A stretch of 64,000 nucleotides of DNA from NCBI GenBank assembly GCA_026874595.1, contig CM049317.1, positions 66,070,618 through 66,134,617 on the forward strand, written 5' to 3'. Below are positions 1 to 64,000 of the stretch, one piece after another. The first letter of the stretch is position 1, and each line of letters begins with the position of its first letter. The position numbers and the translations under genes are program-made. The notes beneath the pieces were generated by a model that was given only the letters and a program-made list of their open reading frames with translations, was not told where the DNA came from and searched no databases. The stretch comes from Sipunculus nudus (Eukaryota; Annelida; Sipuncula; Golfingiida; Sipunculidae).

Positions 1-518
1 AAATTCAGATCTAATTTTGGGTTAACAATTGAATCTTAATTAAACATAGTTATATACTTGAGAAAATAGACTCTAGTTTCAAAATTTTTCATGTTAAGTG
101 AGTTATTATTTTTTTTTCCTGATTTTTTACAAAGTCCATTATGTTTGGGCCCATAACTTAAAGAATTTATAGATTACAGACTTAATTTCTGGCATGTACA
201 TAGGAACTATATAGAGGAATATTTATGGTAAATATGAGGAAAAACAGATGAGTGGTTTTGATATTAGGCAGTCCTGAAGTGTGAAAATAGGATTTTAATA
301 AAAAAATTGAGGTTTTCCCTTAATTTCTCAAAGGAACGAAGTTGCAAAGACCCAGTTTTTGGCTTGGTAGGAGATCTTGGGGACATCTAACATTATGCTG
401 AATTTTGGATTCCTAGGTCTTACGGTTTCAAAACGTGCCACATCTACGGACGGACAGACGACGGACAATGGACCATGACTATAGCTCAGATGACTTATAG
501 TCAGCTGAGCTAAAAAAA
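1..518 (-). mobile_element. 5' part of a HINE-like repeat, cut by the window edge
   Basis: Read on the minus strand, this begins with a hairpin whose arms are AGCTCAGCTGAC and GTCATCTGAGCT (483-511). A CCGT/GTCC-rich tract follows, then the same module seen in the copies at 38.6 and 52.1 kb (shared landmarks include the run around AGTTATGGGCCC at about 150). The element enters from the right in a short T-run and continues beyond position 1. The short minus-strand reading frame at 328-567 is the repeat itself read as protein and is not considered a gene. Confidence 0.8.
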
Positions 519-2020
519 TGTTATACATGTTCTGAGCCTTGTGGCTCACAATCGGACCTCCAGTCAAGCAGCTTTGTTATGGTACACAGACACACATGGA
601 TGGTGTTTACCAACACCATAACAAAGAGTTAAACAGCTGTATGTGAGACTATGTGCTGGGATGGTTTTGCTGAGAAAGTTTTGTATAAAGCTAACTGAGC
701 TGATAGTGTGAAAGAATATGCATAATACTGCTCCTGATTATGTCCCTTTGACTGTTAGTTTAATTCGCTTTTGTACATAAACATCTGTCCTTTGTATCAC
801 TTACACTATTGTGGAAAGTAAAAGTCCTCAATAAGAATAAACAACTGGTACAGTGAAAACTGGATTAAATATGGCATAAAGTAAAGAAACATCACGCATT
901 TGTAGAATATACAGGATAGGAGGTTTCCTATGTAGTCATATGTCATTTCATGAGAGCTGATCAAGATATTGTATTTTAGGAATATTTTGCAAGACTGAGA
1001 TATAATATTAACTCAATAAATTCAAACAAGTTTATACCACATAGCTAGCAACAAAGCAACTAACCAGAAAGAGCAAAACAGGTTCAAGTAAACCAACACT
1101 GAATTTTAAAAAAATAAAAGACCTCTGTGTTGCGTCAGAGGGACATTTAATGACAACAAGTCAAAGAAACTAATGACCAATTTCTACAAAGGTGTGAAGA
1201 AATAGACATTCCCTGTGTGTGCATGTTCATTACCTAAATGGGTATTAAATATACTATGCTGAGTGAACACACCTAAATCACTCATGGTTAAACAGTTATC
1301 TAGTAAAGCAGCTGGAGCATATACATCACAAAAGGGACTCCTATGCATGAAAATGGGAAAGTTTATACTGAGGATTCAAAAAAATTCCTGGGTCTCAAAT
1401 TTTAGGATTCTGACTTGAAACACTTTTGTTGTTAAAACCTTCTTGGCTTAATCGTCCCTGAATGGTTTCTGGTGTTGTTTACTGATTCTATTGATGATGT
1501 AAAAAAAAAAAAGACAAACAGTACAAAATGACCTCTGGGAGAGAAAGAGAGAGAGATTGAGAGAGACAAAGAGGGAGAGGGAGAGAGAAAGTCCCCATAT
1601 ACAATTTTAAGTGGAGGCGTATTTTAAAAGTAAACTTGTGAGTCTGTCACTGCTGAAATCCTTCAAGATTTACTCAATGCAGAGCAATGACGGGCTCACT
1701 TAAATTTTTAACTCCTATAATAAAGTAATTGGTCATGGGGTTTTCAATTTCATGGAAAAAAAGTTACCGGTGCCCACAAATTCCACGAAAATAAAACCAA
1801 ACAAACAATTTAGAATCCACAGTATATCTATATAATACTTATGTGCAACATACATGTAATCATATTAATTTGCAGTATAATATAAAGAAATATGTGAAAA
1901 TGTGACACGTTCTGAATTTTGTCAAACACATTTTTTTCTACTGTGCCAAGAAATAAACCTTCCCCTCCATCTGATAAAACAGTAATACTGAGATGTCCCA
2001 TATGTCATATGTCCCTTAAT
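519..2020. other. AT-rich noncoding stretch
   Basis: No gene is visible. Two local structures stand out. One is an 11-bp perfect inverted repeat, CTTTGTTATGG (572-582) with CCATAACAAAG (616-626), that encloses a second 7-bp stem. The other is a purine-rich GA tract at 1539-1591. Confidence 0.6.
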
Positions 2021-2025
2021 ATATA

Positions 2026-2104
2026 AAGTGTCTGGGCAACCAACAATGTGATCTGTGCCGATTGTGATAATCCATAGCCATCATTGTTGGATGCCCAGAC
2101 ACTT
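2026..2104 (+). ncRNA. miRNA-like hairpin (candidate)
   Basis: The 5' arm (2026-2048) and 3' arm (2082-2104) are both 23 nt. They pair along their full length with a single central mismatch: AAGTGTCTGGGCA, then A opposite A, then CCAACAATG. The loop is 33 nt. Weaker AT pairing continues below the stem. Size, symmetry and loop length fit an animal pre-miRNA, although such a perfect stem is also typical of a tiny inverted-repeat element. The reverse strand would fold equally well, so the strand is a guess. I do not recognise either arm as a known miRNA. Confidence 0.4.
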
Positions 2105-2389
2105 CCTATTTATTACCTTGCCACATCCTCCCCTCTCCTCCAATAGATATGTTTACCTGTGAAGAACAATCTTGAATCAAGCATTTATGCATTTTTTTTT
2201 CTTCATATGGAAAAAAAACAAAATCAAATCTGACGATATTTGTTATAGCCTGCGAAACACAATGAATTTCATGATGCTGGTAAAACTCCTTGATTTAATA
2301 TCTGGGAGAAGAATATTTATATGTGCCTTTAAGAGGAAGCAGGGCAGTGTGTGTGTTTATGTGTGTGTGTGTTACATACAACTGTTTTC

Positions 2390-3010
2390 ACATCAGCACA
2401 TAATGCAGGAAACCAGGCAAGAGGTGCACTGTAATCAGGTTACAAGGACTGGAGCAGCTTTCTCTTCTTGTACTGCTTGACCTTCCATCAGCGCTAACAC
2501 AGCCATCCACAGGACAGGACATGCAGCTACACCAGAGCTGCTGCAGCCAAAGAAACAGGTTCTTTTACAACACAAGAAGAGACAGACTGCCAGGCATACA
2601 AACCAGAGCTGTAGCAGGGCTTACAAAAGCCAGCCGGGTGCCTGTTGCAGTGCTTGCAAGGACAGGAACGAGAAGCTACTAACAGCCTCAACTGATATGT
2701 GGGTGTGCAGGGATCCTCCAAGCAAGTCAATACAAGGACAGTTCAGCCGGCTACAATTATGTATTATGCAAATATCTGTTTCATCCAGCTGAAATGCTCT
2801 CTGCCAGTAACCTAGGAACAGCCTGATTCCTAGGCAAGAAAGCTCAGACCTGGCTGGCCTCCGTAGCATGATCTATAGTGGCAGCTCTGGAGAAAAGTGT
2901 ATGCCTTCCCTGAGCCCTGTCCTGCTTGAAATCTACAGCTTTCCTGCAAGATCACACTAACTGCTCGATCAGTGCTCGGCCACTTCATGCTGACCTTAAG
3001 TGAAGTCAAA
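2390..3010. other. higher-complexity noncoding patch, possible regulatory element
   Basis: The composition is clearly less AT-rich than on either side and homopolymers are sparse. No splice-bounded open frame stands out; the frames open here on the minus strand are short and cysteine-rich without recognisable motifs. An enhancer-like conserved element or an untranslated exon are both possible. Confidence 0.3.
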
Positions 3011-6000
3011 AACTAAACAACACCTGATTGTGTAGCCTGTCTGGACCATGTTTCTTTCTTATAACTGTCACAAGAAGTCATCGTTATAATTTTATTAGTA
3101 TTTAAACAGAATCCACAGTTGGCCATCATGCATACTTCAGCGAGATCATAACTTTTTATCTTATTAAATTGTATAAAAGGGATCTTGGGTGTATTATCTT
3201 GGGACAGATATCTTGATTATAGGTCTTTGTAACAAATGTATCTATAAGATTATATTTTCAGAGGAAAATTATTATTGCTTCACAATTTCAAATTTTTTAT
3301 AAAAATTGTGAGTCTGTTATATTCCCTTCTTTGCCCTATTTCAAATAATTTGTGAAATGTTAGTAAATTTTATCAGCCCCTGAAGGTCAAATCCAATTCA
3401 GTACTTTACAAATGTTTGAATCTAATCAACATACAATGCAAACAGGATGTATCCATTTTATTTGTGAGACATTATAATATTATCCAGTCTGTTTAACCCA
3501 CTAAAGAAAATATCCTATTAAATTCTTTATTTATGTTCAATATCAGTAGAATTTTATACTTGCCTGACAACATTAAATTATCCCTGAGTGCTTCAGTTTT
3601 GCCTGATTGGCCCTTCAGAGATTTATTAATAAATATTACATATATATTTATTTTATTTCAGTTTTCTTGTCTTTTATTTTAACACAATGGAATAACTGTC
3701 ACACAAAATAACTGTTCTTCATATTGAGTAATTTTGTATCCTGTTAAATGCTCACACAGACCTACAATGATTAGTCTAGAGTCCAACCTGCAAGTTAAAC
3801 CAATAAAATCATAGTTTATCCAAGGAATGAGGCCAATTGTCTCTGTACATCATTTAATGGTTCATAAGTCTGGTTGAAGATTATAGTATTTCTATTGAGT
3901 TTAAGTCTTTAAATTAATAAAATCATCATGGTTGTTAAAATGGGATGTTTTCCTTATAGAAACTCCAATCCCACTATTGAAAACTTTGGCTCGAGTTTAT
4001 ACCAGGGCAACCCTGATGAGAATATATATAATTATATAATCGGCAATTCAACTGTACTAGAGCTAATAATGTGATACACACTGGGCCAGATCGTGTGAAC
4101 AAACATCAAAATATACATCCTAAACCAGGAAAAAGGTTAGATCTGTTATTGCTATGCAAACAGATACCCCACAAAGCTTCCCGATTCATGTTGCTATGCC
4201 AAGTCATTTTCTGCACTGACTTAACCCATGGATAAACTGCGTTCTAACCATAAATATACTGAAAAATACTTTGACATTTTTTCGTAAGCTTATAGAAACC
4301 ATCAGTTCTGTGTACCAGCACAATCATGTTGACAACTGGGCTCATACGTTGGGTAATGCATCTGTAGCTAAAATTAAAACTTCAAGTACCTCCTGAGGGC
4401 TGCAGGGCTTTGTAATTGAATTCCTCCCTGCGGATGAAAGATTTATATAATGTATGTTGATAAGGACAGCTTCTTTTCGGGGCTGTGATGTGGCATGTAT
4501 ACAGCATTGCTTATTGGGTTTAAGTACTTGGCTTCAGTTGGTAACAACAGCATTATCATAAATTCTGACTCTTTACCCAAATCCTTTAAAAAAGTAAGTA
4601 TACAGATATATAGTGACCAAGTACAGGTATAACTGTCCAACTTCTTCAATCTGCTATTAACTTCTAAGCTGCTGATATTCACAATTCACTGTCATAAATA
4701 ATATTTTTGAAAATATACATCTACAAGTATATCACGAGTCAAATGAATGACATATTTTTCAGGGATGAAATGTTCACGGCTTCTATTTGAAAAAGTCTTG
4801 CAAAGATAATGGAGAAAACAGATTTCAAAATGATTTCTTTAATTATTTTTTAATTATTTTATTCTTTATTTATTTATCTATTTATTATTGTATTGCCACT
4901 TATTCATGAAACAGCAAGCACTGAGTCACTTTCCTGTTAAAATATAAAATACAAAAGTACATGTAATGATATAGTAGACTAAAAGACTTATATGAGATAA
5001 AACATGGTTAAAATCTTTAATAAAAGATTTAAAAATTAAAAGGGGGTTTGAATGCTTATAACTGCATGTGTTTTCCATGGACTACAAAGTCATTTCAATA
5101 TATTTATGTTAAGTTCACACACTGGCCACAAAATATTACAATTATCCTTAGCTGTATCCAAACATTAATAGATGTGTCTTAAGAGAATGTTTAAAACCCT
5201 CCACTATGTTCATATTTCTCAAGTATTTCATTCAATATTTTAGGTGCAGTTTAAATATTTTATCAAAACAATCAGAATACTTGAGAAAAGAGAGTGTCAT
5301 CTTTTAATTTATCATTATTTAAGCAGCTTATACCTGTACTGGCAAAAATGAAACAGTAGCTGATATATAGCTGACATGGGTGAAAAAATTTCCTGAATTC
5401 TGTCTAGGCTGAAACCATGACTAATGACTTAATTTTTGTTAACAAGAGCAACAAATCATTACTTAATGATTAATTTTTCCTATATAAATTATGTGTAGCT
5501 ATGAATCATAGATATTTAAAATGGCTTTGACCTTTGATCTGACATAATATATTAAAACCATTTTATCAAATGTAATGTTATATCATATTAATATAGCACA
5601 TTTTACTGGGGGTGCATGCACCATTTAGTTTTTCTGTTTTAAGACAAGAATAGTGTGTGGAATTAAAAGAGTAACTTGTCAATTTTAAACATATCTGTGT
5701 TACACAAACCTGGGCATACACCAGTACATTACATTTGACACATGTTATACTTGTGGTACTAAACTGGTGCAGATGTAGTGAGGATAATTACATGTAGTTT
5801 GTGCAACTCTTGATCAATGGGTGTGAATACAGAATTATGTCATTTTACATATTTGAATCAAATAACCCTGGCTGTGTTGTAGTAAAAATTACTTTTATGT
5901 AACCCTGTTTCACTTTTTTTTCTGTTTCACAGAGCAGATCTAAATCTATAACATTCTGTGGTTGCCTTTTTCTTTGCGAGGATTTCAAAATCGCAATATT

Positions 6001-9000
6001 CATGAAAGATAAATCATTGTAAATAAGAAGCCATTGTGAATAAGTAACCTCGTCTACACTGTTCATTTATAATATAGCCTTATTAGCATTTTATGTATGT
6101 TATCAACGCTAGCATGCCTTCAGGTGTAAAAGCCAAAAGAAAAAAATATTGATATTATAAATAATAATATATATCTTATGTTACCTGTAAATCAAAGAGA
6201 GACAGTATACATAATATCAGGTCCTTCATACTATCTGCATGCAGGGGACAGGAATTCTACTTGTTGTGGCCAGGTCCTGGTCAAATTGCAAGTTGAGTTT
6301 GCATATTAAATAACCATGTGACAATGGGTATACTACTGGTATATGTTTAGTTACTGCATGGTAAGATTGTGAAAATGGAGCTCTCATGAAGCAATTAAAA
6401 AGTATAAATCAGGAAATATTAGCCTCGTGAATATATGACAACAACCAGAGTATATACGTACAGCTTGTTCTTCATTTGTTACGAGTTTGGTTAAATCTCA
6501 TGTTCCCACCCACCTTACAGTAGATATGATTTTTGTGGTTTAATGTGCCGCCTGTGATCATGTGACTATTGCTAATATCTGCTAAATTCAGACTACAATT
6601 TTACTGGATGTGGTTCATTACAAATATTTTATCACATCATTTTCAGGAAATCATAAACTGAAGACAGCTCTGAGAATTCTGTCAAGTATTTTGATTAAAT
6701 GATTTGAAGATAATGAAGACTGAGAATATATAAAAGATTTGAGTCTCAACTTGATTGAAATTAATCACAAAAATAATTATTTTAATTAGAACTTTTTTCA
6801 TTTTCTTTCCTTTTGTTCATGATTAAGCTAAATCCCAGATAGTTTATATATGCCTGTCTTCATTTTCCTATTTGTCTTCTCATTTTATATAAAAATAATA
6901 GTTTCTTTAATATTAAGGTTCATGCAGGTTTGAGATTGTTTTCTCTTTTTGGTGGTTAGATACAATAGACAATGTGGGACAAGGCTAAATGGAATATTCC
7001 CAATAAAAACTCCTTGAACCATGCATTTTTCTACTGCTGTCAGCTTACTTATAATTTATCCTATTTTTCCTGCATTAACAATGTCTGACAGACAATGCTC
7101 TAGCCATGCCTCAGTGGGCTTCAGGATGTCATATGTGTAAAAGTAACACACACACCTGCAGGATGAAATGAACAACCTTTAGAATGAATTCAACATTCCT
7201 TTCATGCTATTACACCAGGAATTCCAAATCAGCTTTGGATCACCAACCAAGGTCACAGGCACTTAAGATATCAGCCCCAAATAGGTTCATACCACCACCA
7301 TTAACTGCCTTGTGATCATATATGTGTATTTAATTACTTCAGCAGTTAATATATTCTTTTGGTACTTAATAAAGATGTACTTTCTCATAAACAATATATC
7401 AATCTTGGTGATATTGTCTGAAAGAGGTCTAGCATGTAAATGTAATAATTTGTATTCACTACACTTATAACTGACATTTTATTTGAATTAAATAATTTAG
7501 TCAATGATACCATAACATTTAGCGCTTTATTAACAAATAAAAGCAAATCGCATCCAGAGAACTTGTTTAAAACTCTTGTTCATCTCAAAGACAGAAACAT
7601 AAAACAATGTTTGTATAAACTCATATTTCTGATGGTATCATCGGAGCAGAATTTAGAAATTTCTATCCATGATCAAATTACTGACCATATCAGTCAAAAG
7701 TGAAAATAGATAAGCTAAATTATGGCATAATGGTAGGTAGGATTTTTAAACATTATTTCATTATGAATACAGTGATTATTGTATTTCAGACAGCTACAGC
7801 AAATAAGATAAACAATAAATGTAGCTAGTTAAGCTACACATAATAAAATAAGGTTATAAATTTTTCAATTTTTTTCTGATCAAAATAATTTTTTTCACCA
7901 TGAGAAATGTATCCAATTATATGAGTAAAAGAGATACTTCAGCTTCATGTGATTTTAGTTTTTCTCCTTCCCAATACAATAATGCCTTTCTGATAATCCA
8001 CACACCTGTAGGCAAAAATAAATCTGACCAATCTGACCAGATTATATTTACTTCAATGGATTAGTTCAAGTACACAAGAGTGGTTTTATCAGTGAATGCT
8101 ACTGCAAATATAGAATACCAGATTTGGTTCTGTGGGCTCTCAGATGTAATATAATTGTAGTCCATGTCACCCGATATTGTCTGCAACCACAGATATACAT
8201 CATACATTAAGTATCCACAACATAAGTGGTTGCAGCTGGCGAAAAAGAATGTCTACAGTCTAGACAACGGTTATGCACAGAATTACTGAATAAAATTAAT
8301 GTGCAAGTGTTGTGTATATATTAAACAAGAGATATAAACCAGGAAATGTCAGATGCATGCTGGGTTGCACAGTTATGGGGCCTACTGTGTATGTGTGGAG
8401 AATGAATGTTTAATGTTTCGTTTCAGTTGACTGTGACCAGGATGGGCACACTCAGCCACAGACGGGACCACTTTCTTCGCACTGCGGTCTCTTTGTTCAT
8501 ATGAGAGTTAATGCTAAAACATTGACAGCCTGCCTCTGTATAAGCCACTGATAGAAACATGACTAAACACTTTCAGAATCAACATGGGCGCCTGGTCTTA
8601 AGCTGTCAAGGGGTGACATTTAGCATAATCAAGGAAAAATGGACCACCAGCTGATGTTTGGTTTGTAAAGTATGGATTAATATAACCCCATACCTGAACC
8701 CATCACCTAGCCACTGAATGGCAGGCGTCTCAGAATGACTACACTATGACTAAAAGTATCTGATTTTCTAACTGTTGTACAGTACTTAATGTTAGATTAT
8801 TACAGAAGTCCTAACCCTTTTCCTCAGAGAAAAAGCAATCCTGATCAAGCCTCTCCTGAAATGAAACATTTTGTCATGATGTCTCAATAACAACAAACTA
8901 ATGTTTATTTTATAATTTTCAGCTATAGTGTCTACTTGGCTGTACAAGGTATTACTGTCCAGTAGCTTGAAGTGTTCTTGTATAGCCTACTCTTGAGATT

Positions 9001-9002
9001 CC
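3011..9002. other. AT-rich noncoding DNA
   Basis: No gene is visible on either strand. The stretch contains a T/A-rich low-complexity tract at about 4826-4893 and a perfect 10-bp inverted repeat, CTGCAACCAC (8181-8190) with GTGGTTGCAG (8226-8235), separated by 35 nt. It looks like intron or intergenic sequence. Confidence 0.6.
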
Positions 9003-9300
9003 TGGAGAGGACTTTCAATTTAAAAATATTACAGATTTAATATTGCTTTATGCCCTTTATTTTGTCTTTTAAACTTTAAGTTAAGGAGATATTAAATATG
9101 CTTGATCTCATTTTATTTCAAATGTATCAAATTAATACTCTTGTGTACTCTTGCAATTTTCTGCCGAGGACTTTCAATCTCTCATATTATCTAATGGTTT
9201 TATGCCTTTTATTTCACATTTTCAGCTCATGGCAAAGGAGATATTAATGTGCTGTGAACCATTTTTCTTCAAATGTATCATATGTATTAATTTAAAGTTT
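9003..9300. repeat. old tandem duplication, two units of about 159 bp
   Basis: Unit 1 (from about 9003) and unit 2 (from about 9162) share the ordered landmarks GAGGACTTTCAAT, TTTATGCC, AAGGAGATATTAA and TTCAAATGTATCA with an offset of about 159 bp. Many substitutions and small gaps separate the copies, so the duplication is old. Confidence 0.7.
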
Positions 9301-11955
9301 TAACTTTGGACAAGTATATACCAAGGATAGGCCTTTAAATTTTTTTTGAGACATCTGTCAACATATATACAAAAGCAAATACCTTTTGTTCGAACATATT
9401 GTGGGTTGCTTGTGTTAAATTGATGGGATGTATAAGCAACACATGCTACACATTTGGTGATTACAACGAATGCAGCTTACATGCTAACACAGAAGCTTGC
9501 TTTTATTGAATTAAAACATCAACAAAAGATAATTATATCACAGACACTACATACAATATTTTTTTCTGTCTCAGTAAAACTATAAAATCTACAGACAGTA
9601 AAATTCTATAAAAAGGGGCAGTTTTGCATATCATTTGTAAAATTAATTTGATAATAACAGAAATCCGATAAAGCTGTATGATGTCTGGTCTCCATAAACT
9701 CTGCTGGACAGGGAACTAAGGGACACTGGACCACTATACACAGCTGTTCTTATAATTGATCATCTCCCAAGAATGCAAGAATTGAGGTGAGCTAGCCCAA
9801 TATGGTCGCTAGGCAGGTTCTGTATACATTGTCCTCGCCAGATTGACTGTTAAGGTGTCATCTCGGGCAGATGCACGCACTATTATCCTTTCTTAGCTTT
9901 CACTGTGGCACCACGTTAGTTCTGACGCACCACCCTGGATAGCTGCCATTATATCCCTTGCCGGCACGGGTACGTTGCATGCACATAGCTATTTAGTGAA
10001 CAGTTATAGTGTCACCCTCAGAGAAAGTGTGCCAACACAGCGGTGCAGTTAAAATACACCGGGGACTCAATTCTAAGCTTTGCTTGGTTTACAATCACCT
10101 ATTCAACATGGGGCTTGAAAAAGGTGGAGGGTGATCTCATTTCAGCATTGTGTAAATTTCAAACACCTTTGCTCTATCAACATCAGTCTCATGAAATTAA
10201 CGATTACCCACAATGCCGTATTATATGTAATTTCTCTGGTTGACCATATGGTAGCCATGGTAACCATGGATAAGTAGGAGGATGAAAGATGTGCAAAACG
10301 AAAATGAGAATAACTATATCTTCTCATTATTCCAAAAGCCAATTCATGATGTTTAATATAGACATGATGTCTATATATAGACATGCATGATGACAATGCT
10401 TATTAAGAAGTATTGCCAAATTTTGAGTCTAAATATATTCATGCTATATAATGGTTAACAATTTACAGGGACAGTAAAATATATTATAAAATCAAGCAGC
10501 TGCCATCAAGGCCTCCAATGCAGAAAGAAATAAGTATAGGCATTCAAAATTATGCAGAATCATATATAATATATATTTATATGTGTGTGTGGGTGTGTAT
10601 CTTTTGCCATATGTAGACTGATGAAATGGAGATAAAATGGAGATAAAATGTAAACACCTTTTCTAAACCACACAGGTTACACTGCATGGCAGACAGAAGA
10701 AAAGTTACTGTTCATTATCTTGACTGTTTTAAGCATCTGGTTATATGGATAAAATGAAGGTTCTATAATGGAATTACAAGTCTATACAGAATACTGGAAA
10801 AAAGATTATTTATATATGTATATTAATGACAAGAGAGTTGGCACCGTCTTGGTGAAAGCAACAGGAATACTAAAGGTGTGGATTGCACTTTAAATTTTCC
10901 TTAATATGTCTTGATACACATACTCTCCTACACAATAGTCATAGATGAATGTTTTTGTGTAATACTGCTTTGGCTGGTTAAAACCATGAAGCTTAAAGTA
11001 CCAAGTGCCAAATTATATATGAATGTTGGTGTCAACTCAGGGAACCTTCTTTTAACTCAAAACCCCCAAGGTCTGGAATTTGCTTCCTACTAAACTTCGA
11101 AAATTGCAGATCCTAATATAATTTAAAACCAATTTCAAATTTATCTCTTTTTGCAGGCTTTTTTATCATTAAGATATTTTTTTCAATGATCAAATTAAAA
11201 TAGATAAAACAAACATATGAGAAAGAGAGAAAGCATAAAGAGAAAAGGAGAGAGGTAAAGATTTTTTTTAGGAAATTTGCACTGTACATGGGTATAACTG
11301 CATGGGTGTTTCAGCTCTGCGTGTCTGACCTTTTTAGCAATAAAAATACTTTATATTATTTTTATTAAAATACTAAAACCTGATCAATAACTTGCTCTAT
11401 CTAATGGAAGCTGCATATTGTCTTTATATTAATTCTCATAAGAACCATTTATTATCATACTGATCAAGCCTTGTCAGAACCATCAATAATCCCACCTGTC
11501 AATTTTCACCTGTCAGTTATATATATACACCATTCTATCCCTTCATCCAAACAAACCCTTTGCTGAGGTTTTTTTTCCTGTTCATAGCTCCATTCTCCAA
11601 TCTGAACAACAGGTCTACATTAACATTAATTTTTATTATCCAGGGTTAAAAGTTATATCAGTAATAGACCTGTTTAAATCCAAAAGAACAAAGAACCTTT
11701 GCTGTTTATCTAAATGTAAAGAATGAACCAATGAAAGGTACACTTGTTATTTACTTCATATGTACATGACATTAACATCGTCACTGACTTTCTGTCTTTG
11801 AGAAATCACTCTTATAGAACAAAAAAGGAGAGAATAAATATTATCCTAGATTCTCCCCTTTTTGTACTGATTTTTAATATTTTTAGAAAACTCATTCCCA
11901 AGAATTGTTTCCTTTAGAAAATTAAAGTAACCATTATTTCAAACCATATATTTGT
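9301..11955. other. AT-rich noncoding DNA
   Basis: No gene is recognised. An AT/GT microsatellite-like tract lies at about 10560-10600. The stretch at 9680-10030 is slightly richer in GC and CpG than its surroundings but has no coding frame worth reporting. Confidence 0.5.
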
Positions 11956-12640
11956 TTAGAGAGTGTCTGTTCTCGAGCTGTTTGAACTATATCTTAACAA
12001 AATGTCTTGTAAGAAGGTTTGTACCGCGAGATGAAAGAAGAAAACATTTAAGTATGCAGTAGATGAAGAATTTATTGGAATGATCCCTACTCGAAGCTCA
12101 ACACCATAACCTTGGAGGTCAACTGAGCCCAGCCGGGAGCTGTGAGCTTTATTTTCTGTGGCCACACAATAAAGCTCTGTATCACCAATCCGCTGAAAAC
12201 TCACACGGAATGCCTCAAGTGCTCTGATGTCAGGCTGGCCTGGGTGTTATGGGTAATACCACCAATGTGAAGGAGTTTCTACATAGGGCAGACCCTGCTT
12301 GGTCAGCTGAGGTTCACTCATCAATAGTTTTGTCCAGATTGCAGCACTATCCTTCTCAAAAGCTCTTTGGAAAGGCTCTCCTGTGCTGACATATTCCCAG
12401 CTGACGATCTGCTACCCTTTGTGCCTGTGGACACTGCAGCCGGGATATAAAGAGTCAAATAGAGACCTGTCTCATCTGAGTGGTTCCAGCGCTCCAATGA
12501 GGCACTTACATAGCATTGACCCAGGTGCTCAATTGGATATGAGTACTTTAACATATTGGGAGTTCAGTTGAGTCTCACTGAGCAGGAGCCCCACCTGACC
12601 CTAGGTCTAGGTTATCTCCAGTGTGAAGATATCAACAGAC
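11956..12640 (-). pseudogene. decayed protein-coding relic, family not recognised
   Basis: On the minus strand a coding-like trail runs from about 12,640 down to 11,956. From 12,411 to 11,956 one frame stays open for about 150 codons except for a single TAA near 12,248. It reads as ordinary soluble protein, with stretches such as EPFQRAFEKD, VETPSHWWYYP and VSFQRIGDTELYC. Upstream, a second block at about 12,545-12,414 (WNHSDETGLYLTLYIP) is in another frame. A third, at about 12,603-12,536 (GQVGLLLSETQLNSQYVKV), is in yet another, so at least two frameshifts and several stops are present. Codon structure and amino-acid mix are unlike the AT-rich background. There are no visible introns, which would fit a processed copy or a mobile-element ORF relic. 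I cannot name the parent family. Confidence 0.5.
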
Positions 12641-13094
12641 TGTGTCAATGACAATGTACTCATATACTCCAATCAAAGGCCTGTTTTTTTTTTCTTTTTG
12701 CAACATAATTTGCATTTAATAGTTTCTAGTCCATTTAATGCAGATAAAGACAACCATATAAGATAAATATTATTTAAAATGTAAGCAATAAGGTTTTGCA
12801 CAAGGCCTGGAATAATCCACAACCTGTGACTAGTGACTAAGAGAATAAAGTGAATCTTCTCTAGACATTCATGGTTCATACTCCGGATCGCCTGCTCTAC
12901 ACTCCTAACTATTTACCAAGGGTTTTGGCATCTCAAAGCAATGAAGATTCAAGGACTTTTCCAGACTTTTAAGGCCCTTGCAAGCATTTGAAGAACCAAA
13001 GTTACTTATAAAATGATGTTCCAAACTTAATGACCAATGTACATCCCTTTTCAGATTTTAATTTGGATATAATTCAATCGAAGTTGTCAAATAT
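12641..13094. other. noncoding spacer
   Basis: AT-rich sequence between the decayed relic and the SINE. It includes a short T-run at 12,683-12,700. No feature is supported. Confidence 0.5.
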
Positions 13095-13380
13095 AACCAG
13101 CTTCTGTGGCTCAGGGGCAGAGCACAGGACTCGAATCAGGGAGGTCACAAGTTCAAATCCCAGTCAAGGCGGTTAGCCCCCACCACGGGTGAGCTCTACA
13201 GGCTTAATAGGGAGGCTGTGCCCCACCGCTGTGAATTACTCACAAATGAGTGCGTCTTTGGGGAGTTCCTCAGTTTTATGGCCCAGCAATGCGGATGATT
13301 ACACACCAAAGACCTGCAGGTACAGTAGACACTGGGCCTGGGTGACACCTGGATTTAAAAATAAGATAGGAAGCGAGTGC
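13095..13380 (+). mobile_element. tRNA-derived SINE
   Basis: A pol III A box (TGGCTCAGGGG, 13107-13117) and B box (GTTCAAATCC, 13151-13160) lie about 33 nt apart, as in a tRNA gene. Instead of ending as a mature tRNA, the sequence runs on for about 200 bp of unrelated body and stops near an A-rich stretch (TTTAAAAATAAGATAGG). The first 75 nt do not close into a convincing cloverleaf, so a functional tRNA is unlikely. Its source tRNA is not identified. Confidence 0.6.
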
Positions 13381-14490
13381 TACCCCCCTGTCACATAGTA
13401 CTTCCCAAACCAAAATGGAACTCTTCAGATGAACATACTTAGATTAAGAATTAGAAATGGAGGTGGTTACCTCCATAAAAAACACTTGTCAAATATATTT
13501 TTAAGGAAAAACTGAAGAAGTATATTCCAAAAATATACAGACTAAATTTCTCTTCACATCCAAATTGACAGCACAGCAAAGATTCGTGTTTTACAACCAA
13601 CACCCACCAGAAATAAGGGTATAAACAGTGACAATGTCACACTGGACTATACCAACTTTACTTATCAGTTGTGTATTTATACAGATGCACAACATGTACT
13701 TCATCACACATGCATCCTTCCCATGTCACATCCAGATAAATCAATATGACCCATATCACAAAATAAGGGCATATCCTGCATAAAAATACAGCCTGACATC
13801 ATTTACTCAAGGTTTTGTATTCACCTCTATTCATACATCTGTTTGTTAATCTGTGTTCAATGTATTACGCAGTCGCTGCTGGGTTTCAATTAATTCATGG
13901 AAACTTATGGTGAATATTAAAAAATATATACACATTGTACTATTTCTATGTACAGCAGATTATTTTATAAAGTAAATCTAATCATAGACCTCCAAAAAAT
14001 AAATTAAAAATTTTAGTTTAGAATAAGATATTTCCTAATTTTCAATCAACATGATTGATTTTAAATTCTGAGCACTGCCTGGAGTAATTGAAAAGGAGGC
14101 CAGAGAGAAAGAAAGCTTGTTTGAAGAGATATAAACAATTGTATTATAATTTGTAGAGTAATAAAAGCTTTTTTTTAATTTGGATGACATCAGAATGGCC
14201 ATACTTGAGCACAAATTTGCACTGAGCTTAATTAAGCTGAAAGCTAAAACCAACTGTCGTGCTACAGTGTGAAAACAATCTTATATTGAAATAGATATAT
14301 TGAACACCTCTGCTCAAGTCACCATCATAGGCAATTCATATTACAAAGGTTTTTATCTAACTAGACATTTCCTAGATCTGACTCCTGATCTCTGTACTCC
14401 CATGTAAAGGACCCCTGACTCTCAAGAGCAGGCCATGACTCTACATAACAGGACTCCTATAAGGCACCTGAAGAAATATCAGTTGCAATC
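13381..14490. other. AT-rich noncoding DNA
   Basis: No gene, RNA or repeat is recognised in this stretch. Confidence 0.5.
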
Positions 14491-14670
14491 CAGAGGTGGG
14501 TCCAGACTCCCTCTTTTTAGCCCCTACAACCCTTATTCCAGGGGTTTAACCCATTTTTACTGGCCTCAACCCCTCCCTTTCTTGATTAGGGGAACCATTT
14601 TTAGGTTTTCTTATTGGCCCCCCTGGGTGAGACCCTAGCTCCCCTTTCCAAAATCCTGGATCCGCTCCTG
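14491..14670 (-). mobile_element. short inverted-repeat element (MITE-like), 180 bp
   Basis: The ends are imperfect inverted repeats. The left end reads CAGAGGTGGGTCCAG and the complement of the right end reads CAGGAGCGGATCCAG. The body is pyrimidine-rich on the plus strand. The same end motif occurs at 31.2 kb, and related starts occur at 48.3 and 63.5 kb. A CAG-G-rich end would suit the hAT superfamily, but I find no clear 8-bp target duplication. Confidence 0.6.
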
Positions 14671-15020
14671 AATATACAAATTTTATAGAACCTGAGACAC
14701 AAATATGGGAGTTTGTAGGAATATTCAGCAAAAATACAGGAAATATATAAAGAGTTTTCACTGCTAATTTGTGGTCTTCATGGTAAATTAACATTCATGA
14801 CGATCAATGATCAATCACTTCTCCAGACAGCATCTGAAGGTCCGTTTAATTGATTTGGATGACTCTTCTTGTATTACTACAACACTTACATGTGCAGTTC
14901 TACTGAAAAGCTGGTCTTTTTCAATAGTTTTCAAGTTTAGTTTATGCAACTATAATTAAGTAATAACAATTATGCTGGAAACAGGACTGAGTAGTGAAAA
15001 ACATAAAGGAGCATACAGCA
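14671..15020. other. noncoding spacer
   Basis: AT-rich sequence with no gene or repeat recognised. Confidence 0.5.
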
Positions 15021-15300
15021 GATACTGGACTAAGTGTAGGAAAATATGGGAAATATAGGAGATACTTGTCTAAGTGTAAGAAAATATGGGAAATATAGGA
15101 GATAATGGTCTAAGTGTAGGAAAATAAGGGAAATATAGGAGATAATGGTCTAAGTGTAGGAAAATATGGGAAATATAGGAGATACCGGTCTAAGTGTAGG
15201 AAAATATGGGAAATATAGGAGATACTGGTCTAAGTGTAGGAAAATATGGGAAATATAGGAGATAATGGTCTAAATGTAGGAAAATATAGAAGATATTTTT
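15021..15300. repeat. minisatellite, seven 40-bp units
   Basis: Seven head-to-tail units start at 15021, 15061, 15101, 15141, 15181, 15221 and 15261. Each contains TCTAAGTGTAGGAAAATATG or a close variant. The spacing is exactly 40 bp, units differ by one to three bases, and the last unit is degraded. There are no unique spacers, so this is a tandem array and not a CRISPR array. Confidence 0.95.
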
Positions 15301-18300
15301 TTCATAGGAAATATTACAGTCAGTGGGAGACATCACAAAATCAATGGGACTCTGATTATCACGTTAAATTTATGGTAATTTTACTAGCAGGATCCTCCAT
15401 TTTTAAAGCCTAGCGAAAACCCTGCTTGGCTTCTAGTACTCTCTTTTCAAAAACATTTAACTCACAGATTAACCCCAAAATAAAGGGGCATCGAAGACAG
15501 TTGATTGATCTAGCCACCGCTGGCAATGCACTCAGGTTATGACATAACCCGAGCTTTTATCACGGCTTACCAGACAGGATTTCCGTAAGTGTAAAGTGCT
15601 CTGGTAAAAAGACAACAGCAGGAAAAAATGCGAGTACAAGCCGTAATTGAATTAATATAAGAACAAAAAGGAGACGGAGAAAGACATCCACTATGGCAGA
15701 ATTGGAAATGGAGGCACAGAAATGTTACAGAAAGAATGGCCGCACATAAATCAGAAGATGATATGAATGACAATGGCTTGCACTGTCTGGATTATATGAA
15801 AATTTCTCTCCTGATTCTATATTCAGTGCGGACCTGCTCTTATGTTATAAATCTCCCCACACAATGGTGATTAAAAAGTAGGGCGACACTTCTCCTTTGT
15901 TGCTTCATTTTCAGAAAAAAAAATTTAATGCTACAATAAATTTGTATAAATTCTGCATACTGGCATGATTAATTTTTCTTTACACATATAGACATGACCA
16001 CTTGCACATAAAAAAATACATAACTACACTCCTTTGTTTGAAATACTGAACCTAGAACTTCCAGTAGGATTTTTATCATACAAGAATACCAACAATACAG
16101 TGACACAACTTATGTTATGTTTATATTCTTTGCTCTATATAAAATTATGACCTAACATCTAGATAACAGAATCTTTGTTCAGAATTTTTCTGTATAGATG
16201 TCACATGAACTATATATTTTAAACTTTCCTTTTCTTTTTACTTGTGCCATTCTCTCCATGAAAAAGGTTTCTTGAAACCTTATTCAAGGTTACTCTAAAG
16301 TATACCTTCAAGGAGCTGTGCATTTTTACATTTTACATGTTTATTTGAAACACCAAACCATTTTTTCAGTAAATGACTGTATTAGATCAATACAAAATAA
16401 CAACAGATAAAATATACAATCAGCAACATCAACCTGAACCAATCTAAATTTTTGTTCACAAAGCAAAGACACAGAAATAAAATCACAAAAATTACTATGG
16501 AGAAATCCTACTTAGTTAATCTTGAAATTTCTTTCTTTTCAAAAGGTGAAACAGATCAAAAAGATGATCAGTAAACTGGTTGAAGTTATATAATTGAATC
16601 AAGCTAGTCGTTCAGCTTATACGGCGTGAGGCCTTTTTTAGCTTTGCATCACAGGCATTAAAACATGGCAAAATAAGCACTCTGGCAGGCGACTGACAGG
16701 ACCCATGCATCAGTTTCTTGGCCCCGTCAGACTCAGTGGAGACAAGACCCATGAATTCGCTGCGAGACTGCCAGACTCACAATTTTGTCACATCTCATGA
16801 CTCAGAGTTACCTAATCAAACTGTGCATATGAACCAAAGACACTGGGGACTGTCCAGGGCACCTCTTTCCTATACATGGAAATCTTTACACTGTATGATC
16901 CCCGACTTAAGCAAGCATTTCTGTTTAAAACATTTTTAACAATCCTATCAGTATCTACAATATAGTAGATAAATTACATCAGGTGTAACTATTATATTTT
17001 AATATCTGTCATGGAAATTTTTACAATATATGGTCCCTATTAACAAGGTGGTTCTGTTTACAGATTTTTAACCACCCTGCCTTTATAATAAATACAAACT
17101 AAAGCTGGGTAAGTCCTCAGGTAATATAATTATTTCCATATATATGGGTGATATAATATAACTGTATAACAGAGGATATATGATAACATTTATTACGAAA
17201 TATGATCCCCTTTGAGGCAGTGAATCTGTCCTCCAGCCATTTATCTTTTAATAAATCTGCTTCAGTATAAACTGAACAAGATTGAATCTGATAACATTAA
17301 TCAGTCACAAGTATTTTGTAATGGTTCATTTCTCACTGGTATTGCAACAGACACAGCACTGAAGCAATGCACTGCAAGCCCGCTAACTGATGAATCATTC
17401 TGCCCTCTCAAAATACCAACAGCTGCTGCAAGTGCCTGTTCCCAAACAGCAGAGCCGACTACTTTCCAGCCTCCCTTAAAATACAAACAGCCTTGCCTGT
17501 CTGGCTGCAAATATATTGCACTTGTGTAAAGCTAAATAATCCCTCATTATATGTCTATATGGACACCAAAGACAACAATGCACAGAATACTAAGGCACAT
17601 GTCATATACTGAATCATCTCTTTTTTTCACAAGGCTTTCAAATTTGCAATATTCACATAAGGGGAATTATCGAGGAAATAATACCTTCACAAACTGGAGA
17701 TCTATTTCTTTTTAAATAAATTTACATGTATATCAAAAATTATAACCTATACCAGATTAACAGGTCTATGAAACATGTATATTAAGTTACTAAGAAAGAA
17801 ATGTATTTAACAACCTTTAATTATATGGATACAAACTTAGAACAACATTCTGACACAAGACACCTTTCCAGATACATTTGATCCACACTTTTCGGTTATT
17901 TTTCTGAACAGTACATTTACAGATGACACAGTATCAAATTGCATTCTCAATTCAGGTCAATTTAAACAGTCACGATTACTTAAACTACACAGCTACTAAC
18001 AAAATGCCAGAGACCAATTATAAATGTTAACTTTCAGACCTTAACCCTTATTGACACCATGCATCAGTAAAACACCTGCAGGGGCAATCAATATTTAGCT
18101 ATAAAAAGTTAATTAAACTGATGAGTGTAATTAACTGCACAATTAACTCTGATGACTGGTACTACAAGCATAGTAGGGACAAATGTCAAATCCTGCCACA
18201 ATGGCTAGATCAAGTCAACACCTTGCTTTACTTACCACTGACAAATAGACATACTATAAATCACTTTTTTTATTTTAGAATTAGAAAATAGATAAACTAT

Positions 18301-18640
18301 AACCTTATTTTTTTTTCATGGATTGTACAAATAGTTATAGTAACTAAAACAAGGTACACTCTACGGCACAGATGATGGCATTTGATACTATGTACCGTCT
18401 TCATAATACTCTATTAAACTGCACCTATTTCATTCCTACTTCCCCAATAAGTTAGAGATTAATTATTCACTTTAGTTTGGTGTATATTACTTTCCTAAAT
18501 ATACCATACATTAAATTTTATTTTTCTTATTATATATTTGAACTTATTATTTATCACATAACATTCACAAAATTCATATTAGAATGATCAATAATTGATC
18601 CTTACAACTTATACCAAGACACCAGGCGATTCATTTATTC
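15301..18640. other. AT-rich noncoding DNA
   Basis: No gene is recognised. A diverged tandem pair with an offset of 135 bp starts at 16875 and 17010; shared landmarks are CATGGAAAT, TTCTGTTTA and TTTTTAAC. Sequence at 16700-16900 and 17300-17520 is somewhat richer in GC but shows no exon signals. Confidence 0.5.
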
Positions 18641-18950
18641 ATGCAAAGTTAAGTGGAGCACTGTTTATAAGCACTGGTTACACTTTATGATAATGCAACA
18701 AGGTCGGCAGCCCTGTTGTTAATTTGAACAAACAGCGGCAACGAGAGAGGCTGCTTACAATTGCTCTATGTTTATCATTTTCATACCTCTTGTACTAGAG
18801 ATCACATGTTGGGTCACATGACATTAAGTACGTTCAGGTGAGTGGCCCTGGCTCTTTGTTTGGGTTCTGTGTGGGTAACTGCACAATGACCGAGAGGCCA
18901 AGGGACAGGGCTTGCTGTTGTGAATATCTCCTGTTGTTATTCTCTGATTA
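18641..18950. other. higher-complexity noncoding patch, possible regulatory element
   Basis: GC content and CpG rise sharply within AT-rich DNA. Visible words include AACAAACAGCGGCAACGAGA, GGTCACATGAC and CAGGTGAG. No open frame is convincing. A short (TA)n tract follows at 18951-18963. A conserved enhancer is a reasonable guess but cannot be tested from one sequence. Confidence 0.3.
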
Positions 18951-20520
18951 TATATATATATATCAGTTAACATGAACTGCCCACTTTGATTGCATCTAAC
19001 ATATATGATCCCTCAACTGATATTGCATTTTTTTTTCTGTACATAATAATAATTGCCACTATATATGTGTAACATCCTGGAGTGTTTCTCACCATCCAGG
19101 TTAAGCTCTGATTGGGTGAACATGTTGATAAATGCTTTCAAGGTTAAATGACCATCTGGTGTCACTTCATTTTACACATCAGTGATCTTTCTTCATTTCC
19201 AGTTTGATAAGACTTAAGATACATAATTAAAACATGTGCAAGGTCATATACTTAGTGACATATGGACACCCTATGAACACACATATAACCAGTGTTACAA
19301 GGTTTTATTTGGTTGTAAATGAAATAAGAGAAATATTCTATAATTATTTTCTCTGATTTAAAGATGACATGAAATGCTGAAATTGAAACTTCATATTTGT
19401 ATTGCTAAATATGACAGAAATGGTTTTAAACATCTCTGCATGGTGACAATTTGATTCTTATAGTGTGGTATTATGATTATGATTAACTTAAAGGAAACTA
19501 TGAAATGATGCCTAGAGGACAAGATAATTTATTAAGCTAGAAAATGAGAAATGTGTCCTTTGGCTTGCAATGAGATGAATTTCAGCAAATCTAGAACTAA
19601 ATGTAGAATTTATATAGTTTTCAAAATGCACCAAGAATGCACCAGATTAAGGAAGAGAAACATCCATAAGATAACCTGCCATGTACGTGAAGGTGGTACC
19701 AGGTGATATATTGCATCATATATGAAATGTCTAGATAAAAAATCTAAATCAGCCAAAGCATGATCTAATCCTGAACAGATGGATCCAAGAAAAGTTTGCT
19801 GATATCAAATCACACATGGAAAGTCTGTGGACAGACAAGATGTACAGTTGACCACTTCACCCCATTCTTGAGGTGGGGAAAATCCTACTAGGATTTGGGC
19901 GTGGTCCAAAAAGCATTATTCCACTCTAAACTTTAACATATGTTCTAACTGAACCCTGTTTCTTTCTCAGAGTTTCCTCAATCCCCTCCTGGCTAGAATT
20001 CTGCTTACAGTAACCCTAAGTCCTGGATGTAACAGACAGGTCATGGAGATCAAAATGCATGGGTATGACTTTGCTAGTAAATCTAATACACAATTCATGG
20101 GCAGTGCTTGGCGAAAAACATATAAAGTTTATCTTCTTCTACCGATTCTTTCCAAGATAACATGATTACTAACAGAAGACCAAGCTTATTATGGAGAACA
20201 AGAGTAATGTACGCAACAAGAAAAGAAATGATGAATTTTTTATAATGTGGAAGGATTTTAGACCACTTGTGTGAAATCAGATGTTTCACAGCCATTAATT
20301 GTGCCGTAACAGAAGGAAAGAAATAGGGCTCATTTTTTTTGTTACAATCTTTACTTTCCAAGCACTGCAGACAAAGCTTTTTTTCCTCTTTTTTATCTGC
20401 ATTTTTTTACATATCTCCTCTCAAATCAGTCCTAGGGTAAAGAAGTAATATTATACACAAAGAATACAGAATCCAAGTGCTTTTGCAAAATCTTCCAGGG
20501 TTAGCATTTTTTTCCCCAAC
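18951..20520. other. AT-rich noncoding DNA
   Basis: No gene, RNA or repeat is supported. Confidence 0.5.
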
Positions 20521-21150
20521 ATTCATACGATCCAGTATACATCATTAGGAAGGAGGCCATTAATTAATGGAAGCTCTTCTGCTGGATAAGTTTCTGTTCC
20601 AGCCTCTGGATCAATACTGTGACAGTGGTCCAGTCAGATGCCACACGGCAGGAGCCAAGACTCATTTTTACAATTCTGCTGCTGTTTCCAGTCTCTGACA
20701 GTGAATGGTTACCACGGCAATGATGTTGGGGTATGACATATGCTTAGGAAGGATTTAATAATCTCCATTGTGCAACCTTAATTTAACATGACTATATCAG
20801 TTCCTATGCACTATTCTATGCACTAGAATGGTTTCTCGTGCAGCTGTGGGAATTAACAATCTCCTGAAATCATCTCATAACCCAGATGCCAGTTTTATAT
20901 TCCTTACGTTACCAGTATACATCAACCGTCTTTCAAAGTATTTTGATCTCCTGGAACTTAAGTTGATTAGCTCCGAGGCTAAAAATAATTAGATTCACGG
21001 ACCGTGTTGCTGCAGCATGATCTATGTGTAAATTAACTCTTTCTGTGAAAAAATTACCCAATTATTCTTTCTTCCTTACTAGAAATGGGGAAATGTCATT
21101 GGCTTAACTGAAGATTGTAAACCTCTTCACACACAGTGAGGTGGGGTTTC
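20521..21150. other. higher-complexity noncoding patch
   Basis: Less AT-rich than its flanks, with few homopolymers, no splice-bounded frame and no recognisable repeat. Possible regulatory sequence. Confidence 0.25.
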
Positions 21151-24100
21151 AGGCAATGTCCTGATTTTGAATAAACTAACATGAATGTGTTACAGATAAC
21201 AAATACAGATAACAGAAACATGTGTGCTTGTTCAAAACAAATACACAAATGGATTTATAAGTAAAGACGGATACTTCATAGGATTTTTAAAACTTTTCAA
21301 TCTATCCCATTTCTACCGATGCCAGGGTATTATGTATTGGAAAGGTAGTGGAAAATAAGATTCCAATAATATTTTCCATCCAAGGGGTTATAACCAATAC
21401 TCATATTTTAATGAAATCTCCATTAGAAGAAGTTAACCAAAATTCCACAAAATAAGAAGTCAAGACTCAATATAGACTCAAAGCCCATTTGCCTATTTTT
21501 TTAATATTTCAGGTTTTAATCTTTGCAATTCTGTCTCTTGGCTATACTCTACAAGTTGCAAGTGGGAACTGAGAGGATGCAGGTCAATTCCATTATTAAA
21601 CCTGGTCCTAACCCCCCCTGGAGTTAATACACTTTGAATCACAGAAAAGGCCTGGAGCTGTCAATACAACCCCCCCCCCCCCTGCAATTCCTTAACTTTA
21701 GGCCGGATGTGGCTTTAAGTGCACCAGTGCACCATATCCCAAAGTTCTATTAAAAATCCCACAGGTGTTGATCATGTTGTTAGATATGATTTGATGTAAA
21801 TTCCAAATTGCAAATTCCTAATGCCTGTGACAAATTAACTGGAAAAATTTTTAACTCTCTCTAAACAGAAAATTATGTTCTCTTAAAAACAGCTTGATCA
21901 AACCATAATTGACAAATTTAAAAATCTTCTGTGAGCTGTACGTGATTCCAGGGGGAACTGGCTCATCAGAATATACACTGGACTCAGATTTATATCCCAC
22001 TATAGGCAGCAATATTTAATGCAAGGAAGCACAGCAAACAGCGACAATCTAAGGACTTAGGAGATTTCACCAAACACTTTAGACAATTGTATTTATCATA
22101 TACACACCCTACAAATAGATCATGGGTGTGAAACCTTAATATGATCATATTACAACTGCAGCAAAATGAGCAAATTAGAAATTGGAGACATTTTCCCAAA
22201 AAAAGTACAGACACCCACATATATATATTTTCTGTCCATTCACTGCAAAACTTTGACAACTGAACAAAGTCAATTACTTTCAGCAAGAAAAAGAATGTTA
22301 TCTACCAGGGTACAGATACCAAAGAAAGAATCGTCATCTCCAGTTAGATTTTTATAATCATTTGATACCTTGAGACAAATCTTCTTGGTATGCAAAATAA
22401 TTTACATATATTTGGGTTTCATTTTAAAATATCACAATAAATATGAATTATATATATATCATAAACAAAATGCTTAAAAAATAATGAACTACATATCATT
22501 ATTCATTTTATGTTTGCAAGCATTCATATTCAAATTCAAAACAACAAGATATTGACATAACTAAAAAAATCTGAGACAACAAAGACAAAAAACAACAAAA
22601 ACAACCTTTATCAAGGAAATAAGGGAAAATATTTCAAATTCATTTGCGCAATTCTTTTGAAATAGAAGTTGTCACAACTCACTACATTCGGTCATCAATT
22701 TCCCTAGACATTGAGTACAGAAAAGCCACCATGTCGATCAATTGACCTGCGACATCTGGCACATCAATGGCAGAATTTTTTCTGACTGCTTGGAAAACAT
22801 TTAATTATTTCAGTAAATAATCAAATGATTAAACCAAACAATTATTCCTGAATAAATGAATGGGGTGTTTAATCCTGAGATAGTTGATCAGCTAATACTT
22901 TTACTGTATGTATCAGTAATCATTTTGCAAGTTAGCGGTACTCTATACTGCTGACACAATGCTTCCTCAAACAGTCACATGATCACTTGTTTTGTCACAT
23001 GACAGAATGTTTTCATGAGGTCTGGTGACTTACCCATTATCCTGACTGTAAAATATGTGGCCGACTTATGCATCAATGGCATTAACAGAAAGAGATTCTT
23101 ATATATTCAGTAATGTTTCAGCAAACTATTTATGAGCATGAAAATGTTCCATTTTGAAAGTAAATTTTATGTTCATCACCAATATATTTACAAAAAAATA
23201 TATACAAAAAATGTACACAATGCATTTTCTTTAATATTCTATAATAATAATGATTTAATTATAAATATAATGTAATGAAACATACAATTTATTACAAGTG
23301 CCAGAAGCTACCTGAAAGCAGACTACTTGAATCCAGACAAGTGTGGCAAAAAAACTGATGTTGTAGAACTGTATATAACCATTAGACCACATATACAGTA
23401 GACAACTAAGGGTCAAAGGTCACAAAAAGAACATCCTAGATAATACATGTATATCAGAGCATTTCCCTTAACTGATGGTATGTCCTGTGATGACAGAACA
23501 TGAGAAGGTTTTGTATTGCAGGAAATGGATGGAATCAGTTGAAGAATGCAGAATTGTTACTCAATTAATACATCTACATATAAAATACATATTTTATACC
23601 ATACTCCTGAGCTTCTTGAACAATATCTGTTATCAAGTTGAAATGAGAAAGTTATATTTTACAGATGATCAGATTAGAATATTTGATTTTAGTACTTAAC
23701 ACGAAACCAATGACTCCAAAAGCCAAACTATAACCTAAAATTATCCTGTTAGATTGTTGCATGGCTGTAGTTCCAGAAATCTTTTGTGGTCAAAGCTTTA
23801 TTAAAAAACTTCTAAATATTAAAATTTTACTTTTTCTTCTATGGTTCCTCGATACAGTTAAGAGAAGAATAATGTTCATTTTGACATTAAGAATACAAAA
23901 CATTCACTTACTACACAATACTGACAATTTATGAAATTCTTGTCAACTGACCAATGAAGGGATAATTTCTGTAGTGTGAAATAGCCTCAGATCTCTTTTT
24001 TTTCACATCATGGAATATTTATATAAATGACATGAGTGTTTGAGCCTCTTTCAGGGCATCGTGAAATTTGATACCCAAAAATATCCTCAAACCCAGGTCC

Positions 24101-25600
24101 CAAATAATGGAAAAGTTTAATTTAGATAAATAGCCTTGAAGCCTGTTTCCACAGAAAAATCATACATTGTGATGACTGACAAAATGTGTTAAGTGCTTCT
24201 TGCCATCCTTGCGAGGCATTATGCATTTAAATCTAGAGAAATGAAAATATATTAGAGAACACCAGTTTTATATAGAAGAAAGAATTCTTTGTCCAAAACT
24301 ATTTGTAAACGCAATTAATATCTGTTATGCATCAGTTAACCCTGTTACATGCAAGTACATCTGTGAGACAGAGGAGCATGTTCCCAAGCACCACAGCTTT
24401 TCAGGTGGTGTGTTGCAATACCTTAAGTTAACTTCCTTCCATAAAGCTTGTTCTTGCCTGACCATACAGGAAAGACACTTCCTGTGGTTCATTCCTTCCT
24501 CAGTTACTAAAAATCCGCACACAGGAAGGTCAAAGGATCAAACAGCACGTTTTGTCAATATGGCCCTCTTTTGTTACTTACTTCTTACTAAAAATCTTTG
24601 TGTGTGATCAGGACAATAGACACTAAAGATAAAGCTTAACAGGGAAAGGTCACATATATTTCTCCCCCGTCCCCCCCCCCCCAAAAAAAAAAAAATCAAA
24701 GAGCTCTGAAGAGATGCTAATCCATGCCATTTATTTATCAATATTTAAACAGCACAGGAAAATAACTAATCCCCTCAACAGCTCTTTGGTGCTTTTTGAG
24801 TTTATTATTGAATTTGCACCATGCTGTTGGCTTATGTCAAATAAAATAATTACCCAAAATGCTCCAAATAACCTAACCATCAAACAGGTGGTTGTGGGTG
24901 TCCGTATGTCTCCTGACCATAAACTAAACAGAAGCTTAAAATGGTTTTAAAATTTAAATTTTAGTTCATTAATTGGGCAAATCTTTTTCATCTTATATAA
25001 ATATATATGGCTGGCCTTCAGACCTTATTTTACATAAGTGCCTTATTGTGGAAAGATTACAGGTGGATGGAAATAGCATGGGCACCCCTGGACTATACCT
25101 GAATGAAGGTTGTGTGCAAGTATAAGACTTAAAAGTAACAAATCCTTCCATAGCATTTGTCCTGTAAACTCTTGTTGATCCAAAGGTTTGGAAAGGCTAG
25201 ATGTAGGAAAATATGAACCACCTCAACAAGGGACAACTTTGATATTAGGGAAACAAGTCATTCACCTGATGCATGTTAGCTGAACTAGTAGTTCTCAAGA
25301 AATATTAAAAGCCTGCATAGTCTTTATTTTTACTGCTTATGAACAACCATCAACCTAAACAAAACTTTAGTCTGGTCATACTTTATTATGTGCACATGGT
25401 TATTTTGGTATTGTTAAAGTACTGTAATTTATCACCAACACCCAAAACACTGATATGACATGATCATTATTTCATATGGGTACTGCTTCTGATTTCAGAG
25501 ACAGATAAATTTATATGTAATGGTATATCACTGACAATACACATATCATGATGTATGTAATATACAGCTATCAGAGTGATCACTCATCAGCAAACCTAAT
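21151..25600. other. AT-rich noncoding DNA with poly-C tracts
   Basis: No gene is recognised. A run of 13 C lies at 21670-21682, and a C-run joined to an A-run lies at about 24671-24693. Both are on the plus strand. Confidence 0.5.
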
Positions 25601-25930
25601 GCATTAACCTGATATATGACAAACACCGAGAAAGCTACGCTTTAATCTAAAAACGAGGCTGCCAGTAAGGATGACAGTGCCAGTTTGAGGGAGGCTCGTT
25701 CATTTTCGCTGGCCGCTCAAGTTGAGACAGACAGAGTCTGTGTGAATATTGATAATATTTCCTATCTTTATGACTGATGCAGAAACGCCATCCACTGCCA
25801 CACCGCCTGAACACAGCAACTAGAATCTATTAAGAACGGCAATGTTTCAGCCTACTCTCCCGAGGCCCTGGCCATCTCTACATATAACAAGGCTAAGGCT
25901 AATAACCCTCCTCACATGGTCTGAAGTATG
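25601..25930. other. higher-complexity noncoding patch, possible regulatory element
   Basis: GC- and CpG-enriched against its surroundings, with words such as GGAGGCTCGTTCATTTTCGC and AACGCCATCCACTGCCACAC. No reading frame or splice signals are convincing. Confidence 0.3.
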
Positions 25931-28900
25931 AATAATACCCAGTCCTTAAACCTAAACTGCAAACTTAGCACTGATCATGGCAAGATGAATCTTTCATCGA
26001 AGGATTCACTTTCTCCAATAACAGTATAAACTAGTCCTAATGATCCATACAGAATCAGCCCAGCAGAGAACCAATAAACCTGACAAATACCCCATGTTCA
26101 GAACACATCTGCATAAACCAGATGAAAGAAATTGTCTTGTATTGATCTTCTCAGGGTCGGTTAGCTAATTATATATCATCATACAGCCCTGCAACGCCAT
26201 TTCTCTTGCTGTGGATTACCAACAGGATAAAACTGTGGATGTATCTGACATTCAGTATAATATGTTTGCCTGCAAATTAGATTGCAAATCTAAATACGGA
26301 ATCTTGCTTTAAACTCTGGGGATATCTTAAATATACAAAGCATAACAGAACACACACAATTACAACAAGACTTCTTATATAATGTTCTCCTTATAGCACA
26401 TTTCCCAAATCACAAACACACCCACATGCAAACATAGTTCATTTATAAATGTAAGATTGGGAACACTTGAATCTTAATCATCAATGCCTACTACACTGAT
26501 GATCATACAAAGTAAATATACCTACTATATTAACATTAAGTGTAATCACAAAGCAATACAAAATACCATAGGTAAGTGTACAAGGTATAATTATACTATT
26601 TAAACATTATACACTTGGTTTAATTAAGAAACATATTCCTTTATATAAACCCTTCATAAATACTCTACACACAAGCCCAGGTGATTGAGCAGTTTCTTTG
26701 AAATCTTAATTAGTGCAATTTTTAAAAAGCACAGAACATGACAAACTCTACAGAGACAACAGTTTTCAGAAGATCACTAAAGCCATAAAGTAAGGGAATG
26801 TTAGCTCACAAAAACAATACAAATGACAAAATATTTATATATTTTTATATGCAAGAAGACAGCAAAGTAGATTTTTTTTATACTCCTAATTCAGATATAA
26901 TCATGCAGAGCAAAAATGCTGATCAAGGAAAAATTATATAGTATATATAATTCTTAAAGATATAACAAAATACTAATAAATTGCAAAACAAAGTCACATG
27001 ACCCTATATCAATATGATGATGAATAAAAGATATTTGCTCTTTCAATAAAAAGTGGCTGACAACCTCCAAAAGCAATCTCTCAGCATCAGTGTTAGGTGA
27101 ACACTGTTAGGTGAACATAAATGATCAGAAACAAATTTAACAGCACCTGATTGGCCAATGGTTTTTTTTACAGGGAATTGGTTCACCTCCTTAAAAACGT
27201 GGAAGAAAATTTGATTGGAATCTAAACTGTAATGTAACCTTAACACTCTGTGTTATATATCGTATTATGGGCAGGTATTGTGATCCAGATTGTTTGTTTA
27301 GACAAGCTATTTTTACATCCTTAATATATAGATCTCGAGGCTGGAATCAGACTCAGCATGATCATTTTTTGTAAGGTTTGATTTAATCCCAGTGGGAATG
27401 TACAATAAGGGGATTTAATCAACAGAAAGTGATAAATATGTCACGCTCTATTGTGTTACTAGTATTATTCACTTTCCATAAACTAAACTGGCAAAATCTG
27501 GCATATCAGAAATAAAATCTATTGGTTATCTGCAGGTTAAATTGACCAATTGCTGGGCCCACAAGGTCCTGGTTGGATACTTAGCATTTGCAAATTTCCA
27601 ATAAATATTTAACTCTAAGATGTTTATGTCAAGATTTTAAGTATTTTGATTTTCAGCTAAGTGTTAAAGGAAGAATCTCTAAATCAAGATTACTTACTCC
27701 CCTGTATAACAGGAAAAGTAAATTTAATTCTTTTATCTGTAAAATGAATGTACAATTTTCTTTAATGTATGATTAACATCAAAGGGACAATAAATCTTTA
27801 ACTGTTTCATTATGGAAAAAATAAAATATGACCAAACAAATCAACAATATCAGCTGTGACCAATGGTTAGAGATGCTGTTTTCTGGGTCATATCCCCTGA
27901 GGAGTATTTTCTCTTGTGTTTCTGTGGCCATAAATATACAAAATGATGCTCAGACTGGTTACAGTGAAGTCTTTGTTGGTAAAAAATATAATTCCTATCA
28001 TTCTCCCAGTGTAATATCCCAATCTCTGTTTTCTAGCTACATATATGTACATGTTAAAGGAGATTTTACTCAAACTTAGCAGGAAATATGGAGGAATCAA
28101 CAAGTGGTTAAGATAAATAAAGCATTTAAAATGCAGGCCTTTTCCACAATAAATTGCCTTCCTTATTGCCAATCATTTATTACACATCTGCCATGGTTTA
28201 TAATGTTTTTTTTTGTTGTTGGTTTGTCAGTTGATTGGTTCTCTTTTTTTAATTTGGTTGGTTTTTCTGCTGCATTTACGGTACACTGAAAGTAACACAA
28301 TTTATTATTATAAGGTAGGTCTTACACCAAAAGAACAATTTGTTAAATTTGAAGGTAACCTGGATCATGAAAATGTTTAGACATACATATACACACACTT
28401 CAAATTAGTGCTATTTTTGATTTTCTTACTATCAGTGGTACTCAAGAAATATATAAATTACACTTGACAAGTTTCCTAAAAATTCAGTATATAATACTCC
28501 AAAACTCCTGTCTCTGAACATTTAATACAATAAATTCAGAATATCTATTTTAATAACATGAAGATCCATGATATTCTACACTGGACCAAAATCTCTGACA
28601 AATTAATATGGTACGGGTATCGGATAACCTTCACAACATCAAGGTCAACACTTATCAGGTCTCAGTTATTCTGAGCTATAAAATGTCCATGTAAATCTGG
28701 TATCAAATACTGAACACTTTCTGAAATTCTGAATAAAAATTCTGTATTACACAAAGGTCACAGAAAATACTGAATCAAATATTCTGTGTGACACCCTGGT
28801 TCTAAAAATCTGGTATCAAATATTCTAAGTTACACCAACGTCCTACAGGTACAAGTGATTCCCAAAAGGTTAATGACACCTTGTAAGCCTACACCTTGAA

Positions 28901-31237
28901 TGACATATGGTATATGTTGAAGATGCCCTTAATTTATGACAACATACAGGGGTCCATGCACCCATAAAGCATATCCTATCCTTTGTATTTCCTTCTTTAC
29001 CCACTCAGTGAAAATGAATACTTTATGGTACAGGATATTTTATTTTGTTAAGAACATCAGGAAATGTTTGTTTCACAGAACATTTTCAGAAAAACATCCT
29101 TTACTATAAAGACAACCAAATCAAAACTTACCATGTATTGTAAACATCTCCAATTTATACTGACATGATCGCTTACAAAGTTGTTTCATCATTTGATATA
29201 ATTGCTTATTTTAATTATATTTTGTGAACTATCATTTAATTAAACCTGGTCTCTCAAGTCACAGTGATCTTTAACTGAGTTTAATTTAATTTTAATTTTT
29301 TTTCTTTAAACCTGTTACCTCAGTTTTGTCTTTATCGAGACATAGTGTAGTGTTAAGTTCTTCTATTTACGTTTAACATCAGCTACTTTGCCATCAAGCA
29401 CGTTATTTAAACAAAAATATCTGCTCCCTTGTCAAAAGAAAAAGCTAACTTTTAACGATCATGTCATGACAATATCAACTGCCAATAACCAGCCCTAATT
29501 TGGTCAATAACCATTCACTGAACATCTGACTTCACAATGAATCTATAGCCATAATGTTATAGATAACAGATCATTTACTCTCCTGATAGCTGGTATTAAT
29601 ATCCTCCAGATAGCCAACCCTTATATCTATTATAACAAATGTTAACTACCTTAGAATCTGTATCTCAAGGCTTTAATTAGATATCAAAATACAAGGAAGT
29701 GAGCAATATCTTGTATGCTCAGCATTTAATGTTGTCTCTCTGCACTTAACTATAGCTGGAAAAATGCTATTTCAGCCCAAATTAAGTCTTCCCCTGTAGA
29801 GAATGAAAGCTAATATCGGTTGATCAAATCTGTTTCTACATCAATATTAGGGTGCAATCTTTTTTTTTTGTTGGAGGGGGTAATATCCAGGGCCCTAGAT
29901 GAATTTCTTATTGTTTCTTCTGCCCTTTTTGGTGATAGATCTCTAATCTGATTTTGTTGATTTTGCTCAGAGTGACAGCCACATGTACAGGCCTGTTAAA
30001 GGAAGATAACAAAATAAAAGACTAAGTGATGATTATTTTAGTGATCTTGCCAAAAAAGAGTAGCCTTCTTTGAAATAAAAAGAGAAAAAAAGAGTAACTT
30101 TAGCATCATTTTTATCACAGACTGAATTAAGATGTGCTTTGGATTGTAAAAATGCCTATAAATATATGTGGTTCCAAAAGTCGGAACCATACATGGTCTA
30201 TATCCCCTGCTGAAGATGAGGGCATTTTAACACATATTGTACATGTTGGAAAATTGCAAAAATTTCCAATTGTTCTAACTGGACTGATAGAGCAGGACAG
30301 AAATAGTTTATATTAGAATTCTTTCCCTGAAAAAAGGATGGAAAAAAAGTGTTGCTGAAAAATATTAAAAAAAGAGTAATTAGTATAATTTTCAGGAAAT
30401 CCTTATAAAAAGTGACTCTTAAAACAAGTGATTTGGCATGCCTGTGTCACAGGTAACAGATATGCAGCTGATATATTTGCTCAACAATTGTAGACCTCTA
30501 GCAAGCATATGTGCATGCTCTCTTTGACAAGTATATTATCACATTGCAATATTTGTTCTGATATCTTGATGACTTTGGGATAAGTACATTTGCATTTTGG
30601 CATATAATTAATTGTCCTATAGTTTTTCCTTCTGACCTGGCCTTTAACCTACACCTCTAATAAATTAATTAGACCTACCAGCACATGTATAATTTCATGA
30701 GTGAACTAAATCCAATCAGAAGACACAGAGTTTCACAGAGTTTAAGAGTTTCACATTTGCATATATTTATTAAGAACTAAGGTTTGTATTATTTTAATAC
30801 ATCAGTGTTTATAAGTTTTATGCTGAGCAATCGTTTTTTATGAAAGATAATTTTCCTTCTGTTCAATTTATCTGGTTGCATTTCCTTGTAAATGATAATC
30901 ACAAAGGACTATTTATACATTAAGTAAGCATATTATTTGAAAATTTTTTTTTTTAAATATATGAGAAGCCATGAAGGTTGGAAAAATGTTAAACCCTATA
31001 TTAGAACAATGCAATGAACAATTAACTGTTGACAAATGTCCTACCTTCACCTAAATTTAGCATGAATGCAAAATATGCATTCTGTTTTATTAATTTTCAA
31101 TGAAAGGAAATCTTAAACCAGTTTGCAGTTGTAGCGATACATAAAACAAGTGATTAATAATCGACCATCCGTTGAATGATTTTTTAAATCATCAAACATG
31201 ATTTTACGGCTATTAAATTTGAACTGTTCTCCAACAC
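25931..31237. other. AT-rich noncoding DNA
   Basis: No gene, RNA or recognisable mobile element. Short low-complexity T/A stretches are common. It looks like intronic or intergenic sequence. Confidence 0.5.
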
Positions 31238-31429
31238 CAGGGGGGTGGGGGGGGGGGGGTCCCCATTTTTCATCTGCCGCAACCTTTTTTTAAGTTTCAG
31301 ACAAAATTTTGCAGCCAGAACACCCCCCTTTTCTGGACCTGGTGACCTTTTTGCAAGTTTATCATTTGTCCTCCTGGTTTGCCCCCCCCCCCTTTTCCTA
31401 AATAATGGATCCACCCCTGGTTAAGCAAA
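31238..31429 (-). mobile_element. short inverted-repeat element (MITE-like), 192 bp
   Basis: The complement of the right end reads CAGGGGTGGATCCA, related to the end of the element at 14.5 kb. The left end starts CAGGGGGGTGG. Long G and C tracts (about 31240-31260 and 31382-31392) sit just inside the ends. No target duplication is visible. Confidence 0.5.
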
Positions 31430-33704
31430 TGTAGATAATAAAGGGAGTACAAAAAGAAAGGCACTAAATACTTGACTTACTTGATTATATAGGCAATGGA
31501 AAGAAAACAACTACATTTTCTCTAAGGATGTTGGAAAAAATACACTGTTCATATCATTTCAAGCTGTAAATTGTGTAAATTTTTTTTGTGTAAATAATTT
31601 GGTAAATTGTGCTGTGATGCAAAAAAAAAAAAAACATATCATTCGCATTTTATTCAAGTGTTACCTATTTGCTTTTTCTCTTAGTCGTACAAATGGACAG
31701 ATCTCTTTCTTGGTTAAAGAAAAATGCTGCTCTTTACAAAGTACTTCTTAAATTGAAAAAAAGGAACAAGCATTTTTTTAACCACAACACTTTGAAACAA
31801 GGAATTTTTTACATGCTTTGATTTATATGACTGCCATAGCTAAATCTCTAAAAAAAAGCCATCACTTAGTAATTACATATCAAACAATATATATATGTAA
31901 AAATATCAAATAATTCATAAATTTTCTTAATCATACTGGTACTACATTATTTCTTATCAGATGCTTGTTGTCCTTAAATCTTGCTTTAAATCATTTTTTT
32001 TAATACAAACATTTTTTTCTGTGTCCCAAGTATATGTGAAAATATCAAATAATTTCCAAATCCCTCCATAGGTACTGGTATTACATATCCCTTATCAGGA
32101 GGGATCCTTGTCTATCTGCATCTCTCCCTAGGCAGTTCAATTTGAGCAGGGACAAAATTGAGTCAGTGTTTTTCTAGGATGTCACAGATAATGACTCAAC
32201 TAGGTTATGGATTACCAAGAACTCCTCAAAATAGACCCAGCTTTGTTAAGTCCAATTTTACAATTTGCCGAACAACATAGCGGCCGAGGTGTGGATCACT
32301 CCTTCTTCAGCTAAAACAGCAAATGAACCTTTGCATACATTGCATGATACTCTATTGAACTGAGTTTGTGTGTTTTTTATTGCCTAACAGCTTTACAGAC
32401 AAGAGTGCCCTGTTACAGGGTAGAGGTTGACTTGGAGAGCAACATGATATGGTAACAAATTAAATGACATCAAAGGATCTCTGTTGAGAATAATGTATTT
32501 TGTACTTCAGAAACTCCCTGATTGTGAGCAAAACATTAAGAATCCTCGCATAACTCACTGTGAAGTTAGAAAATGTCAGGTATGTTAAGAATCTATTCTT
32601 TTTCTTATATTTTCACTGGAATAAAAACCTGGTGCAATACAGATTCTTTGTTTTTTTTTAAATCAAGGGTATCCATATTAACTGAAGTTTACAAGGTATA
32701 TATATAATCTTTGTTTTATCCACATATTTTTAATCTACTTACAGGACCTTGTTACCAGAAAAGTTATGGAATAAAACGAACATATTCCTGCTTAATATTA
32801 TAATGAGAATGAATCTAATTATTGATAAATAAAATATAATACCTGTTGTAATACATGAGACTCATGGAGTCATGATGTAATACAAAATAAATGTTAATTT
32901 TTGGGACTTTTTTACAACCAGAAATTCAGTTTTTTTTTATGCAATACATGACTCCCCATCCAAAAAACTGAAAACATCCATAGAACTATTAAATGCTAAT
33001 ACTAGGATTTCCAAGATTTTCACCACTTGATGTATCAAGCCCCTCTCTCCCTCCCCACACACATGTATATAAATTATATATATACACAAGGGTTTAAATA
33101 ATACCAGCCTGTGCATAACCCCAACACACATTGAATAACATGACAATGAATGATAATTATTTCAATAAAGTATAAACAACTTTCATTATAGGCTGTAACA
33201 GTAAAAATTTTATGACTATCCACATCATGGTTTTTTTATATCCCCCAAGATTAATAAATTTTGACCAATATTCTTTGGGGTATATTCTATAATTAAGACA
33301 CATTAAATGAATAATCTGCTGTACTGGTAATCTCGTACTGATCATCAACTGTCACATCCTGTGCCTGGCCACATCAGATAAAACTGTCCAAACAGCTGTT
33401 TTTGTCTCTGCTCTCTCAGTTTAATGACAAAATATTTATGGATGCTAAAATTGAAATAACCCTTAGTTAGGGGCTGATAGCTTTGTGTGGAGGCTTTTTT
33501 AGTTGCAATGGTAAGGGTGTTCATTTTGCACCTCTCACAAACTAACACTTCAACATTTAAATTTCCTGTTATGTCTTTTCAGTTAAGAGGACCCTTTCTA
33601 TCCAATATAGCCACGGGCAAACTTGGTGGGAGTCACCACAAGTTCATTAATCCGAAATTCCCTGGAGCTTACAACTGCAATGATTGTAACTTTTACTCTG
33701 GGAA
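31430..33704. other. AT-rich noncoding DNA
   Basis: No gene or repeat is supported. Poly-A and poly-T runs of 8-14 bases are frequent. Confidence 0.5.
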
Positions 33705-33892
33705 GTGGCTGCTTTGTGCACCAGGCTAATTTTGTTCACTTACTGACCAAGGTGACTGCTTCGAGCAGCAGGCTAATTTTGTTCACTAATTGACTAAGGT
33801 GACTACTTTGAGCAGCAGGCTTATTTTGTTCACTAAATGACTAAGGTGACTGCTTCGAGCATGAGGGTAATTTTGTTCACTAAATGACTGGA
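33705..33892. repeat. minisatellite, four 47-bp units
   Basis: Units start at 33705, 33752, 33799 and 33846, exactly 47 bp apart. Each begins GTGACTGCTT (or a close variant), passes through AATTTTGTTCACT and ends GACTAAG or GACCAAG. Each unit contains a nearly palindromic TTCGAGCAGCAGG segment. Confidence 0.9.
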
Positions 33893-36500
33893 AGTGATAA
33901 GAGTGAAGACTATAACAGCCACAACAAGCTGTCAGTCTGTCACTGCAGGTTCACCAGTCACTTAACCAGGAAAGGGGGATCCCAGTCACTCAGCTTGACC
34001 TTTAAATATAAACCAGGTAGAAGAGACTTTCAGGTATACCACCTGACCTTTAACTAGACTAAACAAAGGTCAGTAACCTCAATGTAAACACCTGGCCCCT
34101 GATTAAAGCAATATTACATAACAGCAATATATATATAAGAAATAACCATACACATATACCAGTACTCGCTGTGCTGAGTTTACTAAGTGGTAAAAATGAT
34201 AACAACAGTTAAAGAATAAACTCTGTCACTGTAATGGAATATTGCTTTAAACAAATAATGGGCACTGGATGATATGACTGCAAATCTATTTTACCTGATA
34301 TTGTAACCAAATAAAATATTACACAGGATCTCTATCTGAAAAGCATTTTTAGTCATGATCATGCAATATTAAATTTACTGTAATTCACATATTCAACTTT
34401 TTTTTTAATTGTGATACCTAATGTAACTGAACATTTCAAACACTGTAAAACAATTGCAACAAAATTATACAACAGAGGATGTTATGGCTTCGAGAAATTA
34501 ATTTATATAACCTGATCTCACAACTATATATATGTTGTATATATGCTGGTACTTGTAGGGTGGATGGAGTAAGCCTTGTATGAAATAAAAGTAAACTTTT
34601 CTTTACAGTCCAAGCAAATAACCTAGGGCCAGTTTGAAAAAAAAAACCAATATATTTTCTGTACTATGATTCATGGACAAAACAATGTCCAAATGGTGCG
34701 ACTATTTTAGTATATCTAAGGTAAAATTAGACTCCAGCTCACCACAGACTGCAAATACAATCTCTGTACAATACTAGTTGGAGGTCTGTTACATTATACT
34801 CTATTGTTAAGCACTGATATAGAATATCACCTGTGAAAACATCACAAGATATTTCAAGTCAGGCAGGAACTGAAAATCTATAGGCTAAATCGGCCACAAA
34901 CTGAAGTGCACCATGTACAGAAATATGCAAAGCATAAACAATAATAAACAGACATGAAACAATGACTTATCCCTGCCTGTTATATAATATCTTTCTTGGT
35001 CAAGCCTTCATGAGACATGTAACAAATGAATCCACGTTGAGAATCTCGAGATATATGTCATTTTTCTAAAGTTGCACCCAGTATTTAAGTCTTACATAAA
35101 CACTGATAATGGGCTAATATATATAATGATCCAAAAAATACAACAACAAAAATAAATTCACCAAGGCCTTGAGACAATACGCTTCCTGTAAAACTATTAT
35201 CAGTCCCATCAAGGGGCACCCATTGTATTTTGGCAATAATTAAACTAATTCTGCTATTAGTATTACATTACAATGGCAGAAAAATATGTACATTCCGTCA
35301 ACAGAAAGTGAAATATTTTATTCATACATATCATGTTAATACTCTGAATGTATTTGTTCTTTCATCATGTAGCGACTGAGGAGGATGATATCTTTTAGCT
35401 TACAATATATCTGATAATATTTAAGGTAGTAAGTTCTATCATCACCCAATCAACCTCTGCCCAAATATGTCCTTGACACCTCAGGGAATGTGCGGTGAAA
35501 AATAGGCCTCTCAGATATACTAATTGTCTCACTCTAATATTTTGCAAGGTATGGTGGTGGTTTCTCTATAAATAATTGCTGGCAAACCTGGTTAATATAT
35601 GTGACAATAATGTTTTTTAATAAAACTGGTTTTGATAATAAATATTGCCAAATACTGATGGATGTGAACTTCAACAGATTCAACATACACAAATACAAAC
35701 ATACAAGGATGTTAAATAATTTGCACCGAAAGACAGTCAGAACACTGCAACAGCAGCAAAAAAAAACAATAATTAAGTATAAGTATAATGGTGAAATAAA
35801 GACTGAAGTTTTTAATGCATGGTAAACGTACATTTTATTTTCGCCTGTGGATGTATGGTACTCCAGGCGACAGAAATACTGAGAAAGCTTGGATATAAAT
35901 TCCAAGTCAGTGAGATCTCCATTATGAGAGTAGGAATATACAATAATTTGTTTTGAGTGATAATTATAACCAGTTAAAAATACAGGAAATAATTATTTTA
36001 AAATATAAATATTATCAGACAGACATGCATACAGTCTCTTAAATACACAGGTCTCAAAGACAATGCACGTGTGTTTCTGACTCTGTTGTAAAGAGTTCAG
36101 TTGAGGAGAGCAGTCAGGCGAGAGACTCAGATGGGAAAACCTTTTAGTTCCCCACTGCTTCTGTATCACAAGCAAAAGATTATATCCACAAGTGACACAA
36201 AATGGCTTCTGCATAAAATATGACAGTTATTGAGCAAACAACTGTTAGCTAAGTGGCAGAGTGGGAGGGATACACCGAGACTGAACGTCCAAGAAAGCCC
36301 GACCCACCTGGCCTGATGTGGGCCTGCCCACCTGTAAACAAATGCCCCCAAATGCAGATGTAAACAACAATAAAAGGCCACAAACCTGATGATACAAACA
36401 GGACAATGTTGTCAGCTGGCATAAAATTAGCGAGAGGGGTCGTGTGACTCTACAATTATTGTTGACAGCCTCCGTTGTCATGTACAAGGATAAGAAACAG
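33893..36500. other. noncoding DNA upstream of the promoter-like block
   Basis: Mostly AT-rich. Several CACCTG E-boxes and AGGTCA-like words cluster at 33,950-34,110, for example ACAAAGGTCA at about 34063. The 123-codon frame at 35534-35905 on the minus strand is low-complexity and is not considered a gene. Confidence 0.4.
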
Positions 36501-37067
36501 CCCTGAAATTAACACCTGAAATTCTTAAGAAATGTACATTTCAGGATGAAATCGACAACAGGCCTGTTATGCTTGCAAAGAGACCACGTGAAATGCTGTT
36601 TTTAGCCTCTAAATAGCCACAATAAAGTCCCGAAAAGTCAGCAAAGAAAGCCACTAGGATGGATACAAAATGTCGGATCTAAATGGCCGTTGTTTGAGCG
36701 AGTGTACTGGTCAATATCATTAGCACAAGAGAAGACAGGCAACCCGCAGGATGCCTTGATATTCACCTGTAAATCGCCGGCAAATCACCTCAAAATGCAC
36801 CCTTAGTGCAGCTAGTAAGTAAAGTACAGTATCCCCTAGCTATTTCATACACTCTAACACGGAAATGTGCAAGTTTTGACGAGGCATAAGGCGAGGAAAG
36901 GATAGCAAGATTTGGGTCAGAAAATCCATAGGATAGAACAAAGTAACATGGCATAAACAAATCCGATATTTTCGATGATTTTGACATCAAAACACGACTT
37001 CTGAGTAGCTAATTAGGCCGTAACTGACTACTTGGGTATCTGCAAACTGACATATACAATTTCTTAC

Positions 37068-37140
37068 CTTTAAAATGCGCTGAAATCGCTGAAAAATGGT
37101 ATAATTCTCTACTTTCTCGCTCGACAGGGGAAATCGAGTA
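37068..37140 (-). other. candidate noncoding first exon with 5' splice donor
   Basis: On the minus strand the sequence ends in TTTTAAAG followed by GTAAGAA, a near-perfect metazoan splice donor; the last exon base is 37068. No ATG lies between the CRE and the donor, so this would be a 5' untranslated exon. The start near 37140 is a guess, placed about 50 bp downstream of the CRE. The gene product cannot be inferred from this window. Confidence 0.35.
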
Positions 37141-37189
37141 TTGAGGAGTGTAGTTTTCGGGTTGAGCGCATGTGGTTCTAACAGATGTG

Positions 37190-37197
37190 TGACGTCA
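37190..37197. promoter_or_regulatory. cAMP response element, TGACGTCA
   Basis: A perfect palindromic CREB/ATF site, about 120 bp upstream (minus-strand sense) of the splice donor at 37068. Full CREs close to a transcription start within a CpG-rich block are usually functional in animals, but this is inference from position and motif. Confidence 0.55.
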
Positions 37198-37900
37198 CGA
37201 GCTCATAGCAAACAATAAGCGATACACATTTCACTGGCAGATCGCGGCAAGACTGGGCATTTTACAGACATATTTGCCAGGAAGTGGCGTGTTTTTGAGA
37301 CTTAGCGGCACCTCAGGACCATTGAGAGTGCATATACATGGTCAAACTGGACATGGAATTACATTTAATGGACTATAAGGCCAGGTAACATTGAGTTGGG
37401 GTTGACCGAGGATAGCAGAATACCGGTAGGGCGCTCACAGCGGTGAATAAATTACTGGGGCCTTTTGACAAGTTGCGATTCATTTGAATACAAGACGCTA
37501 ACAATGGCAGTGCATCTGCCAAAGGTTAGATCCCAATGTTCGAGCGAACAGGCTTATTCACAAAAGAACCAAGAAGCTGTGGCTAGCTTTAAAAGCTCAA
37601 TTTTGGTCTGCTGGGGTGCAGCGTTATTCCATCCTGTGAATTGAAGCCCCAGATAAAGCGAGTTTATCAATAAATGGCCAGATAAGCGAGTTGGTTTAAC
37701 AAGCGTGATAAAAGGGGCGAGGTGTGTCAATGTATTGAATACCTCGCTCTGGCGCGTGGCAGAGTGACTTGTTTTCTATTATTTGATTAACGTCATTAAG
37801 CAGGTAATTAAAATAGGCCAGTGAATTTGAACTTAAGGGTGAACGGATTTTATGGCAGTAAATCTCATCCAATATTCAATTACACTTGTTAATTTGTATA

Positions 37901-38039
37901 ACGAGATGGGTTCGCGGAATTTAATTGTCACAAAAATCCTCATGTAAATTATAGATGATTTTTTTATTGAAACATTTGATTTTTTTGTTTATTTAAAGAA
38001 AGAATAATTTGCTTATTATGTAATATATATATATGTATG

Positions 38040-38101
<62 letters not shown>

Positions 38102-38624
38102 CACATTTCCTTTTTTTACCTTTCATTTTTCCATAGAATCTATATCTTTATTACTTGCAATATTGTTATATTACAAACATATCTATATAAGATAAATTAA
38201 TTTTGATCAGAATTAATTGCCATTCAGGAGTGCAGACTGTGCCATTATTTAAAAGCTATCCTTTGACTAATACCAGGTTCAGATTTGTAAGGTCAAATAA
38301 TATTATTTATTTATAATTTATCAAATAATATTATTTATGATTTAACTGGGGATAAACTTATAATAAATTGCATTCATTGTTGGTGTAAATATCATGCAGT
38401 TAACTAATACAATTACAGGCAATGTCAGGCATACAGTTAAAAGTATGTTGACACTTGATCAGTTTTAAATATGATAAAACTGATGAGTTTATATAATTTC
38501 AACTGTGCCCTGGTGAGAGTATTTTTTTAATGCAGGTGCAGTTTTACACTATTAAAGAATAGTACTGTACAATAAAGCTGACACACATCCTAATATTTCT
38601 TATTATATTATATACATGTATTAA
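37901..38624. repeat. AT-rich spacer with (TA)n microsatellite
   Basis: A (TA)n/(TATG)n microsatellite fills 38022-38099. The rest is AT-rich with no gene. Confidence 0.8.
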
Positions 38625-41280
38625 TTAGCTCAGCTGACTATAAGTCATCTGAGCTATAGTCGTGGTCCATTGTCAGTCAGTCCGTCCGTCCGTTCGTCCA
38701 GATGTCCGTCCGTAAGACTGGCACGTTTCGACACCATTGGACCTACAAATCTGAAATTTGCCATACAGTTAGATGTCCCCAAAATCTCTTACCATGCTGA
38801 AAATTTGGTCAATAGGACTTAATTCCTTCAAAATATTGACAAAAAACTTCATTTTTCCATTAAAAACCCATTGTTCCACTGTAAGACTGCCCAATATCAA
38901 AACCACTCATCTGGTTTTCTTCATATTTACCATTAATATTCCTCTATATAGTTCCTATGTACTTGCCAGAAATTTAGTCAGTATTATTTAATTTAAAAAA
39001 GTTATGGGCCCAAACATAATGGACTTTGTAAAAAAATCAGGAAAGATATTTGGTCTTTTAAGACCAAAAGTGTTAAAGGTAGGGACTTTTTTTCAGTAAT
39101 ACAACTTTAATTGATCAAAATTTAATTGTATACCAAAAATTAGATCAAAATCTGTTAATTTTTTTAAATGTTGTCAAAAATATAAAATTGGTACCTTAAA
39201 TTTTGCCCAAGTTTGACCATGGCACGTTTTTTTCCTGTAAGTACTGTGGATTTAATTTTCTCAGCATGTTTTTGTTAGCATTTTGTCTGTTAAAACCAAA
39301 AATTTTAAACCAGTTGATCAAAAACTAGATTTTATTCAAGTTATCAAGCACCATGTGACATCAAGTTTACATCAAGCTAGTGTTATGCAGTTTGCTAGAG
39401 CTCAGCTCCCCAGCTTCAGCTCTAAGTTCCTTAAATTAGCATACAGTTAGATGTCTCCAAAATCCCCTACCATGCCAAGAATTTGATCACTAGGACTAAA
39501 TTCCTTCAAAATATTAATGAAAAACTTCATTTTTCCATTAAAAACCCATTGTTCCACTGTAAGACTGCCTAATATCAAAACCACTGATCTGACTTTGATC
39601 ATATATAATATACATATTTTTCTATACATTCGCTATGCACATGCCAGAAATGATGTCAGTATTGCGTGATTGTTTAAAGTTATGGGCCCAAACATAATGC
39701 ACTTTTTAAAAAATCAAGAAATATATTTACCCCCTTAACAAGAGGATTGCTGAAGCTAGAGATTTTTTTGCCAGGGATGTAACATTATTTAATCAAGATT
39801 CAATTGAATACCAAAAATTAGTTCTGAATTTTTCAAATTTTATAAGTTATTAGTATAAATATAAAATTAGTACCTTAAATTTTGCCCAACTTTGACCATG
39901 GCACGTTTGTTTCCTGAGAGCACTGTTGATATAATTTTCATATTATGCACACATAAGGATTTCATCTTTGTAGTTTAGAAAGCTGAAAGAAATTGGCCAA
40001 ATAATGTAGCTTTTATTAATGTTTTTATGAGACCATGTCAGATCCAGGCTTAATCCAGCCCCTCTTCAGTCACCTGTATGTTGACCTTGTTGACCTTTCA
40101 TCAGATTATGCATGCTCGAGCGAAGCATACACTGGGGCAGCCAGGCAGCTAATGCCCAGCCACAGTTGATCCAGGTGTCCAACCCAACTCATCTAGTAGT
40201 TGTTTTGAAAAACAACATAACAATAAACAATAAATTAATAATTTTGTATTGGTTTTTTTTATAACAAATTAAAGAAAAATTTATAGAAAAGGAATTTGTT
40301 AGTTGATGAGTAACAGAAAATTAACTTGCAGTTACTGATGATGTAAGAATCTTGTATGGATGGATAGAATGTCAATGTCAATGTTATTCCAAATAACACC
40401 ATGCAGTCACCTATGGTATTTTTCAGTGAAATTTTAATGATAAAAAAATAATCAATTATTCATTACTAATCACTAGGGATCATATGAAGGAAATTAATGA
40501 TAGACAAAGATGCAGTTGATAATATTAATCTAGATTCCTACTGTGTCTAGTGTGTAGATTGATGTGAACGTAGTCCAAAGTGAATATATTACATTTATTT
40601 TTTTTAACATAAAAGCTATAAAACCAGGTATTTATGATCATTATTTCAGTTTGTGAATTTTGTATATTCTGGATTCTCAACATCATTGTTTGGCTAAAAC
40701 TGAATAAATACTAGACATGGTGCGAATGCTTTGCAAATGTATTTGAATACGAATATGAATATGTACTGCATTAAAAAATTTAATTGCATAAGAATGGGAA
40801 TTCATGTAAAAATGAAAGTATTTGAATACCAGTGCAGATACTTTCAAAATGTATTCATGAATGCATTCATGAATATATTCTATAATATTATTTCAATAAT
40901 CATTTCAGTTATATTTTATTTTAAAAAATCATATGATTTTCTCCTTATTTTTTTTTTAAATAAAAATTATATTGGCACAATATTTGTTATGAAATTTTAA
41001 TAAATAGTTCAACTCTTTTATTATATGTGCTGCTTATAAGTTGTATGGCCAAGTCAAAATCTGTGTGACAATAGCACTCCATTTGTTAATAAAATAAATG
41101 AAATCAATCCTCTGCCCTGTCTCCAAAGATACTATCAAAATCATACATAAGCTAAACACCAACAACTCATAATAAAGCTTATATTTTTACCACACAAAAC
41201 AAGCATGTGCCTCCTTCCCAAATCATATTTTTTATATCATATATAACAGCTGAGCGCCGTGACCCATGGGTCCCTTGTTT
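38625..41280 (+). mobile_element. HINE-like element, copy A (about 2.66 kb)
   Basis: The 5' end has the hairpin at 38627-38655 (arms AGCTCAGCTGAC and GTCATCTGAGCT) and a CCGT-rich tract. Two diverged copies of an internal module follow, about 680 bp apart (landmark ACAGTTAGATGT at 38765 and 39443). The 3' end carries CAGCTGAGC (41247-41255), the inverse of the 5' GCTCAGCTG (38628-38636). Then come the palindrome GACCCATGGGTC (41261-41272) and CCTTGTTT. It encodes no protein. Subterminal inverted repeats, a 3' palindrome and T-rich insertion sites are described hallmarks of Helentron-associated non-autonomous elements; assignment to that class is inference. Confidence 0.75.
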
Positions 41281-41698
41281 TATTATACTGATAACCATAA
41301 ATCAAATTATCTTAAGATTTAAAAAAAAATTATCATTGGCATGGTCTCATGTGGGTGTGTCTTTTTAAAAGGACTGACCTGAAAAAATGAGATACCATTA
41401 TTATGTTTAAAAATCAATGAACAAGGGTCTTGACATGTATCAAGAGTCTGGACAGGCCAGATTTAGTTACAGATAAATACAAGGATGAAAACCAGTGCAA
41501 GTGTTTGTCAGTTAAACATATCAGACTGGTACAGTTTACACCAGCTGTATATGATTCATGTGCATCTGTTAATTATTCACCATTGTAAATCTGTTCCTTT
41601 TGTTATTGCCAATAATAATGATTTATTGGCAGTGCTTTATGCCACCTATTCAACTGCCTTGATTTGTAATATTTATGTGATATTTGGTTTACTCTGTG
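41281..41698. other. spacer between copy A and the foldback
   Basis: AT-rich sequence with a 6-bp hairpin (TCTTGA/TCAAGA) at about 41430-41450. No gene is supported. Confidence 0.4.
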
Positions 41699-42404
41699 TA
41701 TATGTCAAGGCCCAGATTGCGATCTGGACGGATCTTAGATCTGTCCAGTCCAAATTGCGATCGCAGTTCAGGCCGGCCCAAACTGGGATCGCAATCCAGG
41801 CTGGCCAGATCTTAGATCTGTCCAGCCTATATTGCAATCGCAGTTTAGTCCGGCCCAGATTGCGATCTTGTCTTTCTTGCTTCAGGATCGCAATCTGGAC
41901 TGGACAGATCTAAGATCTGTCCAGTCGAGATTGCGATCCTAAACTTGACCAGCCCATATTGCGATCTATGCGATCCAAGTGTTTCAGCTTGTTAATTTAT
42001 AGTTATTTAAAAATTTAAAAAAGTAAAATATGTCAAAATTTTAAAATTTTACTCAGACAAGTACTGATTAAATATGTCAATATGTTTCACTAATAATATT
42101 AAGACTCGTGGCTGTATCAGCTGTCACAAGACTATGTAAATATTCAAAATCTGTATAGCTGGTTCCTCAATTTATGTTAATAAAATTAAACTTGCCCATC
42201 TCTAGTTTTCTCCTTGTACAATTTATAGGGTATTCTTATGCTTGAGTTATTTTTTATTCTTATAATGGTTTCATAGCTGAGATTTCTTTTAGATTTTTTT
42301 TAACATTTTTTAAAATAAAAATATTTAAATATGAAAAAAAATCAGATCTTAGACAAGTTCTCATTATGATTTCTCTAATGTTGAATATTGTCATAAGACT
42401 TTTG

Positions 42405-43260
42405 CTATGTCTAGTGCTTAGATTGATGTAAAAGTAGTCCAAAGTGAATATAATAGTTTTATGTTTAAATATAAATTAAAGCCATAAAACCAGGTACTTA
42501 TGATCATTATGTTCATACTTATGATCAATTTGTGAAATTTGTAAATTCTGGATTCTCAAGAACTTTGTTTTGCTGAAACTGAATAAATACCAGACATGAT
42601 AAGAATACTTTGCAAATATATTTGAATGCGAATATGAATATATGTACTCCATAATTTCATGCATAAAAGTAGGAATACAGGTATAAATGAAAGTATTTGA
42701 ATACAAATGCAAATACTTTCAAAATGTAATCATGAATGTATTCATGAATATATTCTATATTATTTTAATAATCATTTATTTCAATTATATTATTAAAAGA
42801 TCTTTTCATATGATGCTGTTATTATTTTTAATTTAAATTATATTTGACTCAATATTTGTTATTAATTTATAATAAATAGTTATATTATTTAAGTTTTATT
42901 CTTGGGTAGGAATAACCAGTAATTTTTAAATAAAAGTTCTCATTTGTAAAAATCAGAATTACCATGACTGATAATGGACAGGTTTTTTTTTCAAATAATT
43001 CTGCTGCAATGTAGATAAAGTTATATGGCCAAGTCAAAACCTATGTGAAAACAGCACACCATTCCAACTGTATATAATATAAATGACATCAATCCTCTTC
43101 CCTGTCTCCAAGGATATTATCATAATCTTACATAACTTGAGTTAAACACCATCAGTTCATAATGCAGCTTATATTACCACACAAAACCTGCACTTGCCTA
43201 CCTCCTCTTTCAAATCATATTTTGTGAGCATATAAAACCCATGGGTTCTTTTTTCAACAA
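42405..43260 (+). mobile_element. relic of a HINE-like 3' region inside the foldback
   Basis: This is a diverged direct copy of 40,540-41,280. Shared landmarks in order are GTCTAGTG..TAGATTGATGT, AGTCCAAAGTGAATAT, CTGTCTCCAA and TTACCACACAAAAC. It ends in a damaged 3' palindrome, ACCCATGGGT, near 43,240. The offset from copy A is about 1.86 kb at the left. Confidence 0.65.
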
Positions 43261-43289
43261 CCATGCAATACTAAATGAGTTGGTGATAC

Positions 43290-43410
43290 ATCCCATGTTT
43301 CACTCCTGTGATATGAAGGAGTGAAAATTGCCTTTCTGTATTATAATTGTATTTATTATGGGAGAATGGTACAATGCAATACCAAATGTTTCACTCCTGT
43401 GATAGTAAAA
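43290..43410. repeat. short stem and its partial direct copy
   Basis: TTTCACTCC and GGAGTGAAA form a perfect 9-bp stem at about 43298-43327. A second TTTCACTCCTGTGATA lies just before the right foldback arm at about 43389. Confidence 0.5.
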
Positions 43411-43706
43411 GCATGGATTGCAATATGGGCCAGTCAAGTTTAGGATTGCAATCTCGGCTGGACTGATCTTAGATCTGTCCAGACCAGATTGCAATCCTGA
43501 AGCAAGAAAGACAGGATCGCAGTCTGGGCCGGACTAAACTGCGATCGCAGTCTAGGCTGGACAGATCTAAGATCTGGCCAGCCTGGATTGCGATCGCAGT
43601 TTGGGCCGGCCTGAACTGCGATCGCAATTTGGGCTGGACAGATCTAAGATCCGTCCAGATCGCGATCTGGGCCTTGACATATATATTAACTCTAGTTAAT
43701 TTTTGC

Positions 43707-45653
43707 AAAAAAAGGTTTGGTTCTTGGGCACTTATTTTCAGAAATCAGTGCATGCAGGTGGTTTTTTTTAGCTCAGCTGACTGTAAATCATCTGAGCTAT
43801 AGAGATCACTCTTTGTCCGTCGGCCGTCTGGCCATCCAGCCGTCTGTCCGTTAACAAGCACAAATCATAACCACTGGACCTGGAATCTTCTTACTTTAGA
43901 TCCAGAGAGGTCCATGAAAAATCTCCTTGGAAACCTGGAATTAGGTCTCTCTTACCCATATTCTTCAAGCTATGGGGCTCCGAAGTACTCCCCCCCCCCC
44001 CCCCCCCCCCAGAATAAAAAAAAATTTCATACAAAAGCTCAAATATCTGAACAACTAATGCATTGATCACCATGATTTTTTGCATGGAAATTGATCATGG
44101 AGTGTTCCATCAGTTTCTGCAGACTGGTGGTGCCACCTGTATTTAATCCATTTTTTTACGATTTTTTTTCTCTATTTTTTATACCTCAAAAGATGCTGTC
44201 ATCTCTTAACAGGGCACAAATCTTAACCCCTGGACCTGGAATCTTCTCACTTTACATCCAGAGAGGTCCATGAAAAGTCTTCTTGGAAACCTGGAATTAG
44301 GTCTCTGTTACAATGTTACCCAATTTCTTAAAGCTATAGGGCACCGAAGTACCCTCAAGAACAATGAAAAGTTTGATACAAAAGCTCAAATATCTGAACA
44401 ACTAATGCATTAATCACCATGATTCTTTGCATGGATATTGATCATGGAGTGTTCCATCAGTTTCTGCAGACTGGTGGTGCCACCTGTATATTTTCGATTT
44501 TTAAGGATTTTTTTCTCTTTTTTTGAGACCTCAAAAGATGCCGTCATCTGTTAGTGTTAACAGGGCACAAATCGTAATGACTAGACCTAGAATCTTCTCA
44601 CTTTACATCCAGAGAGATCCATGAAAAATCTCCTTGGAAACCTGGAATTAGGTCTCTGTTACCCATATTTTTTAAGCTATGGGGCTCCGAAGTACCCCCC
44701 CCAGAATAATGAAAAATTTGATACAAAAGCTCAAGTATCTGCATAACTAATGCATTGATCACCATGATTCTTTGCATGGATATTAATCCTGGAGTGTTTC
44801 ATCAGTTTCTGCAGACTAGTGGTGCCATCTGTAATTTTTTAATTTTCTCGATTTTTTTTCTTTATTTTTGAGACCTTAAAAGATGCTGTCATCTGTTAAT
44901 AGGGCACAAATCGTAATGACTAGACCTAGAATCTTCTTTCTTGACATGTTGGGAGGCCCATGAAAAGTCTCCTTGGAAACCTGAAATTAGGTCTCTGTCA
45001 CCCATATTGTCCGAGCTATGGGGCTCGGAAGTACCCCCCCCCCCCCCCCAGAATAATTGAAAATTTGATACCAAAGTAGGGCACAAATCATAACCATGGG
45101 ACCCAGAATCTTCTAACTTTATATCCTGAGAGTTCCTCAATAGTTTCCCTAGAAATCTGAAATTGGGTTACAGTGACCTATATTCTCAGAGTTTTGGGGT
45201 ATGTTTGAGCACCCCAGAAATATTATGCAAAATACACACAAATTGTCAGATTCCTCATGAAAGGCTGGTTGGATTGTCATCAAATTTGTTGTGCTTATGG
45301 GACTTGATGAACTTAAGCTAATATGCATGAACAATGATGCCACCTATCTTAATTGTCTGTGCAAGGATATATTATCAACATGTCAGTTGGCTGAGCGTCA
45401 TGACCCATGGGTCACTTCTTTATTACCTTTTTTTGTATGTTAGGATTAAAATGTCATATGATCAGGGAAAAGCATGATAGTAACATAATTTTTTTCTAAA
45501 CAGACAAAAGCACTACATAACAAAGGAAAACTTATAAAATTTGTATTATTTTGTCTTTTTGAAAGATGAAAATCAAAATAAAATTTTTTGATGCGGGTGG
45601 TAAAAATTGACACGGGTGGTTCCTGAGAACCATACCTTATATTTTTTTGGCCT
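43707..45653 (+). mobile_element. composite: HINE-like copy B with its host-repeat flanks
   Basis: Copy B proper spans about 43769-45422: a 5' hairpin at 43770-43798, a damaged subterminal repeat near 45384-45395, and a perfect 14-bp palindrome TGACCCATGGGTCA (45401-45414). Its left flank (43707-43768) and right flank (45433-45653) match the flanks of copy D. The outermost flank sequences are themselves related in inverted orientation (GCAAAAAAAG..TGGTTCT on the left, complement GGCCAAAAAAA..TGGTTCTCAGG on the right). Copy B therefore sits in, or travels with, an outer inverted-repeat element. Confidence 0.65.
43851..45420 (+). repeat. tandem array of about 350-bp units inside copy B
   Basis: Units begin with a variant of AGGGCACAAATC at about 43851, 44206, 44557, 44896 and 45076, giving lengths of about 355, 351, 339, 180 (truncated) and 345 bp. 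Each full unit passes through GGAAACCTGGAATTAGGTCT, a C-run before AGAATAA (21 C at 43990-44010 in the first), and CAGTTTCTGCAGACT. One more diverged unit is seen in copy C near 46,630. Confidence 0.85.
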
Positions 45654-46554
45654 AATGTCCCTGTGATGGTGGTATGAGCTTGTTTACCTGCTAGCTGTCA
45701 CAAAATACAGTACATGTACATATTGACAAACAAAAAACACCTGTTTGGAGCAGGTTAATTGCACACATAGTGAAGTTGAAAGGTTGCTAAATATTGCTGA
45801 TGAGAATACTGTGGTTGGCTTCATATTTTCAAGGCTGAAATTTTGTGATTTCTTCATTTTGAACGCTTCACGAGGTTTTCATTTTTGCGATTGCACCAGA
45901 ATCTATGAAATGGAAATACAACAGTAAAATAAATAAATCCAACAATACCTGACTCATTGCCATTATAGTCATAGTATTATGACCTGTGTCATAGTCAATG
46001 TTTTGACAATTATCATTACATGTTTGCGTGAGAAGGTTGTGATACCATCCACAGATTATGTTTTTGATTGACGAACCATGTTTCCAGAAGTGTGATAACT
46101 AATTTTTTGTGCAAATGCATCATACCCATCATCTTGTTCATCCTAGATGAAAGGGCAGCTTATTCCAGAAGGATTCTTATTCAAAATTATTTCCCATTCA
46201 CAAATATCGTGAAATTAAATCCCTCTTGAACATGAAGGCAACCACAATATATGAAGAATCTTTTGTCATTTGGTTCCTTTGATTTGCAGCCAGAAGATAA
46301 AATTTTCTGGGTGCATTTAGACAACTACCATGCCAGTCTTATTAGGCCCACCACATGTTATAAACATGAATAAACCATGCACATGTAAAAAACACAGCCT
46401 CTGCAACATGGGGTGGGCAGTTTTGGCTTATTTTTAGGAATTTATTTTTTTTTAGGTTAGGTCCGTGACCTTTTAGTGGCACTGTCTATTGAATGAGGAT
46501 GAATATATCTGCACAATAAGAATGATGTTATTATTAAGCCTTCTGGAATTTAGG
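45654..46554. other. noncoding spacer between copies B and C
   Basis: AT-rich sequence. Its right end (about 46,405-46,450, GGGGTGGGCAGTTTT) resembles the left flank of copy D, suggesting more of the same host repeat. No gene is supported. Confidence 0.4.
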
Positions 46555-47528
46555 TTTTCAGCACAACTGGCTGAAATTCAACTGGGGTGTAGGTATGGCC
46601 CTTTGTCTGTCTTCCATCTGGCGGCCGTTAACACAGCACAAATGACAACAGTTGGACCTAGAAACTTCTAAGTGCACATCCAGGAAGGTCTATAAAAAAT
46701 CTCCTTGGAAACCTGAAATTAGGTCAGTGCAACCAATATCATCTGAGCACAGGGGCTTGTAAATACCCCCCCCCCCCCGAATAATAAAAAATGTAATACA
46801 AAACCTCCAGTATCTTGATAATTAATGCATGAATTGCCATGAACTTTGCCTTGAATATTGATCATGACCAGTTCCAGAAAACTGATGGCGCTACCTGTGT
46901 TTTTCTAATTTTTTTTTCTGTTTTTGAGACCGTCAAATGACAGCAATTATCCTAGTTTCTCAGCTGTGGTTTCACCCAGTGTCCTGAATTTAGGTGTGTA
47001 TATTGATTATGATTGGTTTCTTCAGTTTATGAAGACTGATGGTGCCACCTGAATTTTTTTCTATTTTTGATGGGTTTTTTTCCTTTATTTTGAGACTGCC
47101 AAATTAAATTGATACTATCAGATTCAAAACTGTGGTTTCATCTGTGTCCTGCAACCTTGTGTTGTTTATTAGGGCACTGTGTGAATAAGCTGATGACCTA
47201 TATTATTTATGAATATTTATCACCTTGTCCATCCATCTGCTCAGATGTTCAGCTTTCTGTGCTCTTATGTCTTTCCAATTAGTTTATTGATGATAACTCT
47301 GGTTTAGATCGACCTATGGATTTCAAACTTGACTTATATATGGCCCACCTCTGACACAAAAACTCTCTTGATTTTCAGGTCATGAAGTCAAGGGTCAAAG
47401 TCACAGGATCAACATATTTAGAAAGATAGGGTGTATTTTAAGCCAAATTTTTCATCCAAAACCTTCCATCTTGCACATATAGCTGACCTGCCTATAGGGG
47501 AAGAACATGATTGATTTTTTTGGTCACA

Positions 47529-47547
47529 GGGTCAAAGTTCAAGGTCA
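47529..47547 (+). promoter_or_regulatory. nuclear-receptor-like DR1 plus extended half-site
   Basis: GGGTCAAAGTTCA (47529-47541) is a direct repeat with one-base spacing, close to the HNF4/RXR consensus. It overlaps TCAAGGTCA (47539-47547), the ERR/NR5A extended half-site. It lies inside a mobile element, so function is unproven. Confidence 0.35.
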
Positions 47548-47808
47548 CTGGGGCCATCTGTCCACATTTAAGTTTTCAGATGATAACTCCAGTTTGGATG
47601 AAGTTTTAAACTTGGACTAATTGTGGCCCACCGCAAAAGAAAGAACTCCCAACTATTGAATTTTGTGTCAGAAGGTCTAGGTCACAGGACCCCCCTTTTT
47701 AAAAAGATTGTGGATGAATTTTAATCCAAACTTTTTATCCCAAACCTACCATCTCCCACGTGGCGCACAAGCCAACAGGGGAAGGTTCCTTTTGATTTTG
47801 GGGTCACT

Positions 47809-47827
47809 AGGTCAAAGGTCAAGGTCA
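47809..47827 (+). promoter_or_regulatory. perfect DR1 AGGTCAAAGGTCA with extended half-site
   Basis: AGGTCA, A, AGGTCA at 47809-47821 is the exact DR1 consensus for RXR/HNF4-type receptors. A third AGGTCA (47822-47827) follows at once, creating TCAAGGTCA (47819-47827). This is the best match of the three subrepeats in copy C. Confidence 0.4.
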
Positions 47828-48044
47828 CAGGACACATCCATTCACAAATTAGTTTATGGATGATAACTCCTGTTTGAGTAGACATGTTGGCATCAAACTG
47901 ATCACAGGACCCATATTTTGAAAAAGCTCATAAACCGATCTTTATAGACTAATTCAGCTGAGCGTTGACAACTTGACACCCATGAGTCCCTAGTTATATG
48001 CACAAGGCTATGAGCAATACAGAAGTCAGAATTTGTTATTAAGA

Positions 48045-48172
48045 CAGAGGGAATCTCTGTGGTTCTTGTGAGGATTGATTCACCATAAAGCCATTGAGGT
48101 ACCCACAGGGTTCAAACCAGGGACCTTCAAGTTGACACCTTAACCACTAGGATACACTACTCCCAGGTATTA
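48045..48172 (-). mobile_element. tRNA-derived SINE fragment
   Basis: On the minus strand an A-box-like TATCCTAGTGG (about 48144-48154) and a B-box-like GGTTTGAACCC (48108-48117) are spaced as in tRNA genes. A non-tRNA tail (CTCAATGGCTTTATGGTGAAT) follows. Each box carries about one mismatch to consensus. It differs from the SINE at 13.1 kb. Confidence 0.6.
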
Positions 48173-48660
48173 TCTTTATTAAAGAGATATCAGGATAGGA
48201 CATTGTAACACCTAGGGATATCAACAAAAAAGGAAAGTTTGCGATTAAAGGCTATTCTGTCACTTATCACGGCACTCTATCTGACAATTCATCCAATTTG
48301 GTCATAACTAGATTTTGGTCAAAATAGACAGCAGGAGTGGACCCCTGGTTTTAGAGAGGGGACTTTTTAAAAAAAAAAGAACATAAAGCTGAGGAAAAGG
48401 TTGACAAGTCCATTAAGAGGCATAGAATTTAAGAACTAGAAATATGCATGCATTCTCAGGAATGCAGGCCTCCACCATGTGGGCAGTCTTTATTGTGGGG
48501 TGTTCCCCAAAATCTGTATTTTCTTATTTGACCCATATTCCCAGGTTCATTTGTGCACAAGTGACTCCACATTTGTGAATATTCCTGGGAGTCCTTCCAG
48601 TACCTGGATCATAAGGCGGATCCAAACCAAATTCTAACTAGATTATGGGAAGTTGACAAG
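48173..48660. other. noncoding spacer with a repeat-end fragment
   Basis: CAGGAGTGGACCCCTGG at about 48332 resembles the ends of the short elements at 14.5 and 31.2 kb, without a visible partner end. Nothing else is supported. Confidence 0.4.
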
Positions 48661-49345
48661 TGACTATGTGTATCCGCTGAAATCAGAGTGGGACAGGTGA
48701 ATTGAGGCATGGATTGAGTGGCAAGGGGAAATAGAGTGAGGTGTGTTTCATATTAGCATGGATGTCTGCATCTGAAATGTGTATACATGTAGGTGGTGCC
48801 ACCTACCACAAAATCCAGAAAGCTATCCGAGTTGTATACATGTGCAAAATTTTAGGCAGATAAGTCAAACCACTACTTGTATATGAGTGATTTTATCCTA
48901 CAGCAGACAAACAGAAGGACGCTGTGCAAAAATGGTGGCAGGTGGCGCCACCAATTTTGTGTATGATTAAGAGCTATGTGAGATCTATACACATGCACAG
49001 TTTCAGGGGGATATTTCAAGCCAGTCCTGTGATTTAAGCCTGAATCTCTGCAGCATAAACATAAATGTAGGTGGTGCCACCTGCCACAAAATCAAAAAAA
49101 GCTATCCAAGATGTATAAACATGCAAAATGTTAGGCAGTTAAGTCAAACCACTACTTAGATATGAAAGATTTTATCCCACAGCTGACCAGCAGATGGATG
49201 CTGTCCAAAATTGGTTGCAGGTGGCCCCCACCGGTTTTGTGTATGATAAAGAGCTATGTGAGATCTATACCTTTGGACAGAAATACAAACGGACAAACCC
49301 AAATCATTGTGCCTGGTTCCGAGGAAGTGGGGGACAAAAAGAGGG
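48661..49345. repeat. tandem repeat, 278-bp period, about two units
   Basis: AGGTGGTGCCACCT at 48791 recurs at 49069, and long stretches downstream match: AAGCTATCC.AG.TGTATA, AAGTCAAACCACTACTT and AAGAGCTATGTGAGATCTAT. The first unit contains the perfect palindrome GGTGGCGCCACC near 48,943. The tail ACGGACAAACCCAAATCATT is typical in style of mollusc repeat 3' ends. The family is not named. Confidence 0.75.
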
Positions 49346-49488
49346 GGATGTAAATTAATAGTGGGCTTGTGACTCTTGGAAACTTTAGGCAGTGCAGGCT
49401 GTTATTAATACCGAAACTAATTTCAAAACCCAGTAGGCCATGTAGCATGTTAATGATTTGACTGGCTGTCAACAGAAATGTTGATACG

Positions 49489-49652
49489 ATACAGTGAAAC
49501 CTGTGTAATAAGACCACCCATGGAACAGGCCAAAAGTGGTCTTAATTCACAGGTGGTCTTAGACAGGTCAGTTGTAACCAATGGGAATGCTTTTGGTTCA
49601 CTCAAGGGTGGTCTTTTATAGACTGGTGGTCTTTCTGACAGGTTCCACAGTA
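49489..49652. mobile_element. MITE, about 164 bp
   Basis: The ends are inverted repeats: TACAGTGAAACCTGT on the left and, by complement, TACTGTGGAACCTGTC on the right. The interior repeats GTGGTCTTA-type words in both directions. Flanking TA dinucleotides would fit a Tc1/mariner-type target. From memory this sequence style is widespread in marine invertebrates. Confidence 0.65.
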
Positions 49653-50869
49653 TTGATGTCCCTATTGAAATATCAATAAAATATCAATATTTTAATAATG
49701 ATAAGAGAATCTGTAAGATTTATTGAAATAATCATATCTGAAGCCAGCCTGGTAGAATGGAAGCAGTTTGTGAATATACCGTATATAAAAAGGCTACCAG
49801 TACATGTTTTAATTAATTCTACTCGCCTTTAAATATTTTGATGTGCTCTTAAACCTTTGTTTCACCAATTTCTGTTTGCTATTGAAAAAGAGTATTCTAA
49901 AAACCTGTAGTTTCCTGTGATATCTCCCCCCCCCCCTGAATTTATTTCAGATTCTATATCAATATTCGTGTCAAAATTTCATGGATAAACTTTATAAGAG
50001 ATTGCTCATTATTCACCTACATCTCTGTCACAGAGCTTTCAGGAATGCAGGCTAACCATCCGCGGTGCTCCAGATCTCTTTTTAATGCTCTATTCTGGGT
50101 GTCAAAAAATCTGATCAGAAAATTTTTTTGGGTGCAGGACTCACAGTATATAAGCTTGTTCCTTGTGGCTGTCACTATTGCCTAGTACCTTAAGCAAACC
50201 ATTCAGTTGTGTAAACACTGTGCTCACAATTGACCCTTACATTTCATTAAAGTAAAATTATCATGTAATGACACAATCTCTAATAATTATAATGATATGC
50301 TAATGACATAAATGTTTGAAAATATGGTACAATTTTAAGCAACGCCTAAATTTACACTTTGATACAGATGCCCTACCACTGGGATGCTCCCAGATCACAT
50401 GATTCTCCAAAATTTTAGCCTGGGCATTCCAAGTTCTTTGTTTTCTTCCCACTGAAAGCTCTGGCATCACAATGCACAGTTTTAAGAAAGCCCAGTCAGT
50501 CTCTTCTGTTTCTAACTGTTCTGGTTACATCGTGAAATCCTTAAGGGATCATTCATTTGCCAATTATGTTAAATAAGGGCAAAATATAAGGTTTTCTCTT
50601 TTAAATATTATGATATCTTTCAGTATTTTGTTCTGAAACCTTTGCTTGTGTACACAAGAAAAAAAAAAGCTTGCATGGGGCATGATCAGTGTTGCAAAAT
50701 ATAAACAGTGTGCACAGCACTTAATGTCCATACCACGTTATTTCTTAAATCAAGAATTTTCAAGCTTTAAGCTGGTGTTTCTTCCGTTGGGTTTCTTCTC
50801 TTTGATTTGAAGTTGTTGCACATGGACCAGACTGGACCTTATTATACACCCATCATATGACTTGAGTAC
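49653..50869. other. noncoding spacer
   Basis: AT-rich sequence with a C10 run near 49927. No gene is supported. Confidence 0.4.
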
Positions 50870-51650
50870 ATGTATTATGGTTTACCGTCTGTCCATCTGT
50901 CCGTCTGTTAACTTTCAGTGTCACTGTGTTAACTCACCATAACTACTTACCAACAGATTATCTCACCCAAGTTTGATTATTGACAACATCCACACATATT
51001 TAATAAGGTCACAGGTCATTAGGCTACTTTATGGTTTCACTGAGATAACTTATGAAGAATATGAAGGATTCTGATAAAACTCATCAGAAATGTTAATCAA
51101 TAAAATATCTTGCCTAAGTTTGATTTCTAGCAAAATCCATGCATATTTAATGAGCTCAGAGGTAGCCTACACAATGGGCGTATTATGCATGTTTGCAGTG
51201 CTGTTGTTTTTTTTATGGCAAACTGAAACATATGGACTGTTTACTCACACACAAAACCATAACAACTATGAAAAGGATGAAGTTAGGTTAGTAACTCCAT
51301 GTATCAGGAGGTTTTGCAGGGAGACTTTTGTATTTAGCCAGAAATAATGAATTTCGTAGGATATATTGCATATTATGACAAATGTTTATGTAACTTTATA
51401 AAAGCGTCCATGGCAAAATTGCAAACTGTCAAGAATAACCTAAGCATTCTGTTTGAAGCCTATATTTCTTACAATAACTCTTTTTCATATTTTACATTTG
51501 TGTTCCTATATGAAACAATGTTTATCATTTGTCCCTGTATATTCATATACTACTATCTTTTACAAAGTGTCTATAGGTGGGCACTGGGTCCTTGGGGCAT
51601 TTATTTTGTAACACATACCTCTGATACTATCAGGAGGTACTATTAGGAGA
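50870..51650 (+). mobile_element. decayed interspersed repeat with GTCCGTCTG start
   Basis: CCGTCTGTCCATCTGTCCGT at about 50887 matches the start of the HINE-like copies in style. Two diverged modules (landmarks CATATTTAATAAGG and CATATTTAATGAGC, about 50994 and 51142) follow. Frames at 51090-51646 are open by chance and carry no motif. Confidence 0.4.
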
Positions 51651-52021
51651 TCATTATGCTCCAGGGAAAAAAGCAAAGCTTATTACTAATTGCTGAGCAT
51701 ATAACTAGACTAATTATAATTAATCAGGTGGTCCTAGGGGTATCCTTGGCTGAATTATGTGATCAAACTACCCCTGAACATCAAATGGGTTTCCCTGCCC
51801 TTTACTTTTATCAGATATTCATCCCCAATAACTATTAATAGTTGCAGAAAATAAAATGAGCTTAACATACTTCACATTCCATTTTCCACCAAGTCCTGTT
51901 ATTTAATTTGTTGCAGTTTCCCATATTTTGAACTTATGGTATAAATGTTTTTCAGAATTGATTGGCTAGTTGATTGAGAGATAGATAAAATTAAAAGGGA
52001 GAAACTTGAACAATATTTAGG
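51651..52021. other. noncoding spacer
   Basis: AT-rich sequence with no gene or repeat recognised. Confidence 0.4.
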
Positions 52022-52098
52022 CAAAAAAAGATGGTTCTCAGGCACTTCTTTTCAGAAACCAGTTTGGGGTGGGCAATTATTTTATATTTTACCTTTTT

Positions 52099-55000
52099 TA
52101 GCTCAGCTGACTATAAGTCATCTGAGCTATAGTCGTGGTCCATTGTCCGTCTGTCTGTCGTGCCGTCCTTCCGTCCGTCTGTCCGTCTGGATGTCAGTCT
52201 GTAAGACTGGCACGTTTCAACACCGATGGACCTACGAATCTGAAATTCGGCATACAGTTAGATATGCCCAAAATCTCCTACCATGCCGAAAATTGGGTCA
52301 ATAGGACTTTGTTCCTTCGAGATATTAAGGAAAAGCCTCAATTTTTTATTAGAAATCTATTTTCACACTTCAGGACTGCCTAATATCAAAACCACTCATC
52401 TGGTTTTCTTCATATTTACCATAAATATTCCTCTATATAGTTTCTATGTACATGCCATATATTAAGTTAGTATTATATAAATTGAAAAAGTTATGGGCCC
52501 AAACATAATGGACTTTGTAAAAAAATCAGGAAAGATATTTGGTCACTTAAGACCAAAAGTGTTTAAGGTAGGGACTTCTTTCCAGTAATACAACTTGAAT
52601 TAATCAAAATTTAATTGTATACTAAAAATTAGATCAAAATCTGTTAAATTTTTTTAAATATTGGCAAAAAAATAAAATTGGTACCTTAAATTTTGCCCAA
52701 CTTTGGCCATGGCACGTTTTTTTCCTGTAGGTACTGTGGATTTAATTTTCACAGCATGTATACATAAGGATTTAATCTGTTAAAATCTGAAATTTGAAAA
52801 TAAAAGCTGCAAAATAAGGCTAGTTATTGAATATTTTTGAAGGCTCTTGTTTTATTCCCTTGCATTGTCAAGCAGTCCCCTTTGATGACTGTAGGTCATT
52901 CAGTGCACATCTCTATGCTCCCAAGGCTGTTGGCATAATTATAGATGTCCCCAAAATCTCCTACCATACCAAAAATTGGGTCATTAGGACTTTGTTCCTT
53001 CGAGATATTAAGGAAAAAAAACTCTGTTTTCCATAAAAAAAAGCCATTGTTACACTTCAAGGCTGCCTAACATCAAAACCGCTGATCTGTTTTTGATTGT
53101 ATTTTCTTTCATACGTTTTCTATGAACATACCAAAAATTAGGTCAGTATTGGGTATTATTTTGAAGATATGGGCCAAAACATAATGCAATTTTTAAAAAA
53201 ATCAGGAAATATATTTACTCACCTAACATGAGAATTGCTGAACCTACAGACTTTTTTTTCAGGAATATAACTTTATTTAGTCAAGATTCAAAATTAGATC
53301 TGAATTTTGGAAATTTTTCAAGTTATTAGCATAAATAAAAATCAATACCTTAAATTTTGTCCAACTTTGGCACTGTTGATTTAATTTTCACAGCATATAT
53401 ACATAAGGATTTAATCTTTTAAAATATGAAATTTCAAAGAAATTGATTGGAAAGAATAGCTTTTATTCATGTTTTCATACACCATGTCAAGTGTTGTTAC
53501 ATCTAGCCCACCTAGTAGTACAGCCTTCACTTGCATTATGTAACCCACCCCAGGCAGCTTGCCTTGGGTCAGCTTGGCCACTACCAGCAGGCTTCCCCTC
53601 TCCCCTGCACTCCCCCCCCCCCCCCAGATGGTGCATTAACTAGATGAATGTTATTATTTTCTGTATTTGATTCATTCTTATTATAGGCTATGCTATATTA
53701 TAGATTTTGTATTGTACCACCAGGGTTACAGTGATTAAAGTGTACATTTAATTGTGTCCACAAAGTGGTGTATTGCTATGAAAGTGTGAGTGTTCATGAG
53801 ATAAGTAATTCCTTACTTCAGAGGAGTAAAAACTTCACCAGGTGTGAAATTGACTATTTATTCCAGTAATAAATTAAAACTGGGATAGTAATTAGCACAA
53901 TGATATTGTTTGTCCCTCATTCAACCTACAGTGTGTATACTTTATTTGTAATGTCTTATTTTATCAAATTTACTGAATCTTTTATTTTATTTTGGTGAAT
54001 AAAATTAAGCATGTACTGAAAACTCCAATGTGCAAAACTTTTTAATAGTGATTCAAGGGATATTCTTGTAGATGCCATGTTGTGGCATTATTTTCTTTTA
54101 AATTCAGTTTAAACATTTATGATTTAAAAATAATAAAATATATGTCTATGCATAATATGACCCAATATGAGCTACACTCTGGATATATGATTGCAGCTTT
54201 TGCAACAATTCTAATATTTTAACTTATAGTTTCAGTTTTTTACTCTGTATATATAATGATTGCAACTTTTGCAACAATTCTAATATTTTAACTTATATTT
54301 TCAGGTTTTTTATAAAAAATTTATAAAACCTGTAAATAAAAAAATGATTCAGATAAAAACTTCTTAATGGAAAAAGTGGATATGCTTAAAAAAATAGGAT
54401 TATATATAAACTTAAATGCATTATTCCCTTGAAAGTGAAATAAAGGTATTCTGTCAACTTGCCAGTCCATCTGTAAATTTTCATATGCATCACAGTATCT
54501 CAAAACTTTTACTGTTTTTCTTCATGACAGTCTTGTCAGAGTATTATTTTGCAATCATATATTTAGAACTTTACTATAACCAAGTAGGAGGGCCCCTTTC
54601 CTCTTAGCTTTTCATATTCTTATATAAATGAAAAACATTACAATAGGATATTTCTACATCCACCTTCGTGCTGCCCTCACTTTTCCCTTCTCCGAACCCC
54701 ATCCCAAAGTCAGCCTCAGTAAGCAAGAACAAGATGAATCAGATATATTCATACTTTAATATTTTGTATAACTATTCGTCCATAGGTACCTATGTACATG
54801 CCAGAAATTATGTCAGTATTGTGTAATATGTAGACATAGTGGGCATCACAAGATTGTACCTTGTCAAGACTAAAGAGATATTGTGTCATACAGTCACAAA
54901 TTCATAAATCACTTCATCAGCATAGTTAATCATAACATCATATTTGACAAATTGAAAGCTTGCAGACTACCATACACTTTAGATCCTTCAACAAATAGCC

Positions 55001-55302
55001 TTATCATCATTCTACTACTGCTTGTTACTGCTGTCATTGCATTCATATTTGCTCAAATATATCACAGTTTTCAACCCCTCCTAAATAAATAAAAAATAAA
55101 CCACTATATTTTACTCTATTAATCCATCAGTCAGGTAATTTCATTTATCATTTACTCACATATTACATTATATTCCTTTATAATAGCCCAACATGTCCAT
55201 GATATTCATAAGCTTTATCGACTCGATATAGTATCACAGTGGAGAAACATTCATAGTCCAATCATGACCAGCTGAGCGCCGTGACCCATGGGTCCCTTGT
55301 TT
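52099..55302 (+). mobile_element. HINE-like element, copy D (about 3.2 kb)
   Basis: The 5' hairpin is at 52100-52128 and is followed by a CTGT/CCGT tract. Two internal modules (landmarks at 52254 and 52942) resemble those of copy A, and a partial third lies near 54,740-54,840. The 3' end has CAGCTGAGC (55269-55277), palindrome GACCCATGGGTC (55283-55294) and CCTTGTTT. About 1.6 kb between 53.6 and 55.2 kb is absent from copy A, either captured sequence or a nested insertion. The flanks (52022-52098 and 55303-55528) match those of copy B. Confidence 0.7.
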
Positions 55303-56320
55303 GTGTGTATGTTTTGATAAAAATGTCATATGAACAGGGAAAAGCATGAAAATAACAGAATTTTTTACCAAACAGAAAAAAAACATACATAACAAAGGAA
55401 ATCCTATCAAAATTGTATTACCGGTATTGTATCTTCTTGTGAGATGAAAATCAAAATTAAAAGTTTTGATATAGGGGGTTAAACTTGACGGTTGTGCCTG
55501 AGAACAATACCATTTCTTTTTTTGGCCTTACATATATTTTATTTATGCATTTTTCTGCAGTCTCCTTTAAGATAACAAAAATAATATGCAAATAGTGTAG
55601 GTGAACAGTTTGCATCTAGAAATATTTTAATGTAAACTTAATATGTAGGTTTAGCAGTAATAAAGTAAAGCAACAAAAGTATACATGGAAAACAGGGAAT
55701 CAGTATTCTCACAGTGATATGCAGATACTTGCATGCACACAGGGGGGTCACTATAGGGGGACGTGGGTATATACCCTGCCCCACTTTTTATATATTATAA
55801 CTTGAACAAGGGGGGAATGGTCAATGTAATCAGCCCCCCCCCCCCCTGATATTAAGAGAATAATGTTTATATATTGGAAGTGAAATATATCAGTAATTAG
55901 AATAAGAATAATAAACTTTGGTTCCATTTCTGCATTAACTATGAAATATTTTATATCTAAAAATGGTTTAGAAATTACATTTACTTGAAAGATAAAACCT
56001 TATTTTTTTAAGACCTGATACTTAATTGGTATATATTCAAAATTTTTCACACAAACTGTAAAAGGTGTGTGTGTATATGTAATATATGTATATGTGTGTA
56101 TGTGTTCATGTGTGTTTATCAAAAAGTTGTCTCAACTTTGAAAACCCTCCAAAGCCTGCAAATCAAACCCCCCCCCCCCCCTTGAAGATATGTTGACCCC
56201 ACTGCACGCACACAACTAACTACAAGAGTCCAAATATTGGACTGGAGCACTCTGTTATCATTTTAATCAAATCATAATCATATTATTTCCATGGTAGAGC
56301 TGGACTTGACAGGAATTCTT
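53630..56320. repeat. 2.69-kb tandem duplication, copy 1
   Basis: Runs from GGTGCATTAACTAGATG to GACAGGAATTCTT. It contains the 3' part of HINE-like copy D, the right host-repeat flank, a 69-bp internal tandem pair (starts 54191 and 54260) and poly-C tracts near 55,836 and 56,169. By eye it differs from copy 2 at about a dozen single bases plus homopolymer lengths. Confidence 0.97.
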
Positions 56321-56329
56321 GGGTTTTTT

Positions 56330-59017
56330 GGTGCATAAACTAGATGAATGTTATTATTTTCTGTATTTGATTCATTCTTATTATAGGCTATGCTATATTA
56401 TAGATTTTGTATTGTACCACCAGGGTTACAGTGATTAAAGTGTACATTTAATTGTGTCCACAAAGTGGTGTATTGCTATGAAAGTGTGAGTGTTCATGAG
56501 ATAAGTAATTCCTTACTTCAGAGGAGTAAAAACTTCACCAGGTGTGAAATTGACTATTAATTCCAGTAATAAATTAAAACTGGGATAGTAATTAGCACAA
56601 TGATATTGTTTGTCCCTCATTCAACCTACAGTGTGTATACTTTATTTGTAATGTCTTATTTTATCAAATTTACTGAATCTTTTATTTTATTTTGGTGAAT
56701 AAAATTAAGCATGTACTGAAAACTCCAATGTGCAAAACTTTTTAATAGTGATTCAAGGGATATTCTTGTAGATGCCATGTTGTGGCATTATTTTCTTTTA
56801 AATTCAGTTTAAACATTTATGATTTAAAAATAATAAAATATATGTCTATGCATAATATGACCCAATATGAGCTACACTCTGGATATATGATTGCAGCTTT
56901 TGCAACAATTCTAATATTTTAACTTATAGTTTCAGTTTTTTACTCTGTATATATAATGATTGCAACTTTTGCAACAATTCTAATATTTTAACTTATATTT
57001 TCAGGTTTTTTATAAAAAATTTATAAAACCTGTAAATAAAAAAATGATTCAGATAAAAACTTCTTAATGGAAAAAGTGGATATGCTTAAAAAAAATAGGA
57101 TTATATATAAACTTAAATGCATTATTCCCTTGAAAGTGAAATAAAGGTATTCTGTCAACTTGCCAGTCCATCTGTAAATTTTCATATGCATCACAGTATC
57201 TCAAAACTTTTACTGTTTTTCTTCATGACAGTCTTGTCAGAGTATTATTTTGCAATCATATATTTAGAACTTTACTATAACCAAGTAGGAGGGCCCCTTT
57301 CCTCTTAGCTTTTCATATTCTCATATAAATGAAAAACATTACAATAGGATATTTCTACATCCACCTTCGTGCTGCCCTCACTTTTCCCTTCTCCGAACCC
57401 CATCCCAAAGTCAGCCTCAGTAAGCAAGAACAAGATGAATCAGATATATTCATACTTTAATATTTTGTATAACTATTCGTCCATAGGTACCTATGTACAT
57501 GCCAGAAATTATGTCATTATTGTGTAATATGTAGACATAGTGGGCATCACAATAATGTACCTTGTCAAGACTAAAGAGATATTGTGTCATACAGTCACAA
57601 ATTCATAAATCACTTCATCAGCATAGTTAATCATAACATCATATTTGTCAAATTGAAAGCTTGCAGACTACCATACACTTTAGATCCTTCAACAAATAGC
57701 CTTATCATCATTCTACTACTGCTTGTTACTGCTGTCATTGCATTCATATTTGCTCAAATATATCACAGTTTTCAACCCCTCCTAAATAAATAAAAAATAA
57801 ACCACTATATTTTACTCTATTAATCCATCAGTCAGGTAATTTCATTTATCATTTACTCACATATTACATTACATTCCTTTATAATAGCCCAACATGTCCA
57901 TGATATTCATAAGCTTTATCGACTCGATATAGTATCACAGTGGAGAAACATTCATAGTCCAATCATGACCAGCTGAGCGCCGTGACCCATGGGTCCCTTG
58001 TTTGTGTGTATGTTTTGATAAAAATGTCATATGAACAGGGAAAAGCATGAAAATAACAGAATTTTTTACCAAACAGAAAAAAAACATACATAACAAAGGA
58101 AATCCTATCAAAATTGTATTACCGGTATTGTATCTTCTTGTGAGATGAAAATCAAAATTAAAAGTTTTGATATAGGGGGTTAAACTTGACGGTTGTGCCT
58201 GAGAACAATACCATTTCTTTTTTTGGCCTTACATATATTTTATTTATGCATTTTTCTGCAGTCTCCTTTAAGATAACAAAAATAATATGCAAATAGTGTA
58301 GGTGAACAGTTTGCATCTAGAAATATTTTAATGTAAACTTAATATGTAGGTTTAGCAGTAATAAAGTAAAGCAACAAAAGTATACATGGAAAACAGGGAA
58401 TCAGTATTCTCACAGTGATATGCAGATACTTGCATGCACACAGGGGGGTCACTATAGGGGGACGTGGGTATATACCCTGCCCCACTTTTTATATATTATA
58501 ACTTGAACAAGGGGGGAATGGTCAATGTAATCAGCCCCCCCCCCCTGATATTAAGAGAATAATGTTTATATATTGGAAGTGAAATATATCAGTAATTAGA
58601 ATAAGAATAATAAACTTTGGTTCCATTTCTGCATTAACTATGAAATATTTTATATCTAAAAATGGTTTAGAAATTACATTTACTTGAAAGATAAAACCTT
58701 ATTTTTTTAAGACCTGATACTTAATTGGTATATATTCAAAATTTTTCACACAAACTGTAAAAGGTGTGTCAGTATATGTAATATATGTATATGTGTGTAT
58801 GTGTTCATGTGTGTTTATCAAAAAGTTGTCTCAACTTTGAAAACCCTCCAAAGCCTGCAAGTCAACCCCCCCCCCCCCCTTGAAGATATGTTGACCCCAC
58901 TGCATGCACACAACTAACTACAAGAGTAAAATATTGGACTGGAGCACTCTGTTATCATTTTAATCAAATCATAATCATATTATTTCCATGGTAGAGCTGG
59001 ACTTGACAGGAATTCTT
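56330..59017. repeat. 2.69-kb tandem duplication, copy 2
   Basis: Nearly identical to 53,630-56,320 and in direct orientation. A 9-bp insert (GGGTTTTTT, 56321-56329) separates the copies, and GGTGCA is present at both left breakpoints. It includes a second HINE-like 3' end (CAGCTGAGC 57970-57978, palindrome 57984-57995). Confidence 0.97.
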
Positions 59018-59459
59018 TGGTTCTTATCTGTTCGTCTGAGTACAAGTCTCAGTCCAGCACCAATTGAGTCCAAGGTGGGATCTGAGTACTTAAAAAAGAG
59101 GACTCAAAGTTAGGACTAGGAGTTCCTGTCGAGACTTGAATCCTACATCACTGGAGTAAATCAAAGCTGGAGTATGAATACTTTAAATGGGGTTGCATAA
59201 TTTAAATATTCACAACTGCACAGTACACAAAAACACATTATTACACAAACAAATATACACACTTGTGTGTCCAGGTGTTGGATCACAGTAATTGCTACAC
59301 TTGTGGAATTTATGCATTATACAACCGTTTCTTTTGAAACCATTCAGTTTAATACATAGAACATATATGGAACATTTGTGTTTTCATGTTTATAGGGTTA
59401 AAAGATGACATATAAAGGTGAGCAAGATTACGTGGAAATGAGTACACCAGACAGCTGTT
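59018..59459. other. noncoding spacer
   Basis: No gene or repeat is recognised. Confidence 0.4.
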
Positions 59460-60437
59460 CAGGGCTTGACATTTACTTTTGAAAGTTCTTGCCCAGTTAG
59501 GCAAGTAACATCTAGCCCTTTCCGTGCCCTATATGAGTTTTGCTTGTCCTACAACTATCGGTGATTGCAGCCACAAGCACAAAAAGTGTGACTTTTTTGC
59601 AACATTAAATTCAAATATTTGTTGACCATGTTTTTCTTTAGTATTCGCACATATAAACATATAGGTATTTTAAAAAAAGAGGTATATTACTGTCAGGGAC
59701 AAAAATCCTAGGAGAAAAATGTTGAGGCCATAAATTCTGGGACACTGGTCATGTGACCAAATCAAGGGGCCACCAGAACTAATTGCTCTGATATTGCATC
59801 AGACTCCAACAGCCCTTGCTACTGATTTCATCAGTTTGTAACAGGTCAGCATATTGCACCACCCTGTGCAAGGGTTAGAGACCTTATAAACCCCCGGTCT
59901 GGGTAGCAGGCGGGGGAAATTACACTGAGAATCTGCCAACGCCAGGTACAACAGCAAGGACAATACTGGCAATAGAGATCATGAGATGCTGACGCTGCAC
60001 CATAGGGGTGAGGGGGCTGATGGCTGAAGTAACCTGGTGATAATATATGTTAAGAATAGAGAATAAGAAGAACCTGTACTATGTCACATTGAAGCCTACT
60101 GGTAAGCTAGAACTACTGGAGTGTATCACTGGAAAATAATCAATATAGTAATTTGTGAACCTGGATATATCTATATATACTGTGTATATATATATGTGTG
60201 TGTCAGATGAGGAATAAAGACGAGATATTCCCCTTTGGAGGACTACATTATGTTTATATGGGACACTGAACACAAACAGCCCACAAGAGCTGCCACGACA
60301 TTACTATATGATTTCATTTCTCCAAAAATGAAAATGGTTTACTGAAGATCATGGGCTCAGTTTTGCTGACCCTACCACCATTTTCAGGAAATTTTACTTG
60401 CCCAAGGCAGGTGGTTAACAGTTTGTGTTGAGCCCTG
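59460..60437. mobile_element. hAT-like non-autonomous element, 978 bp
   Basis: The left end CAGGGCTTGACATTTACTT and the complement of the right end CAGGGCTCAACACAAACTG are inverted repeats. Related GGCAAGTAA words (left, about 59499) and TTACTTGCCC (right, about 60393) lie just inside. CAGGG ends and inner TTGCCC words are typical of hAT-type elements. The interior has no transposase. An 8-bp target duplication is not obvious. Confidence 0.55.
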
Positions 60438-60506
60438 TTGTTAATTTGTTAGCATTCCGTAAGCACTCATGCTGTATGTGTACATATTAGGTATCCATTT
60501 TAAAGT

Positions 60507-60511
<5 letters not shown>

Positions 60512-60569
<58 letters not shown>

Positions 60570-60591
60570 TATGTGTGTGTGTGTGTGTGTG
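60512..60591. repeat. (TA)n then (GT)n microsatellite
   Basis: An uninterrupted TA run from 60512 to about 60561 passes through ACACATATATAT into a GT run ending near 60591. Confidence 0.95.
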
Positions 60592-61500
60592 ATTTGTTCA
60601 ATTATTTACCCCAGTTCATCACTGTCAAAAATTGTTTTTTTTTTTTTTTGCATGATAAAAACAGTTCCACGATCTCAAGATATTTGATAGCCACTGGGTT
60701 GCCCAAATTGATAACACTTGACAGGCTGCTGGATGGCACAGTAAATATGAAATCACAAAAAAATCATCCTACATTGGTGTTATTTCAGGAGGTTATAATT
60801 TTGGATAAAATCACTCACCACCATGAAGACCAAGTCAGCAGGTCAAGTCAAAGATGTAAAATAAAATTGCTTAATTAGGTTAAATTGATATAATATTAAT
60901 TTGAATAATAAATGAGTTTTAAATAACTAGTCCCTTTATATAACAAATCACTTCTAATTTCATTATGCTTTAAATGAAATATTTATTCAAATAACAAAAT
61001 CAATGCAAAAAGAAAAATCACTTCAAATTACAGATCATATCAACTAGGTGCATTAAATATCCCTAAATAATTAATAATAATTAACCACTCAAACCAATCG
61101 CATCAGATACCATCTCTATTGTATTATTGAATAACTTCAAATACCATCATGATTTTTTTTAAATCATTAAACGGCAAATTAATTCAACAAAAAAATTTAA
61201 AAATCCACAGAAAAACATTCAAATAACATACTAGTTTTAAAGAAAAAAAAAATCATTCTCAACACTATTTCGAATGTCAGATCAATTCAGATGTCAAATT
61301 CTTCAGATAAAAAGAACACTTCAGACCTATTATATCACATAACAGGTCATTTATTCACATTACTGGTCATGACAGATTGAAAAAATTATCACTTAATGTA
61401 TAACATTTTATGTTGTTGAAAAAACATCACTTCAAATAACAAAAAACTCCAACTGGTATGTTATTTCAAAGAAAATATGGCTACTTATAACACTGCTACA
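60592..61500. other. AT-rich noncoding DNA
   Basis: AT-rich sequence with a long T-run near 60,633-60,649. No gene is supported. Confidence 0.5.
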
Positions 61501-61893
61501 TTTAAATTATTTCCCCCCTAAATATACCAATAGACCAAACGTACGTTTCAACAAGTTCTCGATCGGAGTTCGAAAACTAGTGACATTGCTGTTCAAGGTC
61601 AAATCTGTTAAAAATTATGATTCTGTGGACGCCATAACACGCGATAGTACATTTTTCCTCAGATTTTGGATTTTGGTCGATTAGAGGGGATGACATGTAC
61701 ACGTGTTGCCTATATTATCTGTTGTTACGACAATATTATAAGTAACAAAGCCGTTCTAGTTTCAATGTAACAAAATTATCGCACTGTGTAAATATCACGT
61801 CAAGGGTAATTATAATTTTTGAAAATTAATTTTGTCCTGAAAGAAATCTTAAGTCGCAGAAAGTGACACAAATATTTGACCAACGTCCTGAAG

Positions 61894-61904
61894 TTTGGCG
61901 GGAA
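61894..61904 (+). promoter_or_regulatory. E2F consensus site TTTGGCGGGAA
   Basis: An exact match to the classical E2F/DP motif (complement TTCCCGCCAAA) inside a CpG-retaining block. An RFX-like half-site, TAGCAAC, lies about 40 bp away at 61943-61949. E2F sites near promoters usually mark cell-cycle or replication genes, which remains inference here. Confidence 0.45.
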
Positions 61905-62014
61905 TTTGAGACCTCTTTCCCATATCTATGGAAACGGTACATAGCAACATTCTTCCCTTGCTTGCCAACAGGAGATGTGATTGACACTGACACAGTCGTA
62001 TGAATCGACTAGTT

Positions 62015-62119
62015 TTAGTTCAATCTACCCAGACAGACATCTGATCTGTCTAACATAGACACAAGGTCAAATACTCCCGTGACCTGGGCCACATCGAGGT
62101 CATCGTAGCCTCCTTTCAT
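62015..62119 (-). CDS. coding-like short frame, possible exon fragment
   Basis: On the minus strand a start ATG near 62119 opens a 34-codon frame (starting MKGGYDDLDVAQVTGVFDLV) that ends at TAA near 62015. The frame is also open upstream to about 62212. Codon choice (GAT GAC CTC GAT GTG GCC CAG) looks coding in contrast to the surrounding AT-rich frames. There are no clear splice sites on both sides and no known domain. It could be a small exon, an upstream ORF or chance. Confidence 0.25.
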   Translation of the reverse strand: MKGGYDDLDVAQVTGVFDLVSMLDRSDVCLGRLN

Positions 62120-62236
62120 GTGACTTTCTTTGAGTGGGGTTTTCCTGTATCTACTCAACCTGTTAGGGGGGCGAGGACCTGACGCACAATTGAGGGGTGT
62201 GGGAATACACATATCAAAACCAATACCTGTTGCTAG

Positions 62237-62240
<4 letters not shown>

Positions 62241-62292
<52 letters not shown>
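62241..62292. repeat. (TA)n microsatellite
   Basis: Uninterrupted TA dinucleotides over about 52 bp. Confidence 0.95.
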
Positions 62293-62295
<3 letters not shown>

Positions 62296-63406
62296 TACAC
62301 AGGTTACACTCTGTTATAACGGTTTTCCAACTGTGTAAGAATCTCACATTTTTTGTTCTGCTACTATATGCAATTGTTCTCCATATATTTCAATCTCCTT
62401 TCAAAAATAACTCTTTTTAATGTTTTTTTTATAATGTCATCAGAATGTTTATTTCAAATCTTTAATAGGGGGCAGGTTGCGGACAGTAATCTCTCTGTGA
62501 TTTTTTTTTTTTTTTAATTTTATGCTTCTTTTTTGTAACTGTGGAAAGCCCTAAGAGACCGAATACCTCCACCAACAATCTAGATCCTTATCAAAGTTGG
62601 GTGTGTGATGATACGTTACATGGAAATATATTAATCTAAGCCCGGAGGAAAACTAGTCAGCATGCGAAAGATATAAATCCAAGCTGAGAGGAATATGTGG
62701 GTCACGGTTCACCGCCTCAATGGTTCCATCACAGGTAACCTCTGTTAGTTAGGAGGCGAAGGCGGCCCAAGTTTACACCTTTACATATATATCTTAGGCG
62801 ATAGAAACTTCCATCCCATTTGGAAATTTAAATTTAATATTAACCTAGAACAAGTAAATGGGGACGGTCTCTCCGGACGAATTACTCCACCGTGCAAGCA
62901 ATAGTAAAGATCCTTAACAAATATAATGCTGACCAAGAGTAATGGGCTGTTCCCTAATTAGGCCCCTAACCCTCCACTAAAAGTCTTCCATCCGTTCATG
63001 ACATTTTCAGTAAAATTCCTAGAACTGATGAACCACAACAAACTTGGGATTTTTTTAATTTAAAAGTCGTTTATGCCATTAAAATAATTCTTATTGTGGT
63101 TCCCCGCTTGATGGTGTGCCTGGGCTATTAAATTTCTAAGGTGACAGTGGTGTTGGTATGAGTTTACAAGTATGTTTATAAAAGCCATGTAGAACAGTGA
63201 CATCTGAAATAGAAACCACGAAGAATTATATATATAAGCACAAGTAACGGTATTGTTAGCCTCGGTAAAAAAAAACAAAAAAAAACTCAAGGCTTGTTGA
63301 AAATACAGCACAGACGTTAAGGAGGCTCTTACAGGCGAGATGAATCTTCAATGACCCCTTGATGCCCGATATCACGTATTTCAGTGAGACCGCTTCAGTC
63401 GGTGGC
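62293..63406. other. noncoding stretch, mixed composition
   Basis: CpG is fairly frequent between 62,690 and 62,910 (GTCACGGTTCACCGCC, AGGCGAAGGCGGCCC, GGGACGGTCTCTCCGGACG), which could extend the promoter-like block to the left. No exon is convincing. Confidence 0.35.
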
Positions 63407-63426
63407 GGGGGGGGGGGGGGGGGGGG
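63407..63426 (+). repeat. G20 homopolymer
   Basis: Twenty consecutive G. A second run of about 19 G lies at 63703-63721, followed by a C-run at about 63737-63749. Length may be unreliable in sequencing. Confidence 0.9.
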
Positions 63427-63548
63427 TCAGTTTTGTATGGGGAGCCTGCGGAGAGCATCCATGTTTGTCTCTGATTTCTGTAACTGCTATTTCACAACGT
63501 ACTGAGTTCTTTTTGAATATATATATAAATATATATATATATATTGAT

Positions 63549-63750
63549 CAGGGGCGGATCAGGGATTTTATAAAAGGAGGGGTCCAACCAAGGAGGACTT
63601 CTTAAAAAGCCACAAAAAAGGTTCCCTGCATGGTCCGGAACATTGGGGTTCAGGCCTCAAAGATTGGCCTGAAAGCTTGAACAAAAGCATGCGGTGGCAG
63701 AAGGGGGGGGGGGGGGGGGGGTCCCAGTTTTGTGGCCCCCCCCCCCCCCA
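63549..63750 (+). mobile_element. repeat fragment starting CAGGGGCGGATCAGGG
   Basis: The start matches the end motif of the elements at 14.5 and 31.2 kb, here in the opposite orientation. The partner end is not visible, and the stretch runs into the second G-run and C-run. Confidence 0.4.
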
Positions 63751-63769
63751 TCATCTTCTGTGTGCCATC

Positions 63770-63862
63770 ATGGAGCGGATACAAGGATTCGGCGAAGATT
63801 GTGCACCCGATTCGTTTCAACGTCGCTCTTCGTGGTCAAATATGGATTGTCGGAGTGCGTAA
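63770..63862 (+). CDS. candidate first coding exon, very tentative
   Basis: An ATG in good context (CCATCATGGAG) opens about 30 codons (MERIQGFGEDCAPDSF...) ending at TAA. The terminal GTGC/GTAAAT could instead be a splice donor at about 63857. CpG frequency is high over this interval. There is no domain to recognise, and an alternative frame is also open here, so chance remains likely. Confidence 0.2.
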   Translation: MERIQGFGEDCAPDSFQRRSSWSNMDCRSA

Positions 63863-63981
63863 ATTAATCAGTGAACAAATGTTACATGGAATACATGCAG
63901 TCCTGCAAGTTAGACTTGAAAGGCACAGGTGGAGTAACGGTGAATGTTAACACATGCCTTTATAAATTCACAAAATTCAAT

Positions 63982-64000
63982 TCTCTCTCTCTCTCTCTCT
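63982..64000 (+). repeat. (CT)n microsatellite at the window end
   Basis: The CT dinucleotide run starts near 63982 and continues past the window edge. Confidence 0.9.

Follow-up and report, generated by a model that had tools for sequence, protein, structure and literature searches.

The window, i.e. the whole 64,000-nucleotide stretch of Sipunculus nudus DNA analysed, contains a non-coding foldback transposon that is symmetric at two scales, with palindromes lying inside each of two long inverted arms (Table 1). Both the foldback and its double symmetry had been proposed in a sequence-only reading, and exact self-alignment bears them out: the arms (41699-41971 and 43411-43683) are 273 nt each, 94% complementary without a gap and separated by 1439 nt. 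Once one flanking TA per side is removed, the element extends from 41701 to 43681 and its arms measure about 271 bp. As that reading also described, the arms are GC-rich islands, the 1-kb bins that carry them having GC contents of 0.373 and 0.424 vs 0.226 for the intervening bin. Three palindromes per arm had been reported at a length of 21 bp; the number is right, but the length is 25 bp, with the organization CTGGACAGATCT-N-AGATCTGTCCAG and some copies imperfect. GGCCGG blocks and GCGATCGC are also present in the arms, and a 77-bp period runs across part of each.

Table 1. Features of the foldback element and its insertion site (positions in the window)
Feature	Position	Strand	Basis or remark
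Whole foldback element, family A	41701-43681	.	ends TATGTCAAGG...CCTTGACATA
Left TA target-site duplication	41699-41700	.	empty sites L006 (A) and L054 (B), flanks of 45 copies
Right TA target-site duplication	43682-43683	.	empty sites, copy flanks
Left arm	41701-41971	+	self-alignment, copies elsewhere
Right arm	43411-43681	-	self-alignment, copies elsewhere
17-base tip, left end	41701-41717	+	consensus common to A, B (16/17) and C (17/17)
17-base tip, right end	43665-43681	-	
25-bp palindrome	41724-41748	.	left arm positions 24-48
Block with GCGATCGC-core palindromes (centres 60.5, 88.5) and GGCCGGCC palindrome (centre 74.5)	41749-41800	.	
25-bp palindrome	41801-41825	.	left arm positions 101-125
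25-bp palindrome	41900-41924	.	arm positions 200-224; pairs 13/13 in A, 6/13 kept in B
AT-rich centre, 1.44 kb	41972-43410	.	no long reading frame seen
25-bp palindrome	43458-43482	.	right arm positions 200-224
25-bp palindrome	43557-43581	.	right arm positions 101-125
25-bp palindrome	43634-43658	.	right arm positions 24-48

Stretches of the centre (around element positions 707-1183 and 1320-1540) show 78-80% similarity to a 2.66-kb element, labelled Helentron-like by eye, that lies directly upstream (38625-41280) and matches at 88% an insert found in another foldback copy (L024). This similarity is in direct orientation and gives rise to a spurious "tandem" spacing of 1985 bp. Sequence was probably captured between the foldback and the Helentron-like families, one from the other. 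On the other side, the window holds a tandem array of a 345-bp unit (43850-45076, 3.5 copies, 80% matches) with a poly-C tract near 43990-44010; the array adjoins a Helentron-like end at about 43765-43851.

The element belongs to a dispersed family, here called A. Its exact 26-base end occurs 178 + 182 = 360 times in the 1.43-Gb genome, while the reversed control occurs 0 + 0 times, and the whole element was matched unbroken in 11 of the 20 regions first fetched around arm matches, the other nine being interrupted, truncated or ended by the fetched stretch; these two results exclude chance. Independent insertions of a single-arm repeat, the outcome that the sequence-only reading had named as its own refutation, fail as an explanation, both arms recurring with the same centre in those 11 regions. 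First-look candidates in the genome searches numbered 823 for one arm and 902 for the other, 40 being scored in each case, and the best 40 of the 85 matches listed in each search are 97-100% identical. The search with the centre gave 4542 first-look candidates (40 scored), a larger number that may be due to the Helentron-like element having part of the centre. The list of 26-base ends covers the first 100 of the 360 places, and the copies inspected are a minority of the family. Among them, an arm-only copy of 241 bp with both tips present (L021) probably arose by deletion between palindromic modules. At another locus (L015), family A elements are paired 38 bp apart and the same block is found again 4.8 kb further on, probably as the result of a recent segmental duplication.

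The resemblance of the two arms had been ascribed to a gene-conversion-like homogenisation, which the copies do not support: across 17 elements, left and right arms are on average 92.96% identical within the same element and 92.89% between different elements. Since the two values are nearly equal, the left/right differences were already in the source element, with no general homogenisation thereafter. Left arms are 97.2% alike among themselves and right arms 93.8% (means of the same 17 elements, the latter lowered by arms with deletions, as in L007, L029 being low too). As left arms resemble each other more, 8 of the 17 arm differences in the window are explained as family-wide left/right differences. 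Exchange between arms at two or more of eight diagnostic sites was found in 3 of the 17 elements (L014, L023, L024); L002 and L015 deviate at one site each, which may reflect mutation. The mismatches had further been said to fall largely at CpG. Decay at CpG is indeed strong, with 53 transitions in 1018 CpG cells vs 39 in 3761 other C/G cells, i.e. fivefold, but CpG transitions make up only 5 of the 17 arm differences in the window (contexts read by hand).

Family A has two sister families in the same genome, B and C. Family B was first met as a 370-bp relative with the tip TATGTCGAGGCCCAGATT (L019, 2395-2764) abutting a family A copy, a single TA separating the two elements. The B tip has 233 + 241 occurrences in the genome and the C tip, TATGTCNAGGCCCAGATCCNGATC, has 57 + 73, with a control of 0 for each; B copies and two-ended C copies were chosen by end spacing among the first 100 listed places. 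Nine of the 19 B copies fetched measure 1.96-2.14 kb and the others 0.4-1.3 or 2.6-2.8 kb, with arms of 316-318 bp in 11 of the 19, and blastn of the A element against these 19 copies gave no match at E 1e-8. Family C copies are 0.9-1.3 kb long in eight of nine cases and 3.0 kb in one, and vary in module number; their consensus was built from the 10 of 14 candidate arms that have the same continuation. The 17-base tip is nearly constant (16/17 between A and B, 17/17 between A and C) and insertion at TA is common to the three families. Consensus arms of A and B form a gapless alignment of 267 columns, 59% of them identical; when C is included, the gapless alignment comprises 106 columns. Palindromes are found at matching positions in different letters (cores GCGATCGC, AAAATTTT and CCGATCGG), arm positions 24-48 for instance reading CTGGACGGATCTTAGATCTGTCCAG in A, CTGGCCCAATTTAAAACTGGGCCAG in B and CTGGACCAATCGGCGATTGGTCCAG in C. 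Modules are more alike within than between families, since units 1 and 2 of the same family are identical at 52/60 (A) and 51/60 (B) positions vs 35/60 and 34/60 when A and B are compared at corresponding units.

Outside the TGTC, the left flank reads TATA in 21/21 rows and the right flank in 12/14. A 4-base TATA duplication, prompted by these flanks alone, was ruled out, as the empty site of L006 is 2 bases shorter than this model: the host repeat is found empty elsewhere as CAGGATGTATACGC vs the filled CAGGATGTATA[TATGTC...GACATA]TACGC, and a 2-bp TA duplication therefore follows. A second empty site is provided by a family B element nested within a family C element (L054, 81-2710 and flanks), with the unoccupied site supplied by nine other C copies. 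All nine are uninterrupted at the junction; by hand count seven have the length predicted by a 2-bp TA, L084 being one base longer and L085 shorter. With B sitting inside it, this C copy predates the B insertion. The complete copies listed number 45 (18 from A, 19 from B and 8 from C); TA flanks both ends in 40 of them, including 17/19 in B and 7/8 in C, and the flanks are identical over exactly 2 bases in 17 of the 45; the flank table excludes L087, whose left end was wrongly cut, and takes the right ends of the family A rows L029 and L039 from BLAST coordinates, not at GACATA. The search for further copies and target duplications that the sequence-only reading had called for thus returned 360 exact ends and empty sites consistent with a duplicated 2-bp TA; an element entering between T and A with no duplication would look identical.

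Structurally, the long, internally repetitive inverted arms and the non-coding middle place these elements in the foldback class. A 2-bp TA target duplication defines Tc1/mariner elements and is usual for double-strand cut-and-paste; the empty sites and flanks here fit such a duplication, and the copies and patterns searched linked no transposase to these ends. Several other memberships were rejected. A Mutator/MULE foldback, with 8-10-bp duplications as in Tetris, disagrees with the empty sites of L006 and L054, which fit 2 bp; the P superfamily, to which Galileo belongs, has target duplications of 7-8 bp instead of a 2-bp TA; membership of ATon is contradicted by outer bases that vary, e.g. 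GTA...TAC in L040, L053 and L084; and Helitron/Helentron elements have neither TIRs nor target duplications, whereas inverted arms and a TA duplication are both present here.

A candidate autonomous partner was sought among the copies and in the genome. The longest reading frame is 142 aa in L021-L031, where no transposase was found, 116 aa in the 19 B elements and 97 aa in the nine C elements. Long copies were rejected as autonomous elements, L025 being in reality one element plus a separate end and L022-L024, L026, L027 and L029 being interrupted by other DNA; the inserts of L022-L024 and L029 are Helentron-like by eye. Genome patterns combining the tip with a different continuation matched two places (L038 and L039) and, for the second pattern, none, and a pattern joining the inner arm boundary to a different interior gave 0 matches, all of them relying on "not this base" codes so that each catches part of such copies, a fraction estimated at about 0.2-0.4. 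Neither match is an autonomous copy, as L038 retains only 26 bases of one arm and L039 is without one module. A frame of about 40 aa recurs in family C centres (L079, L080, L085, L087); it ends in LTFRKENEFLSELIKVQVSPDLDSEHAYIPDRMSEIIT-stop in L087, is broken by an insertion in L079, and has diverged copies in L068 and L096 that are alike at the protein level by eye. The 42-aa frame of these centres has no Pfam match, and a pattern search with it gave one match, judged to be due to chance. It may be what is left of the end of a transposase.

The comparison of consensus arms shows how far palindromy is kept while the letters change. At nine centres, 7-10 of the 13 pairs are present in A and in B alike, the mean over 494 centres being 1.4, and the palindrome at centre 212 is mostly lost, with 13/13 pairs in A and only 6/13 in B. 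Six non-overlapping palindromes, picked from the centre scan with centre 212 left out, comprise 56 Watson-Crick pairs in A; from A to B, 28 of these are unchanged, 19 carry changes on both sides but have remained paired, eight have changed on one side, and one has changed on both sides and is unpaired. The 19 paired two-sided changes compare with a shuffled mean of 9.7 (0/20000 shuffles as high), and the same type of change accounts for 7/28 pairs from A to C (6/20000) and 8/31 from B to C (0/20000). In a second layer the counts are 7/26 from A to B (1/20000), and are weak for C, with 2/18 from A to C (1112/20000) and 3/17 from B to C (322/20000). None of these shuffle counts is to be read as a probability, since the centres were picked on the same sequences and there are only three families. 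In an alignment of 36 arms (14 A, 16 B and 6 C; 31 distinct), with G-U counted as pairing, 84.2% of cells in the three main palindromes are paired vs 18.9-49.7% when the partner is slid by 1-3 columns, and 86.8% vs 14.3-53.3% in two further palindromes, an advantage that is partly built in because the structure was drawn from the consensus of these families. Among the 36 pairs of the three main palindromes, 16 have changed on both sides somewhere among the arms. For both sets, the paired cells, the cells with two-sided change and the covariation score each lie above 500/500 shuffles; the number of two-sided pairs (64/500 shuffles as high for the three main palindromes, 466/500 for the two further ones) and the number of pair types (336/500 and 499/500) fall within them.

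Copies compared with the consensus of their own family have accumulated 381 one-sided changes (143 in A, 150 in B, 88 in C) vs nine that are two-sided and paired (2, 3 and 4), in arms hand-picked from the fetched loci (32 A, 38 B, 14 C) and with bases shared where palindromes overlap; a further 16, 3 and 3 changes are two-sided and unpaired. Two-sided changes are rare anyway in copies because divergence is low (3-9%), and their totals of 18, 6 and 7 are not below the independence expectation of 9.6, 3.5 and 5.7 for A, B and C. Paired repair after insertion is therefore infrequent, a slow process being invisible at 3-9% divergence. Because inserted copies decay mostly one-sidedly, it is simplest to suppose that palindromy was for the most part preserved by the lineages that continued to transpose.

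The explanation that we favour, tentatively and with close to an even chance of being right, is that these are non-autonomous cut-and-paste foldbacks of at least three sister families, whose arms are arrays of dimer-binding sites, family-specific in sequence, for a putative transposase supplied in trans. A TA-inserting transposase would mobilise the three or more families; the constant 17-base tip would be the likely cleavage end, and the arm palindromes would most likely be bound by dimers of the transposase or of a partner protein, the arrays loading a multi-subunit complex onto each end. The recognised sequence would drift family by family, the modules of one family changing together, and we propose that palindromy would be kept because both half-sites of a dimer need to match. 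What suggests such arrays is the combination of a constant tip, family-specific arm repeats and palindromic modules, by analogy with the THAP sites of Galileo. Counting against them, no transposase was found in the copies and patterns searched, centre 212 is mostly lost and two shuffle measures are not exceeded. Paired change is also expected if selection acts on shape or if sequence is copied between half-sites. Under selection on shape, hairpins or cruciforms would form at the palindromes when the DNA is single-stranded or supercoiled, and it is this structure that the machinery would read, any pairing letters being sufficient. The pair at columns 57-64 has been rewritten in three ways (A, GC; B, AT; C, CG) and is paired in each, as expected from such a mechanism, and DNA folding of the consensus arms gives z values of -13.1 (A), -13.3 (B) and -7.4 (C, 106 bp) against 100 dinucleotide shuffles, although these scores are a trivial consequence of palindromy. 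We consider it unlikely that shape acts in place of sequence, given that the modules of a family have letters in common that shape does not need (module duplication could cause this), that the 2-base TA duplication is usual for double-strand cut-and-paste, and that centre 212 is mostly lost in B. A more specific proposal, in which the ends are recognised by their palindromic shape and symmetry is selected while the letters are free, allowing sister families to escape cross-mobilisation or host repression, seems to us rather unlikely.

Copying in source elements, by conversion or template switching that transfers a change from one half-site to the other, would yield palindromy without selection and would account jointly for similar modules and paired changes. 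Module loss is seen (in L039, and in C arms that differ in modules), as is the arm exchange in 3 of 17 elements; the preponderance of one-sided changes in inserted copies, however, would confine such copying mainly to source copies or to transposition itself, and on balance it is another unlikely account. A separate origin of the palindromes in each of the three families, by inverted duplication, would fit the core sequence proper to each family, but it is very improbable given a gapless register over 106-267 columns, 57-70% of letters in common in the compared units and coincident centres.

Among known systems, Tc1/mariner elements with subrepeated TIRs resemble the present families in their TA duplication and in the secondary binding sites of their TIRs; they differ in that no DDE transposase is linked to the ends described here and that the arrays here are palindromic. 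Sleeping Beauty and Bari-like elements are mentioned as examples of such Tc1/mariner elements (PMC3688188). In Galileo, a member of the P superfamily in Drosophila, only about 40 bp at the tips are conserved between species, and the TIR repeats contain THAP sites for the transposase; with the G-type domain, binding was weaker for K TIRs and absent for N TIRs, yet the D. ananassae TIR was bound (PMC3688188). Very long, internally repeated TIRs, conservation limited to the tips and family-specific arm sequence are common to both systems (PMC3688188), while the families described here differ by a 2-bp TA duplication, by ends to which no transposase is linked and by palindromic modules whose symmetry largely survives sequence change. 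The string "palindrom" is absent from the main text of the Galileo paper (PMC3688188). The ATons of Aedes aegypti likewise comprise many non-autonomous TIR families, some with subterminal palindromes; terminal bases are common to ATon-I/II, the target is an A/T dinucleotide and no autonomous partner is known (PMC3422177). Their target, however, is AT flanked by a conserved A and T, and ATon-I/II are called short (PMC3422177), whereas in the present families the base outside the TA varies and arms of about 270-317 bp belong to elements of up to about 2 kb. Tetris and Foldback have the same foldback anatomy, with repeats within the TIRs and a non-coding middle, but Tetris has 8-10-bp duplications and a Mutator affiliation suggested by its authors, neither of which applies here (PMC4079207). 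MuTAnT also inserts into TA microsatellites; it is Mutator-like with a putative autonomous copy, whereas the empty sites here are without a long Mutator-type duplication (PMC4486113). In the literature searched, which lay mostly outside subscription journals, we found no description of foldback arms built of palindromes in which paired changes distinguish the families.

With its three sister families, this one genome offers a natural experiment in which the tip has stayed constant, the letters of the arms have been rewritten and most palindromes have remained symmetric through paired changes. This bears on why some DNA transposons have very long, repetitive inverted arms, Galileo being the best tested among the cases compared. 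Paired changes between families, set against one-sided changes within copies, point to the features that moving lineages needed to retain, and hint that symmetry itself is needed for jumping. The question of sequence or shape thereby becomes testable with short synthetic arms.
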